Source: Pseudonocardia sp. TRM90224
GTDB taxonomy: Bacteria; Actinomycetota; Actinomycetes; Mycobacteriales; Pseudonocardiaceae
DNA: 64,000 bases
NCBI RefSeq assembly: GCF_021245725.1
Contig: NZ_JAJGSX010000008.1
Span: 186,001 to 250,000, forward strand
Reading direction: 5' to 3'
Shown: one piece after another, positions 1 through 64,000 of the stretch
How the letters are laid out: every line of letters begins with the position of its first letter
Position numbering within the stretch: the stretch's first letter is position 1
Translations under genes and position numbers: made by a program
Notes under the pieces: model-generated
What the model saw: only the letters and a program-made list of their open reading frames with translations
Told to the model about the DNA's origin: nothing
Database searches by the model: none

Positions 1-55
1 TCGGCGCGCAGATGCCGACGGAACCGGGGGACCAGGGTGTTTCCCGACGTGGTCA

Positions 56-211
56 TCAGGATGCAGGAATGATTATGGTGCCGCCGGACCAAGTGACCAT
101 GTGGTCGTCCGAATCGGTCCAGTTGTCGAACGACTCGATCACGAGCCGGGAAAACGATTCGCCCTCGCGGACGCCACTCGAACGGTCCTGAGCGATGACT
201 CCGAGTTCCAT
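56..211 (-). CDS. Possible small ORF or gene remnant, 51 aa
   Basis: This minus-strand frame reads 51 residues from an ATG to a TGA, and the frame stays open about 35 codons further upstream to a TAG without an obvious start. The product is acidic in the middle (DNWTDSDD) and ends in a hydrophobic run (GGTIIIPAS). I do not recognise it. Codon third positions are less GC-rich than in the neighbouring genes, so it may be a decayed gene or a laterally acquired fragment. The opposite strand is also open in one frame, so open-frame evidence alone is weak. Confidence 0.28.
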   Translation of the reverse strand: MELGVIAQDRSSGVREGESFSRLVIESFDNWTDSDDHMVTWSGGTIIIPAS

Positions 212-501
212 GACGGCCTCCGGTGATTGGTCTGTCGGTGTGGCCCCAATGGTGATCGGCAGACCCTGGACACCGGTACGCCGCAGGTCACGAGTCCGAC
301 GATGCGTTTTTCCCTACCCGAATATGACGTGCGTCACTACCGATCGTGGAGGGCGTTCCGCACGCTCAGTAGCGGGCCGGATGAGAAACGCACATGGCAT
401 CGATGACCGCGGCACTTCATCGAGTCCCCCCAGCTCCTCGACCATATGCACCTACGGGCGCTACGCCGACCGGCGGGCCGGGTCGGCGATCTTCACCGAT
501 C
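212..501. other. Intergenic, no gene supported
   Basis: No frame in this stretch looks coding on either strand. Base composition is somewhat lower in GC than the flanking genes. The region leads into the control region of the drug-exporter genes that follow. Confidence 0.5.
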
Positions 502-553
502 TGTCAGCGGGCCCCGACATGACCGCCCTGACACGACACCGCCCCGACATGAC
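502..553. promoter_or_regulatory. Repeats upstream of the ABC exporter
   Basis: A 13-base direct repeat GCCCCGACATGAC occurs at 511-523 and 541-553, exactly 30 bases apart, and the inverted pair TGTCAG / CTGACA lies at 502-507 and 528-533. The strong ribosome-binding site GGAGGT follows at 557-562, 8 bases before the exporter start. DrrAB-like exporters are often controlled by TetR-type repressors that bind such sites. No such regulator is visible in the window, so the role is inferred. Confidence 0.35.
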
Positions 554-570
554 AACGGAGGTATCCATTC

Positions 571-1569
571 ATGGAGCACGCAATTCGGGTCCAAGGCCTG
601 ACGAAGCGATACGGCGACAACTTCGCCCTCGACGGGCTGAACCTCGAGGTGCGTTCCGGCACCGTGCTCGGCCTGCTCGGACCGAACGGCGCAGGCAAGA
701 CGACCACCGTGCGGGTGCTGGCCACACTGCTGCGGCCCGACGCCGGCCAGGCCACCGTGTGCGGCCTCGACGTGGTCCGCCGGGCCAACGACGTCCGCAA
801 GCTCATCGGCCTGACCGGGCAGTACGCCGCCGTCGACGAGACCCTCACCGGTACCGAGAACCTGCTCTTCATCGGCCGGCTGCTCGGCCGGTCCCGCGCC
901 GAGTCGCGGGCCCGCGCACGTGAGCTGCTCGCCGACTTCGACCTCGCCGACGCCGCCGACCGCCCGGCCAAGACCTACTCCGGAGGCATGCGGCGGCGGC
1001 TCGACATCGCCGCGAGCCTCGTCACCCGTCCCCAGGTGCTGTTCCTCGACGAACCCACCACCGGCCTGGACCCGCGCGCCCGACTCGACCTGTGGGCCAC
1101 CGTCCGCGGTCTCGTCGCCGACGGGGTTACCGTGCTGCTCACCACGCAGTACCTCGACGAAGCCGATGCCCTCGCGAACGAGATCGCCGTCGTCGACCAC
1201 GGCCGGGTCATCGCCCACGGCACCCCGGACGAGGTCAAGGCCACCACCAGCGCGCAGAGCCTGATCGTGAAGCCGAGTCTGGCCAGCGACATCCCGCTCG
1301 TGGCTTCGCTCATCGCGTCCATCACCGGCGCCACACCCGAGGTGGACGACTCGACCGTCACCGCCCCGGTGACCGGATCGACGATCCTGCCCAGCGCCGT
1401 GCGCCAGTTCGAGGAGCGCGGCATCACGATCAACGAGCTCTCCCTGCGCAGCGCCACCCTCGACGAGGTCTTCCTGTCCCTCACCGGCCGCTCCGCGCGC
1501 GAGCGCGACGCGGCGGGGACGGCGGAGACGGTCGACTCGCCCGACACGACGAAGGAGATCGCCGCATGA
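571..1569 (+). CDS. DrrA-like drug ABC transporter, ATP-binding protein
   Basis: This 332-aa cytoplasmic ATPase drives an exporter of the daunorubicin-resistance (DrrA) type. The Walker A motif GPNGAGKTT is near residue 40, the signature motif YSGGMRRRLDIA near 140, and Walker B VLFLDEPTTGLDP follows, with the extra C-terminal domain of about 100 residues typical of DrrA. The ATG is fixed by a GGAGGT ribosome-binding site 8 bases upstream. It overlaps the permease gene by ATGA, so the two are translated together as a two-gene exporter operon. The family exports antibiotics or lipids, but no biosynthetic genes are nearby and the substrate is unknown. Confidence 0.93.
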   Translation: MEHAIRVQGLTKRYGDNFALDGLNLEVRSGTVLGLLGPNGAGKTTTVRVLATLLRPDAGQATVCGLDVVRRANDVRKLIGLTGQYAAVDETLTGTENLLFIGRLLGRSRAESRARARELLADFDLADAADRPAKTYSGGMRRRLDIAASLVTRPQVLFLDEPTTGLDPRARLDLWATVRGLVADGVTVLLTTQYLDEADALANEIAVVDHGRVIAHGTPDEVKATTSAQSLIVKPSLASDIPLVASLIASITGATPEVDDSTVTAPVTGSTILPSAVRQFEERGITINELSLRSATLDEVFLSLTGRSARERDAAGTAETVDSPDTTKEIAA

Positions 1570-2375
1570 CCGCGACGACGATCGCGCCCAACCCATCGGT
1601 CGCGTCCATCAACAACCCGCTCGCCGGAGTGAGCCAGTCGATGACGCTGGCCTGGCGCGCCCTCGTGCGCATCAAGCACGACCCGAGCGAGCTCATCGGC
1701 ATGAGCATCCAGCCGACCATCTTCACCGTCATGTTCGCGCTGGTCTTCGGCGGCGCGATCGACGGCGACATCGCCACCTACGTGCAGTTCCTCATCCCCG
1801 GCATCCTCGTCGGGACCATGCTGTTCACCAGCATGGGCGTCGGGCACGGCATCAACGCCGACCTCAAGAAGGGCGTCTACGACCGGTTGCAGTCGCTGCC
1901 GATCGCACGGTGGGCCCCGCTGGCCGGGCGTGTCTTCGCCGACCAGGCGAAGCAGCTGTGGGCCATCGTCATCGCCGTTGTGGTCGGCCTGGTGATGGGC
2001 TTCCGGTTCGTCAACGGCATCGGCGGGATGCTCGCCGCCACCGCGCTCATCCTGGTCTTCGCCGCGGCGTTCGCCTGGATCGCGATCCTGCTCGGGATCC
2101 TCTCCAAGGAACCCGAGCAGCTCGACGTCTTCGGGTTCACCGTCCTGCTGCCGCTCAGCTTCGCCAGCGGCGTCTACTCCCCCACCGACGCCATGCCGGG
2201 CTGGCTGCAGTGGTTCGCCGACTACAACCCCGCCGGGATGCTCCTGAACGCCTGCCGCGGCCTCATCACCGGCGGCCCGGTCGCCGGGGCCGTCATCGGC
2301 ACGCTCATCTGGTCCGTCGCGATCGTGGCGGTCTTCGCACCGCTCTCCGTCCGCGCGCTGCGTCGACGCACCTGA
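1566..2375 (+). CDS. DrrB-like ABC-2 type permease
   Basis: This 269-aa membrane protein is the permease partner of the preceding ATPase. About six hydrophobic segments are visible, beginning near residue 55 (TIFTVMFALVF), in the ABC-2 membrane fold, with a cytoplasmic N-terminus of about 45 residues. The start is the ATG in the ATGA overlap; the open frame extends far upstream but only as a shadow of the ATPase gene. The usual DrrB length of about 250-290 aa fits. The gene is followed by a long palindrome between convergent genes. Confidence 0.92.
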   Translation: MTATTIAPNPSVASINNPLAGVSQSMTLAWRALVRIKHDPSELIGMSIQPTIFTVMFALVFGGAIDGDIATYVQFLIPGILVGTMLFTSMGVGHGINADLKKGVYDRLQSLPIARWAPLAGRVFADQAKQLWAIVIAVVVGLVMGFRFVNGIGGMLAATALILVFAAAFAWIAILLGILSKEPEQLDVFGFTVLLPLSFASGVYSPTDAMPGWLQWFADYNPAGMLLNACRGLITGGPVAGAVIGTLIWSVAIVAVFAPLSVRALRRRT

Positions 2376-2581
2376 CGACCACTCCACGAACCGCGGTGTC
2401 GCGGCGACCAACCCCCGGTCGCTGCGGCACCGCACTCGCGCGCCTTCGGCGCGGTGCTGCAGACGTCAGCGAGGGTGGGCGGTCCACACGCGAGGGCCGG
2501 GGCGCGGACGCCGCGCTGGCCGACTTGCGGGTGCTGATCGCTCTCACGGCAGCCCTCACCACCCGCAACTCACGAAGGCGC

Positions 2582-2634
2582 GCCTGGAAAGCCACTTTCC
2601 CGGCGCCTGGGGCTGGGAAGGTGGCTTTCCAGGC
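2582..2634. repeat. Palindrome family A, copy 1
   Basis: A 20-bp stem (arms 2582-2601 and 2615-2634, one G-T mismatch) encloses a 13-base loop. Each arm contains GGAAAGCCACTTTCC, which is itself a short inverted repeat, so the element is doubly palindromic. It lies between the convergent exporter permease and a hypothetical gene and could act as a bidirectional terminator. Copies occur at 5077, 6990 and 27403. Confidence 0.9.
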
Positions 2635-2670
2635 AACACGTGCGGGACGCACTCATCCCGGCCCGGTCGG

Positions 2671-3267
2671 CTACGTCCCCTGCACCGCGTCGAGCACGTC
2701 GAGGTAGCCCTCGCACGTGAGCCAGAGGCGGTCGGCGGCCGACGTCTGGGAGCCGCGGCCCCACCGCCGCTCGTCGTAGGCCTTCGTGTTGCGCCGCAGC
2801 GCCTGCAGGCACACCGCCAGCTCGTCGTCGATCCGCGCCCGCCGCTCCTCCGCGGTGGGCGCCTGCTGCCGGAAGGGCTCGGCCCGTGCGTTGGTGAGCG
2901 CGTCGAGCACCTTCTCGTCGACGCCGGCCTCGATGTCCCACACGAGCGCCGGCCGCTCGACCTCGTGGTTCCAGACGGGCGCGTGCATCGAGCGCCAGCA
3001 GACGCGCACGGGGTTCTTGTTGGTGCGTGTGGCGTTCATCCAGTGCTCCGCGCCCTGCGGTTCGGCGAGCCAGGGCAGGTCCTCGACCGGCAGGTCGACG
3101 ACCAGCGCCGCCTGCACCTGGTCCAGGTCCCGCTGCTCGCCCAGGAGCTCGCCGAACGCCCAGACCTGCCGCACCCGCAGCGGGAAGATCGACTCCGGTT
3201 TGCCGGCCATGTCGCCGCACTGCTCGGCGAGCGACCGCAGGTGGTGCACCGCACGCGTCCACTTCAC
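2671..3267 (-). CDS. Conserved hypothetical protein, 198 aa
   Basis: The product begins VKWTRAVHHLRSLAEQCGD from a GTG at 3267; the frame runs further upstream but there it is only antisense to the next gene. It is a soluble, charged, Trp-rich protein with no signal peptide or membrane segment, and has conserved-looking patches such as WMNATRTNKNPVRVCWRS and an Arg-rich C-terminal half. It resembles actinobacterial proteins of unknown function; I cannot name a domain with confidence. It follows two other minus-strand genes with a gap of about 20 bases and is probably their operon partner. Confidence 0.75.
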   Translation of the reverse strand: MKWTRAVHHLRSLAEQCGDMAGKPESIFPLRVRQVWAFGELLGEQRDLDQVQAALVVDLPVEDLPWLAEPQGAEHWMNATRTNKNPVRVCWRSMHAPVWNHEVERPALVWDIEAGVDEKVLDALTNARAEPFRQQAPTAEERRARIDDELAVCLQALRRNTKAYDERRWGRGSQTSAADRLWLTCEGYLDVLDAVQGT

Positions 3268-3290
3268 GCCGCGATTCTCGCGCAGCGGAG

Positions 3291-3977
3291 TCAGCCCATG
3301 CTCGGGCCCGTCCACGCGAGCCTGTTGCCGTTGTAGTGCAGCGACATCCCGCCGGTGGCGAACCGCAGCGTCAGCCCGCCGGGGATCTGCGACCACCAGC
3401 CGCCGAGCGCGTCGACGTAGCTCGCCGCGACCTCCGTCTGGTCGACGTCGGGGAAGTACTCGGCGACGAGCGTCAGCACCTGCTCGACCAGCGCGGGCTC
3501 GGGCTCGGCCGGCGCGGGGATCGCCGGGTCCTCCGTCAGCACGTAGAACCCGCCGCCGTGGTGCATCCGGAAGCCATTGGCCCCCTTCGCCCCGAGCACG
3601 CCCATCGCGACCAGCGTGATCCGCTTCGCGGCCTCGTCGAGGTCGTCCCACTCCCCGATCGGGACGCCGCCGGTGGTGAACTCGGGGACGTCGTGCTGGA
3701 TGCCGTACATCCGCAGCCGCCACGAGGCGTCCTTCGTCCATGGCCAGCGCTCGAGCGAGCTGTCGGCCCAGCACCACGCGAGCACGCCGTGGTCGGGCAG
3801 CGTCGTGCCGAGCGGCGACATCGGCAGCGTCCGGTCGCCGACGCTGAACGTCCTCGCTTCGAGGTCGTACGCCCAGTTCGCGGCCTCCACCTCGGCGGCG
3901 AACACGAGCGACTGGTGGAACGCGAAAGCGGCGTGCCGTACGGCGAGCTCCTCGAACTGCTTACTGAAACGAGGCAT
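3291..3977 (-). CDS. DUF6882-like hypothetical protein
   Basis: This protein of about 228 aa (MPRFSKQFEELAVRHAAFAF...) is soluble, acidic and aromatic-rich, and looks like the actinobacterial DUF6882 group, whose function is unknown. The ATG at 3977 lies 17 bases inside the end of the upstream HxlR gene, and a GTG at 3992 is an alternative. Overlap with the regulator suggests translational coupling. The Trp-rich motifs (WCWADSS, GGWWSQIPGG) hint at a compact globular fold. I assign no reaction. Confidence 0.72.
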   Translation of the reverse strand: MPRFSKQFEELAVRHAAFAFHQSLVFAAEVEAANWAYDLEARTFSVGDRTLPMSPLGTTLPDHGVLAWCWADSSLERWPWTKDASWRLRMYGIQHDVPEFTTGGVPIGEWDDLDEAAKRITLVAMGVLGAKGANGFRMHHGGGFYVLTEDPAIPAPAEPEPALVEQVLTLVAEYFPDVDQTEVAASYVDALGGWWSQIPGGLTLRFATGGMSLHYNGNRLAWTGPSMG

Positions 3978-4332
3978 GACCAGATTCTGCACGGGCTTGC
4001 TCGACGGCCGCCGCGTGGGCCCGCGTCCATGCGCAGGCGGCCTCGATCGGCCCGAACAGGGTGTGTCCCAGCGGTGTCAACGCGTACTCGACGTGCGGCG
4101 GGTTCTCGTCGAAGACGGTCCGCTCCACCATGCCGTCGCGCTCCATGGCCCGCAGCGACGCCGTCAGCACCTTCGCGCTGACCTGGTGCAGCGGCACCCG
4201 CAGCTCACCGAACCGGCGCGGGCCGCCCTGCAGGCACACGAGGATCTTCGCCGTCCACTTGTCGCCCACCCTGATCGGCGGCTTCGCCGTGCCGCAGCCG
4301 TCGAACATGGCGGGGTCGAGGGGCTCGCGCAC
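3961..4332 (-). CDS. HxlR-family transcriptional regulator
   Basis: This 123-aa winged-helix protein has the HxlR layout: an N-terminal segment with a conserved Cys (DGCGTAKPP), the GDKWTAKILVCLQGGPRRF helix, the recognition helix around QVSAKVLTASLRAMERDG, and a C-terminal wing VEYALTPLGHTL. HxlR regulators often sense redox or electrophile stress through that Cys and control divergent oxidoreductases. It is transcribed divergently from an NAD(P)-binding protein gene, which is its likely target. Confidence 0.88.
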   Translation of the reverse strand: MREPLDPAMFDGCGTAKPPIRVGDKWTAKILVCLQGGPRRFGELRVPLHQVSAKVLTASLRAMERDGMVERTVFDENPPHVEYALTPLGHTLFGPIEAACAWTRAHAAAVEQARAESGHASFQ

Positions 4333-4358
4333 ACGACGAGCGTACGGCCGGTGGCGCT

Positions 4359-4376
4359 GGTTACGTTGCGGAAACC
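4359..4376. promoter_or_regulatory. Candidate HxlR operator
   Basis: In the 71-base divergent gap between the HxlR gene and the NAD(P)-binding protein gene lies an imperfect 18-base palindrome starting GGTT and ending AACC, with six of eight positions paired. Its place between the two starts suits a regulator that controls both directions. This is inferred from position and symmetry only. Confidence 0.35.
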
Positions 4377-4403
4377 GGCCCCTCGGCTCCTACCGTCCGC
4401 TCC

Positions 4404-5054
4404 ATGAGCAGCATCATCGTCTTCGGGGCGGGTGGCAGAGCAGGACGGCGAGCGGTCGCGGAGGCCGTCGCGCGCGGGCACGACGTGACCGCGGTGGTCC
4501 GGGCGGGGCACGAGGACCTCGCCGCGAACGGAGTGCGGCGGGTGACCGCCGACGTGACCGACGCGGCGGCCGTGGCGAAGGCGGCGGCCGGGCACGACGC
4601 CGCGATCACCGCGGCGACGCGGCTGGACGTCCCGGCGGTCGACTTCTACACAGCCGCGACGACAGCGCTGGTCGACGGCCTCACGGCGGCCGGCGTGCGC
4701 AGGCTCGTGCTGGTGGGGATCGGCTCGGTGCTGGAGGTCGAGCCGGGGCTCGCGTTCCACGACGCGCCCGGCTACCCGGCCGAGTACCGGCCGTTCTCGA
4801 TTGGGCACGTCGCGCAGCTCGACGTGCTCGCGGGCGCGCCGGCCGAGCTGGACTGGCTCGTGCTCGCCCCACCGCCCACGATGCTCGACGCGGAGGCGCC
4901 GCGCACGGGCCGCTACCGCACCGGCGGCACCGCCGTCCTCCCGACGCAGCCCGACCGCTCCACGCTCTTCTCCTACGCCGACCTCGCCGTCGCGCTGCTG
5001 GACGAGATCGAGACACCCCGGCACCACCGCGCGCTGGTCGCGGTCGACCACTAG
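4404..5054 (+). CDS. NAD(P)-binding (NmrA/SDR-like) oxidoreductase
   Basis: This 216-aa protein has an N-terminal Rossmann fold with the dinucleotide motif VFGAGGRAGRRAV at residues 6-18, followed by DVTDAAAVAKAAAGHD and the strand LVLVGIGSVL, as in atypical short-chain dehydrogenases that bind NADPH. The YxxxK catalytic pair is not evident, which is usual for NmrA-like reductases and sensors. It is divergent from an HxlR regulator, consistent with a stress-induced quinone or flavin reductase role, but the substrate is unknown. Confidence 0.85.
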   Translation: MSSIIVFGAGGRAGRRAVAEAVARGHDVTAVVRAGHEDLAANGVRRVTADVTDAAAVAKAAAGHDAAITAATRLDVPAVDFYTAATTALVDGLTAAGVRRLVLVGIGSVLEVEPGLAFHDAPGYPAEYRPFSIGHVAQLDVLAGAPAELDWLVLAPPPTMLDAEAPRTGRYRTGGTAVLPTQPDRSTLFSYADLAVALLDEIETPRHHRALVAVDH

Positions 5055-5076
5055 CGCCGAGGCCAGGCCCTGGGGT

Positions 5077-5131
5077 TGCCTGGAAAGCCACTTTCCCGGC
5101 GCCAGGTGCTGGGAAAGTGGCTTTCCAGGCA
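5077..5131. repeat. Palindrome family A, copy 2
   Basis: Perfect 21-bp stem (5077-5097 with 5111-5131) around a 13-base loop nearly identical to that of copy 1. It sits in the 118-base convergent gap between the oxidoreductase and the aldolase genes, just where a bidirectional terminator would be expected. Confidence 0.92.
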
Positions 5132-5172
5132 CAACCTCGGCCACCCACCCCACCCGCCAGAACGTGACTCCG

Positions 5173-6042
5173 CTACGGGATGCGAGCCAGCGCCGCTTCC
5201 ACCGCGGCCGGCGTGGCCGGGAGCAGCGGCAGCCGGACGTCGGCGGTCGGGATGCGGCCCTGGGCGTGCAGGACGCCCTTGATCACGCTCGGGTTCGGTT
5301 CGGCGAAGAGCGCGGCGGCGAGCGCGGCCAGCGGGGCGGCAGCGGCCCGTGCCGCGAGGGCATCGCCGCGGCGCCACGCGCCGACCATGGCCGCCCAGCG
5401 GTCCGTGGCGACGTGCGCGGAGGCGAGGATCCCGCCCGCGGCGCCGAGCGCGAGCAGCGGGCCGGCCATCACGTCGTCGCCGGCGAGCACCACGAAGTCC
5501 GGCGGCGGGTCGGCGAGCAGCACGACGGTGTCGGCGTCGAGGGCGGCGGTGGCCTGCTTCATCCCGACCACGCCGGGGATCGTGGCGAGCTCGCGCAGCG
5601 TCGCGCCGTCGACGGCGAGCCCGGTGCGGTGCGGCACGTTGTAGACCAGCAGGGGCAACGAGCTCGCCGCGGCCAGCTGCGTGAAGTGCGCGGCCACCCC
5701 GGCCGCGCTCGGCCGGGTGTAGGGCGGGACGGGCACCAGCGCCGCCGTCACACCGGGGACCCCGGCGAGGTCCCGCAGCGCGTCGACGCCCGCACGCGTG
5801 TTGTTGCCGCCCACGCCGACGAGGAGTGGCCGCCCGGCCGCGACCCGCGCGCAGGCGGTGATCACGGCCCGGCGCTCCACGGCGTCGAGCGTCGCGGGCT
5901 CGCCGGTCGTGCCGAGCGCGACGAGGCCGTCGGCGCCGTTGTCGAGGACGTCGCCGGCGAGCTTCTCGAGCGCGGCGACGTCCACCGCTCCGGTCGGGCC
6001 GAACGGGGTGACCAGTGGCACGAACAGTCCGCGGGGGCTCAT
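5173..6042 (-). CDS. DapA/NanA-family class I aldolase
   Basis: This TIM-barrel protein of 289 aa belongs to the dihydrodipicolinate synthase / N-acetylneuraminate lyase family. The phosphate/carboxylate loop GTTGEPATL is near residue 45, the catalytic Tyr lies in VYNVPHRTG, and the Schiff-base Lys in GVVGMKQAT. The start MSPRGLFVPLVTPF at 6042 matches the family N-terminus; an upstream ATG at 6084 would add 14 unlikely residues. It stands alone next to a divergent LysR gene rather than in a lysine operon, so it may be a catabolic 2-keto-acid aldolase rather than the housekeeping DapA. Confidence 0.87.
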   Translation of the reverse strand: MSPRGLFVPLVTPFGPTGAVDVAALEKLAGDVLDNGADGLVALGTTGEPATLDAVERRAVITACARVAAGRPLLVGVGGNNTRAGVDALRDLAGVPGVTAALVPVPPYTRPSAAGVAAHFTQLAAASSLPLLVYNVPHRTGLAVDGATLRELATIPGVVGMKQATAALDADTVVLLADPPPDFVVLAGDDVMAGPLLALGAAGGILASAHVATDRWAAMVGAWRRGDALAARAAAAPLAALAAALFAEPNPSVIKGVLHAQGRIPTADVRLPLLPATPAAVEAALARIP

Positions 6043-6113
6043 ACGCCGAACCCTGGAGGTCACGACCCAGCAGGTCCAGTTCACGTTTCTGTCGGTTCTC
6101 GTAAGCTCGACTG

Positions 6114-7022
6114 ATGCTCGACGTCCGCCGTCTGCGGCTGCTGCGGGAGCTGCACCATCGCGGCACGATCGCCGCCGTGGCCGAAGCGCTGGCCTTCACC
6201 CCGTCCGCGGTGTCGCAGCAGCTGGCCACGCTGGAACGCGAGGCCGGCGTCACGCTGCTGGAACGCACCGGGCGGCGGGTGACGCTCACCCCGGCGGCCC
6301 GCGGCCTGGTCGGGCACGCCGAGGCCGTGCTCGAGCGGCTGGAGCAGGCCGCGGCCGAGCTCGCGGCGGCCCGCGCGGTCGCCGGGCCGCTGCGGGTCGG
6401 GACGTTCCCCACCGCAGCGCGCCGGATCGTCCCGGCCGCGCTCGCCGCGCTGGGCGCCGATCATCCCGAGCTGGTCGCCTCGGTGTGGGAGATCGATCCC
6501 GCCCAGGTCGCGTCGGCGCTGCGCGGCGGCGATCTCGACGTCGCACTGGTGCACTCCTACGACGGCGTGCCCGACCCGCCGGTGGACGGCGTCGCGACCG
6601 AACCGCTCTTCGCGGAGCCGATGTACCTCGCTGCGCCACGCGGATGGACGTCCACCAGCACCCCGGAACCGCTCGCGCGCTGGCGGGACGTCCCGTGGAT
6701 CGTCGCCCCGCCCACCACCCGCTGCGGCTCGATGACGGCAGGCGCCTGCCGCGCCGCCGGCTTCACGCCGCAGGTGCGGCACGTCGTCGACGACTTCGCC
6801 ACCGCGGTCGCGCTGGTCGGTGTCGGGCACGGGGTGGCGATGGTGCCCGAGCTGGGCATCGACGGCCCGCACCCGGAGGTCACGTTCACGCCGCTGCCGA
6901 TGCGCCGCCACACCTCGGCCGCGTACCGCCGCGGCGCGGCGGGCCACCCCGCGATCGCCGCGTTCATCGCCGCAGTACGCGCGGCGGCGGGAGGGCAGGA
7001 AAGCCACTTTCCGGCCCTGTGA
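6114..7022 (+). CDS. LysR-family transcriptional regulator
   Basis: This 302-aa protein carries an N-terminal winged helix-turn-helix (residues about 2-60, AEALAFTPSAVSQQLATLER) and a C-terminal periplasmic-binding-like effector domain. It is divergent from the DapA-family aldolase. The 71-base gap contains GGTCACGACC at 6058-6067 flanked by CTGG and CCAG, a candidate operator, so the aldolase is its probable target. The last residues and the TGA (7020-7022) are encoded by the left arm and loop of a family A palindrome, so the present C-terminus (GQESHFPAL) seems to derive from the repeat and not from the ancestral protein. Confidence 0.92.
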   Translation: MLDVRRLRLLRELHHRGTIAAVAEALAFTPSAVSQQLATLEREAGVTLLERTGRRVTLTPAARGLVGHAEAVLERLEQAAAELAAARAVAGPLRVGTFPTAARRIVPAALAALGADHPELVASVWEIDPAQVASALRGGDLDVALVHSYDGVPDPPVDGVATEPLFAEPMYLAAPRGWTSTSTPEPLARWRDVPWIVAPPTTRCGSMTAGACRAAGFTPQVRHVVDDFATAVALVGVGHGVAMVPELGIDGPHPEVTFTPLPMRRHTSAAYRRGAAGHPAIAAFIAAVRAAAGGQESHFPAL

Positions 7023-7050
7023 GGGCAGGAAAGTGGCTTTGCTGCCCTCC
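6990..7050. repeat. Palindrome family A, copy 3
   Basis: Arms 6990-7012 and 7028-7050 pair over 23 bp with one mismatch, around a 15-base loop containing CCTGTGAGGG, as in copy 4. The left arm is translated as the tail of the LysR gene, and the stop codon lies in the loop. The following LCP gene is in the same direction. Confidence 0.9.
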
Positions 7051-7119
7051 CCGTCCGCCCGTTGGGACCTGCACCGCTGGGCCGTTCGGCCCACCCCGAG
7101 CCCGCACTGAGCCCTTGGG

Positions 7120-8451
7120 ATGACAGGACCGCCTGGTCCGCCTAAAGTGGATCTCCGGCCGGTCGCTCGGGGGCAGGCGGTCTCTGAGCGGTCACCGGGA
7201 GTCGGATTGAGCACCAGCAAGCGTCGGCGTGGGCTGCGCGTGGCCGGCCGGACGGCTGTCGCGTTGGCGTCGGCGGCCACCCTGTTCGCCACCGGCTTCG
7301 GCTGGACCTTGCAGCAGCGCATCGACAACTCCCGCGTCACGAGCGACGCCGTCACCAGCTCGCGTCCCGTCCGGCTCGGTGAGGCGTTCACGGCGCTGCT
7401 CGTCGGTCTCGACGCGCGCACCGACGCCGCCGGCAACCCGCTGCCGCAGGCCACGCTCGACGCCATGCACGCGGGCCCCGACGAGGGCCAGCTGCACACC
7501 GACACGATCATCCTGCTGCACGTGCCCGCCGAGCCGGGTGCGGCGGCGGTCGCGGTCTCGATCCCGCGCGACTCGTTCGTCGAGATCGCCGGCAGCCGGG
7601 AGAAACACAAGATCAACTCGGCGTACCGGCGCGGGATGCAGGACGTCGAGCGGGCCCTGTCCGCGCAGGGATTCAGCGGTGCCGACCTGGAGCGCCGCGC
7701 CAGGGAGGGCGGCCGGCGCACGCTCGTCGCCACCGTCGAGGCGCTCACCGGCGAGAGCATCGACCACTTCGCCGAGATCAACCTCGCCGGTTTCCTCGAG
7801 CTGACCGACTCGCTCGGCGGCGTGCCCGTCTGCCTCAACGAACCGGCCCGCGACTCCTACTCCGGGCTCGACCTGCCCGCGGGCGAGCAGACCGTGCGCG
7901 GCGCGAGCGCGCTCGCCTTCGTCCGCCAGCGCCACGGCCTCGAGGGCGGCGACCTCGACCGGATCGCCCGCCAGCAGGCGTTCGCCGCAGGCCTCGCGCA
8001 GCGCCTCCGCTCGACGGGCGTGCTCACCGACCCGTCGCGCCTGGCCGGGCTGGTCGACCTCGCCACCCGCTTCGTCGTGCTCGACCGCGGCTGGGACCTC
8101 GACGAGGCCGTCACGCAGTTCAGCCGGCTCGCCGTCGACGAGCTGACCTTCCGCACCATCCCCACCGGGCGCCCCGACCTGGAGACACCCGTCGACGGCG
8201 TCGCCGTGGAGATCGACACCGACACGGTGAAGGAGTTCGTGCAGTCGGTCGTGCGCGGCACCCCGGTTGCGGGTACCGCGACCAGCGCCCCACCGACAGC
8301 AGGACCGACAGCAGGGCCGACGACAGGACCGTCCGCCCCCACGAGCGCTCCCCCGACGGCTGATCCGGCCGCCGCTCCCACGACGACGGCCGTCCCCACG
8401 ACCACGGCGGAACGGGTGATCACCGCCGCCGGTGTGCCCTGCGTCGACTAG
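7120..8451 (+). CDS. LytR-CpsA-Psr (LCP) family cell-wall glycopolymer ligase
   Basis: LCP proteins transfer lipid-linked glycopolymers, such as arabinogalactan or wall polymers, to peptidoglycan on the outer face of the membrane. Here a basic N-terminus is followed by one membrane segment (VALASAATLFATGFGW) and the LCP domain, with LLVGLDAR, the conserved IPRDSFVEI strand, the HKINSAYRRG segment and FVRQRHGLEGGDLDRIARQQ, which carries the Arg/Asp residues that bind the pyrophosphate. A Pro/Thr/Ala-rich tail of about 60 residues ends the protein. The ATG at 7120 has no clear ribosome-binding site; a TTG at 7207 with GGGAG upstream is a credible alternative. Confidence 0.92.
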   Translation: MTGPPGPPKVDLRPVARGQAVSERSPGVGLSTSKRRRGLRVAGRTAVALASAATLFATGFGWTLQQRIDNSRVTSDAVTSSRPVRLGEAFTALLVGLDARTDAAGNPLPQATLDAMHAGPDEGQLHTDTIILLHVPAEPGAAAVAVSIPRDSFVEIAGSREKHKINSAYRRGMQDVERALSAQGFSGADLERRAREGGRRTLVATVEALTGESIDHFAEINLAGFLELTDSLGGVPVCLNEPARDSYSGLDLPAGEQTVRGASALAFVRQRHGLEGGDLDRIARQQAFAAGLAQRLRSTGVLTDPSRLAGLVDLATRFVVLDRGWDLDEAVTQFSRLAVDELTFRTIPTGRPDLETPVDGVAVEIDTDTVKEFVQSVVRGTPVAGTATSAPPTAGPTAGPTTGPSAPTSAPPTADPAAAPTTTAVPTTTAERVITAAGVPCVD

Positions 8452-8481
8452 CCGGCGGCGCACCGACGAGACTGGTCGACC

Positions 8482-10575
8482 GTGACCGACAGCTTCCCCC
8501 GCCGGCAGGCCCGCACGAGGCGGTTCACGCTCGGCGCACCCCGAGGTGTCAGCGTGTCCCCCGACGGCGGGCGGGTGGTGTTCCTGCGCAGCCGGGGCGG
8601 CACCGACCCCGTCACGTGCCTGTGGACGCTCGATCTCGGGTCCGGCGAGGAGCGGCTGGTCGTCGACCCGCTCGAGCTCGGCGCCGACGAGACCGACCTC
8701 CCGCCGGAGGAGCGTGCGCGGCGCGAGCGGGCCCGCGAGCAGGCCGGCGGGGTGGTCGCCTACGCCACCGACCGCCCGGTGACGATGGCCGCGTTCGCGC
8801 TCGCCGGCCAGCTCTACGTCACCGAGTTCGCAGCCGGTTTCAGCCCGCGGCTGGTCGAGACGCCGCCCGGGGTGGTCGACCCGCGGCCCGACCCGCACGG
8901 GCGCCGCATCGCGTTCGTCTGCGACGGCACCCTGTACATCCACGAGATCGGGGCGCGGAGCACCTCCGCGCTCGTCGAGCCGGAGCACGACGGCGTCACC
9001 TACGGCCTAGCCGACTTCATCGCGGCCGAGGAGATGGACCGCATGCGCGGGTACTGGTGGTCGCCCGACGGCGACGCCCTGCTCGTGGCGCGGGTGGACG
9101 ACTCGCCGGTGCAGCGCTGGCACATCGCCGACCCCGCCAACCCCGACCGCACGCCCACGGTCGTCGGCTACCCCGCTGCCGGCACCACGAACGCGCTCGT
9201 GACCTGCGAGATCGTCGCGCTGGACGGCACCCGGACACCGGTGCGGTGGGACACCGAACGCGACGAGTACCTCGTGCAGGCCGTCTGGGGCGCGCACGCG
9301 CTGATGATCGTCGTCCAGCCGCGCGACCAGCGTGCGCTGCGGATCCTGGCGGTCGACCCGGCCACCGGCGCGACGACGCCGCTGCGCGAGATCACCGACG
9401 ACGACTGGGTCGACATCGTGCCCGGCGTGCCGGCGCACACCGCGTCGGGCGCGCTAGTCACGATCGAGGGCAGCGCCGACACGCACCGCCTCGTCGTCGA
9501 CGGCGAGCCGGTGACCCCACCGGGCATGCAGGTCCGCGGGGTCGTCGACATCGAGGGCGAGACGGTGCTGCTGCGCGCGAGCACCGATCCCGCGTCGGTG
9601 ACGCTGTGGGCGTGGAGCCGCGACGGGCTCACCGAGATCACGCCGGGCCCCGGCCTGTTCACCGGGCGCCGCACCGCCGGCACGCTCGTCGTCACCCGGC
9701 AGGACCTGGAGTCCGAGGGCACCGTGACCACGGTCAGGCGGGCGGGCGGCGCCGAATTGACGGTCACGTCGCTGGCGGATCCACCGGGGCTGACCCCGCG
9801 GCCGGTGCTGCGCAGGGTGACCGACCGCGCGCTGCCGACCGCGCTGCTCCTGCCGTCGTGGCACGAGCCCGGCACGAAGCTCCCGGTGCTGATGGACCCC
9901 TACGGCGGGCCGCACGCCCAGCGGGTGGTCGCGTCGAGCGCCGCGCACCTGGCCAGCCAGTGGTTCGCCGAGCAGGGCTTCGCGGTGGTCGTCGTCGACG
10001 GGCGCGGCACACCGGGCGGGCTCGCGTTCGAGCGGGCCGTCCACGGCGACCTCGCCACGCCGGTGCTGGACGACCAGGTCGACGCCCTGCACGCGCTCGC
10101 GGCGGAGCACCCCGAGCTGGACCTCGGTCGGGTCGCGATCCGCGGCTGGTCGTTCGGCGGCTACCTCGCCGCGCTCGCCGTGCTGCGCAGGCCCGACGTG
10201 TTCCACGCCGCCGTCGCCGGCGCGCCCGTCACCGACTGGCGCCTCTACGACACCCACTACACCGAGCGCTACCTCGGCCACCCCGACCAGCAGCCCGACG
10301 CGTACACGCGGTCGTCGCTGCTCGACGACGCCGCGAAGCTGACCCGCCCGCTGCTGCTCGTGCACGGGCTCGCCGACGACAACGTCGTGGCCGCGCACAC
10401 GCTGCGGCTCTCGTCGGCGTTGCTGGCGGCCGGGCGGCCGCACACCGTGCTGCCGCTCTCCGGGGTCACGCACATGACCCCGCAGGAGGTCGTCGCGGAG
10501 AACCTGCTGCTCCTGCAGGTGCGGTTCCTGAAAGACGCCCTCGGCATGTCCACAGGGGCCACTGAGCCGACCTGA
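8482..10575 (+). CDS. S9 family prolyl oligopeptidase / dipeptidyl peptidase
   Basis: This 697-aa serine peptidase has an N-terminal beta-propeller (DPP IV type, residues about 20-430) and a C-terminal alpha/beta hydrolase. The nucleophile Ser lies in GWSFGGY near residue 556, Asp in HGLADDNVV near 630 and His in SGVTHMT near 662. The motif EEMDRMRGYWWSPDG in the propeller is typical of the DPP IV-like branch, which removes N-terminal dipeptides after Pro or Ala. There is no signal peptide, so it is probably cytoplasmic peptide turnover. The GTG start at 8482 is favoured because upstream in-frame sequence is lacking. Confidence 0.93.
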   Translation: MTDSFPRRQARTRRFTLGAPRGVSVSPDGGRVVFLRSRGGTDPVTCLWTLDLGSGEERLVVDPLELGADETDLPPEERARRERAREQAGGVVAYATDRPVTMAAFALAGQLYVTEFAAGFSPRLVETPPGVVDPRPDPHGRRIAFVCDGTLYIHEIGARSTSALVEPEHDGVTYGLADFIAAEEMDRMRGYWWSPDGDALLVARVDDSPVQRWHIADPANPDRTPTVVGYPAAGTTNALVTCEIVALDGTRTPVRWDTERDEYLVQAVWGAHALMIVVQPRDQRALRILAVDPATGATTPLREITDDDWVDIVPGVPAHTASGALVTIEGSADTHRLVVDGEPVTPPGMQVRGVVDIEGETVLLRASTDPASVTLWAWSRDGLTEITPGPGLFTGRRTAGTLVVTRQDLESEGTVTTVRRAGGAELTVTSLADPPGLTPRPVLRRVTDRALPTALLLPSWHEPGTKLPVLMDPYGGPHAQRVVASSAAHLASQWFAEQGFAVVVVDGRGTPGGLAFERAVHGDLATPVLDDQVDALHALAAEHPELDLGRVAIRGWSFGGYLAALAVLRRPDVFHAAVAGAPVTDWRLYDTHYTERYLGHPDQQPDAYTRSSLLDDAAKLTRPLLLVHGLADDNVVAAHTLRLSSALLAAGRPHTVLPLSGVTHMTPQEVVAENLLLLQVRFLKDALGMSTGATEPT

Positions 10576-10634
10576 GCCGACCTGACCCCCACCTGACCCG
10601 GCCGGACCGGATCGGTACTGGCAGGCTGTGCGCC

Positions 10635-11009
10635 ATGGCTCTGCAGCGACCCGAGATCGACCCCATCGACGGCCCGGCCCCGGCCGACCTCGTCGTCGAC
10701 GACATCACCACCGGCGACGGCCAGGAAGCCACGCCGGGCAGGACCGTCGAGGTGCATTACGTCGGCGTCGCGCACTCCACGGGCGAGGAGTTCGACGCGT
10801 CCTGGAACCGCAACTCGACGTTCCGCTTCAACCTCGGCGCCGGCCAGGTCATCGGCGGCTGGGACCAGGGTGTTTCCGGGATGAAGGTCGGCGGCCGCCG
10901 CCGTCTCGTCATCCCGCCGCACCTCGGTTACGGCAACCGCGGAGCCGGCGCGAAGATCAAGCCGGGCGAGACGCTGATCTTCGTCGTCGACCTCGTGGGC
11001 GTCTCCTGA
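10635..11009 (+). CDS. FKBP-type peptidyl-prolyl cis-trans isomerase
   Basis: This 124-aa single-domain FKBP accelerates prolyl isomerisation during protein folding. Family hallmarks are visible: VEVHYVGVAHSTGEEFDASW, the F-x-F-x-L-G-x-G strand (FRFNLGAGQVIGGWDQG), VGGRRRLVIPPHLGYGNRGA and the final strand TLIFVVDLVGV. There is no signal peptide or lipobox, so it acts in the cytoplasm. Its stop codon overlaps the probable CTG start of the next gene. Confidence 0.95.
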   Translation: MALQRPEIDPIDGPAPADLVVDDITTGDGQEATPGRTVEVHYVGVAHSTGEEFDASWNRNSTFRFNLGAGQVIGGWDQGVSGMKVGGRRRLVIPPHLGYGNRGAGAKIKPGETLIFVVDLVGVS

Positions 11010-11497
11010 AGCTCCTGATCATCTCCGACACGCACCTGCCGGTGCGGGCGAAGGACCTGCCCGCACCGGTCTGGGCGGCCGTCGACGCCGCCGACGTCGT
11101 CGTGCACGCTGGCGACTGGGTGTCGCTCGACGCGCTCGACGCGTTGGAGGCCAGGGCCGCGCGCCTGGTGGGCGTCTATGGCAACAACGACGGCCCGGCG
11201 CTGCGTGCGCGGCTGCCCGAGGTGGCGCGCGTCGAGCTGGACGGCATCCGGATGGCGGTCGTGCACGAGACCGGCGCCGCGACCGGCCGGGAACGTCGCT
11301 GCGCGCTCGCCTACCCCGAGACGGACGTGCTCGTCTTCGGCCACAGCCACATCCCGTGGGACACCACGGCGCACACCGGGCTGCGGCTGCTCAACCCCGG
11401 CTCGCCGACCGACCGGCGCCGTCAGCCGAAGCACACCTACCTGACGGCGGAGACCCGCGACGGCGCGCTCGTCGACGTGCGCTTCCACGAGCTGTAG
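11006..11497 (+). CDS. YfcE/MJ0936-type metallophosphoesterase
   Basis: This 163-aa calcineurin-like phosphoesterase has all metal-ligand motifs: ISDTHLP (D-x-H) at the N-terminus, VVVHAGDWV, GVYGNND, AVVHETG and VFGHSHIPW. Small members of the family hydrolyse phosphodiesters or nucleotides. No ATG, GTG or TTG precedes the first strand in frame; the only fitting start is CTG at 11006, which overlaps the FKBP stop as CTGA, analogous to the ATGA overlaps elsewhere in the window. The two genes therefore appear translationally coupled. Confidence 0.87.
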   Translation: MKLLIISDTHLPVRAKDLPAPVWAAVDAADVVVHAGDWVSLDALDALEARAARLVGVYGNNDGPALRARLPEVARVELDGIRMAVVHETGAATGRERRCALAYPETDVLVFGHSHIPWDTTAHTGLRLLNPGSPTDRRRQPKHTYLTAETRDGALVDVRFHEL

Positions 11498-11506
11498 GAA
11501 GAGCAC

Positions 11507-12466
11507 ATGCCACGGACCCCGCCGGAGACCCGCGACGGCGTCGAGCTGACCAACCTCGACGGCCCGCTGTTCGACGGCGCCGACGCGACCAAACGCGACC
11601 TCGTCGACTACCTCGACGCCGTGCGCGACCGGATCCTGCCCGAGCTGCGCGACCGCCCGCTCTCGGTGCTGCGCGTGCGCCCCGGCCAGGAGCCGTTCAT
11701 GCAGAAGAACGTGCCCAAGTACGCGCCCGAGTGGATCGCGACGATCGGGGTGTGGGCGGAGGCGTCCAAGCGCGAGGTGCACTACGCGCTGTGCAACGAC
11801 CGGCGCACGCTCCTGTGGTTCGCGAACCAGCGCGCGATCGAGTACCACCCCACCCTGTTCCGCGAGAGCTTCGACCGCCCGACGTACGTGGTGCTCGACC
11901 TCGACCCGCCGGCCGGTGACGACTTCGCGCACGTCGTGAGCGCGGCGCGGCTCGTCCGGCAGGCCCTCGACGACTCCGGCCTGCACGGCGTGGTGAAGAC
12001 CAGCGGCGCGAAGGGCCTGCACATCATGGTGCCGCTCGCGGACGGCACCGGGTTCGACGACGCCGCCGCGGCGACCCGCGCGATCGCCGCCCGCGCCGAG
12101 CGGATCGACCCGTCGATCGCGACGACCGCGTACATCAAGGACGAGCGCGAGGGGAAGGTGTTCCTCGATTCCACGCGCTCCGGCGGCGCGACCGTCGCCG
12201 CCGCCTACAGCCCGCGGATCCGGCCCGGCACCCCCGTCTCGTTCCCCGTCGACTGGGACGACCTCGGCGACGTCACACCAGCCGACTTCACCGTCCGCAC
12301 CGCCCTCGGGCTGCTCGGCGACGGCGACCCGTGGCGCGAACGCATGCCGAAGCCGCAGCAGCTGCCGGCCGACCTGCTCGCCGAGGGTCACGACATCCCC
12401 GTCGCCAGGGTCGTCGCCATGCACGAGGGCAAGCGCCGCAAACGCGCCCAGGAGAAGGAGGGCTAG
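11507..12466 (+). CDS. LigD-type NHEJ polymerase domain, stand-alone
   Basis: This 319-aa protein is an archaeo-eukaryotic primase-type polymerase like the PolDom of bacterial LigD, which fills ends during non-homologous end joining with Ku. The catalytic acidic motif VVLDLDPP, the KTSGAKGLHIMVPL motif and the later SFPVDWDDL segment are present, and the length matches a free PolDom. No ligase, nuclease domain or Ku gene lies in the window, so its partners must be elsewhere. It could equally serve as a translesion or RNA-primer polymerase. Confidence 0.9.
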   Translation: MPRTPPETRDGVELTNLDGPLFDGADATKRDLVDYLDAVRDRILPELRDRPLSVLRVRPGQEPFMQKNVPKYAPEWIATIGVWAEASKREVHYALCNDRRTLLWFANQRAIEYHPTLFRESFDRPTYVVLDLDPPAGDDFAHVVSAARLVRQALDDSGLHGVVKTSGAKGLHIMVPLADGTGFDDAAAATRAIAARAERIDPSIATTAYIKDEREGKVFLDSTRSGGATVAAAYSPRIRPGTPVSFPVDWDDLGDVTPADFTVRTALGLLGDGDPWRERMPKPQQLPADLLAEGHDIPVARVVAMHEGKRRKRAQEKEG

Positions 12467-12472
12467 CGGCCT

Positions 12473-12865
12473 CTAGGAGGTCGGGGGCTCGTCCTGGCCG
12501 GACTCCTCGGCCGCGTCGGCCTCCTCCTTGGTGTGGTGGACGGCGCCGTCGGCGTGGTCCGGCGGGCCGTAGACGGTGTAGAGCACCAGCGGGTTGGGGC
12601 CGGTGTTCACGAAGTTGTGCTGCGTGCCGGCGGGGACGACGACCAGGTCACCGGCCTCGACCGGCTTCGTCTCGCCGCCGACCCTGGCCTCGCCGGTGCC
12701 GCTGACGAAGGTCAGGATCTGGTCGATGCCCTCGTGCACCTCGTCGCCGATCTCGCCGTCCGGCGGGATCGTCATGATGACCAGCTGGGTGTGCTCGCCG
12801 GTCCACAAAACCCTGCGGAAGTCGTCGCTCTTCTCCGCGACGTTCGCGATCGTGAAGTGCTCCAT
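12473..12865 (-). CDS. Cupin-domain protein
   Basis: This 130-aa single-domain beta-barrel starts MEHFTIANVAEKSDDF at an ATG at 12865. The two cupin motifs are recognisable: GDEVHEGIDQILTFVSGTGE (with His/Glu metal ligands) and PAGTQHNFVNTG. The C-terminal about 35 residues are acidic and likely disordered. The family includes dioxygenases, isomerases and sensors, so the reaction cannot be read from sequence. It ends 7 bases from the convergent polymerase gene and is divergent from the small monooxygenase-like gene. Confidence 0.9.
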   Translation of the reverse strand: MEHFTIANVAEKSDDFRRVLWTGEHTQLVIMTIPPDGEIGDEVHEGIDQILTFVSGTGEARVGGETKPVEAGDLVVVPAGTQHNFVNTGPNPLVLYTVYGPPDHADGAVHHTKEEADAAEESGQDEPPTS

Positions 12866-12916
12866 GTGGACATGGTGCCCCGAAGCGGCGCCCGCTATGC
12901 GTGCGAGGATCACCAC

Positions 12917-13219
12917 ATGGTGCTGGAGATCGCTGACTTCACGATTCTCGATGATTCCGCCGACGGGTTCGCCGACGCCGTGCGCGACGGCATCCGGTAC
13001 GTGTCGGACACACCGGGGTTCCGCAACGCCCGCCTCACCCGCAGCGCCGAGACACCCACCCGGTTCGTGCTGCTGATCGAGTGGGACAGCATCGAGGCGC
13101 ACACCGTCGGGTTCCGGGAGTCGGAGAACTTCCAGCGGTGGCGCTCGATCGTCGGCCCGCACTTCGACGGCCCGCCGCGGGTGGAGCACTTCAACGAGGT
13201 CGTCACCTACAACCGGTAG
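12917..13219 (+). CDS. Antibiotic biosynthesis monooxygenase (ABM) family protein
   Basis: This 100-aa protein has the small dimeric ferredoxin-like fold of the ABM group: the N-terminal strand LEIADFTI, a helix with TPGFRNARLTRS, the strand RFVLLIEWDSIEAHT and the FRESENFQRWRSIVGPHF segment. Members oxidise quinones or bind heme; many have no known activity. The ATG at 12917 is chosen because the longer frame would run through the divergent cupin promoter. A family B palindrome follows 4 bases after the stop. Confidence 0.85.
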   Translation: MVLEIADFTILDDSADGFADAVRDGIRYVSDTPGFRNARLTRSAETPTRFVLLIEWDSIEAHTVGFRESENFQRWRSIVGPHFDGPPRVEHFNEVVTYNR

Positions 13220-13223
13220 AACA

Positions 13224-13284
13224 TCCCCACCGTTTTGTGCACTTGCGCACCGAAAAGGCGCGCAAGTGCACAAAACGGTGGGGA
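13224..13284. repeat. Palindrome family B, copy 1
   Basis: Perfect 25-bp stem, arms 13224-13248 and 13260-13284, with an 11-base loop. The arm core is TCCCCACCGTTTTG, shared with elements at 30956, 56342, 56412 and 63044. It follows the ABM stop codon by 4 bases and could terminate transcription. Confidence 0.93.
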
Positions 13285-13382
13285 ACTTCGGTGGCCGGGT
13301 GTGCGCGCGGGCCTTGAGAGGCGCTGAGAGGGCGCTGAGGACGGCGGTACAGGTGGGTCTTCGGGTCGCATAACGTCGACAC

Positions 13383-16127
13383 GTGAAGCTGATCCGGCGG
13401 GCTCTCGGGCTCGCGCTGGTCGCGACCGCCGTGGTCGCGGCTCCTGCTGCCGCTGCGCCGGCAACGTCCACGCCGCCCGCTCCGCCGGCCCCTGAGGCCG
13501 GGGTGCTGGTGCAGCGCATCGACGTGCCCGGCGACGTGAGCCTCGACACCACCCTCTACCTCCCGGCACGCACGCCGGCGCCGGCCGTCCTCGTCGCGCA
13601 CGGGTTCGGCGGCAGCAAGACGTCGGTCGACGCCGACGCGCGCGACCTCGCCGCGCGCGGGTTCGTCGCGCTCGCGTGGTCGGCACGTGGGTTCGGGGAG
13701 AGCACCGGGCAGATCGCGCTCGACGCGCCCGACGCGGAGGTCGCCGACGCGCGAGCGCTCGTGGACTGGCTCGCCGCCCGCCCCGAGGTCGCCCTCGACG
13801 GCCCGGGAGACCCGCGGGTGGGCGTCACCGGCGGCTCGTACGGCGGCGCGCTGTCGTTGCTGCTCGCGGGGTACGACCGGCGGGTCGACGCGCTCGCTCC
13901 CGTGATCACGTGGAACGACCTCGGACAGGCGCTCTTCCCCAACGCCGCAGCTACCGGGGCCCTCCCGGCCGACACGCCGGCGCGCGGCGCGTTCGGCCCC
14001 GACGGCGTGTTCAAGCGCGGCTGGGCGGGCGTCCTCCTCTCGGCCGGCATGGACCGGCGCCCGATCGACGGGCCGGCAAGCGCCCCCACAACATGCGGCC
14101 GGTTCGTCCCCGAAGTGTGCGCGTCCAACACCGAGTCCGCCGTGACCGGGCGGCTCTCACCCGTGACGGCCGAGCTGCTGCGCCGCTCCTCCCCCGTCAC
14201 CGTCACCGACCGGATCACCGCGCCGACCCTGCTGGTCCAGGGCGAGCGCGACACCCTCTTCGGGCTCGACCAGTCCGACGCCAACGCCCGCCAGATCGCC
14301 GCGGCCGGCGGCACGGTGAAGCAGCTCTGGTACGCGGGCGGCCACGACGGCGGCGCGCCCGACGCGGCCGTGCGCGCGGCGATCGGCGACTGGTTCGACT
14401 TCCACCTCGCCGGAAAGGGCTCCGACCCCGGCACCGGGTTCGGGTACGTCGTGGAGAGCGGAGTGCGGTCGTCGGCGACGGTCCCGACCAGCCGGACCGT
14501 CGTCGCCGCGGGCTACCCCGGCTTGGCGGGCGCCGCACCGACGGCTGTGGAACGGCTCCCGCTCGACGGCGAGCCGCAGTCGGTGCTGAACCCCGCCGGC
14601 GGCAGCCCCGCCGCGGTGACGTCGCTGCCCGGGTTCGGCAGCGCGCTCGGATCGGCCGCCGGGCGGCTCTCCGCCGTCGCCGGTGATCTGCCCGGCCAGT
14701 CGGCGCAGTTCAGGACCGCGCCGGCGGCAGAGCCGCTGCTGGTGGCCGGCGCGCCGCGGGTGGAGCTGACGATCGCGCGCGGGCCCGATCAGCCTGCGCC
14801 TGCCGAGGCGGTCCTGTTCGGCCGGCTCTACGAGGTCGGCCCGGACGGGCAACGGCAGCTGCTGGGCGGTGCCGTCGCTCCGATGCGGGTCGCGGTGCCG
14901 GCCGATGGCTCGCCGGCCCGCGTCACCGTCACGCTGCCCGGTGTGGTCGCGCCGATCGAGTCGGGCAACCGGCTCGTGGTGTCGATCGCCACCACCGACC
15001 AGGGCTTCCTCGGCAGCACCGAACCCGCGGTCTGGCAGATCGCCGCTGGTGGGGAGCTCACGGTCCCGGCCGTGCCCGGGGAGGCCGTCGCGGCGAACAC
15101 CGTGCCGCTCGTCCCGCTGGTCGGCATCGGGCTCGTCCTTGCGCTGGTGCTCGCCGCGTGGCTGGTCGCCCGGTTGCGGCGACGTCCGACGGTTTCCGAT
15201 ACCTCCGACGACGTCCCGCTCCGGATCCGCGACCTCGCGAAGACGTACAAGGGCGGGTTCAGCGCGGTGAAGGACGTCTCGTTCGACGTCGAGCGCGGCA
15301 TGGTGCTGGGGTTGCTCGGCCCCAACGGCGCCGGGAAGACCACCGTCCTGCGCATGCTCATGGGCCTGATCTCGCCGACCGCCGGGACGATCACGGCCTT
15401 CGGGCAGCCGGTGGCGCCCGGGGCGCCGGTGCTGGCCCGGATCGGGGCGTTCGTCGAGGGCCCCGGCTTCCTCCCGCACCTGTCGGGTGCGGACAACCTC
15501 CGGCTGTACTGGGCCGCGACCGGCCGTCCCGCGTCGGAGTCGCGCCTGGGTGAGGCGCTGGAGATCGCCGGGCTCGGGCCGTCGCTCGGGCGCCGCGTCG
15601 GCACGTACAGCCAGGGCATGAAGCAGCGGCTCGCGATCGCGCAGGCGATGCTGGGCCTGCCGGAGCTGCTCGTGCTCGACGAACCCACCAACGGGCTCGA
15701 CCCGCCGCAGATCCACGCGATGCGCGAGGTGCTGCACCGGTACGCGGCGGGCGGGCGCACGGTGCTGATCTCCAGCCACCTGCTCGCCGAGGTGGAGCAG
15801 ACCTGCTCGCACGTCGTCGTCATGCATCAGGGCCGGGTGGTCGCGGACGGCACCGTCGACGACGTCATCGCAGGTGGCGGCGCCGCGACGTTCACAGTGG
15901 ATGCCCCGGAGCGGGCCGCCGAGGTGCTCGGCGCGCTGGCCGGCGTGCACGCGGTGTCCGTCGAGGGCGGCGCTGTGCACGCCGAGCTCAACGGGACTCC
16001 GCGCGCGTCGGCGGTGCGGGCGCTGGTGGCGGCGGGCGTCGACGTCGCGGCCGCGGGGCCGCGGCGGCGGCTCGAGGACGCGTTCCTGCAGTTGGTCGGC
16101 GAGGACGCCGGGAAGGACACGGCATGA
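13383..16127 (+). CDS. Exported S15/CocE-like hydrolase fused to an ABC ATPase
   Basis: This 914-aa protein joins two modules. A signal-like N-terminus (LALVATAVVAAPAAAAPA) precedes an alpha/beta hydrolase with nucleophile GGSYGG, Asp in GERDTLF and His in GGHDGG, then a jelly-roll domain like that of X-Pro dipeptidyl peptidases and cocaine esterase. A membrane segment near residue 575 (PLVGIGLVLALVLAAWLV) is followed by a complete ABC ATPase: Walker A GPNGAGKTT, signature YSQGMKQRLAIA, Walker B LLVLDEPTNGLDP. The predicted topology puts the hydrolase outside and the ATPase inside. It overlaps its permease gene by ATGA. I recall such fusions in other actinobacteria; the substrate is unknown. 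Confidence 0.9.
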   Translation: MKLIRRALGLALVATAVVAAPAAAAPATSTPPAPPAPEAGVLVQRIDVPGDVSLDTTLYLPARTPAPAVLVAHGFGGSKTSVDADARDLAARGFVALAWSARGFGESTGQIALDAPDAEVADARALVDWLAARPEVALDGPGDPRVGVTGGSYGGALSLLLAGYDRRVDALAPVITWNDLGQALFPNAAATGALPADTPARGAFGPDGVFKRGWAGVLLSAGMDRRPIDGPASAPTTCGRFVPEVCASNTESAVTGRLSPVTAELLRRSSPVTVTDRITAPTLLVQGERDTLFGLDQSDANARQIAAAGGTVKQLWYAGGHDGGAPDAAVRAAIGDWFDFHLAGKGSDPGTGFGYVVESGVRSSATVPTSRTVVAAGYPGLAGAAPTAVERLPLDGEPQSVLNPAGGSPAAVTSLPGFGSALGSAAGRLSAVAGDLPGQSAQFRTAPAAEPLLVAGAPRVELTIARGPDQPAPAEAVLFGRLYEVGPDGQRQLLGGAVAPMRVAVPADGSPARVTVTLPGVVAPIESGNRLVVSIATTDQGFLGSTEPAVWQIAAGGELTVPAVPGEAVAANTVPLVPLVGIGLVLALVLAAWLVARLRRRPTVSDTSDDVPLRIRDLAKTYKGGFSAVKDVSFDVERGMVLGLLGPNGAGKTTVLRMLMGLISPTAGTITAFGQPVAPGAPVLARIGAFVEGPGFLPHLSGADNLRLYWAATGRPASESRLGEALEIAGLGPSLGRRVGTYSQGMKQRLAIAQAMLGLPELLVLDEPTNGLDPPQIHAMREVLHRYAAGGRTVLISSHLLAEVEQTCSHVVVMHQGRVVADGTVDDVIAGGGAATFTVDAPERAAEVLGALAGVHAVSVEGGAVHAELNGTPRASAVRALVAAGVDVAAAGPRRRLEDAFLQLVGEDAGKDTA

Positions 16128-17014
16128 CCGACATCCCGTCGACCCGCATGGGGCACGTCGGCGAGCTCGCCGGTGGGGGCGCCGCGGCGCCGTTCCGGCC
16201 GGAGCGGACGCTGCCGTTCGGGGTTGAGCTGCGCCGCCAGCTCTGGCGGCGCCGGACGCAGGTGGCGTTCGCGCTGGTCGCGCTGCTGCCGGTGATCCTC
16301 TGGGTGGCGTTCTCGCTCGCCCCGGCCGGGCCGCCGACCGGCTCGCTGACCCTCGTCGACCTCGCCAAGGGCAGCGCCGGCAACTTCGCGGTGTTCACGC
16401 TGTTCTCCGCGGGCTCGTTCCTGCTGGTGGTGCTCGTGGCGCTGTTCTTCGGCGACACGGTGGCGTCGGAGGCGTCGTGGTCGAGCCTGCGCTACCTGCT
16501 CGCCGCGCCCGTGCCGCGCGCCCGGTTGCTGCGGCAGAAGGCGCTGGTCTCGGGTGTGTTGTCGCTGGCGGCGCTGCTGTTGCTGCCGGCGGTGGCGCTG
16601 GTCGTCGGCGGGCTGGCGTACGGGACGGACGACCTGGTCAGCCCGACCGGCGAGTCGCTGCCGTTCTGGACGAGCGCGGGGCGGGTGATGCTCGCCGCCG
16701 TGTACCTCTGCGTGCAGCTGACCTGGGTCGCGGCGCTCGCAATGCTGCTCTCGGTGAGCACCGACGCGCCGCTGGGCGCGGTCGGTGGCGCGGTGATGGT
16801 GTCGATCGTGTCGCAGATCCTCGACCAGATCACCGCGCTGGAGGGCCTCCGCGACTACCTGCCCAGCCACTTCTCCACCGCCTGGGCCGGGCTGCTCGCC
16901 GACCAGATCAACTGGGAGAACATGACGAAGGGCGCGTTCTCGGCCGTCGTCTACGCGTCCGTACTCGGCGGGCTCGCCGTCTGGCGCTTCGGCCGCAAGG
17001 ACATCACCAGCTGA
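16124..17014 (+). CDS. ABC-2 type permease paired with the hydrolase-ATPase fusion
   Basis: This 296-aa membrane protein has about six hydrophobic segments: one near residue 50 (VAFALVALLPVILWVAFSL), a second near 95, then a cluster from 140 to 235, and a last one near the C-terminus. The cytoplasmic EASWSSLRYLLAAPVPRARLL segment is typical of ABC-2 permeases. Its start overlaps the fusion gene as ATGA, so the pair forms one exporter or signalling complex. It ends 3 bases before the 22-bp repeat array. Confidence 0.88.
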   Translation: MTDIPSTRMGHVGELAGGGAAAPFRPERTLPFGVELRRQLWRRRTQVAFALVALLPVILWVAFSLAPAGPPTGSLTLVDLAKGSAGNFAVFTLFSAGSFLLVVLVALFFGDTVASEASWSSLRYLLAAPVPRARLLRQKALVSGVLSLAALLLLPAVALVVGGLAYGTDDLVSPTGESLPFWTSAGRVMLAAVYLCVQLTWVAALAMLLSVSTDAPLGAVGGAVMVSIVSQILDQITALEGLRDYLPSHFSTAWAGLLADQINWENMTKGAFSAVVYASVLGGLAVWRFGRKDITS

Positions 17015-17016
17015 CG

Positions 17017-17311
17017 GGCGAGTCGCGCGATCCAGAGCGGCGAGTCGCGCGATCCGGAGCGGTGAGTCGACACCATTGGCACGGTGAGTCGACACCTTTG
17101 GCACGGTGAGTCGCCACTTTTGGCACGGCGAGTCGCCACTTCAGGCACGGCGAGTCGCCACTTCAGGCACGGCGAGTTGACCGTCCTGGCTCTCGGGAGC
17201 GTCCCGAGAGTGGCGACTCACCGTGCTGGAACGCGCGACTCACCGTGCCGGAAGTGACGACTCACCGTGCTGGAAGTGTCGACTCACCGTGCTGCAGGTG
17301 GCGACTCATCC
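17017..17311. repeat. Family E: 22-bp repeat array with inverted right half
   Basis: Eight direct units begin at 17017, 17039, 17061, 17083, 17105, 17127, 17149 and 17171, with core GGYGAGTCG and usual end GGCAC. A central 7-bp hairpin TCTCGGG / CCCGAGA (17191-17209) follows, and then five units in the opposite orientation (core CGACTCACCGTG) start at 17210, 17232, 17254, 17276 and 17298. The period is exactly 22 bases on both sides. The whole array can fold as one long hairpin. It fills the convergent gap between the permease and kptA and runs into the 3' end of kptA. Confidence 0.93.
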
Positions 17312-17844
17312 GTGGTCAGGTAGGGCGGGGGGACGGTCGACGTGAGCCACACGCCGTTCGCGCTGACGCGGAACACGTGGCCGTCGCGGTGCATCGCCGC
17401 CGCGTCCACCTGCAGGACGACGGGTTTGCCGCGGCGGGCGCCGACCCGCTGGGCCGTCTCGACGGTTGCCGAGAGGTGCACGTCGTGGCGGGCCATCGGG
17501 CGCAGCCCCTCCCGCTGGATCGCGTCGAGGAAGCGTGCGACCGTCCCGTGGTAGAGCACGGCCGGTGGCTCGGTGGCCGGGAGGTCGAGCTCGACGGCGA
17601 CGCTGTGGCCCTGGTTGGCGCGGATGCGGTCGCCGTCGATGATGAACCGCTGCTTGTCGTTGCCGGCCACGACGTGGTCGAGATCGGCGCGGGAGATCCT
17701 GCGGCCGTGGGCGGCCAGCGCGGCGAGGAGGGTGTCGATCCGCACCCACCCCGCGGGATCGAGCGTGATCCCGATCTTCTCCGGGGCGTGGCGCAGGTGC
17801 AGCGAGAGGCGTTTCGAAATTCTGATCAGTGTCTTGTCATCCAT
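17284..17844 (-). CDS. kptA: RNA 2'-phosphotransferase, Tpt1/KptA family
   Basis: Tpt1/KptA removes an internal RNA 2'-phosphate using NAD+, forming ADP-ribose 1'',2''-cyclic phosphate. The 186-aa product shows the family layout: RISKRLSLHLRHAPE at the N-terminus, a winged-helix lobe with VVAGNDKQRFII, then the ADP-ribosyl-transferase-like lobe with LYHGT, DVHLSATVETAQRVGARRG and a final RVSANGVWLT strand. The start MDDKTLIRISK is at 17844. The last codons and the stop come from the inverted half of the 22-bp repeat array. Bacterial roles are poorly known because bacteria lack the fungal-type tRNA splicing that makes the substrate. Confidence 0.92.
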   Translation of the reverse strand: MDDKTLIRISKRLSLHLRHAPEKIGITLDPAGWVRIDTLLAALAAHGRRISRADLDHVVAGNDKQRFIIDGDRIRANQGHSVAVELDLPATEPPAVLYHGTVARFLDAIQREGLRPMARHDVHLSATVETAQRVGARRGKPVVLQVDAAAMHRDGHVFRVSANGVWLTSTVPPPYLTTDESPPAAR

Positions 17845-17858
17845 GTTCGCGGGACAGC

Positions 17859-18776
17859 TTACGGCGCTCCGGCCGTCGCCGGAACCACGGCAGCGGTCGG
17901 GACGGGTGGCGTGACCGGTCGCGGTGTGCCCAGCAGCACCCCGCCGACGATGACGGCTGCCGACACCAGTTCCACAACGCTCGGGCGCTCGCCCAGCAGG
18001 AGCGCGGCGAGCCCGATTCCCACGACCGGCACGAGCAGCGAGTACGGCGCGACCACCCCGGCCGGGTAGCGGCGCATGAGCGCCGTCCAGATACCGCCGC
18101 CGACGATCGTCGCGAGCACCGCGATGTAGGCGACCGCGAGCACGCCGGGCAGACCGTCGACGGTCACCGCGGCAGGCAGGGCGTCCCACCCGGCGGCCGG
18201 GCCCTCAGTCGCCCACGACATCGCCAACAGCGGGATCGGCGGGATCACCGACATCCACAGCGTCAGGTGCAGCGGGTTCGGCGGGGCGGCGAGCCGGCTG
18301 GAGATGTTGCCGAACGCCCACCCCAGCGCCCCGACCAGCGTCAGCAGCACCGGTAGCAACGCGGCGGTCTGCGCTCGCGCGACGGCGATCGCCACCAGCC
18401 CCGCGATGGCCAGCGCGATCCCGAGCCCTTGGCGGGGCGACAGCCGTTCGCGCAGCAGCACCGCGCCGAGCAGCACCGTGAACGGCGCCGACGACTGCAG
18501 CACGAGCGACGCGAGGCCCGTCGGCATCCCGTTGTCCATCGCGATGAACAGGAAGACGAACTGGATGGTGCCGAACCCGATCCCGTAGCCCAGCAGCCAG
18601 CGCAGCGGCACCTGCGGGCGCGGGATGAACAGGATCGTCGGGAGGGCGATCACGGCGAAGCGCAGCGAGGCGAGGAACAGCGGCGGGAAGTGGTCGAGGC
18701 CGACGTGGATCGCGATGAAGTTGCCGCCCCAGAGGACGGCGACGAACGCGGCGAGAAGGCGATCACGGGAGCTCAC
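17859..18776 (-). CDS. EamA/DMT family transporter
   Basis: This 305-aa protein has ten hydrophobic segments in two EamA repeats, starting with LLAAFVAVLWGGNFIAIHVG. DMT-family carriers usually export amino acids or metabolites. It is divergent from a LysR regulator across a 71-base gap holding a perfect inverted repeat, the standard arrangement for LysR-controlled amino-acid exporters. It is followed 14 bases later by kptA on the same strand, so the two may be cotranscribed. Confidence 0.93.
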   Translation of the reverse strand: MSSRDRLLAAFVAVLWGGNFIAIHVGLDHFPPLFLASLRFAVIALPTILFIPRPQVPLRWLLGYGIGFGTIQFVFLFIAMDNGMPTGLASLVLQSSAPFTVLLGAVLLRERLSPRQGLGIALAIAGLVAIAVARAQTAALLPVLLTLVGALGWAFGNISSRLAAPPNPLHLTLWMSVIPPIPLLAMSWATEGPAAGWDALPAAVTVDGLPGVLAVAYIAVLATIVGGGIWTALMRRYPAGVVAPYSLLVPVVGIGLAALLLGERPSVVELVSAAVIVGGVLLGTPRPVTPPVPTAAVVPATAGAP

Positions 18777-18784
18777 GACTCAAC

Positions 18785-18800
18785 GTTGCGCTATGGCAAC
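18785..18800. promoter_or_regulatory. Candidate LysR binding site
   Basis: The perfect inverted repeat GTTGC-N6-GCAAC lies between the start codons of the EamA and LysR genes and includes a T-N11-A core, the usual LysR motif. Its AT-rich surroundings suit a divergent promoter. Function is inferred. Confidence 0.5.
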
Positions 18801-18847
18801 AACAAAGACCAGCGAAAAGAAATGAAACGTCTGTTTAGACTGGCTTC

Positions 18848-19753
18848 ATGGATGTCGGACGGCTGAGAGTGCTGCGCGAGCTGGCCGACCGCGGCTCCGT
18901 CACCGCAGTCGCAGCCGCGCTCTCGTTCACGCCGTCGGCCATATCCCAGCAGCTCAAGGCGCTCTCCGCGGAGGTCGGGATGCCCCTGACCGAGCCGTCG
19001 GGGCGCGGGGTGCGGCTCACCGACGCCGGCCGCGTCCTCGCCGCGGAGGCCGAAGCCGTGCTGGCGGCGCTCGCGAAGGCCGACGCCACGTTGGAGCAGC
19101 TGCGCACCGTGCCGCGGGGCCAGGTGCGGATGGCGATCTTCCAGTCGGGCGCCCGCATGATGCTCGCCGGCGTGCTCACGCGGCTGGCCGGCGTCGAGGG
19201 CGTCGAGCTGCTCTGCCGCGACATCGACATGACCCCGGAGGACGTGCCAGCGCTCGCCGCCGAGCACGACGTGGTCGTCAGCCATCGCGACGAGCACGGC
19301 CCGCCGCTCTCGACGGCGCGGTGGCGGGTGGTGCCGCTGCTGCGCGAGCCGTTCGACGTCGTCCTGCCGCCGGCGCACCCGCTCGCCGCGAGCGAGCAGA
19401 TCGCGTTCGCCGATCTCACCGACGAGGCTTGGATCAGCGTGAAGGTCGGTTTCCCGGTCGACGACCTGCTGCGCTCGCTCGCGGTGCAGACCGGCACGAC
19501 GCCGCGGGTGGTGCAGCGGATCAACGACTTCTCCGTCACAGAGGAGCTCGTCGCCGGCGGGCACGGCATCGCGTTGCTGCCGCGCTACTCGACCGACGAC
19601 CGCGGCGGGCGGCGGATCGTCCGGCGCACCCTCGCGGGGGTGCGGGCCGCCCGGCTGGTGGAGGTCGTGATGCGCACGAGCGCGGCCGAACGCCCGGCCG
19701 TGCAGGCCGTGCTCGCCGCACTCCAGGCCGAGGCGGCCGCCCTCACGGCGTGA
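18848..19753 (+). CDS. LysR-family transcriptional regulator
   Basis: This 301-aa regulator has an N-terminal helix-turn-helix (AAALSFTPSAISQQLKALSAE, residues about 17-40) and a C-terminal effector-binding domain with DVVLPPAHPLAASEQIAFADL and a GGHGIALLPRYS motif. It is divergent from the EamA carrier and very probably controls it. It ends 18 bases before the convergent MmcQ/YjbR gene. Confidence 0.93.
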   Translation: MDVGRLRVLRELADRGSVTAVAAALSFTPSAISQQLKALSAEVGMPLTEPSGRGVRLTDAGRVLAAEAEAVLAALAKADATLEQLRTVPRGQVRMAIFQSGARMMLAGVLTRLAGVEGVELLCRDIDMTPEDVPALAAEHDVVVSHRDEHGPPLSTARWRVVPLLREPFDVVLPPAHPLAASEQIAFADLTDEAWISVKVGFPVDDLLRSLAVQTGTTPRVVQRINDFSVTEELVAGGHGIALLPRYSTDDRGGRRIVRRTLAGVRAARLVEVVMRTSAAERPAVQAVLAALQAEAAALTA

Positions 19754-19771
19754 CCCCGTCCGTCCAGGGGA

Positions 19772-20110
19772 TCAGGCCGGCCGGAGGCGCTTCGGCAGCT
19801 TGGCCACGACGGCGTCGTAGGACGCGTCGACGAGCTCACGCAGCTCGTCGTCGGGGATGGCGCCGTCGAGCGTGATGCTGTTCCAGCCGTGCCGGCCGAT
19901 GTAGGCCATCACGGTGACCGTCTCCGGGTAGCGCAGCCGCAGCTCACCGGCCTCGTCGGAGTCGTGGCCGCACTTCAGGCCGACGCCGTTGCCGCCGAGG
20001 AAGGCGAAGATCTTGCCGCCCACCTTGGCGACCAGGTCGCCCTCCCACGGCTCGTCGGGGACGGAGCCCGGCTTCGCCATGCAGTAGTCGATCAGCTCGT
20101 CGTGCTCCAC
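19772..20110 (-). CDS. MmcQ/YjbR-family protein
   Basis: This 112-aa protein starts at a GTG (VEHDELIDYCMAKPGS) and shows the CyaY-like MmcQ/YjbR pattern: KPGSVPDEPWEGDLVAKVGGKIFAFL, LRLRYPE, GRHGWNSITLDGAIPDDELRELVDASYDAV. Proteins of this family are widespread, possibly DNA-binding or metal-related, and poorly characterised. Its start overlaps the end of the upstream glycosyltransferase gene by 19 bases. Confidence 0.85.
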   Translation of the reverse strand: MEHDELIDYCMAKPGSVPDEPWEGDLVAKVGGKIFAFLGGNGVGLKCGHDSDEAGELRLRYPETVTVMAYIGRHGWNSITLDGAIPDDELRELVDASYDAVVAKLPKRLRPA

Positions 20111-21378
20111 GCGCTGCTCCTCGTCCGCCACGACAACCCCAGCATGAGGAAGACCAGCACCGTGAACCAGACGTACGTGCTGCCGATGATCTGCTGGCTC
20201 GCGGTCCAGCCGAGCTCCGACTGACCCGCCCGCGGCAGGCCCAACCGGTGCGGCGCGACAACGAAGATCGCAGCCGCCAGCACGGTCGCGGCCGTCCACA
20301 CCGCCGAGCGGGCGCGCCACGCCGTGACCCCGGCGACCAGCAGCGCCGGCGCGACCCACACCCAGTGGTGCGACCACGACGTCGGCGAGACGAGCAACCC
20401 GAATCCGGCGGTTGCGATGAGCGCCAGCGGGGCCGGTGCGCGCCGGATCACCGGGAACACGACGGCGAGCAGCGCCAGCGACAGCACGAACCACAGGACG
20501 GTACGGGTGGGCCCCTCGAAGCCCATCCGGACCAGCACGGCCTGAAATGTCTGGTTGGTGAAGAACGGTGAGCCGCTGACCCCGCCGGACGGGTTGTCGA
20601 GCCAGAACGCGAGCGACGCGGTCGGCGCCATGAGGAAGCCGAGGAGCGTGGCGACGGCCCCGGAGATCGCGGCGACGAGGGCGGCGCGGTAGTCGCGGCG
20701 CAGCAGGAAGTACAGGACGAACACCGCGGGGGTCAGCTTGATCGCGGCCGCGATGCCGATGAGCATCCCGCGGGGCCACTTCGGCCGCGCGACGAGGATG
20801 TCGAGCGCGACCAGTGCCATGAGCACGAGGTTGATCTGGCCGAACTCGATGGTCTGCAGCACCGGCTCCAGGCCGAACGGCAGGTTCTCCGGCGGGTTGT
20901 CGAAGTTGATCGCGGCGCCGGGCGTGACGAACAGGGCCAGCGGCAGCACCACCGACGTGACCGAGAGCGCGCCGGCCCGCCCGCCCGACGGCCACAGCCG
21001 CAGCGCAGTGACGAACAGGGTGGCGCCGAGCGCCAGCACCGAGACCGCCAGCAGGGCGATCCACGAGACCGTCCACGGCACGACGGCAAGCGGCACCATG
21101 AGCATCGCCGCGAACGGCGGGTAGATGAACGGCAGCGCGATGTGGCCCGACGTCGAGGGCAGCGGCCCGTACATGTCGCCGCCGTTGAGCCACGCCTGCA
21201 CGCCGAAGCGGTAGACCTCGAGGTCGATGTGGCGGCCGCCGGTGTGCACGATCAGCCCGGCCAGCACCAGCAACAGCAACGGAACCGTGATCGGCAAGAC
21301 CCGCTGCGGCGCCTTCAGCTGCTGCAGCAGCCAGCTCTGCACCTGCGTACCACTGGCCGACGGGCCCGTCATGGTCAC
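20092..21378 (-). CDS. GT87/DUF2029-like membrane mannosyltransferase
   Basis: This integral membrane protein of about 428 aa has roughly ten hydrophobic segments and resembles the polyprenyl-phosphate-mannose-dependent alpha-1,2-mannosyltransferases (PimE-like GT-C fold). The first outer loop has the acidic HIDLEVYRFG motif expected of the catalytic Asp, followed by PFIYPPFAAML. Such enzymes add mannose to phosphoinositol mannosides or lipoglycans at the cell envelope. The GTG at 21378 lies 8 bases after GGAGG; ATGs at 21372 and 21405 are alternatives. Confidence 0.85.
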   Translation of the reverse strand: MTMTGPSASGTQVQSWLLQQLKAPQRVLPITVPLLLLVLAGLIVHTGGRHIDLEVYRFGVQAWLNGGDMYGPLPSTSGHIALPFIYPPFAAMLMVPLAVVPWTVSWIALLAVSVLALGATLFVTALRLWPSGGRAGALSVTSVVLPLALFVTPGAAINFDNPPENLPFGLEPVLQTIEFGQINLVLMALVALDILVARPKWPRGMLIGIAAAIKLTPAVFVLYFLLRRDYRAALVAAISGAVATLLGFLMAPTASLAFWLDNPSGGVSGSPFFTNQTFQAVLVRMGFEGPTRTVLWFVLSLALLAVVFPVIRRAPAPLALIATAGFGLLVSPTSWSHHWVWVAPALLVAGVTAWRARSAVWTAATVLAAAIFVVAPHRLGLPRAGQSELGWTASQQIIGSTYVWFTVLVFLMLGLSWRTRSSAWSTTS

Positions 21379-21773
21379 GGTCACGCCCTCCGTCCGGCAG
21401 CCCACTCTCCGCCACGGTATCTCGCGCGGCCGCGCACGTCAGAGACGGGGCGCGCGATACCGCCTGTTCGCGGGCCGTGGAGATCAACTGGCGAGCTGCT
21501 TCGCCCAGCACGGCGGGCGGCCTCTGGCTCGTCCACAGCGTTTGCCGGCATCAGCCTCCCAGGTCGCCGTGGCTTCGTCGGGGTCGCCGTCGATGTCTCC
21601 CTTAGACGAAAATTTCGCCGGATCCGTTCCACCGTTCGCCGATCCGGTGGAACCTCGTCGACGGACGAGCCGTCGGGGTCTCGCGCGCACCAACGGTACC
21701 GGCCGCAAGGCACCGTGCGGGTCCGATTCGGCCACCCCGGCCGACGGCCGGTTGGCGCATCGCCGGGCCCGCG
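21379..21773. other. Intergenic region with two hairpins
   Basis: No supported gene lies here. One imperfect hairpin spans 21415-21462 (arms CGGTATC-t-CGCGCG and CGCGCGATACCG), close to the mannosyltransferase start. A second has a perfect 9-bp stem, GTTCCACCG at 21626-21634 with CGGTGGAAC at 21645-21653, and could terminate uvrB transcription, which arrives from the right. A minus-strand frame ending at 21484 looks weakly protein-like but has no start codon. Confidence 0.5.
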
Positions 21774-23957
21774 TCAGCGGATCCCGGCGGCGTCCATCCC
21801 CCGCAGCTCCTTCTTGAGGTCCTGGATCTCGTCGCGGAGGCGGGCGGCCAGCTCGAACTGGAGGTCGCGGGCGGCGGCGAGCATCTGGTCGGAGAGCTGC
21901 TGCACGAGGTCGGCGAGCTCCGCCCTCGGCATCTTCGACGTGTCGCGGCCCGAGTAGACGCCGGAGCTCGCGCTCGCGCGGCCCGGCTCCCCCGCGGCGC
22001 GCTTGCCGCGGGACTGGTTGCGGCCGGACCCGCCGACCGGCACCTCGGTGTCCTCCGCCTCGCGGTAGACCTGGTCGAGGATGTCGGCGATCTTCTTCCG
22101 CAGCGGTTGCGGGTCGACGCCCTTCTCGGTGTTGTATGCGACCTGCTTGGCCCGGCGCCGGTCGGTCTCGTCGATCGCGTGCTGCATCGAATCGGTGACC
22201 TTGTCGGCGTACATGTGCACCTCGCCGGAGACGTTGCGGGCGGCGCGCCCGATCGTCTGGATCAGTGAGGTGCCCGAGCGCAGGAAGCCTTCCTTGTCGG
22301 CGTCGAGGATCGCGACGAGCGACACCTCGGGCAGGTCGAGGCCCTCGCGGAGCAGGTTGATGCCGACGAGCACGTCGTACTCGCCGAGGCGCAGCTGCCG
22401 CAGCAGCTCCACCCGGCGAAGTGTGTCGACCTCGGAGTGCAGGTAGCGCACCCTGATGCCCAGCTCCAGGAGGTAGTCGGTGAGGTCTTCCGCCATCTTC
22501 TTGGTGAGCGTGGTGACGAGCACGCGCTCGTCGCGCTCGCTGCGCTCCCTGATCTCGTGCACGAGGTCGTCGATCTGCCCCTTGGTGGGCTTCACGACGA
22601 CCTTCGGGTCGACGAGGCCGGTGGGGCGGATGACCTGCTCGACGAACTCGCCGCCGGTGCGCTGCATCTCGTAGGGCCCCGGGGTGGCGGAGAGGTAGAT
22701 CGTCTGCCCGATGCGGTCGGCGAACTCCTCCCACGTGAGCGGGCGGTTGTCGACCGCGGAGGGCAGCCGGAAGCCGAACTCGACGAGGTTGCGCTTGCGG
22801 GACATGTCGCCCTCGTACATGCCGCCGATCTGCGGGACGGTCTGGTGCGACTCGTCGATGACGAGCAGGAAGTCGTCGGGGAAGTAGTCGATCAGGGTGG
22901 CCGGCGCGGTGCCGGGGCCGCGGCCGTCGATGTGGCGCGAGTAGTTCTCGATGCCGGAGCAGAAGCCGACCTGGCGGATCATCTCGATGTCGTACTGGGT
23001 GCGCATCCGCAGCCGCTGGGCCTCGAGCATCTTGCCCTGGCGCTCGAGCTCGGCGAGGCGCTCCTCCAGCTCCTTCTCGATGTCGTGCACCGCGCGCTCC
23101 ATCCGCTCCGGCCCCGCGACGTAGTGCGTGGCCGGGAAGATGCGCAGCTCCTCGACCTGCCGGACGACGTCGCCGGTGAGCGGGTGCAGGTAGTAGAGCG
23201 ACTCGATCTCGTCGCCGAAGAACTCGATGCGGATCGCGAGCTCCTCGTAGGCCGGGATGATCTCCACGGTGTCGCCGCGCACCCGGAACGTGCCGCGGGT
23301 GAACGAGAGGTCGTTGCGGGTGTACTGGACGTCGACGAGGGCGCGCAGCAGCTGGTCGCGCTCGACGGCGCCACCGACCTCCAGCTTGATCGACCGGTCG
23401 AGGTAGGACTGCGGGGTGCCGAGGCCGTAGATGCACGACACCGACGCCACGACGACGACGTCGCGCCTCGACAGCAGGTTCTGCGTGGCGGAGTGGCGCA
23501 GCCGCTCGACGTCCTCGTTGATCGAGGAGTCCTTCTCGATGTAGGTGTCGGTCTGCGCGATGTACGCCTCGGGCTGGTAGTAGTCGTAGTACGAGACGAA
23601 GTACTCGACCGCGTTGTGGGGCAGCATCTCGCGCAGCTCGTTGGCCAGCTGCGCCGCGAGCGTCTTGTTGGGCGCCATCACGAGCGTGGGGCGCTGCAGC
23701 CGCTCGATCAGCCACGCCGTGGTGGCCGACTTGCCCGTGCCGGTGGCGCCGAGCAGCACGACGTCCTGCTCGCCGCTGCGGACGCGCCGCTCCAGCTCCT
23801 CGATGGCCGCGGGCTGGTCGCCGGCCGGCTGGTACTCGCTGACCACCTCGAACCGGCCGCCCGTGCGGGGGATCTCCCCGACCGGCCGGAACTCGGAGTG
23901 CGCAACCGGGACGTCCTGCTTTGCCGCGCTGCCCGGTACCTCTGTCGCAAATGCCAC
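21774..23957 (-). CDS. uvrB: Excinuclease ABC subunit UvrB
   Basis: UvrB is the damage-verifying helicase of nucleotide excision repair, working with UvrA and UvrC. The 727-aa product from the GTG at 23957 has Walker [16 protein letters not shown], the beta-hairpin [11 protein letters not shown], the DEAD-like motif [10 protein letters not shown], helicase motif [18 protein letters not shown] and the motif [10 protein letters not shown] disordered Gly/Arg-rich insert precedes the C-terminal UVR motif ([13 protein letters not shown]). The start at 23957 avoids overlap with the divergent DUF402 gene, which a start at 24029 would cause. Position near coaE and rpsA matches mycobacterial order. 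Confidence 0.97.
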
Positions 23958-24019
23958 GACCCCAGGGTACGAGCCCGCACCGACAACTTCTGAACCGACG
24001 ATCTGCGAGGATCGGACAG

Positions 24020-24529
24020 GTGCATCCACCGAAGATCCACATCTTCGATGTCCCTGCTCACGTCCACATCGACACCAAGGGGAACCGGCGGGCCGTCGAC
24101 GAGTACCGCGAGACCGCGTTCGGGCTCTACATGAGCCGGGCGGTGGTCGACCGGCCGACCGCCCACTGGATCGAGTCGTGGCTGCTGCCCGACCTGGGGC
24201 TGTGCGTGACGGACTGGTGGTGGAACCCCGATCACGTCCGCAACCAGGACTTCTACCTCGACGTCTGCGACATCGTGCGCGAGGGCGACCGCTGGACGGT
24301 GACCGACCACTACCTGGATCTGGTGGTGCGGGTCGGCAGCGACTCGGTGGTGCTCGACGTGGACGAGTTCATCGCCGCCGTCTCGCTCGGGCTGTTGGAG
24401 CCCGCGGCTGCGGAACGGGCGATGCAGCGGGCGTACCGGGCGGTGGACGGGCTGGCGGCGCACGGCCACGACCTGCACCGCTGGCTCGGCGGGCTGGACA
24501 TCACGCTGAGCTGGAAGCCGAGGGGCTGA
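24020..24529 (+). CDS. DUF402 family protein (nucleoside diphosphatase-like)
   Basis: This 169-aa beta-barrel protein begins at a GTG ([16 protein letters not shown]). The DUF402 pattern is clear: [19 protein letters not shown], then DHYLDLVVR and [16 protein letters not shown], with clustered Asp residues that bind divalent metal. Characterised relatives hydrolyse nucleoside di- or triphosphates, or act in fosfomycin synthesis (FomD). The substrate here is unknown. It is divergent from uvrB and is followed by a terminator-like hairpin. Confidence 0.88.
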
Positions 24530-24535
24530 AACGCC

Positions 24536-24569
24536 GCAGCGGGCGCCCCCTCGTGGGGACACCCGCTGC
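24536..24569. terminator. Hairpin at the convergent end of the DUF402 gene
   Basis: GCAGCGGG at 24536-24543 pairs with CCCGCTGC at 24562-24569, with an inner CCCC/GGGG pairing. It begins 7 bases after the DUF402 stop and faces the convergent membrane-protein gene, so it probably terminates from both sides. No U-tract is visible. Confidence 0.65.
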
Positions 24570-24596
24570 GATGGCGATGGTGCTGCGTGCTGGTGC

Positions 24597-25250
24597 TCAG
24601 ACCCGCATGGACCGGCCGGGACGCACCGACGTCGGGTCGCCCGAGGCCGACGTGGACGTGATCGTCGGGTCGGTCGTGGGCGGCGCGGATGCCGACGTGG
24701 TGGTCGGCTCCGGGTCCTCGGTCGGGGTCGGCTTCGTCGTCTTGGTCGGCTTCGTCGGCTTGGTGGTCGGCTCGGGATCCGGGTCCGGCCCACCCTCGTC
24801 GATCGTCGTGCGCGGCGGCCGGGTCGGCTCCGGCTCCGGCTCGGGCGCCGGCGGCTGGTTGATCACAACCGGCGGGGCCTTCTTCGTCGTCGGCACCGGC
24901 TTCTTGGCGACCGGCGCGGGGTTGACGGGCGGCGGCACGTTGAAGACGTCCGGTGCGCTCGTCCCGTCCGACGACGGCTCCGTGGTGGTCGTCGTCGGAG
25001 GTGCGGCGACGGCGGGCGCGTCGGTGATGCCCGTGGGCGTCGCCGGCGGCGGCGAGCTCGCCTGCGCCACGGCGGTGACCCCGCCCAGCGCGCCGACGGT
25101 GAACACGGCAGCCGCGGCGGCCGTGCTGGCCCGGTTGACGTTGCCTGCGCGGCGAATGACGCTGTCGACCGGCGGCAGCGTCACCGCCGCGGCGAGCTCG
25201 TCGTCCATGCGACGGAACTCGTCGGTCATCCGATCGAACGTGTCGATCAC
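24597..25250 (-). CDS. Membrane protein encoded with the sigma factor (anti-sigma candidate)
   Basis: This 217-aa protein has a short cytoplasmic N-terminus (VIDTFDRMTDEFRRMDDELA), one membrane segment near residues 45-70 (STAAAAAVFTVGALGGVTAV) and a Pro/Thr/Glu-rich extracytoplasmic tail with PEPEPEPTRPP and PTKPTKTTKPTP repeats. Its GTG start overlaps the sigma-factor stop as GTGA, the usual coupling of ECF sigma factor and anti-sigma factor. It lacks the HxxxCxxC zinc motif of common anti-sigma domains, so the role is inferred from position and topology. Confidence 0.8.
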   Translation of the reverse strand: MIDTFDRMTDEFRRMDDELAAAVTLPPVDSVIRRAGNVNRASTAAAAAVFTVGALGGVTAVAQASSPPPATPTGITDAPAVAAPPTTTTTEPSSDGTSAPDVFNVPPPVNPAPVAKKPVPTTKKAPPVVINQPPAPEPEPEPTRPPRTTIDEGGPDPDPEPTTKPTKPTKTTKPTPTEDPEPTTTSASAPPTTDPTITSTSASGDPTSVRPGRSMRV

Positions 25251-26035
25251 CTGTTGTCCCCCTTGTTGTCGTACAGCTGATCGTCGTCGGGTCGCTCCGG
25301 GGAGATCCCCAGAACCGCCGGCAGAACGTCGGCGAGCCCTTCGGTCACGACACCGCGCCCCTTCGCGAGCCGTGCCTCGACAGCTGTGGGCGAGATCTGC
25401 TCGACGGCGGCGATCTCCGCGACCGACGAACCTGCCATGTGGAACAGAACGACCGAGCGCCGTTCCGATGCCGACAACCTGCCCAACGCGGCGAGCAGTG
25501 ATCGGGTACGCGGGTCGACGCCCTCGCCGATCTTCCGCGAGCGCCCGAACCCGAGCTTGCTCATGAGCCGGCGCCAGCTGCGCATCGTGGATCGGACCGC
25601 GACGTGGCGGACCCACGCTGCGGGATCCGGCAGGTTGCCGACCTCGGCCCAGTTGCGCCACGCGCGGGAGTAGGCCTCCTGCACGACGTCGTGCGCCTCA
25701 CCGGGGTCGAGCGTGATCGCGTAGAGCTGCGCGACGAGGCGCTGGTAGTTGGCCTCGAGGTGGGCGCCGAAGTCGACGCGGAGCTGGGCCTGCGACGCGG
25801 CCGGACCGTCCTGCTCGAACTGGGCCTGGTACATCGAGCCCGAGGCGTCGTCTTGCAGGTACTCACCCTGTGCGTACTCACCATGGGCGTAATCACCCTG
25901 CGCGTAGTCACCCTGGTCGTAATCGCCACGGTGGTCGGCGGGGTGATCGGCAGGGTAGTCGTAGTCGTCACGCGGGTACTCCTCATCCCGCGCGAAGCCA
26001 TCAGGCCCCGATCGACTATCGATCAGCGCGCTCAC
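25247..26035 (-). CDS. SigE-like/ECF RNA polymerase sigma factor with acidic N-terminal repeats
   Basis: This 262-aa protein carries sigma-70 region 2 (residues about 95-160, LYAITLDPGEAHDVVQEAYSR) and region 4 (about 185-240, LSASERRSVVLFHMAGSSV then ISPTAVEARLAKGRG). Unlike usual ECF factors of about 170-190 aa, it has about 85 extra N-terminal residues rich in Asp, Tyr and Gly, with five-residue repeats (GDYAQ, GDYAH, GEYAQ) encoded by 15-bp DNA repeats near 25858-25920. It is cotranslated with a single-pass membrane protein that may hold it inactive. Confidence 0.9.
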   Translation of the reverse strand: MSALIDSRSGPDGFARDEEYPRDDYDYPADHPADHRGDYDQGDYAQGDYAHGEYAQGEYLQDDASGSMYQAQFEQDGPAASQAQLRVDFGAHLEANYQRLVAQLYAITLDPGEAHDVVQEAYSRAWRNWAEVGNLPDPAAWVRHVAVRSTMRSWRRLMSKLGFGRSRKIGEGVDPRTRSLLAALGRLSASERRSVVLFHMAGSSVAEIAAVEQISPTAVEARLAKGRGVVTEGLADVLPAVLGISPERPDDDQLYDNKGDNR

Positions 26036-26165
26036 CCTTTCGTCCTCCGCTCATTCGCCTGGCACCATCGCAGCGCGCCCTACCGCTCGTCCATCACTCG
26101 AACGTGGAAGGGCTTCCTTCGTCCATCGCGGCGCCGCAGCGGTGCGTTACGGGCGTGTCGTCCGT
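26036..26165. other. Intergenic leader of the sigma-factor operon
   Basis: No gene or clear hairpin is seen. The stretch must hold the sigma-factor promoter, reading leftward, and the end of the coaE transcript, but I cannot pick a convincing -35/-10 pair. Confidence 0.4.
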
Positions 26166-27362
26166 TCAGTCCAACGACGGGCGCCACCCCGAGGATGCGG
26201 CCCAAATGTCCGCTCGCGACGACGCAGCGTCGAACCAGGGCTCCTTCACCTCGACGTAGCCGTCGGCGTCCGGGTCGTTCCGGTGCAGCGCCTGCGCCTT
26301 GCGCTTCACGTCGAGGTACTCCGCGCGCGCACCGGCGTCGGCGCGCAGCCAGTCCCTGAAGAGCAGCGCATACCGCCATCCGGGCGAGTCCACCTCCCTG
26401 ACGTGCAGGTTCACCCTGCGACCGGGGTCGGCGGAGGTGTGGAACCGCTTCGGCCACACCGGCGTACCGGGCGGCTTCGGGTTGTCGTAGGTGATGTCGG
26501 CCCGCCAGGGGAAGCCGGCGTCCTGGAGCGCGTCGCGCACGGCGTCGGCGTCCGCGAGCGAGGCGACCCCGAGCTGGAGGTCGATCACGTCCTTCGCCGG
26601 GAGGCCGGGTATGGCGGTGGAGCCGGTGTGGGCGACGCCACGTCCGAGCGACCCCGCCGCCACCGCGACCCGCGCGGCGATTCGCGCGCCGATGTTCGCC
26701 CATTCGGGGTCGGCGTCGACGAGCACCGGGGCACCGCCGGTCACGGGACGGCGCCGGCGCAGGTTCTCCTCGAACGGCACCAGTCGCTTCGACCAGAGCT
26801 CCTCGACGGTCGCGAGCAGCTCCTCGGGGGTGGTCGTGTTCTCCAGCCAGACGTCCGCCGCGGCCTTCCGCTCGGCGTCGCTCGCCTGCGCCGCGATGCG
26901 GGCCCTCGCGTCCGCATCCGGCATCCCGCGCCGCTCGACGAGCCTGCGCACCCGCTCCTCCTCGTCGGCGTGCACGACGACGACGATCGGGAAGAACGGC
27001 GCCATCCGGTTCTCGACGAGCAACGGGATGTCCTGCAGGACCACGGCGTCGGCGGGCGCAGCGGCGATCAGCTCCTCGGACCGCTGCCGGACCCGCGGGT
27101 GGATGATCGCGTTGAGGCGCTGCCTCGACTCGGAGTCGGCGAACGCGACGGCGGCCAGCGCGGGCCGGTCGAGCCCGCCGTCCGGCCCGATCACCCGCTC
27201 GCCGAAGGTGGCCGCGATCTCGGCGAGGCCGTCGGTGCCGACCGCGACCACCTCGCGGGCCAGCACGTCGGAGTCGACGAGCACCGCGCCGAGCTCCACG
27301 AGCCGGCGCGCGACCGTCGACTTGCCTGATCCGATCCCGCCCGTCAGTCCCACCCGAAGCAC
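26166..27362 (-). CDS. coaE: Dephospho-CoA kinase with C-terminal GrpB (UPF0157) domain
   Basis: CoaE phosphorylates dephospho-CoA in the last step of coenzyme A synthesis. The 398-aa product has a P-loop GLTGGIGSGKSTVARRL at the N-terminus, DSDVLAREVV, and the lid with RLVERRGMPDADARARIAAQ; the kinase occupies residues 1 to about 200. Residues about 215-398 form a GrpB/UPF0157 nucleotidyltransferase-like domain (HTGSTAIPGLPAKDVIDLQLGV). The same fusion is known in mycobacteria. The GTG at 27362 directly precedes the P-loop strand; longer frames run into the family A palindrome. Confidence 0.96.
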   Translation of the reverse strand: MLRVGLTGGIGSGKSTVARRLVELGAVLVDSDVLAREVVAVGTDGLAEIAATFGERVIGPDGGLDRPALAAVAFADSESRQRLNAIIHPRVRQRSEELIAAAPADAVVLQDIPLLVENRMAPFFPIVVVVHADEEERVRRLVERRGMPDADARARIAAQASDAERKAAADVWLENTTTPEELLATVEELWSKRLVPFEENLRRRRPVTGGAPVLVDADPEWANIGARIAARVAVAAGSLGRGVAHTGSTAIPGLPAKDVIDLQLGVASLADADAVRDALQDAGFPWRADITYDNPKPPGTPVWPKRFHTSADPGRRVNLHVREVDSPGWRYALLFRDWLRADAGARAEYLDVKRKAQALHRNDPDADGYVEVKEPWFDAASSRADIWAASSGWRPSLD

Positions 27363-27402
27363 GCTCGCAACGCTACGCGGCGGGTGCGTGCGTTCCGCAC
27401 GC

Positions 27403-27461
27403 GTGGGCAGGAAAGCCACTTTCCTGCCCTGTGAGGGCCGGAAAGTGGCTTTCCTGCCCAC
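27403..27461. repeat. Palindrome family A, copy 4
   Basis: Perfect 22-bp stem (27403-27424 with 27440-27461) around a 15-base loop with CCTGTGAGGG, the same loop type as copy 3. It separates the lipoprotein gene end from the coaE start on the same strand, 41 bases before the coaE start. Confidence 0.93.
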
Positions 27462-27492
27462 CCCAGGACCAGCGACCGATCGGGAGGAGGGG

Positions 27493-28170
27493 CTAGAAGG
27501 CTGGTGCCGCGGCGTTGGCGGGCTGTTTCGGCATCGCGACGGCCCCGGCCTCGGCGAGCGTCGGGAGCGCGCGCAGGGCGAGGTCGAAGAGCACGTCGGC
27601 GCGGGACTTCCCGCCGGGCAGCGGTCGTTGCGGCAGGGTCAGCGTGAGGGTTCCCGCTCCGTGCACGACGGCCAGGATGGACTCCTCGCGGCGCTCGATG
27701 AGCTCGGCGTTCGCGGCCCCGATCGGCTGGCGCCGGTGGTCGCCGTCCTCGGCCGCCGTGTTGATCCCCCATTGCTTCTCGGCTGCCGCCGGGTCGGCGT
27801 ACGCCGCGAGGTTGATCTTCACCAGCAGGCCCTTGGCGGGGCTCTTGGGACGCCCGGTGTAGGCGCACTCGAGCCGTTCGGTGCGCCCTACGCTCGGCGC
27901 GGGAACGCCCACCGTCGTCTTGACGTCGACGCTTTCCAACGGGAGCCCGAAGAGGGCGCCCATGTCGTTCGACGTGAAGACGCGGGTGCAGTCGTCGGGG
28001 ACGAGACCGTCGTCAGGGGCGTTCGCCGCGGCCCCCGGCGCGTCGGACGAGGGGAACGTCGGCAACGCCGGTCCCGGCTCGCCCTGGCCACCGCACGCGG
28101 CGCTCAGCAGCAGAAGGCAGGCGGCGACACCCCCGCAGACGGCATGCCTGAACCCGGTGCCCCCGCGCAT
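27493..28170 (-). CDS. DUF3558-like lipoprotein
   Basis: The 225-aa product has a signal peptide ending in a lipobox-like LLLLSAAC, giving a lipidated Cys at residue 26, then a short Pro/Ala linker and a globular domain with two Cys residues (DDCTRVF and LECAYTG) likely to form a disulfide. This layout matches DUF3558 lipoproteins, which are abundant in Pseudonocardiales and of unknown function, and would sit on the outer face of the membrane. The ATG at 28170 is chosen because it directly precedes the signal sequence. Confidence 0.82.
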   Translation of the reverse strand: MRGGTGFRHAVCGGVAACLLLLSAACGGQGEPGPALPTFPSSDAPGAAANAPDDGLVPDDCTRVFTSNDMGALFGLPLESVDVKTTVGVPAPSVGRTERLECAYTGRPKSPAKGLLVKINLAAYADPAAAEKQWGINTAAEDGDHRRQPIGAANAELIERREESILAVVHGAGTLTLTLPQRPLPGGKSRADVLFDLALRALPTLAEAGAVAMPKQPANAAAPAF

Positions 28171-28282
28171 GACGTCCACGGTATTCCGAACGCACCGGAA
28201 GTGCCTTTCGACGCGCCCTGTCGGCGACCGAACGGTGCCGATCTGTGACCGGTCGGTGGACGGCCGCACCCCGGACGCGGGA

Positions 28283-28314
28283 CGGCCCCGGTGACCGTGT
28301 GGTCACCGGGGCCG
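28283..28314 (-). terminator. rpsA terminator hairpin
   Basis: A perfect 14-bp stem (28283-28296 with 28301-28314) closes on the tetraloop GTGT, 31 bases after the rpsA stop on the minus strand. No U-tract follows, as is common in high-GC actinobacteria. Confidence 0.85.
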
Positions 28315-28344
28315 CCTCGTGGTGCTGGGTGCTGCTCGGCGCGA

Positions 28345-29823
28345 TCAGGCTCCGCCGGAGAGCTTCTCCCGCAGCGCCGCGAGCTGCTCGTCGCTGGCGA
28401 GCGAGCCGCCCGACTCCGCGGGGGCGCCGCCGCCGGGCGTCGAGGAGTAGCTGGTGCCGGTGGCACCCTCGACGGCCGCCTCGGCCTCCGCCTCCGCAGC
28501 CTTCTTGAGCTGCGTGATGTGCTGCTCGAAGCGGGTGTGCGCCTCCGCGTACTGGCGCTCCCACTCCTCGCGCTGGGCCTCGAAGCCCTCCTGCCAGTCG
28601 CCGGTCTCGACGTCGAAGCCCTCGGGGTAGATGTAGTTCCCCTGGTCGTCGTACTCGGCCGCCATGCCGTAGCGGGTGGGGTCGAACTCGGTGTCGACCG
28701 TCATGCCCTCGTTGGCCTGCTTCAGCGACAGCGAGATGCGGCGCCGGTCGAGATCGATGTCGATGACCTTGACCATTGCGTCGTCGCCGACCTGCACGAC
28801 CTGCTCCGGGATCTCCACGTGGCGCTCGGCCAGCTCGGAGATGTGCACCAGGCCCTCGATGCCCTCCTCGACGCGGACGAACGCGCCGAAGGGAACGAGC
28901 TTGGTGACCTTGCCCGGCACGATCTGGCCGATCGCGTGGGTGCGGGCGTACAGGCGCCACGGGTCTTCCTGCGTCGCCTTGAGCGACAGGGAGACGCGCT
29001 CGCGGTCGAGGTCGACGTCGAGGACCTCGACGGTGACCTCCTGGCCGACCTCGACGACCTCGCTGGGGTGGTCGATGTGCTTCCAGGACAGCTCGGAGAC
29101 GTGCACCAGGCCGTCGACGCCACCGAGGTCGACGAACGCACCGAAGTTGACCACCGAGGACACGACGCCCTTGCGCACCTGGCCGCGGGCCAGCTGGTTG
29201 AGGAACTCGCTGCGGACCTCGGACTGGGTCTGCTCCAGCCACGCGCGGCGGGACAGGACCACGTTGTTGCGGTTCTTGTCCAGCTCGATGATCTTGGCCT
29301 CGATCTTGCGGCCGACGTAGGGCTGCAGGTCGCGGACGCGACGCATCTCGACCAGCGAGGCGGGCAGGAAGCCGCGCAGGCCGATGTCCAGGATCAGGCC
29401 GCCCTTGACGACCTCGATGACCGTGCCCTCGACGGGCTCGTCGGCCTCCTTGAGGGCCTCGATCGTGCCCCAGGCGCGCTCGTACTGCGCGCGCTTCTTG
29501 GACAGGATCAGGCGGCCTTCCTTGTCCTCCTTCTGGAGGACGAGGGCCTCTACGTGCTCCCCGACCGACACGACCTCAGCAGGGTCGACATCGTGCTTGA
29601 TCGAGAGTTCCCGAGAGGGGATGACACCCTCGGTCTTGTAGCCGATGTCGAGCAGGACCTCGTCACGGTCGACCTTGACGATGGTGCCCTCGACGATGTC
29701 GCCATCGTTGAAGTACTTGATCGTCTGGTCGATGGCGGCGAGGAAGTCCTCCTCCGACCCGATGTCGTTGACGGCGACCTGCGGGGTCGAGTGGGTCGGG
29801 GCGGCGGTGGTGTCGGTGGACAT
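28345..29823 (-). CDS. rpsA: 30S ribosomal protein S1
   Basis: S1 helps the ribosome bind and unwind mRNA. The 492-aa product carries four S1 OB-fold repeats beginning near residues 42 (GDIVEGTIVKVDRDEVLLDI), 125, 210 and 295, the usual actinobacterial number against six in E. coli. The C-terminal about 110 residues are acidic and Ala/Gly-rich, without S1 folds. It has its own terminator, and the neighbouring coaE and uvrB on the same strand match mycobacterial order. Confidence 0.97.
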   Translation of the reverse strand: MSTDTTAAPTHSTPQVAVNDIGSEEDFLAAIDQTIKYFNDGDIVEGTIVKVDRDEVLLDIGYKTEGVIPSRELSIKHDVDPAEVVSVGEHVEALVLQKEDKEGRLILSKKRAQYERAWGTIEALKEADEPVEGTVIEVVKGGLILDIGLRGFLPASLVEMRRVRDLQPYVGRKIEAKIIELDKNRNNVVLSRRAWLEQTQSEVRSEFLNQLARGQVRKGVVSSVVNFGAFVDLGGVDGLVHVSELSWKHIDHPSEVVEVGQEVTVEVLDVDLDRERVSLSLKATQEDPWRLYARTHAIGQIVPGKVTKLVPFGAFVRVEEGIEGLVHISELAERHVEIPEQVVQVGDDAMVKVIDIDLDRRRISLSLKQANEGMTVDTEFDPTRYGMAAEYDDQGNYIYPEGFDVETGDWQEGFEAQREEWERQYAEAHTRFEQHITQLKKAAEAEAEAAVEGATGTSYSSTPGGGAPAESGGSLASDEQLAALREKLSGGA

Positions 29824-30055
29824 GTAGTGGGGTGCTCCGGTGATGGATGGTTTGGTGGTGCTTGCCTGGTGGTGTGTGTCTCGTGACGTGGTGCTGTCAC
29901 CCTTGCTCGTGGATCATGAAAGGTGGTCGGGCGAAGCGCGCGATGAGAACCCGCGACGTTGACCACAATGCGATTACCATGCTACGCGGGCACGGATCAC
30001 CAGGGCAACGCGGGTACCCCCGGCTCAGCTGCCGATATGCCGCCACGATGGCACC
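29824..30055. promoter_or_regulatory. Divergent promoter region of rpsA and a methyltransferase gene
   Basis: This 232-base stretch separates two divergent starts and must contain both promoters. A lower-GC patch around 29955-29985 is the likeliest core. I cannot assign exact -35/-10 boxes. No gene is seen here. Confidence 0.4.
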
Positions 30056-30874
30056 GTGAGCGCTGAGGAGCAACTGGGCACCGCCGGAGTGGCGCGACGC
30101 GACGTCGGGACGGCCGAGTCGCAGCGCGCCAGCCGCATGTGGTGGGACGCCGATGCCGACGACTACCTGGCAGAACACGGCCGCGACATCGGCGACTCCG
30201 ACTTCGTCTGGTGCCCGGAAGGGCTGCGCGAATCCGACGCGCGACTGCTCGGCGACGTCGAGGGCGCGCAGGTGCTCGAGGTGGGTTGCGGCTCGGCGCC
30301 GTGCGCGCGCTGGCTCGCCGCGCAGGGCGCCCGTCCGGTGGCGCTGGACCTCTCCGGTGCCATGCTCCGCCACGCCGCCGCGCTCGGGATCACCACCGGG
30401 ATCCCGGTGCCACTGGTGCAGGCCGGCGCCGAGCGGCTGCCGTTCGGCGACGCCGTGTTCGACGTCGCGTGCTCCGCGTTCGGCGCCGTCCCGTTCGTCG
30501 CCGAGCCGCTGCGGGTGATGAGAGAGGTGCACCGGGTGCTGCGGCCGGGCGGGCGGTGGGTGTTCGCGGTGAACCACCCGATGCGCTGGATGTTCTCCGA
30601 CGACCCCGGCCCCGCCGGGCTCACCGTGCAGCAGTCGTACTTCGACCGCACCCCGTACGTCGAGGTCGACGGCACCGGCACCGCCACCTACGTCGAGCAC
30701 CACCGCACGCTCGGCGACCGGGTCCGTGACGTCGTCGCGGCCGGGCTGGTGCTGGAGGACGTGGTGGAGCCGGAGTGGCCGGAGGGCCGCGAGCGGATCT
30801 GGGGCCAGTGGTCGCCGCTGCGCGGTGCGCTGTTCCCCGGCACAGCGATCTTCGCCTGCCGCAAGCCGGGCTAG
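30056..30874 (+). CDS. Class I SAM-dependent methyltransferase
   Basis: This 272-aa cytoplasmic protein has the Rossmann-like methyltransferase core: motif I VLEVGCGSAPCARWLA near residue 78, the acidic strand ARPVALDLSGAML, the motif ERLPFGDAVFDVACSAFGAVPFV, and the later VLRPGGRWVFAVNHP. The N-terminal MWWDADADDYLAEHGRD segment is common in actinobacterial ubiE-like methyltransferases. The substrate is unknown. The start is GTG at 30056. Its TAG stop is the first triplet of a family D palindrome. Confidence 0.9.
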   Translation: MSAEEQLGTAGVARRDVGTAESQRASRMWWDADADDYLAEHGRDIGDSDFVWCPEGLRESDARLLGDVEGAQVLEVGCGSAPCARWLAAQGARPVALDLSGAMLRHAAALGITTGIPVPLVQAGAERLPFGDAVFDVACSAFGAVPFVAEPLRVMREVHRVLRPGGRWVFAVNHPMRWMFSDDPGPAGLTVQQSYFDRTPYVEVDGTGTATYVEHHRTLGDRVRDVVAAGLVLEDVVEPEWPEGRERIWGQWSPLRGALFPGTAIFACRKPG

Positions 30875-30934
30875 GAGCGCCCTGAACAACTGGGACCTAC
30901 TGCGCGGCGGCCCCAGTCGTTCAGGACCCTCCTA
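30872..30934. repeat. Palindrome family D, copy 1
   Basis: Arms 30872-30894 and 30912-30934 pair over 23 bp with three mismatches around a 17-base loop starting ACCTACTGCGCG. The element begins with the methyltransferase stop codon. The second copy, at 58146, has the same arms and loop start but a loop about 104 bases longer. Confidence 0.88.
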
Positions 30935-30955
30935 GGGCCACGGTCTGGGCGCCGA

Positions 30956-31023
30956 ACTTCCCCACCGTTTTGCCGACCTGCACACCGTTTCGGGGGTGCG
31001 AGTAGGCAAAACGGTGGGGAAGT
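30956..31023. repeat. Palindrome family B, copy 2
   Basis: Arms 30956-30983 and 30996-31023 (28 bases, a few mismatches) carry the family core CTTCCCCACCGTTTTG. It lies 21 bases after a family D element, so two unrelated palindromes share one short gap upstream of the thioesterase gene. Confidence 0.9.
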
Positions 31024-31045
31024 CCGCGGCGGTTAGGGTCTGCGG

Positions 31046-31462
31046 GTGCCGATCGATCCCGCTGACCTGATCACGCCCGACACCCCGGAGCAGCTCGCCG
31101 ACCGGATGGGCATCGAGCTGCTGAAGCTCTCGCACGACGAGGTGGTCGGCCGGATGCCGGTCGCGGGCAACCGGCAGCCGTTCGGGCTGCTGCACGGCGG
31201 GGCGAGCGCGGTGCTCGCGGAGACGCTCGGATCGACGATGTCGGCGCTGCACGCGCTGCCCGAACGGTTCCCCGTGGGGCTCGAACTGGCCTGCACGCAC
31301 CACCGATCGGCGACGGAGGGGTTCGTCACCGGTGTCGCCCGCCCCCTGCACGTCGGTCGCACGACGTCGACGACCGAGATCGTGATCACCGACGAGCAGG
31401 GGCGCCGCACCTGCACCGCGAAGCTCACGTGCCTCCACCGCGACACCAAGCCCGAGGTCTGA
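31046..31462 (+). CDS. PaaI-type hotdog thioesterase
   Basis: This 138-aa protein has the hotdog fold of acyl-CoA thioesterases: MPVAGNRQPFGLLHGGASAVLAETLGS, where the HGG and the following acidic residue form the active site, then LELACTHHRSATEGFVTGVARPLHVGRTT. PaaI and YbgC relatives hydrolyse aryl- or acyl-CoA. The start is GTG at 31046, right after a family B palindrome. It is convergent with the first kinase gene. Confidence 0.92.
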   Translation: MPIDPADLITPDTPEQLADRMGIELLKLSHDEVVGRMPVAGNRQPFGLLHGGASAVLAETLGSTMSALHALPERFPVGLELACTHHRSATEGFVTGVARPLHVGRTTSTTEIVITDEQGRRTCTAKLTCLHRDTKPEV

Positions 31463-31474
31463 GATCGGTTCGGG

Positions 31475-33646
31475 TCAGTTCGGGATGAGCGCGACCTCGC
31501 TGTAGAACCCGTCGTTGCGCAGCCGGAAGACCATGAGCTGCCGGTCCCGGAGATCACCGAACTCGTCGAAGGCGACGCGACCCGACGCCCCGAGCAGATC
31601 TGTCTTCTGCACGGCCTCGACGAGCTCCGCCCGCCGGTGCGGTCCCCACCCGCCGGTCGAGAGCACCTTCGCCAGCGCCGCGATCAGCGCGTTCGTCGCG
31701 TCGTAGCTGTAGATGTCGTAATCAGAGATCGGCTCTCCGAAGCCTTCGTCCGCGTACGCCTGGAGGAACGCCACGGAGCGTTCGGGGTACGTCTCCGCGC
31801 GCGGGTACGTGCCGAGATCGTCGGGGCGACCGCCGAGGGCGATGAACCGGTCGCTGACGATGCCCTCGCCGCCCATCAGGGGCGCCTTCACCCCCGCAGC
31901 TCCGAGCTGCTTCGACAGCGGGCCCGCCTCCGTCTCCGGCCCACCGAAGTACACGAGTTCCGGGCCGGCTGCCGCGATGGCGGCGACGAGGGCCGAGAAG
32001 TCGGTGGTCCCCCGCTGGATCCGCTCCCGCATGACGATGGTCGCGCCGTTGCGGGTGACCCGGTCGGCGAACGTGGACGCCAGCCGCGAGCCGAAGGCCT
32101 CGCCGTCGTCGACGACCGCGACGGACTTCACCATCATGAAGTCCGCTGCGTACTGGCCTGCGGCCAGGCCCTGGTCGCTGTCGCGGGCGCCCACCCTGAA
32201 GTAGTTCCGGTAGGGCCGCTGCGGAGTCGCGCCCCCGCCCCTGGTCATCTCGTCCGGCCCGCTGCTGGGTGACAGGTGCACGATGCCCGCCGGGTTCAGC
32301 ACACCTTGCACAGCGCGACCGGTGAACGAGTCCAGCGCCCCGATGACGCCGACGACACCGGTCTGCACGAGCGTGGTCGCCGCGGCCGCTGCCCGGCCCT
32401 CGTCCGACGTGTCGTCCATCGGGTTGAGCCGCAGGTCGTAGCCCGGAACGCGACAGGTCCGGTTCGCCTGCCGGACGGCGAGCTCCGCGGCCTGCCGCGT
32501 GCCCACGCCCCAGTTGACGAGTTCGCCGGACAACGGTCCGACGAAGCCGATGCTCAGTTCCCCCTTGCTGGTGTCGCACGGCTCGGTCGGTTCGGACGAG
32601 GGGGCAGCCGCCGGCGCCGCTCCGTCGTTCGAATCGGTCACGCCGGGCCGGTTCACGATGACGAGCGTCGTGACGAGCACGGCGGCCAGCACGAGGGCAG
32701 TTGCGACGAGCAGTCCTCGGCGCGACCGGCGCGAGGGCGGGACAGGCGGCGGTTGCCATGGCGGCGCGGGCGTCCTGATGGGCTCCGCGCTGCGGACCGC
32801 GACGGGCCCTGCCATCAGCGAGCTCAGCTCCTGCACCGCCGCGGTCGCGGGCGGGCGTCGCGCGGGGTCGGGGTCGAGCATCCGCATCATCGGGCCGGTC
32901 AGCGGCCCGGAGCGGACCGGCGGCTCGATCTTGCCCTCTGCCGTCCTGCGCAGCAGGAGCAGCAGGTTCCCGTCGACGAGCTGACCGAACGGCGCGCCGC
33001 CCTCGACCGCGGTGTAGAGGGTCGCCCCCAATCCGAAAACGTCGGACGCCGCCGTCGCATCCTCACCGTTGGCCACCTCCGGCGCGAGGTAGGTCGGGGT
33101 GCCGACGAGCATCCCGGACGCGGTGAGCGACAGGTCGCCGACCACCCGGGAGATCCCGAAATCCGTCAACTTCACCTCACCCGTCCCGCCCAGCAGCACG
33201 TTCGCCGGCTTCACGTCGCGGTGCACGATCCCGCCGGCGTGCGCAGCCGCGAGCGCGGCGGCCACCCCCGTGCCGATCCGGGCGACCTCGAACGGATCCA
33301 GCGTGCGCCGCTCCTTCAGCACGTCGTCGAGGCTGCGGGAGGGCACATACTCCAGCACCAGCCACGGCTCGCCGTCCTCGACGATCACGTCGAAGATCGA
33401 GACGACGTTCGGGTGGTGCAACCGCGCCGCCGCCCGGGCCTCCCGCATCACCCGCGACCGCGTCCCCTCCGCCGCCGCCGGTTCGAGCGCGAACAACCGC
33501 ACCTGCTTCAACGCCACGGTGCGCCCGAGCAGCTCGTCGACAGCGACGTACACCGTGCCCATCCCGCCGGCACCGATCCGCTCACCCAGGCGGTACCGGC
33601 CGGCGACCCTGCGGCCAGCGCCCGAAATGCCCCCCATTTCGTTCAC
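31475..33646 (-). CDS. Transmembrane Ser/Thr kinase with LivJ-like sensor domain
   Basis: This 723-aa protein has an intact Hanks-type kinase (residues about 18-275: GAGGMGTVY glycine loop, catalytic Lys in VALKQV, HRDVKPANVL, DFGISR, APEVANGEDATAASDVFGLG), a Pro-rich linker, one membrane segment near 312-335 and a complete type I periplasmic-binding domain (about 365-723, beginning CDTSKGELSIGFVGPLSG). That domain is closely similar to the LivK-type protein encoded 8 kb away, including its CDTSKG start and YFGGPETEAGPLSKQLG motif. The topology puts the kinase inside and the amino-acid-like sensor outside. A later ATG (fourth codon) is also possible. Confidence 0.93.
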   Translation of the reverse strand: MNEMGGISGAGRRVAGRYRLGERIGAGGMGTVYVAVDELLGRTVALKQVRLFALEPAAAEGTRSRVMREARAAARLHHPNVVSIFDVIVEDGEPWLVLEYVPSRSLDDVLKERRTLDPFEVARIGTGVAAALAAAHAGGIVHRDVKPANVLLGGTGEVKLTDFGISRVVGDLSLTASGMLVGTPTYLAPEVANGEDATAASDVFGLGATLYTAVEGGAPFGQLVDGNLLLLLRRTAEGKIEPPVRSGPLTGPMMRMLDPDPARRPPATAAVQELSSLMAGPVAVRSAEPIRTPAPPWQPPPVPPSRRSRRGLLVATALVLAAVLVTTLVIVNRPGVTDSNDGAAPAAAPSSEPTEPCDTSKGELSIGFVGPLSGELVNWGVGTRQAAELAVRQANRTCRVPGYDLRLNPMDDTSDEGRAAAAATTLVQTGVVGVIGALDSFTGRAVQGVLNPAGIVHLSPSSGPDEMTRGGGATPQRPYRNYFRVGARDSDQGLAAGQYAADFMMVKSVAVVDDGEAFGSRLASTFADRVTRNGATIVMRERIQRGTTDFSALVAAIAAAGPELVYFGGPETEAGPLSKQLGAAGVKAPLMGGEGIVSDRFIALGGRPDDLGTYPRAETYPERSVAFLQAYADEGFGEPISDYDIYSYDATNALIAALAKVLSTGGWGPHRRAELVEAVQKTDLLGASGRVAFDEFGDLRDRQLMVFRLRNDGFYSEVALIPN

Positions 33647-33693
33647 CCGGGCATCCCATCACCGAACGGTGGGGACCCCTCCCCCTGGGTGCC

Positions 33694-34935
33694 TCAACGA
33701 GGAGACAGCGCCGCTCGGGGGACGAACGCGGCCGCCTCGACCACGTAGATCGTGACGGCCTGGTTGCGGACGTCGCCGAACTCGTCGAAGGCCAGCGGAC
33801 CCGTCGCGCCCGGTTGGTCGGTCCGCTGCACCTCGTCGACGAGCTCGGCACGACGGTGCGCGGACCAGTCGCCGCTGGCGAGCACCCGATGCAGCGCTGC
33901 GACCAGCACCTGCGCCGCGTCGTACCCGTACGGGCCGTGGGACGTGGGCGGGCCGAGCCCGGTGGCCGCGTAGGCGGCGAGGAACGGGGCCGCCCCGGGC
34001 AGCATCGCGACGGGCACCCGTGGGCTCGTGACCAGGTCGCCCTCCCGGCCGCCGAGCGCGACGAACTCCTTGTCGGCGACGAGGTGTCCGCCCATCACCG
34101 GCGGCGCCACCCCGGCGGGGCCGAGCTGTGCCGACAGCGGCCCCGCGGTCGCCGAGTCGCCGCCGCAGAACACGAGGTCGGGCCGCGACTCGGCGATCTT
34201 CGCGATCAGCGGGCTGTAGTCGCGGGCGTCGGGCGCGACCTGCTCGCGCGCGACGATGCCCGCACCCAGCTCGGCGGCGCGGTCGGCGAACGACGAGACC
34301 AGCTGCGTGCCGTAGCCGCTGCCGTCGTGCACGACCGCGATGGACCGCTTCCCGAGGTCGATCACGGCGTGCTCGGCGGCGACCGTGGCCTGGCGGGTGT
34401 CGGTCGCGCTCAGCCGGAAGTAGCCGCGGTACGGGCGGCGCGGCACCTGCCCGTCGCCGCGGGTCAGGTCGTCGGCGCGGTTGCTCGGCGAGATCTGGAC
34501 GATGTCGAGCGGCCCGAGCACGGACTGGGCGACCCGCCCGGTGTCCGACTCGAAGGTCCCGATCACACCGACGAGCGCCGGCTGGGCCGCGAGGTTCTTC
34601 GCCGCGGAGTGCGCCTTCGCCGGCGTCGACGTGTCGTCGGCCACGGTGAGGGTGAGCCGGTAGCCGGGGATCCGGCACGCCGCGTTCGCCTCGTCGACGG
34701 CCAGTTGGACCGCGTTGCGGATCCCGGTGCCTTCGGCCGCACGCGGCCCCGTCAGCGGCATGATCAGCCCGATGGTCAGCTCGCCCTTGCCCGTCTCACA
34801 CGGCACTGCAGGGGCGAGCGCGGACGGGATCGTGGCGCCGGGTGCGGCCGGCTCCTCGGCGGCCCACGCCCCGCCGAGGATCACGGCGGTCGTCAGCAGG
34901 GCGGCGACGAGCGCCACCGACAGCCCGACGAGCAC
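33694..34935 (-). CDS. LivJ-like sensor half of the second kinase, out of frame
   Basis: This frame encodes a membrane segment (VLVGLSVALVAALLTTAVIL) and a type I periplasmic-binding domain beginning CETGKGELTIGLIMPLTG, similar to the sensor of the neighbouring kinase and to the LivK-type protein. It is offset by -1 from the kinase frame (34893-35876), and the two overlap in the Gly/Arg-rich linker. A GTG at 34935 could start it as a separate membrane-anchored binding protein, or the pair may be one gene with a 1-base deletion, a sequencing error, or a programmed slip. The domain itself is intact and reads to its normal end. Confidence 0.72.
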   Translation of the reverse strand: MLVGLSVALVAALLTTAVILGGAWAAEEPAAPGATIPSALAPAVPCETGKGELTIGLIMPLTGPRAAEGTGIRNAVQLAVDEANAACRIPGYRLTLTVADDTSTPAKAHSAAKNLAAQPALVGVIGTFESDTGRVAQSVLGPLDIVQISPSNRADDLTRGDGQVPRRPYRGYFRLSATDTRQATVAAEHAVIDLGKRSIAVVHDGSGYGTQLVSSFADRAAELGAGIVAREQVAPDARDYSPLIAKIAESRPDLVFCGGDSATAGPLSAQLGPAGVAPPVMGGHLVADKEFVALGGREGDLVTSPRVPVAMLPGAAPFLAAYAATGLGPPTSHGPYGYDAAQVLVAALHRVLASGDWSAHRRAELVDEVQRTDQPGATGPLAFDEFGDVRNQAVTIYVVEAAAFVPRAALSPR

Positions 34936-35876
34936 TCCGCGGCGGCGCCGGCGGCGCCCTGCCTGACGCCCGGCCGACGGGCGCCGGACCGGACGGGGGC
35001 GGCCGGGATCGGGCCGGCCAGCACCTCCGTCGGCGCGTCCTGCCGCTCGACCAGCTCGGAGAGCGCCTCGACGGCCGCGGCGGCCGAGAACCGTTTCGCC
35101 GGGTCCGTCTCCAGGAGCCTCGCCAGCGGCCCACCCAGTGGCCCGGCCCGCACCGCGGGGTGCACAGCGCCGCGGGCCACCCGGCCGAGCAGCCCCGGCA
35201 GGCCGGTCTCGTCGACGGTGCCGAACGGCGGCGCGCCCTCGACGGCCTTGTACAGCGTCGCGCCGAGCGCGAACACGTCCGACGCCGCGCCGGCGGCGAT
35301 CCCGCGCGCCACCTCGGGAGCGAGGTAGGCGGGGGTGCCGACCAGCGCGTCGGACGAGACCATCGAGCCGTCGCCGGCCACGCGTGCGATGCCGAAGTCG
35401 GTCAGCTTCGCCACGCCGTCGTCGCCGATCAGGACGTTCGCGGGCTTGACGTCGCGGTGCACGATGTCGACCGCGTGCGCCGCGGCGAGCGCCGCGGCGA
35501 TGTCCCTGCCGACCCGGGCCGCGGTGAGCGGGTCGAGCAGGCCGTCCTCGACCAGCACGCGGTCGAGGGTTCGGGAGGGCACGTACTCCAGCACGAGCCA
35601 AGGTTCGTCACGCTCGACGACGACGTCGAAGATCGAGACGACGTTGGGGTGGTGCAGGCGGGCGGCCGCCTGGCCCTCCAGCATCACGCGTCGACGGGCC
35701 TGCGCGGCGCCCACCGGACCGAGCCCGGTGAGCCGGAGCTGCTTCACCGCAACGGTGCGCTCCAGCAGCTCGTCGGTCGCGCGGAAGACGACACCCATGC
35801 CGCCGGCGCCGATCGGCGCGACCACGCGATAGCGGCCCGCGAGCACACGCCCGACGGGACCCGGCATGCCGTCCAC
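34893..35876 (-). CDS. Ser/Thr kinase domain of the second kinase-sensor gene
   Basis: This 327-aa frame encodes a complete Hanks-type kinase: GAGGMGVVFRATDE, catalytic Lys in VAVKQLRL, HRDVKPANVLIGDD, DFGIARVAGDG, and APEVARGIAAGAASDVFALG. All catalytic residues are present. After about residue 295 the frame runs into a low-complexity tail and stops at 34893, whereas the paralogue at 31475-33646 continues into a membrane segment and sensor. If translated as is, the kinase would be soluble. It lies just downstream of the liv operon terminator on the same strand. Confidence 0.85.
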   Translation of the reverse strand: MDGMPGPVGRVLAGRYRVVAPIGAGGMGVVFRATDELLERTVAVKQLRLTGLGPVGAAQARRRVMLEGQAAARLHHPNVVSIFDVVVERDEPWLVLEYVPSRTLDRVLVEDGLLDPLTAARVGRDIAAALAAAHAVDIVHRDVKPANVLIGDDGVAKLTDFGIARVAGDGSMVSSDALVGTPAYLAPEVARGIAAGAASDVFALGATLYKAVEGAPPFGTVDETGLPGLLGRVARGAVHPAVRAGPLGGPLARLLETDPAKRFSAAAAVEALSELVERQDAPTEVLAGPIPAAPVRSGARRPGVRQGAAGAAAECSSGCRWRSSPPC

Positions 35877-35911
35877 CGGGCCAACTCTGCCATGCCCGGA
35901 TCAACGGAAAA

Positions 35912-35951
35912 GACGCCCTGACCTGGGCTTCATTGACCAGGTCAGGGCGTC
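35912..35951 (-). terminator. Rho-independent terminator of the liv operon
   Basis: A perfect 15-bp stem (35912-35926 with 35937-35951, core GACGCCCTGACCTGG) has a 10-base loop and, in the minus direction, is followed by TCTTTTCC. It begins 16 bases after the livF stop and ends 35 bases before the start of the kinase gene. Any readthrough would therefore feed the kinase genes. Confidence 0.93.
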
Positions 35952-35967
35952 CCACCGTCTCCTTCGG

Positions 35968-36690
35968 TCAGCTCGCGACACCCTCGCCGAGGTAGGCCTC
36001 CTGCACGCGATGATCCGCGAGCAGCTCGTGCCCCGTGCCCGACAGCGTCGTCCGGCCGAGGTCGATCACGTAGGCGTGATCGGAGAGGGCGAGCGCGGCC
36101 AGCGCGTTCTGCTCGACGAGAAGCACCGTGGTGCCCTCGCTCTGCAGCTCGCGGACCGTGGAGAAGATCTTCTGGGTCATGATCGGCGAGAGCCCCATGG
36201 ACGGCTCGTCGAGCATGAGCAGCTTCGGGCGCGACATGAGCGCCCGCCCGATCGCGAGCATCTGCTGCTCGCCACCGGAGAACAGGCCCGCCTTGTTGCG
36301 CCGCCGCTCCCCCAGCACCGGGAACAGGTCGTAGACGCGGTCGATGTCCTCGCGGATCCCGGCCTCGTCCGTGCGGGTGTAGGCGCCGAGGCGGAGGTTC
36401 TCCTCGACGGTCATCCGCGCGAACAACCTGCGCCCCTCGGGGCTGTGCGCGACGCCCAACCCGAGGATCTCGTGCGCCGGCAGCTGGTGGATCGGCTTGC
36501 CGTTGAGCAGCACCTCACCCGACACCGGGCGCAGCAGCCCCGAGATCGTGCGCAACGTGGTGGTCTTGCCCGCCCCGTTGCTCCCGATCAGGCTGACGAT
36601 CTGGCCCTGCTCGACGGTGAAGGTGACACCCCGAACGGCCTGGATGGCGCCGTAGGCGACGGTCAGGTCGCGAACTTCCAGGAACGTCAT
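35968..36690 (-). CDS. livF: Branched-chain amino-acid ABC transporter, ATPase LivF
   Basis: This 240-aa ATPase is the second nucleotide-binding subunit of the LIV-type importer. It has Walker A GSNGAGKTTTLRTISG, the signature LFSGGEQQMLAIGRALM, Walker B LLMLDEPSMGLSP and the LivF-type AHSPEGRRLFARMTVEENL segment. Its start overlaps livG by ATGA, and it is the last gene before the operon terminator. The family imports Leu/Ile/Val, but also urea or short amides, so substrate identity is inferred. Confidence 0.96.
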   Translation of the reverse strand: MTFLEVRDLTVAYGAIQAVRGVTFTVEQGQIVSLIGSNGAGKTTTLRTISGLLRPVSGEVLLNGKPIHQLPAHEILGLGVAHSPEGRRLFARMTVEENLRLGAYTRTDEAGIREDIDRVYDLFPVLGERRRNKAGLFSGGEQQMLAIGRALMSRPKLLMLDEPSMGLSPIMTQKIFSTVRELQSEGTTVLLVEQNALAALALSDHAYVIDLGRTTLSGTGHELLADHRVQEAYLGEGVAS

Positions 36691-37598
36691 CGGTGGTTCT
36701 CCCCTTCGTCCTCCGCGGCGTGGATCTGGGCGTCGACCTCGTCGGGCGGAGCACCCAGGTACGCCTCGACGACACGGGGGTCGCCACGCACCTCGTCCGG
36801 GCTGCCCTCGACGAGCAGCTCGCCCTGCACCAGCACCAGCACCCGGTCGCAGAGGGTGAAGATGAACTTCGTGTCGTGCTCGATGACGACGACCGAGATC
36901 CCGAGGTCGCGGATCGCGAAGATCAGCTGTCGGGTGGCCTCGGTCTCCTGCGCGTTCATCCCGGCCGTCGGCTCGTCGAGCAGCAGCACCGCCGGGTCGG
37001 TCGCCAGGGCCCTGGCGATCTCGAGGCGGCGCTGGTCGCCGTAGGGCAGGTTGCGCGCCAGCTCGCCGGCGAACTGGCTGAGCCCGACGAACGCCAGCAG
37101 CTTCTCGGTGCGCTCGGCCGCTTCGGCCTCGCTGCGCCGGAAGCTCGGCCCGTGCAGGAGCGACGACAGCGGGCTCTGCTTCATCCGCACGTGCCGTCCG
37201 ACCATCACGTTCTCCGCCGCGGTCATGCTCGGGAAGAGTCGGATGTTCTGGAACGTGCGGGCGACACCCTGCTCGGTCACCCGGGCCGGGTCCTGCGGCA
37301 TCGGGTTGCCGCGCAGGGAGACCGCCCCGGACGTGGGCGCGTAGAGCCCGGTCAGGCAGTTGAACAGGGTGGTCTTGCCGGCCCCGTTCGGCCCGATCAG
37401 GCCGATGATCTCGCCCTCGCTCAGGCCGAACGAGACGTCGTTGAGCGCGCGGAGACCGCCGAACTGCATCGTCACGCCGGACGCCTGCAGGATCGTCGAG
37501 CCGCTCGCGGAGCCGCCCGCGACCATGGGGATCGCCGTCGTCACGTCGCTCTCGTTCCCCGTGCCGTTCATGTCGGGCCTCGCGTGCCGCCCGCTCAT
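36687..37598 (-). CDS. livG: Branched-chain amino-acid ABC transporter, ATPase LivG
   Basis: This 303-aa ATPase has Walker A GPNGAGKTTLFNCLTG, the signature-like LPYGDQRRLEIARALAT typical of LivG (in place of LSGGQ), Walker B VLLLDEPTAGMN and the LivG C-terminal VLVQGELLVEGSPDEVRGDPRVVEAYLG. The ATG at 37598 is set by the ATGA overlap with livM and gives an N-terminal extension of about 40 residues; a start at MVAGGSASGS is also conceivable. Confidence 0.96.
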   Translation of the reverse strand: MSGRHARPDMNGTGNESDVTTAIPMVAGGSASGSTILQASGVTMQFGGLRALNDVSFGLSEGEIIGLIGPNGAGKTTLFNCLTGLYAPTSGAVSLRGNPMPQDPARVTEQGVARTFQNIRLFPSMTAAENVMVGRHVRMKQSPLSSLLHGPSFRRSEAEAAERTEKLLAFVGLSQFAGELARNLPYGDQRRLEIARALATDPAVLLLDEPTAGMNAQETEATRQLIFAIRDLGISVVVIEHDTKFIFTLCDRVLVLVQGELLVEGSPDEVRGDPRVVEAYLGAPPDEVDAQIHAAEDEGENHR

Positions 37599-39364
37599 GT
37601 GGCCGCCGCCTTCACCGTCGTGCCGCCTGCCGGACCGTCATCGGGATGGTCCGGTGGCGCCTCGCTCTCCGGTGCGAGCTCCGCCCTGCGGTGCGCGTCG
37701 GGCACGAGACCCTGCGGCCGGAACCGCATGATCAGCACGAGCGCGAGACCGAAGAGAAGCAGCCGGTAGTCGGCGAACTCCCGCAGCTTCTCCGGCAGCA
37801 CGAACAGGACGGAGGCGCCGAGCACCGCACCCGGGATCGTGCCCATGCCACCGAGGATGACCGCGGCGAGCAGGGTGACCGACTCCAGGAACCGGAAGCT
37901 CTCGTACGACGCCGTGCCCAGCTTGTGCGCGAAGAACGCGCCCGCGAACCCGGCCAGCATGGCGCCGATGAGGAACGCCAGGATCTTGATCGGGCCGGTG
38001 CGGATGCCCATCGCGCGAGCGGCGTCCTCGTCCTCGCGGATCGCGATCCAGGCCCGGCCCAGCCGCGAGTTCTTGAGGTTGCCGAACACCCACATGACCG
38101 CCGCGACGATCAGGACGATCAGGACGTAGTACAGGACACCGGACGGCAGGTTCAACGCACCGATGGTGACCGACTCGTTGAAGCCCTTGCCGAACAGCTC
38201 GACCGGCGGGATGTTCGGGATCGAGTTGGACCCGCCCGTCAGCCCGCCGATGTTGTTCTGCGCGCTGCGCACGAAGATCTCACCGAACGCAAGCGTCACG
38301 ATCGCGAGGTAGTCGCCGCGCACCCGCAGCGTCGGCGACCCGACCACCGCGCCGAAGCAACCCGCGACCACCGCGGCGATCACCAGCACCAGCGGGAACG
38401 GCAGCTCGATCCCGACCACGGACGCCGCTGCGCCCGACAGGTTCGCCGCGACGAACGCGCCGATGCCGAGGAACGCGACGTAGCCGAGGTCGAGCAGGCC
38501 GGCCAGCCCGACGACGATGTTCAGCCCGATCGCGGTGGCGGCGTAGACGCCGATGTTGGCCGCGACCGTCATCCAGTACTCGGTGCCGGCCGACGTCAGC
38601 GGCAGCGCGAGCGCCGCCAGCAGCAGCACGATCACGCTGTAGATCCGGTGCCGCTCGGACATCCGCGCGATCCAGCCCAGCAGGCCGGAGGCGTGGAGAC
38701 CGGCGATCGCGCCACCGACCGCGCCGAGGAACGACAGGAAGACCGCACCCGAGAACGGGTTGGCCGCGCCGCCCTGGCCACCGCTGGTGAGCACCGCCGC
38801 GACCAGCAGCAGCACGATCGCGTAGGCGACGAGCAGGATCAGCCACTCGACCACCCGGCCGAGCTTCAGGTCCCAGTGGGTGGGCGGGTCGATGCCGCCC
38901 GCCGTCGCGCCGACCACGAGCACCACACCGCCGACGAGCGCGACGAACGCGCCGAACGCGGCCGTGCCGTCCGACGCCGTGATGGCGCCGAAGCCGCCGC
39001 CCTCGACGGTGATGTAGAGCCCGTTGACGATGCTGATGGCGATGACGCCCCAGCCGAACCCGCGCACGATCCGGCCCTTGGCCGCCACGGGTACCAACGC
39101 GACCACGATGGACGCGAGGCCGAGCAGCACCAGGTGCAGCCGGAACCCGCTCACCCCGAACGGCTCGCTGAAGAACTCCAGCGTGGCGCCCTCGGGGTAG
39201 GGCCCGTCGTTGAGCACGAACGTCGCCCACGGCAGGAATGCGCCGACGAGCGTCAGCACACCGCCCACGATCCGCAGCACGCTGGTGTACGGGGCGAGCG
39301 CCGCAAGCCTGCCGCGCGGCGGTTCCGCGAGCGCCTGCGACGGCGCCTTCTCGATCGTCGTCAT
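37595..39364 (-). CDS. livM: Branched-chain amino-acid ABC transporter, permease LivM with N-terminal extension
   Basis: The C-terminal about 330 residues are a standard LivM permease, with ANIGVYAATAIGLNIVVGLAGLLDLG, SPTLRVRGDYLAIVTLAFGEI, the cytoplasmic EAA-like RAWIAIREDEDAARAMGI and the final FRPQGLVPD. An N-terminal extension of about 250 residues adds several membrane segments, making 589 aa. E. coli LivM is shorter; long forms are known in actinobacteria. The ATG at 39364 overlaps the livH stop as ATGA. Confidence 0.94.
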   Translation of the reverse strand: MTTIEKAPSQALAEPPRGRLAALAPYTSVLRIVGGVLTLVGAFLPWATFVLNDGPYPEGATLEFFSEPFGVSGFRLHLVLLGLASIVVALVPVAAKGRIVRGFGWGVIAISIVNGLYITVEGGGFGAITASDGTAAFGAFVALVGGVVLVVGATAGGIDPPTHWDLKLGRVVEWLILLVAYAIVLLLVAAVLTSGGQGGAANPFSGAVFLSFLGAVGGAIAGLHASGLLGWIARMSERHRIYSVIVLLLAALALPLTSAGTEYWMTVAANIGVYAATAIGLNIVVGLAGLLDLGYVAFLGIGAFVAANLSGAAASVVGIELPFPLVLVIAAVVAGCFGAVVGSPTLRVRGDYLAIVTLAFGEIFVRSAQNNIGGLTGGSNSIPNIPPVELFGKGFNESVTIGALNLPSGVLYYVLIVLIVAAVMWVFGNLKNSRLGRAWIAIREDEDAARAMGIRTGPIKILAFLIGAMLAGFAGAFFAHKLGTASYESFRFLESVTLLAAVILGGMGTIPGAVLGASVLFVLPEKLREFADYRLLLFGLALVLIMRFRPQGLVPDAHRRAELAPESEAPPDHPDDGPAGGTTVKAAAT

Positions 39365-40293
39365 GCCCGCACCCTCTCGGTCTCGCCGAAGAAGCCCTGC
39401 GGCCGGAAGACCAGCACCACGATGAGCACGACGAAGATCCACACGTAGTCGTACGCGCTGCCACCTGGCATGTACTGGCCGGCCAACGACTTGATCAGGC
39501 CGATCGCGAGCCCGCCGACGACGGCACCGCGGATGTTGCCGATGCCGCCGAGCACGGCGGCAGTGAAGGCGAAGATGCCGTTCTGGAAGCCGATGTCGAT
39601 GTTGATGTTGGTGTAGAAGCCGCCGTACAGCACTCCGCCGATGCCGGCGAGCAACGCGCCGAGCGCGAAGGTGAGCACGATGACGCGGTCGGGGTTGATC
39701 CCCATCAGCCGCGCGACGTCCCGGTCCTGGGACGTTGCGCGCATCGCCCGGCCCATCCGCGAGCGCTCGACGAACATGTTGAGCGCGTAGGCCAGCACGA
39801 GCGCGACGACGACGAGCAGGATGCCGGAGTACTTGATCGGGACGACGCCGTCGCCGACCGAGATCGTCCAGGTGCCGGGGATGAAGATGTTCGGGAACGG
39901 GATCGCCGCGGTCGCGCCCGGGTAGAACACCCGGATGACCTCCTGCAGCGCGATCGAGACACCCAGCGAGGTGATCAGCGGGGCGAGCTTCGGTGCGTTG
40001 CGCAGAGGTCGGTAGGCGAACCGCTCCATCGCGACGGCGACCCCGACCGAGACGACGGCGCCGGCGATCAGCAGCAGCGGCAACGCGAAGTACCACTGCT
40101 GCTGGATGAAGGTGGGGAGCAAGTACGTGAACATCGCCAGCGCCCCGTAGGCGCCGACCATGAAGACCTCGCCGTGGGCGAAGTTGATGAGCTGGATGAT
40201 CCCGTAGACCATCGTGTAGCCCAGTGCGATCAACCCGATCAGGGAGCCCAGCACCAGACCGTTGACTATCTGCGATAGCAGCGTGGACAGCAA
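39361..40293 (-). CDS. livH: Branched-chain amino-acid ABC transporter, permease LivH
   Basis: This 310-aa permease has eight or so membrane segments and the LivH hallmarks GLVLGSLIGLIALGYTMVYGIIQLINFAHGEVFM near the N-terminus, RAMRATSQDRDVARLMGINPD in the cytoplasmic coupling loop and a C-terminal VFRPQGFFGE. It pairs with LivM to form the channel. It is separated from the upstream binding-protein gene by 76 bases containing a stable hairpin. Confidence 0.96.
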   Translation of the reverse strand: MLSTLLSQIVNGLVLGSLIGLIALGYTMVYGIIQLINFAHGEVFMVGAYGALAMFTYLLPTFIQQQWYFALPLLLIAGAVVSVGVAVAMERFAYRPLRNAPKLAPLITSLGVSIALQEVIRVFYPGATAAIPFPNIFIPGTWTISVGDGVVPIKYSGILLVVVALVLAYALNMFVERSRMGRAMRATSQDRDVARLMGINPDRVIVLTFALGALLAGIGGVLYGGFYTNINIDIGFQNGIFAFTAAVLGGIGNIRGAVVGGLAIGLIKSLAGQYMPGGSAYDYVWIFVVLIVVLVFRPQGFFGETERVRA

Positions 40294-40314
40294 GTGGGTG
40301 GTCCTTCCACGAGC

Positions 40315-40345
40315 GCTGGGGGCGAGGTGTTCCCCCGCCCCCAGC
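40315..40345 (-). terminator. Attenuating hairpin between binding-protein gene and livH
   Basis: A perfect 10-bp GC-rich stem (GCTGGGGGCG at 40315-40324, CGCCCCCAGC at 40336-40345) lies between the binding-protein stop and the livH start. Such hairpins commonly stabilise or partly terminate the upstream message so that binding protein is made in excess over the permeases. Confidence 0.8.
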
Positions 40346-40369
40346 CTTGTGTGTCGTTCGTGATGAAGG

Positions 40370-41608
40370 TCAGCCCTCGAAGCTGCCGGTGGTTCCCTCG
40401 ACGGGCTCGAACTTGTCCGTCTTGACCTCGTACACCGTCAGCACCTTGTTGGTGGTGTCGCCGTACTGGTCGAACGCGATCGGACCGCCCGCACCCTGCG
40501 TGTTGGTGGCCTGGACCGCCTTGACGATCTCGGCCCGGGTGGCGTCGGAGTAGGCGCCGCTGCCGAGCGCCTTCGCCGTCGCCTGGATGATCACGTTGGT
40601 CGCGTCGTAGGTGAACGCGCCGTACGCGCTGTAGCCCTCCGCGTAGTTGCCCGCCTTGTAGTCGGCGATGAACTGAGTCGCGCTGGGCAGCTTCTCCGCC
40701 GGGGCGCCGACGTTGGTGGCGAGGTCGCCGGGCTTGCCGCCGAGCGAGACGAACTTGGCATCCACGATGCCGTCGCCGCCCATCACCGGGATGTCGAGGC
40801 CGTTCTCCTTGAGCTGCTTCGACAGCGGGCCGGCGACCGGGTACTCACCGCCGTAGTAGACGGCGTCCGGGTTGAGGCCACGGATCTTGGTGATGACACC
40901 GGCGAAGTCGGTGTCCTTCTCGCCGACCTTCTCCTGCGCGACGACGGTCGCGCCGAGCTTCGTGGCCTGCTTGGCGAACTCGGCCGCGAGGCCCGCGCCG
41001 TACGACTTGCCGTCGTCGATCACCGCGATGTTCTTCTTGCCGGCCTTCTGTACCAGGTAGTTCGCCGCGAACGGGCCCTGGATGAGGTCGGTGGTGGCCA
41101 CCCGGAAGTAGCTGTCGACAACGCGCTTCGGCGCGTTGATCGGGTCGGCACCCAGCGTCAGGCCGGGACCGGTGTTCGCCGGGGAGATCTGCACGATCTT
41201 CTTCGCGGCGAACGTCGGCTGCACGACCTGCGACGTCGAGGTGTTGAGCGTCCCGACGACGCCGATGACGTTGGCGTCGGAGGCGAGCTTGGTGGCCGCC
41301 TGACCCGCGATCTGCGGGTTCGCCTGGTCGTCCTCGGCCTGGAAGACCAGCTTGTAGCCCGGCACGGTGCACTTGGCGTTGGCCTGGTCCACAGCGAGGT
41401 CGGCCGAGTTGCGCATGCCGAGGCCGAGCTCGGACAGGCCGCCCGACAAGGGCGCCACCATGCCGATGGTCAGTGTGCCCTTGCTGGTGTCACATGACGC
41501 CGCGCCGCCACCGGATCCCGGCGCCTCTTCGCGGTTCGTTCCGCACGCCGTGAGCCCGAGAGCTCCGGCGAGAATCGCGGCGGTGACGATCGTCCGCCTC
41601 CGAGTCAT
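40370..41608 (-). CDS. livK: LivJ/LivK-type branched-chain amino-acid binding lipoprotein
   Basis: This 412-aa lipoprotein has a signal peptide ending in LGLTAC, giving a lipidated Cys at residue 22, and a type I periplasmic-binding domain: CDTSKGTLTIGMVAPLSGG, GTLNTSTSQVVQP, IVQISPANTGPGL, NIAVIDDGKSYGAGLA and VYYGGEYPVAGPLSKQLK. It captures the substrate for the LivHMGF importer. The ATG at 41608 follows GGAAGGA by 8 bases. The sensor domains of both kinases downstream of the operon are its close homologues, so they probably arose by duplication of this gene. Confidence 0.95.
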   Translation of the reverse strand: MTRRRTIVTAAILAGALGLTACGTNREEAPGSGGGAASCDTSKGTLTIGMVAPLSGGLSELGLGMRNSADLAVDQANAKCTVPGYKLVFQAEDDQANPQIAGQAATKLASDANVIGVVGTLNTSTSQVVQPTFAAKKIVQISPANTGPGLTLGADPINAPKRVVDSYFRVATTDLIQGPFAANYLVQKAGKKNIAVIDDGKSYGAGLAAEFAKQATKLGATVVAQEKVGEKDTDFAGVITKIRGLNPDAVYYGGEYPVAGPLSKQLKENGLDIPVMGGDGIVDAKFVSLGGKPGDLATNVGAPAEKLPSATQFIADYKAGNYAEGYSAYGAFTYDATNVIIQATAKALGSGAYSDATRAEIVKAVQATNTQGAGGPIAFDQYGDTTNKVLTVYEVKTDKFEPVEGTTGSFEG

Positions 41609-41837
41609 GCTGTAGTCCTTCCCATACCGCGTTTCCCGGGGGTGCCCGATCACGCCCGAACCCTCTCGCCTGTCGAGAGCGTGGCGGACGTTAGGCGACA
41701 CTGCGCGGTTGCGTCACCATCCGGCACCGCCTCTTTACCGGACCGCAACCCGGGAACTGCGCTTCGTGATCGAACCGACAGCGCAGGGTGAGAAAAACGG
41801 CATGGACCGTTCGTGATGCTCAGCACTTCTCAAGACG
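41609..41837. promoter_or_regulatory. Promoter region of the liv operon
   Basis: This 229-base gap lies between the ANTAR regulator stop and the binding-protein start, both genes being on the minus strand. It must hold the liv promoter and probably the pdtaR transcript end. No gene is seen. ANTAR proteins bind paired RNA hairpins in leaders, but I could not assign such a pair with confidence. Confidence 0.35.
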
Positions 41838-42473
41838 TCAGGACTTCGGCGCGGCCAACCCGTCGACGACCGCCTCCGCGACGGCCTTCATCGTCGTGCG
41901 CCGATCCATCGCGGTGCGCTGGATCCAGCGGAACGCGTCGGGCTCGGTCATGTTCTGCCGCGACATGAGCAGGCCCTTCGCCCGGTCGACGACCTTGCGG
42001 GTCTCCAACCGGTCGGTCAGCGTCGCGACCTCGTCCTCGAGCGCGCGCTTCTCGGCGAACCGGGAGACGGCCAGCTCGATCGCGGGCACGAGCTCGTGGC
42101 GGGCGAACGGCTTCACCAGGTAGGCCATCGCGCCGGCGTCACGAGCCTGCTCGATCAGCTCCCGCTGGCTGAAGGCGGTGAGCACGACGACGGGGGCGAT
42201 GCGCTCGCCGACGATCGTCGTCGCCGCGGTGATGCCGTCGACCTTCGGCATCTTGACGTCCATGATCACGAGGTCGGGCTGCAGCGAACGGGCGAGCTCG
42301 ATGGCCTGCTCGCCGTCGCCGGCCTCGCCCGCGACGACGTAACCCTCCTCGGTCAACATCTCGGTGAGGTCGAGACGGATGAGCGCCTCGTCCTCGACGA
42401 CCAGCACCCGCAGCCCGGCGGCTGTCGCGCCCTCGCTCGCGTTCGTGCTCTCCTCGGAAACCTGCTGGGTCAC
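41838..42473 (-). CDS. pdtaR: ANTAR-domain response regulator PdtaR
   Basis: This 211-aa protein joins a receiver domain (residues about 20-140, with acidic pocket VVEDEAL, phosphoacceptor Asp in DLVIMDVKMP, Thr in VLTAFS and Lys in YLVKPF) to a C-terminal ANTAR RNA-binding domain (LETRKVVDRAKGLLMSRQNMTE...AFRWIQRTAMDRR). PdtaR is phosphorylated by PdtaS and acts by antitermination or RNA binding. Its place upstream of rpsA/coaE/uvrB on the same strand follows mycobacterial order. Confidence 0.95.
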   Translation of the reverse strand: MTQQVSEESTNASEGATAAGLRVLVVEDEALIRLDLTEMLTEEGYVVAGEAGDGEQAIELARSLQPDLVIMDVKMPKVDGITAATTIVGERIAPVVVLTAFSQRELIEQARDAGAMAYLVKPFARHELVPAIELAVSRFAEKRALEDEVATLTDRLETRKVVDRAKGLLMSRQNMTEPDAFRWIQRTAMDRRTTMKAVAEAVVDGLAAPKS

Positions 42474-42705
42474 CGGGCTTCTCCTTACACCGGACGGTTG
42501 GAACCGGAAGGATTCAGAATAGCGGGCCCCGGGGACCCGTCAGTGTGATCTCAGTGGACTGTGTGGCGCCTGGTACGGGCCGCCACGCTGCGACTACACG
42601 CAGTTCCGAAAGGTCACGACCGGGTGTTGGGACGCCCATGGGTGGGCATGACAGACCGGCCCTCCCCCTCCCGATATGCTCCGACGACCACCAGGCCACC
42701 AGCAG

Positions 42706-42782
42706 GCCCCCGTAGCCCAATCGGCAGAGGCAGCGGACTCAAAATCCGTCCAGTGTGCGTTCGAGTCGCACCGGGGGCACCA
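42706..42782 (+). tRNA. tRNA-Leu(CAA) with short variable arm
   Basis: The 77-base gene folds as a cloverleaf: 7-bp acceptor GCCCCCG/CGGGGGC, a D-arm, anticodon stem GCGGA/TCCGT with loop CTCAAAA (anticodon CAA), 5-base variable region CCAGT, T-arm GTGCG-TTCGAGT-CGCAC, A73 and encoded CCA. The anticodon reads UUG (Leu) and A73 is the Leu discriminator, but the short variable region makes it class I in shape, whereas tRNA-Leu normally has a long variable arm. Confidence 0.95.
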
Positions 42783-42838
42783 CATCGGCAGAGGTGTGCC
42801 CGCGGAGTGCGCGGGCCGTCATGTGGTGCTTGCGCCCT

Positions 42839-42857
42839 CTGGGGGCCGAGCCCCCAG
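42839..42857 (+). terminator. Hairpin downstream of the tRNA gene
   Basis: CTGGGGG and CCCCCAG enclose a 5-base loop, 57 bases after the tRNA. It is the likely terminator of the tRNA transcript. Confidence 0.6.
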
Positions 42858-43011
42858 ACCCCCAGCCGGCGGGCTCCGCCCCCGGACCCCCGGTTCGGGC
42901 TCGGGCTTCGCCCATCGCCTCTCAGCCCCTGGCCCTCGTCCCTCGGCCTTCGCTTCGCTTCTCTCGCCCTCCTCGCCCTCCTCGCCCCCTCTCGCCGGTG
43001 CCGGGGGAATG
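42858..43011. other. Intergenic, C-rich with a polypyrimidine tract
   Basis: No gene is supported. The part around 42950-42995 is almost purely pyrimidine on the plus strand, with CCTCGCCCT repeated, and could form unusual DNA structure or serve as a rho-loading site on the tRNA transcript. Together with the following palindrome it fills the gap to the HSP90-like gene. Confidence 0.4.
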
Positions 43012-43074
43012 CGTCGACAACGACATTCTGGTCGTTTGTTAGCGCTCACAACAGCCAGAACGTCGTTGTCGACG
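43012..43074. repeat. Palindrome family C, copy 1
   Basis: Arms 43012-43031 and 43055-43074 (20 bp, one mismatch, core CGTCGACAACGAC) enclose a 23-base loop containing TGTTAGCGCTCACAAC. It lies 69 bases before the HSP90-like start. Further copies are at 47707 and 58315, so two copies flank the HSP90-TPR gene pair. Confidence 0.92.
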
Positions 43075-43143
43075 GGCGTCGGCTGATACCCCGGGACCAC
43101 TCCCCCCGCGCTTGTCTAGGCTGCGGCCGGGGGGGACAAAGAC

Positions 43144-44940
43144 ATGGAAAGCGCGTTTCGGGTCGACCTGCGCGGTGTGGTCGACATCCTGAGCCATCAC
43201 CTGTACTCGAGCCCGCGGGTGTACGTCCGCGAGCTGCTGCAGAACGCCGTCGACGCGATCACGGCGCGACAGCGCGACGACGCCGGGGCGCCCGCGGGCA
43301 TCACGATCACGACCGGCCCGCGGACGCTGACGATCACCGACTCCGGCAACGGGCTCACCGAGGCGCAGGTGCACGAGCTGCTCGCGACGATCGGGCGCAG
43401 CTCCAAGCGCGACGACCTCGGCTACGCGCGCCACGAGTTCCTCGGCCAGTTCGGCATCGGGCTGCTCTCGGCGTTCCTCGTCGCCGACGGGATCGCGGTC
43501 ACCACCCGATCCGTCACGGGCGCGCCGGCCGTGCTGTGGACGGCCCGTTCCGACGGCACGTACTCGGTCGCGCCGGCGGAGCGCGCCGAGCCGGGCACCA
43601 CGGTCACGCTGACCGCGCGGCCCGGCGCCGACTCCTGGTTCGACCCGCGCACCGTCGCCGACCTGGCCCGGTCGTTCGGGTCGATGCTGCCGTTCCCGGT
43701 GACGGTCGACGGAGTGCCGGTCACCGGGCCGCTGCCGTGGGCCGACGACGAGCGCACCGCCGGGCAGCGGCGCGCCGACCTCGTCGGGTACGCGCAGGAC
43801 GTGCTCGGGTTCACGCCGTTCGACGTGATCGAGCTGGCCGTCCCCGGCGCCGGGCTCACCGGTGTCGCCTACGTCCTGCCGTTCGCCGCGAACCCGGGCA
43901 AGCAGGCCCCGCACCGCGTCTACCTCAAGCGGATGCTGCTCGCCGAGAACGCCCGCGGGCTGCTGCCCGACTGGTCGTTCTTCGTGCAGTGCGTCGTCGA
44001 CAGCTCCGAGCTGCGCCCCACCGCGAGCCGCGAAGGCCTTTACGAGGACGACCAGCTCGACGCGACCCGCGACGCGCTGGGCGCGCAGCTCTCGGGCTGG
44101 CTGGCCGGGCTGGCCCGCACCAACCCCGAACGCCTGCGCCGGTTCCTCGACATCCACCACATCGGGGTGAAGGCGCTCGCGCTGCACGACGACGAGATGC
44201 TCGCGCTGGTCGACCAGTGGTGGCCGATGGAGACGAACGTCGGGCGGATGACGCTCGCCGACTTCCGCGCCAACCACGGCACGGTGCGCTACGCGGCGAC
44301 GGTCGAGGAGTTCCGGCAGCTCTCCGCCGTCGCGGCCGCGCAGGACCTCGCCGTAGTCAACGGCGGCTACACGTTCGACGGCGAGCTGATCGAGCGGCTC
44401 GGGCGGCTCGACCGCTCCGAGGGCGCCGAGGGCGCGGATCCGGTCCGGGTGGAGCGGATGGATCCGAGCGCGATCGCCGACCGGTTCGCCGCGCTCGACC
44501 CGGCCGTCGAGCTGGCCTGCCGCCCGTTCGTGCTCGCCGCGCAGACGACCGTCGACCGGCTGGGCTGCGAGGTCCAGCTGCGCTCGTTCGAACCGGCCGC
44601 ACTGCCCGTCCTGTACCTGCTGGACCGCTCGGCGGCCTTCCAGCAGGAGCTGCGGGCCACCCGGGAACGCGCCGACGACCTGTGGGCCGGTGTGCTCTCG
44701 GCGTTCGACAAGCCGTACGAGGACCGGCCGCAGCTGGTGTTCAACCACAACAACCCGTTGGTGCGCCGCGTCGTCGGGTTGAGCGACCCGGGGCTGGTCG
44801 AGCTCGTCGTCGAGGCCCTCTACGGGCACGCGTTGCTGCTGGGCCAGCACCCGCTGCGCCCGGCCGACATGTCGTTGCTGAACACCGCCTTCCTCGGCCT
44901 CGTGGAGCGGGCGCTGCCGGAGGGGAGCCGGGACCGATGA
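43144..44940 (+). CDS. HSP90-like (GHKL ATPase) protein
   Basis: This 598-aa protein is an HtpG relative. The GHKL ATP-binding fold is clear: the N-box RELLQNAVDAI, G1 box ITDSGNGL and G2 box LGQFGIGLLSAF, followed by a middle domain with YLKRMLLAENARGLLPDWSFFVQCVVDSSELRPTASREGLY, matching the HSP90 client/ATP-lid contact region. The C-terminal third diverges from classic HtpG and ends EGSRDR, with no MEEVD tail. It is translationally coupled (ATGA) to a large TPR protein, suggesting a chaperone-cochaperone pair. Confidence 0.92.
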   Translation: MESAFRVDLRGVVDILSHHLYSSPRVYVRELLQNAVDAITARQRDDAGAPAGITITTGPRTLTITDSGNGLTEAQVHELLATIGRSSKRDDLGYARHEFLGQFGIGLLSAFLVADGIAVTTRSVTGAPAVLWTARSDGTYSVAPAERAEPGTTVTLTARPGADSWFDPRTVADLARSFGSMLPFPVTVDGVPVTGPLPWADDERTAGQRRADLVGYAQDVLGFTPFDVIELAVPGAGLTGVAYVLPFAANPGKQAPHRVYLKRMLLAENARGLLPDWSFFVQCVVDSSELRPTASREGLYEDDQLDATRDALGAQLSGWLAGLARTNPERLRRFLDIHHIGVKALALHDDEMLALVDQWWPMETNVGRMTLADFRANHGTVRYAATVEEFRQLSAVAAAQDLAVVNGGYTFDGELIERLGRLDRSEGAEGADPVRVERMDPSAIADRFAALDPAVELACRPFVLAAQTTVDRLGCEVQLRSFEPAALPVLYLLDRSAAFQQELRATRERADDLWAGVLSAFDKPYEDRPQLVFNHNNPLVRRVVGLSDPGLVELVVEALYGHALLLGQHPLRPADMSLLNTAFLGLVERALPEGSRDR

Positions 44941-47705
44941 CGACACCAGCGACACCGCCGACACCGACGACGGAGACCGAGGACGAGCTGTGGGACCGGC
45001 TGCAGCGCACCCACGAGCTGCCGTACGGCCGGTCCCAGATCGCCGCGCGCGAGCAGCTGGTCGTGGCTGCCGACCGGCTCGGCGTGCCGCTCCTGCGTTA
45101 CGCGACACGCCTGCGGGCCGTCTCGGCCTACCACCTGGGCGGCGAGCCGGCGAAGGCGTTCGTGCCGTTCTCGTGGTGCCTCTCCGTCCGCGACGCGGGT
45201 GAGGTGGACGACCGGTTCGACCACTCGCTGATGTGGGCGTTCAAGTGGATCGTCGCCTCGACGATGAAGTTCCCGCAGATCCCGCTCGACCGCACCCGGG
45301 CCGTGCTCGACGACATGGAGCGCCGCTACCGGCTGGCCGGCCACACCATGGGCCCGGTCCACCAGCTGCGCGCCGCGCTGGCCGCGCACCTGGGTGACCG
45401 CGACGGCGCGAGCGAGCAGCTGCGGCTGTGGCGGGCCGCGCCGAACGGGGAGATGTCCGACTGCGCCGGCTGCGAACCCAGCGACATCGCGCAGCTGCTC
45501 GACTGGCTCGGTCAACCGGAAGAGGCGGTCGCGGCGGGGCACCCGGCCGTGCTCGGCGAGCTCAGCTGCGTCAGCCAGCCGCAGTCGATCCTGACCTCGC
45601 TGCTCGTGCCCTACCTGCGCCTCGGCATGCTGGAGGAGGCGGCGCAGGCGCACCGGCGGGCGTACCGCGCGTTGCGCACCGAGCCGGGTGAGATGGCGCT
45701 GATCGCCGACCACCTCGTGTTCTGCACGCTCTCGAACAACCCGGCCCGCGGGGTCGAGCTCGTCGAGCGGCACCTCGGCGAGCTGGCGGATCCGCCGTCG
45801 CCGAAGGCGGAGATGGTGTTCAGCGCTGCGGCGGCGCGGGTGCTCGACTCCATCGCGTTGGCGCAGCCGGACACGACTGTCCGGCGCGAGAGCGGGGACG
45901 TCCCGGTGTCCGAGCTCCGCGACGAGCTCGCCGCGAGGGCACGCCGAGTGGCCGCGGCCTTCGACGCGCGCAACGGGACGGGCCAGCAGAGCACGCTCGT
46001 CGAGGCGATGCTGGTCGCGGAACCGCTGGTGACCGGCTTGGCACTGTCCGGGCCGGTGCGCAGGGCGCCCGCACCGCAGACCGTCCCCGAGATCGAGCCC
46101 GAGCCCCTACCGGAGACGGCCGCCGAGCTGGCGGCGCGGGCGGATCACTTCTGGAGCATCGGTGAGCACGCGCTGATGCTGGAGGCGTGGAGCCGCTTCG
46201 ATGAGGTGTGTCCCGAGCCGGAGGGCCTGCTGCGCGCGCAGTGGCTCCAGTTCCAGGCGATACACGCCGACGACCCGCAGAGCGTCGAGAGCATGATGCG
46301 GATGTCGGCGATGATCTACTTCACCGAAGGGCGGGACGACGAGGCACATCGGGTGCTCGGCAGGCTGGCCACCGCGCTCTGCGCGCAAGAGCGCACCGAC
46401 GAGGCGCTCGCGATGGCGCGTGAGGCCGCCGACCGGCTGACCGCGATGGGCGCGCCCGCGGCCCGACTCCCGCTGGCACGGGTGCTCGCGCAGGTGGGCG
46501 ACCGCGAGGGGGCACGGCGCGAGGTCGCAGCAGCGCTCGCCGACCCGGCGACGACCGGGCACTGGGCCGCTGCCCTGCACGAGCTCGAGGCGCAGCTGTT
46601 GATGGCGAAGCCCGAATCCGAGTCCGATCCCCAGCCCGACCTGGACGCGGCTTTGCGCAGCGCCGAGCGGGCGCTCGCGGGGTTCCGTGCCGAAGGCGCC
46701 ACCGGTCGCGTCCGCGGCATGCTCCTCCTGATCGCGGAGGTGCGCACGAACCAGGAGGGGCCCGCCGCCGGTTACGCGGTGCTGAAGACGGTCGAGCTGC
46801 CCGCCGACCCCGCTGAACGCGGCCACCTCCAGGACGTGCGCGGGAAGCTGGCGCTGCAGCTCGGCGAATCAGAGATCGCGATGGGGCACCTCGTCTCCGC
46901 GGTCGCGGACCTCACGGCAGCGGGTGTGACCACGCACGCGTCGTACACGAAGGTCGAGCTCGCCCTCGCGGCGCTGCAGTCGGGCGCGTACGCCGACAGC
47001 GCGGACGCCGCGGAGGAGGCGGTGGCCGAGCTCACCGAGCACGGCGACGGCGACGAGGCGGCGCGAGCCCGCAGCCTCCTGGCGTACGCCTGCTACGAGC
47101 TGCGTGAACACGGTCAGGCGCTCCTGCACCACGAGGCCGTCGCGCAGCACTGCATCCACGGAGGCCTCGCCTACGGGCTCGGGCGGGCGCGCGAGTCGCA
47201 GGCCGAGATCCTCGACCAGCTCGATCGCGACGCCGAGGCCGCCGTCCGGTTCGCCGAGGCCGCCGCCGCGTTCGACGAGGCGGACGAGCCGCTGCGGGCA
47301 GCGCAGAACCGCAGGCTGTCGGCCCTGTCGTGGAACTGGGCCGGCGACGTCGAGCAGGCCACCGCTGCGCTCGCCCACGCCGACGAGCGGGCGGCCGCGA
47401 TGGATGTCGCCGAGCACGGCGTCGCGTGGCAGCGCGCGCTGCTCGCCTACGACGGAGCGCGCATCCTGGCGAACTCCGGCGCGACCGAGGAGGCCATCGT
47501 CCGGGTCGGGCCGGCGGCCGCGGCGTTCCACGCGGTCGACAACGAAGATGCCGCGGTGGCCGCAACCGCGCTGCACGGCCGACTGCTCCTCGATTCCGGC
47601 CGCTCCGACGAGGCCCGGCCGATCCTGGAGGCGGCGCTGACCGCGCTGCCGGCCGGCGACACGGAACGCCGGCAGCAGCTGGAAGAGCTCCTCCGCACGA
47701 TGTGA
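44937..47705 (+). CDS. Large TPR-repeat protein coupled to the HSP90-like gene
   Basis: This 922-aa soluble protein is helical and Ala/Glu-rich. TPR-like helix pairs are visible in the N-terminal half (SAYHLGGEPAKAFVPFSWCL, AAGHPAVLGELSCVS) and densely from about residue 390 to the end (ADHFWSIGEHALMLEAWSRF, YFTEGRDDEAHRVLGRLATAL, AYACYELREHGQALLHHEAVA, LLLDSGRSDEARPILEAAL). The ATG is fixed by the ATGA overlap with the HSP90-like gene. TPR proteins are scaffolds; here the obvious partner is the coupled ATPase. I see no enzymatic domain. Its stop is followed by a family C palindrome. Confidence 0.88.
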   Translation: MTTPATPPTPTTETEDELWDRLQRTHELPYGRSQIAAREQLVVAADRLGVPLLRYATRLRAVSAYHLGGEPAKAFVPFSWCLSVRDAGEVDDRFDHSLMWAFKWIVASTMKFPQIPLDRTRAVLDDMERRYRLAGHTMGPVHQLRAALAAHLGDRDGASEQLRLWRAAPNGEMSDCAGCEPSDIAQLLDWLGQPEEAVAAGHPAVLGELSCVSQPQSILTSLLVPYLRLGMLEEAAQAHRRAYRALRTEPGEMALIADHLVFCTLSNNPARGVELVERHLGELADPPSPKAEMVFSAAAARVLDSIALAQPDTTVRRESGDVPVSELRDELAARARRVAAAFDARNGTGQQSTLVEAMLVAEPLVTGLALSGPVRRAPAPQTVPEIEPEPLPETAAELAARADHFWSIGEHALMLEAWSRFDEVCPEPEGLLRAQWLQFQAIHADDPQSVESMMRMSAMIYFTEGRDDEAHRVLGRLATALCAQERTDEALAMAREAADRLTAMGAPAARLPLARVLAQVGDREGARREVAAALADPATTGHWAAALHELEAQLLMAKPESESDPQPDLDAALRSAERALAGFRAEGATGRVRGMLLLIAEVRTNQEGPAAGYAVLKTVELPADPAERGHLQDVRGKLALQLGESEIAMGHLVSAVADLTAAGVTTHASYTKVELALAALQSGAYADSADAAEEAVAELTEHGDGDEAARARSLLAYACYELREHGQALLHHEAVAQHCIHGGLAYGLGRARESQAEILDQLDRDAEAAVRFAEAAAAFDEADEPLRAAQNRRLSALSWNWAGDVEQATAALAHADERAAAMDVAEHGVAWQRALLAYDGARILANSGATEEAIVRVGPAAAAFHAVDNEDAAVAATALHGRLLLDSGRSDEARPILEAALTALPAGDTERRQQLEELLRTM

Positions 47706-47706
47706 C

Positions 47707-47768
47707 CGTCGACAACGACGTTCTGGCTGTTGTTAGCGCTCACAACAGCCGAAAGGTCGTTGTCGACG
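47707..47768. repeat. Palindrome family C, copy 2
   Basis: Arms 47707-47733 and 47742-47768 pair over 27 bases with few mismatches around the 8-base loop TAGCGCTC. The element fills the convergent gap: it starts one base after the TPR stop codon and ends directly at the stop codon of the MocR gene. Confidence 0.94.
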
Positions 47769-49124
47769 TCAGCGGGCGCGCCAGCCACCGGTGCGGGCGG
47801 CGGCGGCCAGCTGGGCACCGACCTCGGCGGGCCGCTCGGCGACCAGCCCGACCGTCACCCTGATGTGGTCGGACTCCGCCGGGACCAGCGTGAACGGGCC
47901 ACCGGGCGTCACCCCGACGCCCTGGCTCGCCAGCCGGACGATCGCAGCTGCCTCGTCGAGCACCGGCACCCAGATGTTGATCCCGTCGGTGCCGCCGACG
48001 ACGACCCGGTGGCGGGCCAGCTCGGCGACGACGGCCGCGCGCCTGCGGGCGTACTCCGCGCGGGCCGCGGCAACCGCGGCGACCGCGGTCGGGTCGGTGA
48101 GCAGGCCGTGCAGGATCCGCTGCAGCAGCCTGCTGCTCCAGCCCTGGCCCTGCTGCCTTCGCGCGACGATCGGCCCGATGACGTCGGGCGGGCCGCTCAT
48201 CGCGGCGAGGCGCAGGTCGGGGCCGTGCGACTTGGAGAAGCTGCGGATGTGCGCGGTCTGCTCCGGCAGCGCCCGCGCGAGGCTGACCGGCGGCGACACC
48301 GCCGTCGACCCGGCCGAGTCGTCCTCGACGACGAGCGTCCCGGTGCCGGCGAGCAGCCCGGCCAGCACCTCGGCCCGCTCGGGCGTCGTGGAGATCCCGG
48401 TCGGGTTCTGCGCGCGCGGCTGCAGGACGACGGCGGCGAGCGGCGCCCGCAGCGCCTCGCGCAGCGCGTCCGGTTCGACGCCGTCGGCGTCCATCGGCAG
48501 CGGGACGAGCTGCGCGCCGACCGCCTCCAGCAGATCGACCAGTGGCGGGAAGCACGGGTTCTCGACCGCCACCCGGTCGCCGAACCGCAGCACCGTGCGC
48601 GCGACGAGGTCGAGCGCGTCCATCGCGCCGTCGACCACAACGAGTTCACCGACCGGGTGGGGCCAGTCCGCGCGCAGCACCTCCTGCAGCTCGGGGAGCA
48701 CGGGCTCGTCCAGGTAGTTGCCAGGGATGCCGGCGGTGAGCGGCCCGGCCAGCACGCCGTCGAGGCGCGGGAGCAGCGCCGGGTCTGGCACGCCGGTGGA
48801 GAGGTCGAGCGCGAACTCCGTCTTGTGCGTCCCTTCCAGCGCCCGGCGGTAGCGCCCGGCCGGCGCGGCCGCGGTGTCGGCGACGGTGGTGCCGCGCCGC
48901 CCGTCGGTGCGGATCGTCCCGGACCGGGCGAGCAGCGCCCACCCGGCGCTCACGGTCGTCGGCGAGAGGTGCAGCTGCGCGGCGACCTGCCGGATGGGCG
49001 GCAGCTTCGCGCCGGGCACGAGCCGGCCGTCGCGGATCGCGCCGCCGACGGCGTTGGCGAGCCCGCGCGCGGTCGGTTGCTCCAGCCGCTCCTCGATCGC
49101 CGAAAGATCACCGAACTTTGCCAC
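47769..49124 (-). CDS. MocR/GabR-type regulator (GntR helix-turn-helix plus aminotransferase fold)
   Basis: This 451-aa protein joins a GntR winged helix (residues about 10-80, LPPIRQVAAQLHLSPTTVSAGWALLARSG) to a fold-type I aminotransferase-like domain that binds PLP (NPTGISTTPERAE; PLP-Lys in HIRSFSKSHGPDLRLA). MocR regulators sense amines or amino acids through PLP and activate adjacent catabolic genes. It is divergent from the mmsA-aminotransferase-transporter cluster, with a palindrome in the 50-base gap. The start is GTG at 49124. Confidence 0.93.
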   Translation of the reverse strand: MAKFGDLSAIEERLEQPTARGLANAVGGAIRDGRLVPGAKLPPIRQVAAQLHLSPTTVSAGWALLARSGTIRTDGRRGTTVADTAAAPAGRYRRALEGTHKTEFALDLSTGVPDPALLPRLDGVLAGPLTAGIPGNYLDEPVLPELQEVLRADWPHPVGELVVVDGAMDALDLVARTVLRFGDRVAVENPCFPPLVDLLEAVGAQLVPLPMDADGVEPDALREALRAPLAAVVLQPRAQNPTGISTTPERAEVLAGLLAGTGTLVVEDDSAGSTAVSPPVSLARALPEQTAHIRSFSKSHGPDLRLAAMSGPPDVIGPIVARRQQGQGWSSRLLQRILHGLLTDPTAVAAVAAARAEYARRRAAVVAELARHRVVVGGTDGINIWVPVLDEAAAIVRLASQGVGVTPGGPFTLVPAESDHIRVTVGLVAERPAEVGAQLAAAARTGGWRAR

Positions 49125-49127
49125 AGC

Positions 49128-49143
49128 ACAATCAAAGCATTGT
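49128..49143. promoter_or_regulatory. Candidate MocR operator
   Basis: The inverted repeat ACAAT-N6-ATTGT lies in the 50-base divergent gap between the MocR gene and mmsA, in the only AT-rich patch there. It overlaps both promoter regions, so the regulator could repress itself and activate the catabolic genes. Inferred from symmetry and position. Confidence 0.45.
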
Positions 49144-49174
49144 TCCGCCTCGAAGTGGCACTTACCGTCTCGGT

Positions 49175-50665
49175 ATGACGAGGCGCATCCCGCACTGGAT
49201 TGACGGCCGCGAGACGCCCGGTACCTCCGGCCGCTTCTCCCCCGTGTTCAACCCGGCGACCGGCGAGCAGACCGCGGAGGTCGCGCTCGCGAGCACCGAC
49301 GAGGTCGGCGCGGCCGTCGCGAAGGCGAAGGTCGCGGCGCGGGAGTGGCGCCACTCGTCGCTCTCCAAGCGCAGCGCCGTGCTGTTCCGCTTCCGCGAGC
49401 TGCTGCACGACCGCTCCGACGAGCTCGCGGCGATCATCACCGCCGAGCACGGCAAGGTGCTATCGGATGCCGGCGGCGAGATCGCCCGCGGGCTGGAGAA
49501 CGTGGAGTTCGCCACCGGCGCCCCGCAGCTGCTCAAGGGCGGCTTCTCCGAGCAGGCCGCGACCGGCGTCGACGTCTACAACATCCGCCAGCCGCTCGGG
49601 GTGGTCGCCGGCATCACGCCGTTCAACTTCCCGGCGATGGTGCCGCTGTGGATGTGCGCGACGGCGATCGCCTGCGGCAACGCGTTCGTGCTCAAGCCGA
49701 GCGAGAAGGATCCGTCGGCGTCGCTGTTCCTCGCCGAGCTGTGGAAGGAAGCGGGCCTGCCCGACGGCGTGTTCACCGTGCTGCAGGGCGACAAGGAGGC
49801 CGTCGACGCGCTGCTCACGCACCCGGACGTCGCCGCGGTCAGCTTCGTCGGCTCCACGCCGATCGCCCGCTACATCTATGAGACCGGCACCGCCAACGGC
49901 AAGCGCGTGCAGGCGCTCGGCGGGGCGAAGAACCACGCGCTCGTGCTGCCCGACGCCGACGTCGAGATGGCCGCCGACGCGGTCGTCTCCGCCGCGTACG
50001 GGGCCGCCGGCGAGCGGTGCATGGCGCTCTCGGTGACCGTCGCCGTCGGCGACGTCGCCCAGCCGCTCGTCGACGCCATCGCGGCCCGCCTGCCGAAGCT
50101 CGTGATCGGCGACGGCACGACACCTGGCACCGACATGGGCCCGCTGATCACCCGCGAGCACCGCGACAAGGTCGCCGGCTACATCGGCGCCGGTGAGCAG
50201 GCCGGCGCGACGCTCGTCGTGGACGGGCGCGAGGCCGACGTCCCGGCCGACGGGTTCTTCCTCGGCACCACGCTGATCGACAACGTCACGCCCGAGATGA
50301 CGGTGTACACCGACGAGATCTTCGGCCCGGTGCTCTCCGTGGTGCGCGTCGACACGTACGAGGAGGGCCTGGAGCTGATCAACGCGAACCCGTTCGCGAA
50401 CGGCACCGCGATCTTCACGCGCGACGGCGGCGCGGCCCGGCAGTTCCAGTTCGACGTCGAGGTCGGCATGGTCGGCATCAACGTGCCGATCCCGGTGCCG
50501 GTCGCCTACTACTCGTTCGGCGGGTGGAAGGCCTCCCTCTTCGGCGACACGCACATGTACGGACCGGAGGGCATCTCCTTCTACACGCGCGGCAAGGTCG
50601 TGACCTCGCGCTGGCCCGACCCGGCGACGTCGAGCGTCGACCTGGGCTTCCCGCGGACCCGTTGA
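49175..50665 (+). CDS. mmsA: Methylmalonate/malonate-semialdehyde dehydrogenase (CoA-acylating)
   Basis: This 496-aa aldehyde dehydrogenase oxidises malonate or methylmalonate semialdehyde to acetyl- or propionyl-CoA. Family marks are GVVAGITPFNFPAMVPLWM, FVLKPSEKDPSAS, AAVSFVGSTPIARYIY, the catalytic Cys in AAGERCMALS near residue 282, and IFGPVLSVVRVDTYEE, all typical of the MmsA branch. The start MTRRIPHWIDG at 49175 fits the family N-terminus. It is followed by a TGATG overlap with the aminotransferase gene, a pair typical of beta-alanine or beta-aminoisobutyrate breakdown. Confidence 0.95.
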   Translation: MTRRIPHWIDGRETPGTSGRFSPVFNPATGEQTAEVALASTDEVGAAVAKAKVAAREWRHSSLSKRSAVLFRFRELLHDRSDELAAIITAEHGKVLSDAGGEIARGLENVEFATGAPQLLKGGFSEQAATGVDVYNIRQPLGVVAGITPFNFPAMVPLWMCATAIACGNAFVLKPSEKDPSASLFLAELWKEAGLPDGVFTVLQGDKEAVDALLTHPDVAAVSFVGSTPIARYIYETGTANGKRVQALGGAKNHALVLPDADVEMAADAVVSAAYGAAGERCMALSVTVAVGDVAQPLVDAIAARLPKLVIGDGTTPGTDMGPLITREHRDKVAGYIGAGEQAGATLVVDGREADVPADGFFLGTTLIDNVTPEMTVYTDEIFGPVLSVVRVDTYEEGLELINANPFANGTAIFTRDGGAARQFQFDVEVGMVGINVPIPVPVAYYSFGGWKASLFGDTHMYGPEGISFYTRGKVVTSRWPDPATSSVDLGFPRTR

Positions 50666-52035
50666 TGACCGCCCTCAGCGAACGGCTCGTGAGCGACACC
50701 CGCCGCTCCGACACCCGCCGCGACGACCGCGCCCACGTCTTCCACTCCTGGTCGGCGCAGGCGCTGATCGACCCGATGCCGATCGAGCGGGCCGCCGGCT
50801 CCTACTTCTGGGACGACACCGGCAAGCGCTACCTGGACTTCTCCTCGCAGCTGGTGAACGTCAACATCGGCTACCAGCACCCGCGGCTGGTCGCGGCCAT
50901 CGAGGAGCAGGCCGCGAAGCTGTGCACGGTCGCGCCGGGGTTCGCGAACGACGCCCGCTCCGAGGCGGCCCGGATGATCGCCGAGGTCGCCCCCGGCGAC
51001 CTGGACATGGTGTTCTTCACCAACGGCGGCGCCGAGGCCAACGAGAACGCCGTGCGGATGGCCCGGCTGCACACCGGACGGCACAAGGTGATGTCCGCCT
51101 ACCGCAGCTACCACGGGGCGACTGCGGGCGCGATCGCACTGACCGGCGACCCGCGGCGCTGGGCGTCCGAGCCGGGCACGACGGGCGTCGTGCGCTACTG
51201 GGGGCCGTACGCCTACCGCTCGGCGTTCCACGCGGCCGATGAGCGTGAGGAGGGCGAGCGGGCGCTCGCGCACCTGCGCGACACGCTCATGGTCGAGGGC
51301 GCGCACACCGTCGCCGCGATCATCCTGGAGACGGTCGTCGGCACCAACGGCGTGCTCGTCCCGCCGGACGGGTACCTCGCGGGTGTGCGCGCGCTGTGCG
51401 ACGAGTTCGGCATCGTGCTCATCGCCGACGAGGTGATGTCCGGGTTCGGTCGGTGCGGCGAGTGGTTCGCGGTCGACCACTGGGGGGTGGTGCCCGACCT
51501 GATCACGTTCGCGAAGGGCGTCAACTCCGGGTACGTGCCGCTGGGCGGCGTGGTGATCTCCCGCCGCATCGCCGACACGTTCGCCGAACGCCCCTACCCC
51601 GGCGGGCTGACGTACTCCGGGCACCCGCTCGCGTGCGCGACGGCGGTCGCGTCGATGCAGGTCTTCCGCGACGAAGGCGTGCTGGAGCACGCCCGTCGCC
51701 TCGGCGAGGACGTGATCGGGCCCGAGCTGCGCGCCCTCGCGCAACGGCACCCGTCGGTCGGTGAGGTGCGTGGGCTCGGCGTGATGTGGGCGCTGGAGCT
51801 GGTGCGCGACCGCGCCACCCGCGAGCCACTGGTGCCGTTCAACGCGTCGGGTGCGGCGGCCGAGCCGATGGCCCGATTCGGCGCCGCGTGCAAGGAGCGC
51901 GGCCTGTGGCCGTTCCTGCACTTCAACCGCACCCACGTGGTGCCGCCCTGCACGACGAGCGCCGACGAGATCCGCGAAGGTGTGGCCGTGCTCGACGCCG
52001 CGCTGGACGTCGCCGACGGCTACTACACCGGCTGA
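50665..52035 (+). CDS. Class III aminotransferase (omega-amino acid:pyruvate type)
   Basis: This 456-aa PLP enzyme transfers the amino group of an omega- or beta-amino acid to a keto acid. The motifs are class III: FTNGGAEANENAVRMARLHTGR, YRSYHGATAGAIALTGDPRR, the Asp in LIADEVMSGFGR, PLP-Lys near residue 284 in LITFAKGVNSGYVPLGG and TYSGHPLACATAVA. Coupled to mmsA by TGATG, it would make malonate semialdehyde from beta-alanine for the dehydrogenase. Substrates such as taurine or aminoisobutyrate are alternatives. Confidence 0.93.
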   Translation: MTALSERLVSDTRRSDTRRDDRAHVFHSWSAQALIDPMPIERAAGSYFWDDTGKRYLDFSSQLVNVNIGYQHPRLVAAIEEQAAKLCTVAPGFANDARSEAARMIAEVAPGDLDMVFFTNGGAEANENAVRMARLHTGRHKVMSAYRSYHGATAGAIALTGDPRRWASEPGTTGVVRYWGPYAYRSAFHAADEREEGERALAHLRDTLMVEGAHTVAAIILETVVGTNGVLVPPDGYLAGVRALCDEFGIVLIADEVMSGFGRCGEWFAVDHWGVVPDLITFAKGVNSGYVPLGGVVISRRIADTFAERPYPGGLTYSGHPLACATAVASMQVFRDEGVLEHARRLGEDVIGPELRALAQRHPSVGEVRGLGVMWALELVRDRATREPLVPFNASGAAAEPMARFGAACKERGLWPFLHFNRTHVVPPCTTSADEIREGVAVLDAALDVADGYYTG

Positions 52036-52045
52036 GGGAGCTCGC

Positions 52046-53353
52046 ATGACGACGAAGGTCGCAGCTCAGGGCACAACACCGGGGCGGGTCGCGTTCGCGA
52101 GCTTCGTCGGCACGACGGTCGAGTGGTACGACTACTTCATCTTCGGCACGGCCAGCCTTCTGGTGCTGAACACGCAGTTCTTCCCGAACCTCGACCCGAC
52201 GGCCGCGACGCTCGCGGCGCTGGCGACGTTCTCGGTCGCCTTCATCGCGCGCCCGCTCGGCAGCATCGTGTTCGGACACTTCGGCGACCGGGTCGGGCGC
52301 AAGACGATGCTCGTCTACTCGCTGCTGGGCATGGGGGCCGCGACCGTGCTCGTCGGGTGCGTGCCGAACTTCGCCACGATCGGCGTCGCCGCACCGGCGA
52401 TCCTCGTCCTGCTGCGGTTCCTGCAGGGCTTCGCCGTCGGCGGCGAGTGGGGCGGCGCGGCGCTGATGGCGCTGGAGCACGCTCCGTCCCGGCGCAGGGC
52501 GTTCTTCGCCAGCTGGTCGCAGGCGGGTGTGCCGGCCGGGATCGTGCTGGCCAGCGGGGCGTTCTACCTGGTCCAGCTGATGCCGGACGAGCAGTTCCAG
52601 AGCTGGGGTTGGCGGCTGCCGTTCTTCGCCTCCGCCGCGCTGATCGGGATCGGCATGTACATCCGGCTGCGGATCACCGAGTCGCCGGAGTTCGAGGCCG
52701 CGCGCGCCCTTGACGCGACAGAGCCGGCCGAGACCCGCGTGCCGATCCTCGACGTGCTCCGCTCGCACCTCGGCCCGGTGTTCATCGGCGCGCTGTCGAT
52801 CGCGGGCGGCAACACCGTCTTCTACCTCGCGACCGTCTACTGGCTCACCCACGGCCCCCGTGACCTCGGGTTCGACCGCGGCACCATCCTGCTCATGACG
52901 ATGCTGGCGGCGGCGATCGACGTCGTCGCCATGCCGTTGATCGCGGTGCTCGCCGACCGCATCGGGCGCCGGACGCTCCTGCAGCTGGGCGCGGTGATCG
53001 GGATCGTGATCGGGGTGCCGATGTTCGCGCTGTTCCAGACCGGGACGGCGTGGGGGATCTTCCTGGCCGCCGTGCTCGCGCTGCCCATCGGGCACGCCTT
53101 CTCCAGTGCGGTGATCACCAGCTTCATCCCCGGGCTGTTCGAGACGCGGGTGCGCTACACGGGCGCCGGGTTGTCCTACCAGCTCAGCGGCATCATCGCG
53201 TCCGCGCCGGCGCCGTTCGTCGCGACGTACGTCTACGCGCAGACCGGCAGCAGCCTCGCCGTCGGCGCGTACCTCTCGGTGGTGTCGGTGATCGCACTGA
53301 TCGCGATCTCGTTGGGGCCGCGGACGCCGCTCGACCGGGAGGTCGCCGGGTGA
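52046..53353 (+). CDS. MFS transporter, metabolite:H+ symporter (MHS) family
   Basis: This 435-aa protein has twelve membrane segments. The MHS signature AFASFVGTTVEWYDYFIFGTA begins near residue 16, followed by RPLGSIVFGHFGDRVGRKTMLVYSLL (MFS loop motif) and FLQGFAVGGEWGGAALMALEHAP. MHS carriers import organic acids, betaines or proline with protons. It lies 10 bases after the aminotransferase gene and presumably imports the amino-acid substrate of the cluster. Confidence 0.94.
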   Translation: MTTKVAAQGTTPGRVAFASFVGTTVEWYDYFIFGTASLLVLNTQFFPNLDPTAATLAALATFSVAFIARPLGSIVFGHFGDRVGRKTMLVYSLLGMGAATVLVGCVPNFATIGVAAPAILVLLRFLQGFAVGGEWGGAALMALEHAPSRRRAFFASWSQAGVPAGIVLASGAFYLVQLMPDEQFQSWGWRLPFFASAALIGIGMYIRLRITESPEFEAARALDATEPAETRVPILDVLRSHLGPVFIGALSIAGGNTVFYLATVYWLTHGPRDLGFDRGTILLMTMLAAAIDVVAMPLIAVLADRIGRRTLLQLGAVIGIVIGVPMFALFQTGTAWGIFLAAVLALPIGHAFSSAVITSFIPGLFETRVRYTGAGLSYQLSGIIASAPAPFVATYVYAQTGSSLAVGAYLSVVSVIALIAISLGPRTPLDREVAG

Positions 53354-53556
53354 CCTCGGCCCGGATGGGCCACAGTGTGCACGCGCACCCCGCGGCAGCC
53401 GGCGGGAGCGCGGACGGCACGGGCTGAGCTCGATCGGGGGGCACGGATGAGGCCAGGAACGACTCCGGGATTCGCGCCGGGCATGCCGGCGGCGCCGCCC
53501 ATGCACCGACCGAATCCGGTGTTGGCGGCTTTGCCAGCTTCGCCGCGACGACCGTC

Positions 53557-54771
53557 GTGTGGTTCGACTTCTACCTCTACGGCACGGCCGCCGCGCTCGT
53601 GTTCGCCCAGCTGTTCTTCCCGGCGACGTCATCGTCGGCGAGCAGCTTGGCCTCGATCGCCGCGCTCTCGGTGACGCTCGTCGCCCGCCCGCTGGGCAGC
53701 ATCGTCTTCGGCGTTGCCGGTGATCTCGGCGGACGCAAGCTGATGCTGGTCAGCGCGCTGTTGACCATGACACTGGCCACCGTCCTCATCGGCGCACTAC
53801 CGGGGCACGGGACACTCGGCGAGACGGCCACGATCCTGCTGATCACACTGCGGTTCCTGCAGGGCTTCGCCATCGGCGGCATGTGGGCAGGGGCGGCGAC
53901 GCTGGCGCTCGAGCACGCCCCACCGCGCTGGAGGGCGTTCTGCGCGAGCTGGGCGCATGCCGGCGCCCCGGCCGCGTCGGTGCTCGCGTCGCTCACCTTC
54001 CTCCCCCTGGCGACGGCCCTGCCCGATGAGGAGTTGCTGGGCTGGGGATGGCGGGTCCCCTTCCTCGCCTCCGGCGGGATGGCGCTCGTCGCGCTCGTGG
54101 TGCTGCTGCTGGTCAAGGAGCCGCCCACGACGGTCGTGGCGCGGCGGACCCGGCCGGCGCGGCGGAGCGCACCGATCATCGAGGTGCTCACCCGCTACTT
54201 CCCACGTGTGCTCGTCGGCACGCTCGCGGTCGCTGCCGGCGGCACGCTGCTGTTCGTGGGCAATACCTTCCTGTTCGTCTCCGGGTCGGGCGATCGCGAG
54301 GGCACGCTGGCCGCGACGATGCTGGCCAGCGGACTCACGGTGCTCACCATCCCGCTGGTGGCGCTGCTGGCCGATCTTGTCGGACACCGGTTGATGATGC
54401 AGATCGGTGCGGGCGTGACCGCGCTGGTGGCGGTGCCGATCCTCCTGCTCGCGCAGCTCGGGACACCCGTGGGAACGTTGCTCGCCGCTCTCCTCGCGCT
54501 CCCGATCGGCTACGCGTTCGCGTCGGCCGCGCTCGCGAGCTGGCTCCCCGGCCTCTTCGAGACCGGCGTCCGGGCCACCGGCGCAGGGATGACCTTCCAG
54601 CTCGGCGCCTGCATCACCTTCCCGCTGCCGTACCTGGCGACGAGCATCCTCTCGGCCACGGGGAGCGGCCTCCTCGTGGGTGCCTTGATCGCCGTCATCG
54701 CAGTGCTCTCGCTGGTCGCGGTGTCGCTGCTGCCCCGGAGTCCGATGGAGATGGAGGCACGTCTCAGATGA
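53557..54771 (+). CDS. Second MHS-family transporter, N-terminus disrupted
   Basis: The frame encodes most of an MHS carrier (WFDFYLYGTAAALVFAQLFF, RPLGSIVFGVAGDLGGRKLML, FLQGFAIGGMWAGAATLALEHAP, twelve membrane segments) similar to the preceding gene. The conserved first residues GFASFAATTVVWFDF are in frame upstream, but no ATG/GTG/TTG precedes them; the only start in frame is GTG at 53557, inside the first membrane segment. A plausible start (ATG 53447, MRPGTTPGF) is in another frame, so a 1-base deletion near 53500 probably separates start and body. The gene may be inactive, or the sequence in error. Confidence 0.75.
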   Translation: MWFDFYLYGTAAALVFAQLFFPATSSSASSLASIAALSVTLVARPLGSIVFGVAGDLGGRKLMLVSALLTMTLATVLIGALPGHGTLGETATILLITLRFLQGFAIGGMWAGAATLALEHAPPRWRAFCASWAHAGAPAASVLASLTFLPLATALPDEELLGWGWRVPFLASGGMALVALVVLLLVKEPPTTVVARRTRPARRSAPIIEVLTRYFPRVLVGTLAVAAGGTLLFVGNTFLFVSGSGDREGTLAATMLASGLTVLTIPLVALLADLVGHRLMMQIGAGVTALVAVPILLLAQLGTPVGTLLAALLALPIGYAFASAALASWLPGLFETGVRATGAGMTFQLGACITFPLPYLATSILSATGSGLLVGALIAVIAVLSLVAVSLLPRSPMEMEARLR

Positions 54772-56336
54772 GGATCTTCACCGGCCCGCGGGTGCTGCCG
54801 CTCGACGGCACCTCGCCGGAAGCGCTGGCCGTCGACGGGGAGTGGATCACCGCCACCGGTTCGCGCGCCGAGCTGCGCGAGCGGTTCCCCGAGGCGGAGT
54901 GGGTCGACCTGGACGGCGCGCTGCTCGTCCCCGGGTTCAACGACGCGCACTGCCACACGTCGCAGGCGGCGCTCGCACGAGTCCGGGTCGACGTCGCCGG
55001 CGCCGGATCGCGGGAGGACGTGCGCGCGGCGCTGGCCGAGCGGGCAGCCGCCACGCCGGCCGGTGAGTGGGTGGTCGGGCAGGGCATCAACGAGGCGAAG
55101 GTGCCCGGCGTCGACCGCGACCTGCTCGACGCGGCGTCGCGCGAGCACCCGATCGTCGTCGTCCAGTACACGTTCCACCGAGCCGTCGCGAACAGCAGGG
55201 CGCTGGAGCTGCTCGGCTACCGCGACACCACCGACGCGCCGCCCGGCGGCGAGCTGCCGGCCGGGCCCGACGGGCGCCTGACGGGGTGGCTGATCGAGCG
55301 GGCCTGGCTGGACCCGTGGCTACCCGGCACGCAGCAGGCGTCCATCGCGCCGGGCGGGGAGGCGTCGGCCCAGGTAGCGGCGCTGCGAGCGGTGAACGAC
55401 GAGCTGCACCAGGTGGGCATCACGTCCTACTGCGACGCGATCGTGACGCCGCTGGAGCAGCAGATGTACGCCGCCGCGCACGCCGACGGGATGCTCACAC
55501 CACGAGTCAGCATGCTGCTCTGGCACACGTACTTCGACGCCGCAGCATGGCCTGCGACGCAGCCCGACCCAACCCGCCTGCAGCTGGCCGGGGTCAAGCT
55601 GATGCTCGACGGTGCGTTCTCCGGCGGCACCTGCCTGTGCCGTCACCCGTACGGCGGCGGGCAGACCGGGCTGCAGGTGCTCGGCGACGACGACTTCGTC
55701 GCGACCGTCCGGGCCGCCGACGCCGCGGGCGCCCGCGTGGCCGTGCACGCCAACGGCGACCTCGCCATCGCGAAGGTCATGGACGTCTACGAGTCGCTGC
55801 CCGCGCGGCCCGGGCGGCCAAACCACCGGATCGAGCACTGCAGCATCGTCGACGACACGCTGGTCGCGCGGATCGCAGCCGCCGGGGTGACGCCGGTGCC
55901 GTTCGGGCCGTTCATCGCGCTGTTCGGGGAGAAGGTCACCGACCTCTACGGGCCGGAGCGGATCGCCATGGCGTGCGCGCACCGCTCGTTCCTCGACGCG
56001 GGTGTGCCGGTCGGCGGCTCGTCCGACTTCCCGATCGTGCCGATCAACCCGCTGCTCGCCGTGCAGAGCCTCGTGACGCGAACGACGGCAGCGGGGCTGG
56101 TCGTCGGCGCGGGCCAGCGGCTCGACATCATCGACGCCCTGCGCGTCTACACGTCGGGCTCGGCGCACGCGACCGGCGAGGCCGCGATCAAGGGCACGCT
56201 GGCGGCGGGCAAGCTCGCCGACTTCACCGTCCTCGACGCGGACATCACCGACACCACCGCCGTCGACCCGGGCGACATCGCCGCCGTCGGCGTCCGCTCC
56301 ACCTGGGTCGGCGGCCACCAGGTCTGGGCAGCCTGA
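54768..56336 (+). CDS. YtcJ-like amidohydrolase
   Basis: This 522-aa metal-dependent hydrolase of the amidohydrolase superfamily shows VPGFNDAHCHTSQAAL (metal-binding D-x-H-x-H variant), VKLMLDGAFSGGTCLC, the histidines in VAVHANGDLAIAKVMD and NHRIEHCSIVDD, and the late GGSSDFPIVPINPL with the metal-ligand Asp. YtcJ-type enzymes cleave N-acyl or cyclic amides. It overlaps the transporter gene by ATGA and closes the MocR-linked cluster, so it may release the amino acid from an N-acyl or carbamoyl precursor. The exact substrate is unknown. Confidence 0.9.
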   Translation: MRIFTGPRVLPLDGTSPEALAVDGEWITATGSRAELRERFPEAEWVDLDGALLVPGFNDAHCHTSQAALARVRVDVAGAGSREDVRAALAERAAATPAGEWVVGQGINEAKVPGVDRDLLDAASREHPIVVVQYTFHRAVANSRALELLGYRDTTDAPPGGELPAGPDGRLTGWLIERAWLDPWLPGTQQASIAPGGEASAQVAALRAVNDELHQVGITSYCDAIVTPLEQQMYAAAHADGMLTPRVSMLLWHTYFDAAAWPATQPDPTRLQLAGVKLMLDGAFSGGTCLCRHPYGGGQTGLQVLGDDDFVATVRAADAAGARVAVHANGDLAIAKVMDVYESLPARPGRPNHRIEHCSIVDDTLVARIAAAGVTPVPFGPFIALFGEKVTDLYGPERIAMACAHRSFLDAGVPVGGSSDFPIVPINPLLAVQSLVTRTTAAGLVVGAGQRLDIIDALRVYTSGSAHATGEAAIKGTLAAGKLADFTVLDADITDTTAVDPGDIAAVGVRSTWVGGHQVWAA

Positions 56337-56341
56337 ACCTC

Positions 56342-56399
56342 CCCACCGTTTTGCCTACCTACATACGCAAAACGGCGTGCAGGTTGGCAAAACGGTGGG
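56342..56399. repeat. Palindrome family B, copy 3
   Basis: Arms 56342-56364 and 56377-56399 (23 bases, several mismatches) start 5 bases after the amidohydrolase stop. The loop holds a partial extra copy of the core (GCAAAACGGC), so this copy looks rearranged. Confidence 0.85.
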
Positions 56400-56411
56400 C
56401 ACCTCGGCCGG

Positions 56412-56478
56412 ACTTCCCCACCGTTTTGGGTGGATGCGCGCGCTGTGGGCGCGCAGGTGCACAAAACGGTGGGGAAGT
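56412..56478. repeat. Palindrome family B, copy 4
   Basis: Arms 56412-56440 and 56450-56478: the outer 17 bases (ACTTCCCCACCGTTTTG) pair perfectly, the inner part imperfectly. It follows copy 3 after 12 bases and ends 5 bases before the dipeptidase stop, so two tandem copies fill this convergent gap. Confidence 0.88.
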
Positions 56479-56483
56479 TCGGG

Positions 56484-57623
56484 TCAGGTTGGGGTGTCCG
56501 AGGCGCGCAGGACGCGCAGGGCGTTGCGGCCCGCGAGCTTCGCGCAGTCGTCCTCGCTCCAGCCGCGCTCCAGCAGCGCGGTGAACAGCGCCGGGTAGCG
56601 CGAGACGTCCTCCAGGCCCACGGGAAGGGCGTCGACGCCGTCGTAGTCGCCGCCGATGCCGATGTGGTCGATCCCCGCGACCTCACGCGCGTGCTCGACG
56701 TGCGCGACGACGTCGTCGAGCGTCGCCGTCGGCCGCGGCGGGCCGTCCCAGTTCGCGAGGAACTCCGGGCGGGACGGGTGGTCGCGCGGGTCCCGGCCCG
56801 CGGCCAGCATCGCGTCCTTCAACCCCAGCTCCCACTGCGCGACCGCGGACGAGACGAACGACGGCACGAACGTCACCATGCACACCCCGCCGTTCGCGGG
56901 GAGCGACTCGAGCACGTCGTCGGGGACGTTGCGCGGGTGGTCGGTCACCGCGCGGCACGAGGAGTGCGTGAACATCACCGGTGACGTGCTGGTGGCGATC
57001 GCGTCGCGCATCGTCGTCGGGGCGACGTGCGAGAGGTCGACGAGCATCCCGATGCGGTTCATCTCGCGCACGACCTCGTGGCCGAAGTCGGTCAGCCCGC
57101 CGTGCACGGCCTCGTCGGTCGCGGAGTCGGCCCAGTCGGTGTTGTCGTTGTGCGTGAGCGTCATGTACCGGACGCCCAGCCTGCGCAGCGAGCGCAGCGT
57201 GCCGAGGGAGTTGCCGATGCAGTGCCCGCCCTCGGCGCCCAGCAGCGATGCCACCCGGCCCTGTGCGAACGCCGACTCCGCGGCGTCGGCCGTCAGCGCC
57301 AGCCCCAGGTCGTCGGGATAGCGCTCGGTCATCAGGTGCACCAGCTCGACCTGCTCGAACACCGCCGTGACCGCGCCCGCGGTGTCGAGCGAGCTGGGCA
57401 CGTACACCGACCAGAACTGCGCCCCGACCTGGCCCTTCCGCAACCGGGGGATGTCGGTGTGCAGGTCGGGGGCGCCCGCGGTCAGGTCGGCACTCGCCAA
57501 CGCGCTCGTCGGGTCGGGGCCTGCGAGGTTGCGCAGTGCCCACGGGAGGTCGTTGTGGCCATCGACGAGCGGGACGGCCGCGAGCACGGCCTCCGCCCTT
57601 TCCGCCGCGGTGAGGTGATCCAT
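56484..57623 (-). CDS. M19 family (renal-type) dipeptidase
   Basis: This 379-aa zinc dipeptidase has [17 protein letters not shown] with the metal-binding H-x-[32 protein letters not shown], the [16 protein letters not shown] histidine, [19 protein letters not shown] and [16 protein letters not shown]19 enzymes cleave dipeptides, including those with D-residues, and some beta-lactams. The start [14 protein letters not shown] is at 57623. It has no signal peptide. It is divergent from the DUF309 gene across a 45-base gap. Confidence 0.93.
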
Positions 57624-57668
57624 CCCTGCATCCTCGCCCCAATCGGCCGCCCGTGGCACCGTAGTGAG

Positions 57669-58148
57669 GTGGCGCAGCAGCAACGTGACCGAGATCCCGC
57701 AGGTCGAGCGCGCAACTCCCGTCCACGGGATGCGGCGGGGCGCCCGCTCCCCCGCGGCGCGGCCGGCGTCGAGCGGGTGCCCGAGGACCTCGTGCTCCCC
57801 GCCGACGAGGCGGTCACCGAGGCCCAGCGCCTGCTCGACGCTGGTCTCCCGTTCCAGGCCCACGAGGTGCTCGAAGGCGCGTGGAAGGCCGCACCCGAGG
57901 TGGAACGGGCGTGCTGGCGCGCGATGGCGCAGCTGGCCGTCGGGCTCACGCACGCCCAGCGCGGCAACGCCCGCGGCGCCGTCGCGCTGCTGGATCGTGC
58001 CGCCGACGGGCTGCGCCGCTGGGCGGGCACCTATCCGGCAGGAGTGGACGGCCTCGGGCTGGCCGCCACGGCCGACCGGCTGGCCCGCGAGTTCGAGAGC
58101 ACGGGCATCGCCGCGCTCCCGGACGAGCCGGTGCACCTGCGCGGCTAG
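57669..58148 (+). CDS. DUF309 domain protein
   Basis: This protein of about 159 aa has a basic N-terminus and the helical DUF309 domain with its hallmark [46 protein letters not shown]. The H-E-V-[LW]-E motif and downstream helix pair are characteristic; the function is unknown. The GTG at 57669 is used here, and a GTG within [13 protein letters not shown] is a shorter alternative. The stop TAG starts a family D palindrome. Confidence 0.85.
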
Positions 58149-58312
58149 GAGCGCCCTGAACGACTGGGACCTACTGCGCGACGCCCAGGCGGCGCCCTCG
58201 CGGCGTTGCGCGAATACGTCGATACAACAGCGGTATCGCCGTATCCGCGCGCCTTGCGAGGACACCACCTGGACACCGCTCGCTACGGCCCCAGTCGTTC
58301 AGGACCCTCCTC
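58146..58312. repeat. Palindrome family D, copy 2, with structured 121-base loop
   Basis: The outer arms 58146-58168 and 58290-58312 match copy 1 closely, and the loop begins with the same ACCTACTGCGCG. An extra block of about 104 bases then follows. Inside it, GCGCGAATACGTCGATAC (58208-58225) pairs with 58233-58250 at 16 of 18 positions around AACAGCG, and CCTCGC (58196-58201) pairs with GCGAGG (58256-58261). The result is a palindrome nested in a palindrome. Confidence 0.9.
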
Positions 58313-58314
58313 GG

Positions 58315-58374
58315 CGTCGACAACGACGTAATGGCTCTTGTGAGCGCCTAACAACCAGAACGTCGTTGTCGACG
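58315..58374. repeat. Palindrome family C, copy 3
   Basis: A perfect 15-bp stem (58315-58329 with 58360-58374, core CGTCGACAACGACGT) has a loop whose centre (TTGTGAGCGCCTAACAA) is the reverse complement, roughly, of the centre in copies 1 and 2. It ends one base before the stop codon of the MurA-like gene and directly follows the family D element. Confidence 0.92.
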
Positions 58375-58375
58375 G

Positions 58376-59923
58376 TCACAGGTCGCGGAAGGTTTCGATG
58401 CGCGCGCCTAGCTGGTTGAGCCGCTCCGCCAGCTGCTCGTACCCGCGGTTGATCACGTAGACGTTGCGCAGCACCGACGTGCCCTTCGCCGCGAGCATCG
58501 CCAGCAGCACCACCACGGCGGGGCGCAGCGCGGGTGGGCAGATCACCTCGGCGCCGGACCAGCGCGTCGGGCCCTGCACGAGCACGCGGTGCGGGTCGAG
58601 CAGCGCGACGTCGGCGCCGAGCTTCGTCAGCTCCGTGAGGTAGAGGGCGCGGTTCTCGTAGACCCAGTCGTGGATCAGCGTCGAGCCCGACGCGGTGGCC
58701 CCGATCAGCGCGAAGAACGGCAGGTTGTCGATGTTGAGGCCGGGGAACGGCATCGGGTGCACCTTGTCCCGCGGGGCCCGCAGCACGCTGGGCCGCACCG
58801 TCAGGTCGACGAGGCGGGTGCGCCCGTTGACGGCCGGGTACTCCGGGCCGCGGTCGTGGTCGAGCCCCATCTCCTCCAGCAGCGCCAGCTCGATCTCCAG
58901 GAACTCCACCGGCACCCGCTGGATCGTCACCTCGGAGTTCGTCACGATCGCCGCGGTGAGCAGGCTCATCGCCTCGATCGGATCCTCCGACGGCGCGTAG
59001 TCGACGTTGCCGTGCAGGTCGGGGACGCCGTGCACGGTCAGGGTGGTCGTGCCGATCCCGTCGATGCGCACGCCCAGCTTCTCCAGGAAGAAGCACAGGT
59101 CCTGCACCATGTAGTTCGGACTGGCGTTGCGGATCACCGTGGCGCCGTCGCAGCGGGCGGCGGCCAGCAGCGCGTTCTCGGTGACGGTGTCGCCGCGCTC
59201 GGTCAGGACGATCGGCCGTGTCGGGCGCACCGAACGGTCGACGACCGCGTGGTAGCGCCCGTCGGTCGCCTTCACCTCGAGCCCGAACGGGCGCAGCGCC
59301 GTCATGTGCGGCTCGACGGTGCGCGTGCCCAGCGCGCAGCCGCCCGCGTACGGCAGCTCGAACGTCTCCTGTGAGTGCAAGAGCGGCCCGAGGAACATGA
59401 TGATGCTGCGGGTGCGGCGCGCGGCGTCGATGTCCATCGACGCGAGGTCGAGCTTGGCCGGCGTGACGATCTCCAGGTCGTTGTCGGCGTTCAGCCATCG
59501 GGCGCGCACCCCGACACTGGTGAGCACCTCGAGGATCCGGTTGACCTCCTCGATGCGCGCGACCTTGCGCAGCACCGTCGTCCCGGTGGTGAGCAGCGAG
59601 GCGCACAGCAGCGCGACTCCGGCGTTCTTGCTGGTCTTGACGCTGACGCTGCCGGAGAGGCGGCTGCCGCCGACCACCCGCAGGTGCATCGGTCCCGAGT
59701 GGCCGAGCGAGACGATCTCGGAGTCGAGCGCGGCGCCGATCCGCGTGAGCATCTCCATGCTGAGGTTCTGGTTGCCCTGCTCGATCCGGTTGATCGCGCT
59801 CTGGCTCGTCCCGACGGCGTCCGCGAGCTGGGCCTGCGTCCAGCGGTGGTGCTTGCGCGCGTCGCGGACGAGGCCGCCGATGCGGCGCAGCGACTCGGTG
59901 AGCTGTTCGGCGTTCTCAACCAT
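58376..59923 (-). CDS. XRE helix-turn-helix fused to a MurA-like enolpyruvyl transferase
   Basis: This 515-aa protein has an N-terminal Cro/CI helix-turn-helix (residues about 12-70, WTQAQLADAVGTSQSAINRIEQG) followed by an EPSP-synthase fold of MurA type. MurA residues are present: the Lys-Asn pair in VKTSKNAGVALLCASLL and the nucleophile Cys in PYAGGCALGTRTVEPH. MurA transfers enolpyruvate from PEP to UDP-GlcNAc, the first step of peptidoglycan synthesis and the fosfomycin target. The start at 59923 is set by the helix-turn-helix; longer frames cover the GNAT promoter. It is probably a regulatory or second MurA. A palindromic AT-rich site lies just upstream. Confidence 0.93.
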   Translation of the reverse strand: MVENAEQLTESLRRIGGLVRDARKHHRWTQAQLADAVGTSQSAINRIEQGNQNLSMEMLTRIGAALDSEIVSLGHSGPMHLRVVGGSRLSGSVSVKTSKNAGVALLCASLLTTGTTVLRKVARIEEVNRILEVLTSVGVRARWLNADNDLEIVTPAKLDLASMDIDAARRTRSIIMFLGPLLHSQETFELPYAGGCALGTRTVEPHMTALRPFGLEVKATDGRYHAVVDRSVRPTRPIVLTERGDTVTENALLAAARCDGATVIRNASPNYMVQDLCFFLEKLGVRIDGIGTTTLTVHGVPDLHGNVDYAPSEDPIEAMSLLTAAIVTNSEVTIQRVPVEFLEIELALLEEMGLDHDRGPEYPAVNGRTRLVDLTVRPSVLRAPRDKVHPMPFPGLNIDNLPFFALIGATASGSTLIHDWVYENRALYLTELTKLGADVALLDPHRVLVQGPTRWSGAEVICPPALRPAVVVLLAMLAAKGTSVLRNVYVINRGYEQLAERLNQLGARIETFRDL

Positions 59924-59930
59924 GGGACGG

Positions 59931-59948
59931 CACGATATCTCATATGTG
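59931..59948. promoter_or_regulatory. Candidate operator of the XRE-MurA gene
   Basis: CACGATAT and ATATGTG flank CTC in a near-perfect palindrome 8 bases upstream of the XRE-MurA start. It is strikingly AT-rich for this genome and lies in the 96-base gap shared with the divergent GNAT gene, where the fused helix-turn-helix could bind for autoregulation. Confidence 0.45.
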
Positions 59949-60019
59949 ACGTTGAGCAATCCAGCGGGGCTCGCGGGCAATCCGCTCGACGGCCCCTCCA
60001 CGAGCCGAGAACATGAGCC

Positions 60020-61144
60020 ATGGCCAGCGTTCCCTCCCTCACCGACGGCGTCGTCACCCTGCGCGCCCACCGGCCCGACGACGTCGACGACATGTTCGTG
60101 ATGGGCTCCGACGCGGAGACGATCCGGTGGACGACCGTCCCCGTGCCGTTCCACCGCGACGACGCCCTGAAGTGGGTGACCGAGATCGCCCCCGCCGCGT
60201 GGCGCGACGGCACCGCGTACATGTGGGCGGTCGAGGCCGAGTCGGGCGGACGCCCGCGATTCGCCGGCAACGTCGACGTCCGGCTGGGCCCGCCGCCGGA
60301 CATCGGCTACGCGATGGCGCCGTGGGCCCGCGGGCGCGGGCCGATGACCAGGGCGGTCAAGCTCGCCACCACGTGGGCGTTCGAGCAGGGTGTGCCGATC
60401 GTGCACTGGTCGACGCACGACGGGAACCTCGCGTCATGGCGGGTGGCGCACGCGTGCGGCTTCACCTTCCACGGCTCGCGCCCGCTCTCCGAACCGCAGC
60501 GCGGTGAGCTGCGCGACAGCTGGTACGCGTCGCTGCGCCCCGGCGACCCGCAGGAGCCGCGCACGACGTGGCGGCGCCCGCCGGTGCTCAAGGGCAAACG
60601 CGTGGTGCTGCGCGAGCAGACGCTCGCCGACATCCCGCGGATCGTCGAGGCGTGCTCCGACCCGCGCACCCGCCACTGGCTCACCGCGCTCCCCTCTCCC
60701 TACACGACGACCTCGGCGCGCGACTTCGTCATCGGCTGCCGGCTCGACGAGTCGCTCGGCAAGCGCGTCTCGTGGGCCGTCGCCGACCCCGACGACGACC
60801 GGCAGCTCGCCAACATCGCCGTGTTCAACCTCGACGCCCCGTTCTCACAGGGGTCGGGTGAGGTCGGCTACTGGGCGCACCCGGACGCGCGCGGTCGTGG
60901 CGTCATCGGCGAGGCCGTCGAGCTGGTGCTCGCGCACGCCTTCACGCCCGTCGCTGAGGGCGGTCTCGGGCTGCGGCGGCTGCAGCTGGGTGCGTCGTGG
61001 GGGAACACGGCCAGCCGGCACGTCGCCGAGCGCGCCGGCTTCACCCTCACCGGCCGGACCCGTCAGGAGGGCCCGGTCGGCGCGGGTGAGCTCGACGACG
61101 GAGCCTGGTACGACCTGCTCGCCGAGGAGTGGAAGGCCCGCTGA
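60020..61144 (+). CDS. Protein with two tandem GNAT acetyltransferase domains
   Basis: The 374-aa protein repeats the GNAT fold twice: residues about 7-170 (VTLRAHRPDDVDDMF, IGYAMAPWARGRGPMTRAVKLATTWAF, THDGNLASWRVAHACGF) and about 190-370 (VVLREQTLADIPRIVEACSDP, VGYWAHPDARGRGVIGEAVELVLAHAF, ASWGNTASRHVAERAGF). Both copies keep the R-G-R-G-x acetyl-CoA loop. RimJ-like GNATs acetylate protein N-termini or small amines; the substrate is unknown. It is divergent from the XRE-MurA gene. Confidence 0.93.
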   Translation: MASVPSLTDGVVTLRAHRPDDVDDMFVMGSDAETIRWTTVPVPFHRDDALKWVTEIAPAAWRDGTAYMWAVEAESGGRPRFAGNVDVRLGPPPDIGYAMAPWARGRGPMTRAVKLATTWAFEQGVPIVHWSTHDGNLASWRVAHACGFTFHGSRPLSEPQRGELRDSWYASLRPGDPQEPRTTWRRPPVLKGKRVVLREQTLADIPRIVEACSDPRTRHWLTALPSPYTTTSARDFVIGCRLDESLGKRVSWAVADPDDDRQLANIAVFNLDAPFSQGSGEVGYWAHPDARGRGVIGEAVELVLAHAFTPVAEGGLGLRRLQLGASWGNTASRHVAERAGFTLTGRTRQEGPVGAGELDDGAWYDLLAEEWKAR

Positions 61145-61162
61145 CGGACGTGATCGGGCTGC

Positions 61163-62290
61163 CTACTTGCCGCCTTCGGTCAGCGTCACCTGCTTCGGCT
61201 GGTAGCCGCTGCCGACGACGTCGACGTTCTGCGTCTTGAGCAGCTCCAGCGCACGCTGGACGTAGGTGTTGTCGCGGGCCTGCGCGTCGGGCTCCTTGGT
61301 GAGCACGGTCTGGCCGTCGGCGTTCACCGCGGTGCGCGCGATCTGCACGGTTCGCGTCCACGCCGCGTCGTCGATCACGCCCGCGCCGGCCGGGGCCGGC
61401 CAGATCAGCTTGTTGACCTCGTTGACCTGCCACAGCTGGTGGCTCGAACCGAGCGTCGAGCCGGCCTTGACGACGATGTCGCGGCACGACTCCGGGTTGT
61501 CGCGGCAGTACGCCCAGCCCTTGAGCGAAGCGGCGATGAACTTCGTCGTCGTCTCCTGGTAGGCGGGGTCGGAGAGGCGCTCGGTGTTGGCCCAGATCGC
61601 GTCCTGGAGCATGGCGGTGCCTTGGGCGTTCCAGTCGATGATCGTGAAGTCGGACGGCTGGTACAGCTTGCCCGTGGCCGGGTTCGGCGCCTCCAGCACC
61701 TGCGCGTACTCGTTGTAGGACATCGCCTGCGCCGCGTCGATCTCACCGGAGAGCAGCGCCTGCATGTCGAACTGCTGCTGCACGAGCGTCACGTCGCTCG
61801 CCGGCTTCAGCCCGGCCGACGTCATGCCGGCGAACAGCTCGAACTCGTTGCCGAAGCCCCAGTTGCCGACCTTCTTGCCGGCGAGGTCGGCGGCCTTGCT
61901 GATGCCCTTGTTCGCGAACGACACCTGGTAGGTGCCCGAGCGCTGGAACACCTGCGCAACATCGGTGATCCCCGCGCCCTGCTCTCGCGAGGCGAGCGCC
62001 TTCGGCACCCACGCGATGGCGTAGTCGGCCTGCCCTTGCGCCAGCACCGTCTGCGGGACGATGTCGACGCCACCCTCCTTGATCTCCACGTCGAGCCCCT
62101 GCTCGCGGTAGAAACCCTGGTCGCGCGCGGCGAAGTAGCCAGCGAACTGGCCCTGGGTGAACCACTGCAGCTGCAGCACCACCTTCTGCGACCCGCCGGC
62201 ACCGGACGAGCTGTCCGTGCCGGGCGCCGTCGTGGAGCAGGCCACCGTCGCGAGTGCGACCGCCAATACGCACAGCAACCGTCGTTTCAC
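61163..62290 (-). CDS. NMT1/THI5-like ABC substrate-binding lipoprotein
   Basis: The 375-aa lipoprotein has a signal peptide ending in LATVAC (lipid Cys at residue 18) and a type II periplasmic-binding domain with VVLQLQWFTQGQFAGYFAARDQGFYREQGLDVEI and the GGVDIVPQTVLAQGQADYAI segment typical of the NMT1/THI5 family. Members bind the thiamine pyrimidine HMP precursor, sulfonates or nitrate. The GTG start overlaps the permease stop as GTGA. It is the last gene of a permease-ATPase-permease-binding protein cassette. Confidence 0.92.
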   Translation of the reverse strand: MKRRLLCVLAVALATVACSTTAPGTDSSSGAGGSQKVVLQLQWFTQGQFAGYFAARDQGFYREQGLDVEIKEGGVDIVPQTVLAQGQADYAIAWVPKALASREQGAGITDVAQVFQRSGTYQVSFANKGISKAADLAGKKVGNWGFGNEFELFAGMTSAGLKPASDVTLVQQQFDMQALLSGEIDAAQAMSYNEYAQVLEAPNPATGKLYQPSDFTIIDWNAQGTAMLQDAIWANTERLSDPAYQETTTKFIAASLKGWAYCRDNPESCRDIVVKAGSTLGSSHQLWQVNEVNKLIWPAPAGAGVIDDAAWTRTVQIARTAVNADGQTVLTKEPDAQARDNTYVQRALELLKTQNVDVVGSGYQPKQVTLTEGGK

Positions 62291-63120
62291 GGGGTCCTCC
62301 GGAGGGTCCGTCGGGTCACGAGGCGCTCGGCGAGCAGCCCCGCGAAGTGGAACAGCAGCCCCAGCACGATCGAGGCGGCGACGAAGGCCCACGCACGCGC
62401 GTAGGCGGTGTTGGCGGCGGCCGAGGAGATCCGGCTGCCCAACCCGTTCTGCAAGCCGCCGAAGTACTCGGCGACGACCGCGGCGATCACGGCGGCGGGC
62501 GCGGCCAGCCGCAGGCCCGTCATGATGTGCGGGATCGCGCCGGGCAGCCGGACGAACCGGGCGTGCTGCCACGGCGTCGCCGCCAGCGCCGTCATGAGCT
62601 CGGCGTGCACGGGCTGCACCTGCCGCAGCCCGCGTGCGGTCGCGATGAACACCGGAACGATCACCACCAGCATAACGACGAGCCGGCGCGGGATCTCCGT
62701 CGTCGAACCGAACATCGTGGTGAACACCGGCGCCAGCGCGACGATCGGCACGGCGCTCGCGGCCGCGACGACGGGCGTCGTCAGGTCGCTGAGCAGCCGC
62801 GAGCTCGCCGCGAGCAGCGCGAGCACCACCCCGAGCACGAACCCCGCGACCAGCCCGACCAGCGCGTTCAGCCCGGTGGCCCACGAGGTCGAGAGCAGCA
62901 CGGCGGGCTGGGCGACGATTTGCGCGCCGATCGCGCTGGGCGTCGGCAGGATGAACGCCGGCACCCCCGCCACGCGCACCACGACCTCCCACAGCGCCAG
63001 CGCCCCGACGCCGAACACCACGGGCGGCAACCACCCGAACTTGCCCACCGTTTTGCCAACCTGCACGCCCGAATCGCCGTGCAGGTTGGCAAAACGGTGG
63101 GGAACTTTGGACGTGGTCAT
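62287..63120 (-). CDS. ABC permease (SsuC/ThiX-like) with a palindrome inside its 5' end
   Basis: This 277-aa permease has six membrane segments and the EAA loop ALAATPWQHARFVRLPGAIPHIMTGLRLA, typical of BPD permeases of the sulfonate/nitrate/thiamine-precursor class. The ATG at 63120 is fixed by the ATGA overlap with the ATPase gene. Codons about 7-26 coincide with a family B palindrome, giving the unusual N-terminus VPHRFANLHGDSGVQVGKTV before the normal sequence LPPVVFGVGALALWEVVVR. The insertion keeps the frame and lies in the cytoplasmic tail before the first membrane segment, so the protein may still work. Confidence 0.93.
   Translation of the reverse strand: MTTSKVPHRFANLHGDSGVQVGKTVGKFGWLPPVVFGVGALALWEVVVRVAGVPAFILPTPSAIGAQIVAQPAVLLSTSWATGLNALVGLVAGFVLGVVLALLAASSRLLSDLTTPVVAAASAVPIVALAPVFTTMFGSTTEIPRRLVVMLVVIVPVFIATARGLRQVQPVHAELMTALAATPWQHARFVRLPGAIPHIMTGLRLAAPAAVIAAVVAEYFGGLQNGLGSRISSAAANTAYARAWAFVAASIVLGLLFHFAGLLAERLVTRRTLRRTP
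63044..63101. repeat. Palindrome family B, copy 5, inside a coding region
   Basis: Perfect 23-bp stem (63044-63066 with 63079-63101) and a 12-base loop. Unlike the other copies it lies within an open reading frame, early in the ABC permease gene, and is read through without a stop. Confidence 0.94.
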
Positions 63121-63911
63121 GCTTCGTGCCCCTTGCGCAGCGCCTCGCGGACGGCGGTGATCGCGGCGAAGAACGCGCTCGACTCGCGGACGTCCTCGAC
63201 GTCGTCGGGGTCGAGCTCGGCGGCCTTGCCGACGGCGGGTCGGCGGCCGGTGACGATCTCGGTGATCCGGCCGGGCCGCGGCGACATGACGACCACCCGG
63301 TCGGAGAGCACGACCGCCTCCGGGATCGAGTGGGTCACGAAGAGCACCGCCGCGCCGGTCTCGCCGGCGATGCGCAGCAGCTCGGCCTGCATCCGCTCGC
63401 GGGTCATCTCGTCCAGGGCGCCGAACGGCTCGTCCATCAGCAGCAGCCGCGGGCTCGGCGCGAGCGCACGGGCGATCGCAACGCGCTGCTGCATCCCGCC
63501 GGAGAGCTGGCTGGGCCGCGATCCGGCGAAGTCGGCGAGCCCGACCAGCTCCAGCAGCTCCGCCGCGCGGGCCTGCCGCTGCGGCTTCGCCATCCCGTGC
63601 ACGTGCAGCGGCAGCTCGACGTTCTCCGCGACCGTGCGCCATTCCAGGAGCCCGGCCTGCTGGAACGCGATGCCGTACTCCTGGTCGACGCGGGCCTGCC
63701 GCGGCGGCTTCCCGCCGACCGTCACCGTGCCGGCCGACGGCTGCTCCAGGTCGGCCACCACTCGCAGCAGCGTCGACTTGCCGCAGCCCGACGGCCCGAT
63801 CAGCGAGACGAACTCGCCGCCGCCGATCGTCAGCTCGATCCCGGAGAGCGCGTTGACCTCCCCGAAGTCCTTGTCGACGCCCACCAGCTCGACAGCAGAA
63901 GTGCCCTTCAC
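63117..63911 (-). CDS. ABC transporter ATPase (SsuB/TauB/ThiZ-like)
   Basis: This 264-aa ATPase energises the adjacent permeases. It has Walker A GPSGCGKSTLLRVVADL, Q-loop FQQAGLLEWRTVAENVELPL, signature LSGGMQQRVAIARALA, Walker B LLLMDEPFGALDEMTRE and the switch His in LFVTHSIPEAVVL. This is the nitrate/sulfonate/HMP importer class. The GTG start overlaps the upstream permease stop by GTGA, and its stop overlaps the next permease start, so the cassette is tightly coupled. Confidence 0.95.
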   Translation of the reverse strand: MKGTSAVELVGVDKDFGEVNALSGIELTIGGGEFVSLIGPSGCGKSTLLRVVADLEQPSAGTVTVGGKPPRQARVDQEYGIAFQQAGLLEWRTVAENVELPLHVHGMAKPQRQARAAELLELVGLADFAGSRPSQLSGGMQQRVAIARALAPSPRLLLMDEPFGALDEMTRERMQAELLRIAGETGAAVLFVTHSIPEAVVLSDRVVVMSPRPGRITEIVTGRRPAVGKAAELDPDDVEDVRESSAFFAAITAVREALRKGHEA

Positions 63912-64000
63912 CGCACGCTCCCCCGGTACCGCCGCAGTCCCACGTCGAGCAGCCCGACCACCGCCGCGACGACCAAGCCGAGCACGACCGCGCCGAGGAT
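63908..64000 (-). CDS. Second ABC permease, C-terminal end only (cut by window edge)
   Basis: The last about 30 codons of a minus-strand gene enter from the right edge: a hydrophobic helix (AVVLGLVVAAVVGLLDVGL) followed by the basic tail RRYRGSVR and a TGA that overlaps the ATPase start. This matches the C-terminus of a BPD permease, so the transporter probably has two different permease subunits. The rest lies outside the window. Confidence 0.75.
   Translation of the reverse strand: MLGAVVLGLVVAAVVGLLDVGLRRYRGSVR

Follow-up and report, generated by a model that had tools for sequence, protein, structure and literature searches.

Within the window, by which we mean the whole stretch of 64,000 nucleotides of the soil actinobacterium Pseudonocardia sp. 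TRM90224 that was analysed, two genes pairing a Hanks-type Ser/Thr kinase with a LivK-type sensor lie in tandem past a complete liv operon. We consider it probable that a kinase-sensor fusion arose in, or arrived into, this Pseudonocardia lineage, was duplicated, and now sits beyond the liv terminator with a pocket that diverged from that of LivK. The pair, termed STK-A and STK-B, is lineage-specific in the genomes and rows examined. The features of the locus are as follows.

41838..42473, minus strand: response regulator with an ANTAR domain (Pfam Response_reg and ANTAR)
40370..41608, minus strand: livK, type I binding protein (Peripla_BP_6, E 1e-49; LivK-like PRK15404, E 2e-45)
39361..40293, minus strand: livH permease (BPD_transp_2, E 9e-48)
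37595..39364, minus strand: livM permease (BPD_transp_2, E 3e-43; LivM PRK11301, E 1e-73)
36687..37598, minus strand: livG ATPase (LivG model, E 5e-86)
35968..36690, minus strand: livF ATPase, last gene of the operon (LivF model, E 2e-78)
35908..35953, minus strand: strong hairpin followed by a T-run, probable liv operon terminator, between livF and STK-B and upstream of both kinases
34893..35876, minus strand: STK-B kinase half, a Hanks kinase (PF00069, E 4e-45; HRDVKPAN and DFG motifs read)
34870..34938, minus strand: STK-B membrane helix, a hydrophobic stretch following RRRRR, read in the frame that ends at 33694
33694..34806, minus strand: STK-B sensor half, LivK-type with altered pocket E78/R102/H226 (Peripla_BP_6, E 4e-47)
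31475..33646, minus strand: STK-A, intact 723-aa receptor kinase (PF00069, E 6e-47; PF13458, E 2e-44)
32831-33595, 32654-32716 and 31478-32584, minus strand: kinase, membrane helix and sensor of STK-A, respectively
30056..30874, plus strand: methyltransferase (Methyltransf_11), the next conserved gene past livF in syntenic relatives
28345..29823, minus strand: ribosomal protein S1 (rpsA; four S1 stretches), the conserved downstream anchor by synteny

The first-pass annotation had described a complete liv operon with two kinase-sensor genes after it on the same strand, and had noted neither the STK-B frame break nor the hairpin past livF. Pfam and NCBIfam searches agreed with this description, albeit with all matches to the NCBIfam liv models (PRK15404, PRK11301, LivG and LivF) below the curated cut-offs; a single open frame was found for STK-A but not for STK-B. 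The livK product has a lipoprotein-like start when read by eye, and its upstream neighbour, as in the syntenic loci of the genus, is the ANTAR response regulator, which we take to be PdtaR-like.

STK-A, whose kinase, membrane helix and sensor share an open frame, is a single-pass receptor kinase with a LivK-type sensor, an architecture itself already known from other bacteria. Both genes encode Hanks-type kinases (PF00069, 160.7 bits for STK-A and 154.8 for STK-B, cut-off 31.7) in which the Lys, HRD and DFG motifs could be read by eye, and both sensors match the Peripla_BP_6 profile (A 153 and B 162 bits, cut-off 31.7). The two kinases are 63% identical and sisters in the kinase tree (100/99); the sensors are 47% identical and likewise sisters in the sensor tree (100/99). 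Chance overlap of reading frames was ruled out by these decisive profile matches together with the fold: the AlphaFold model of sensor A (pLDDT 92.8), the only sensor compared in this way, matched in Foldseek the Brucella Leu/Ile/Val-binding homologue in complex with leucine (4n0q; TM 0.80/0.86). The motifs previously said to be shared with the adjacent LivK, C-D/E-T-x-K-G-x-L opening the sensor and GPLS[AK]QL, were borne out in the translations of all three proteins, the G after QL being confined to the two kinases. Sensors A and B are members of the actinobacterial liv operon's LivK family, with a kinship far beyond chance. The PRK15404 cut-off of 477 does not separate them from LivK, since the adjacent LivK itself (155.2) stays below it, as do sensor A (156.8) and sensor B (112.5).

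Neither sensor keeps the LivK amino-acid contact residues in full. Four docking-contact columns do not vary across 34 LivKs, which were selected from 117 sensor-like segments; of these columns, 4/4 are changed in A (p = 0.0018) and 2/4 in B (p = 0.084). When position 226, which is absent from the docking list seen and which we assume to be a ligand contact, was added, the counts became 5/5 (p = 3e-4) and 3/5 (p = 0.015). The LivK-invariant residues N78, T102 and D226 read D78, G102 and E226 in STK-A and E, R and H in STK-B; all three are kept in five fusion sensors from other genera, which have 0 or 1 of the invariant contact columns changed. When the conservation required of a column was lowered from 100% to 90%, the enrichment weakened (A, p = 0.069, or 0.027 with position 226; B, p = 0.25, or 0.12 with position 226), so that much of the pocket change could reflect general fast divergence. 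The altered pockets leave unsupported, least supported in the case of STK-B, the earlier proposal that the kinases read the same ligand class as the operon imports, the pocket residues whose loss speaks against it being lost in part. Since it keeps, as in E. coli LivJ, Ser79 (present in both sensors, where the adjacent LivK has Thr) and an acid at 226 (in A only), STK-A may have retained the binding of an amino-acid-like ligand, with altered specificity. Arg102 and His226 make it unlikely that STK-B binds a zwitterionic amino acid in the usual manner.

The STK-B kinase frame (34893-35876) closes at 34893, just before the membrane helix; a different frame, with its end at 33694, carries the helix and the sensor. 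With STK-B frameshifted between kinase and helix, only STK-A is one intact frame in this assembly, a 113-contig draft. By codon-position GC the frame switches within about 34.89-35.04 kb, and both halves are coding-like. STK-B might be a decaying pseudogene, STK-A alone being at work and the altered residues reflecting relaxed selection rather than new specificity. The frameshift, the R102 and H226 of the STK-B pocket and the fast evolution of the sensors all point that way, but both STK-B halves keep their coding composition and the kinase motifs are also kept, and in such a draft the break could be a sequencing error, a small indel in the GC-rich DNA of the linker; we consider this account possible, if somewhat unlikely.

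A further explanation, put forward in the first-pass annotation, is that a duplicate of the adjacent livK became joined to a kinase, both receptors reporting the branched-chain amino acids of the operon as one regulatory unit with it. The adjacency on one strand, the LivK-type sensors and the S79 and acidic 226 of STK-A are consistent with this, and so are parts of the sensor phylogeny. Quick sensor trees were replaced by two careful trees of 38 and 36 rows, chosen from 117 distinct segments plus the Streptomyces fusions, in which A and B sit with Pseudonocardia LivKs (92/71 in one and 88/91 in the other), although without decisive support, the placement resting on long branches with odd composition and the searches having missed better trees. 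A clade of A, B and the adjacent LivK was not rejected (p-AU 0.557), its best tree being 1.76 log units better than the free tree, which is compatible with a common origin but is no proof of it. LivK-family kinship therefore stands, whereas descent from the adjacent livK is unproven: the sensor branches are long, the adjacent LivK shares 78% identity with an orthologue but only 41% with sensor A, and a clade of STK-A and LivK without STK-B was marginally rejected (p-AU 0.0489).

The genomic context also weighs against this model of one regulatory unit. The same linkage had been expected in related genomes, but among 71 LivK+LivF loci, the window itself included, a kinase-sensor gene was present in 0/70 of the others (with the STK-B kinase as query and a minimum of 60 bits), the only kinase-like match (1/70, locus L177) lying upstream of LivK on the opposite strand. 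The livF-methyltransferase interval spans 594-3983 nt in 10 syntenic relatives of the genus versus 5092 nt in the window, and no kinase or sensor remnant was detected in it at E<0.05 in these 10 loci. The hairpin between livF and STK-B has a dG of -41.8 kcal/mol for a 68-nt stretch (z -6.5, 0/200 shuffles as good); it was not listed by a simple terminator scan. Strong hairpins, assessed without shuffle control, occur 0-25 nt past livF in 5/10 syntenic relatives. As the hairpin and T-run separate livF from the kinases, these are probably not co-transcribed with livKHMGF, read-through being possible, and a single liv-kinase operon was dropped as the likeliest reading on the strength of the hairpin and of the kinase-free interval in the syntenic relatives. 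The location beside liv could still matter. Given the pocket altered in both sensors, the hairpin and the missing linkage, we regard the first-pass model as a whole as unlikely.

Kinase-sensor fusions found elsewhere had no liv genes in the flanks read. Their domain order is common to a second Pseudonocardiaceae genus (L158, L159) and to Streptomyces (L267-L269, L296-L301), as would be expected of a single old family of kinase-LivK receptors, whether passed down vertically or spread, with the window pair as a divergent branch. The four Pseudonocardiaceae fusion sensors were not rejected as one clade (p-AU 0.359), and the window and Streptomyces LivK-fusion kinases as one clade were only borderline (p-AU 0.054). 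Such an old family is nevertheless very unlikely: a clade of the window and L158/L159 kinase parts was rejected by 194 log units, and so was a clade of the window and Streptomyces fusion sensors (p-AU 4.6e-5; all seven, 2.6e-4). On these kinase and sensor clade tests we reject one ancestral fusion for all cases. The kinase trees comprised 56, 59 and 64 rows from the loci of two four-genome searches, a part of the kinases of those genomes.

The occurrence of LivK fusions away from liv, on kinases of different subfamilies, suggests repeated recruitment. We tentatively propose, as a serious possibility short of a probability, that LivK-type receptor kinases were built several times independently in Actinobacteria and that the window pair was retuned away from the transporter's ligand. 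If so, the compound imported and the compound sensed by these neighbouring genes would differ. The repeated fusions constitute a natural experiment, setting LivK-like pockets (second genus, Streptomyces) against altered ones (window). The fusion survey left aside low-identity long frames (five >600 aa in one listing), G126 (28%), several f32 and other rows, and G650; the long frames G033, G063, G469, G494 and G324, the second G489 locus, 11 f32 loci and L302 contained no kinase on reading. By tblastn, no plasmid record covered 80% of STK-A, or of L267, at a single place. Judged by title, none of the open-licence papers listed describes a kinase-binding-protein fusion, from which we do not claim absence from print.

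It is highly improbable that the STK-B break is real and functional, giving an unattached kinase and a membrane-anchored sensor with a start of its own, which would act as two proteins or be joined through frameshifting: the halves are coding-like on both sides and a GTG is visible where the hydrophobic run begins, but no split relative is known among the cases read, STK-A and the fusions elsewhere having kinase and sensor in one frame, and the analysis turned up no orthologue that could be inspected for a conserved signal.

For the tandem receptor-kinase pair that we favour, we infer topology in vivo, signalling, ligand and transcription as follows. Each receptor would run from a cytoplasmic Hanks kinase through a juxtamembrane linker rich in Pro and Arg and a single membrane helix to an outer type I binding domain of the LivK family. 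When the two lobes of the sensor close on a small ligand, the dimer geometry across the membrane would change, and kinase autophosphorylation would thereby be switched. One fusion gene would have undergone tandem duplication next to the terminator of a vertically inherited liv operon, the pockets of both copies diverging from the transporter's LivK, and STK-B, given its frameshift, may be decaying or split. A kinase sensor whose nutrient-binding family is well understood, and whose pocket changes can be identified, offers a short ligand list to test; the stimuli that activate bacterial protein kinases are called an outstanding question in PMC6069109.

Several known systems resemble the pair in part. 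The Streptomyces kinase-LivK fusions (L267-L269, L296-L300; L301) combine, like STK-A, a Hanks kinase and a type I binding domain in one polypeptide, and the Streptomyces kinase-Peripla_BP_6 genes (L284-L295) do so in tandem pairs like that of the window; the NCBI name for fusions of this type is, we believe, 'bifunctional serine/threonine-protein kinase/ABC transporter substrate-binding protein'. Unlike the window pair, neither group has liv genes in the stretches of 2-6 kb read on its flanks. The LivK-type fusion sensors nest in Streptomyces LivKs, and the three tested keep N78, N101, T102 and D226 (two have H150), unlike A and B; the kinases of the tandem genes were rejected as one clade with those of A and B. 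In the second Pseudonocardiaceae genus, fusions of the L158/L159 type (matches above 50% identity) were found in 2/16 genomes. L158 and L159 share the domain order of STK-A, their sensors being 42% and 39% identical to sensor A, but their kinase is of another subfamily and their contact columns are LivK-like, and no liv genes occur in the flank of about 8 kb (read only in part for L158). E. coli LivJ and LivK, proteins of transport systems, and Brucella 4n0q resemble the A and B sensors in fold and overall sequence, but A and/or B depart from them at residues 78, 101, 102 and 226. GlnH and LivK are binding proteins of different types. In the PknG-GlnX-GlnH system of Mycobacterium and Corynebacterium, as described in PMC6069109 and PMC9769921, an outer amino-acid-binding protein controls an inner Ser/Thr kinase. 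There, lipoprotein GlnH, membrane protein GlnX and kinase PknG are separate proteins, whereas STK-A unites sensor, membrane helix and kinase in one fused protein.

Profile searches of the 64-kb window placed livK, livH, livM, livG, livF, STK-B and STK-A in that order on the minus strand, and the arrangement proposed in the first-pass annotation, a liv operon followed by two kinase-sensor genes, proved sound except that the STK-B frame is broken before its helix. In the source genome, a draft of 9.38 Mb in 113 contigs, the profile search returned 63 Pkinase and 13 Peripla_BP_6 matches, whose coordinates coincide in one gene only in STK-A and STK-B. The parts of STK-A are as follows:

31475-33646, minus strand: STK-A, a single frame of 723 aa
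residues 18-272: STK-A kinase, followed by a Pro/Arg-rich linker
residues 311-331: the one hydrophobic segment of STK-A, after RRSRR

The C-terminal part beyond the hydrophobic segment is a full-length PF13458 match by profile search and should face outward, since the RRSRR preceding that segment gives a positive-inside charge pattern. An AlphaFold model of this sensor, built from 30 sequences, reached a pLDDT of 92.8, and its best solved-structure match was 4n0q, a leucine complex. STK-B has the same parts, but its kinase frame closes at 34893, ahead of the helix, and helix and sensor share one different frame. Codon-position GC is coding-like on either side of the break and the frame switch lies within about 34.89-35.04 kb; the break may be an error of sequencing, decay of the gene or a genuine split.

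A LivJ study reports docking contacts at positions 18, 77, 78, 79, 100, 101, 102, 103, 150, 202 and 276 (PMC6983066). Across 34 LivKs, part of a set of 117 sensor-like segments, 67 columns were invariant, and the four that correspond to docking contacts were altered in STK-A in every case (p 0.0018) and in STK-B in two (p 0.084). When position 226 was added (Glu226, taken as a LivJ contact beyond that docking list), the counts became 5/5 for STK-A (p 3e-4) and 3/5 for STK-B (p 0.015). The signal was weaker with 90%-conserved columns (STK-A, p 0.069, or 0.027 with 226; STK-B, p 0.25, or 0.12 with 226). Five other fusion sensors had 0 or 1 contact column altered. STK-B carries Arg102 and His226. 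In STK-A Ser79 is retained and position 226 is Glu, the residue that E. coli has there, so the ligand of STK-A may still be amino-acid-like. With these altered contacts, the proposal that receptors and importer share the same ligand found no support.

Between livF and STK-B lies a hairpin followed by a T-run; the 68-nt stretch folds at -41.8 kcal/mol (z -6.5), a value equalled by 0 of 200 shuffled sequences. The hairpin was absent from the list of a simple terminator scan. The kinases and the liv genes are unsupported as one unit. The gene order PdtaR-like regulator, livKHMGF, methyltransferase, rpsA (window 28345-42473) is common to 10 loci of the genus (L074, L160-L162, L164, L166, L168, L172, L173, L176). 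The methyltransferase was not seen in the stretch covered of L163 and L165, and L169-L171 and L177 are without these neighbours. The livF-to-methyltransferase interval measures 594-3983 nt in the 10 syntenic loci versus 5092 nt in the window, and tblastn found no STK remnant in the former (best E 0.058). In five of the ten the strongest fold, computed without shuffle control, lies 0-25 nt beyond livF. Given the hairpin, the recurrent gene order and the remnant-free intervals, STK-A and STK-B look like an insertion behind a pre-existing operon end. In another actinobacterial family (f32, L270-L280), a PdtaR-like regulator gene has a LivK-like gene on either side, and in one of these two the match covered chiefly residues 13-280 of the query.

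Fusion counts from our searches are all lower bounds. With STK-A as query in 60 genomes of the genus and order, none of the matches listed spanned both domains except its own. Among 62 genus genomes, source included, the listed matches of at least 40% identity in frames >600 aa comprised, besides the window pair, two frames that when read proved to be without kinase. A search of 249 family genomes (8 candidates scored per genome) yielded two further fusions (L158 and L159), both from a single other genus. In 16 genomes of that genus no other long frames occurred among matches >50% identity, and five rows of low identity also had frames >600 aa. Class-wide (296 genomes, 6 candidates scored each), three of 18 regions fetched contained fusions (L267-L269), in a genus (g87) taken as Streptomyces on the 84-88% DNA identity of L266 and L283 to named Streptomyces loci. 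Seven rows in 101 genomes of that genus had at least 61% identity to the L267 sensor; six were shown to be fusions and the seventh, at a contig edge, was left out. One more has a LivK-type sensor 53% identical to that of L267:

2992-6069 of L301, plus strand: Streptomyces fusion, LivK-type sensor on a tandem-family-like kinase

Two adjacent kinase-containing frames were present in all 12 tandem loci of Streptomyces (L284-L295), picked for long frames at 25-32% identity from a longer list. A distant Peripla_BP_6 sensor match of at least 35 bits occurred in at least one frame in 10 of them, and Pfam confirmed kinase plus Peripla_BP_6 in both tandem-family proteins examined.

The linkage of such kinases to a liv operon, noted for this window in the first-pass annotation, did not recur: a kinase-sensor gene was found in none of the 70 other collected loci with both LivK and LivF (71 including the window). 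The sole kinase-like match (75 bits, L177) lies upstream of LivK on the opposite strand. The count was unchanged on 67 loci, five of them with <3 kb downstream of livF. Nor were liv genes seen in the flanks read of L158 and L159 (within about 8 kb), L267-L269 (5-7 kb) or L296-L301 (2-5 kb).

Trees were built on chosen subsets of sequences. The kinases of STK-A and STK-B are sisters (100/99); one clade with the L158/L159 kinases was rejected at a cost of 194 log units, as was one with four Streptomyces tandem-family kinases, and one with the Streptomyces LivK-fusion kinases was borderline (p-AU 0.054). The L301 kinase clusters with the tandem family (100/100), and placing it inside the other Streptomyces LivK-fusion kinases was rejected (p 1.1e-6); with a LivK-type sensor on such a kinase, L301 appears to have undergone a sensor swap. 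The sensors of STK-A and STK-B, too, are sisters, placed with Pseudonocardia LivKs at 92/71 and, in a second tree, 88/91; finer claims are limited, as the window sensors form long branches and are unusual in composition. The suggested duplication of livK and its fusion to a kinase has partial support: a clade of A, B and the adjacent LivK was not rejected (p-AU 0.557); one of A and LivK excluding B was marginally rejected (p-AU 0.0489). One clade of the four Pseudonocardiaceae fusion sensors was not rejected (p-AU 0.359); clades of A and B with the Streptomyces fusion sensors (p-AU 4.6e-5) and of all seven fusion sensors (p-AU 2.6e-4) were. These results are read most simply as several fusions or domain swaps of independent origin. 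The kinase-LivK architecture is not new and recurs in Actinobacteria, and it has a standard annotation name.
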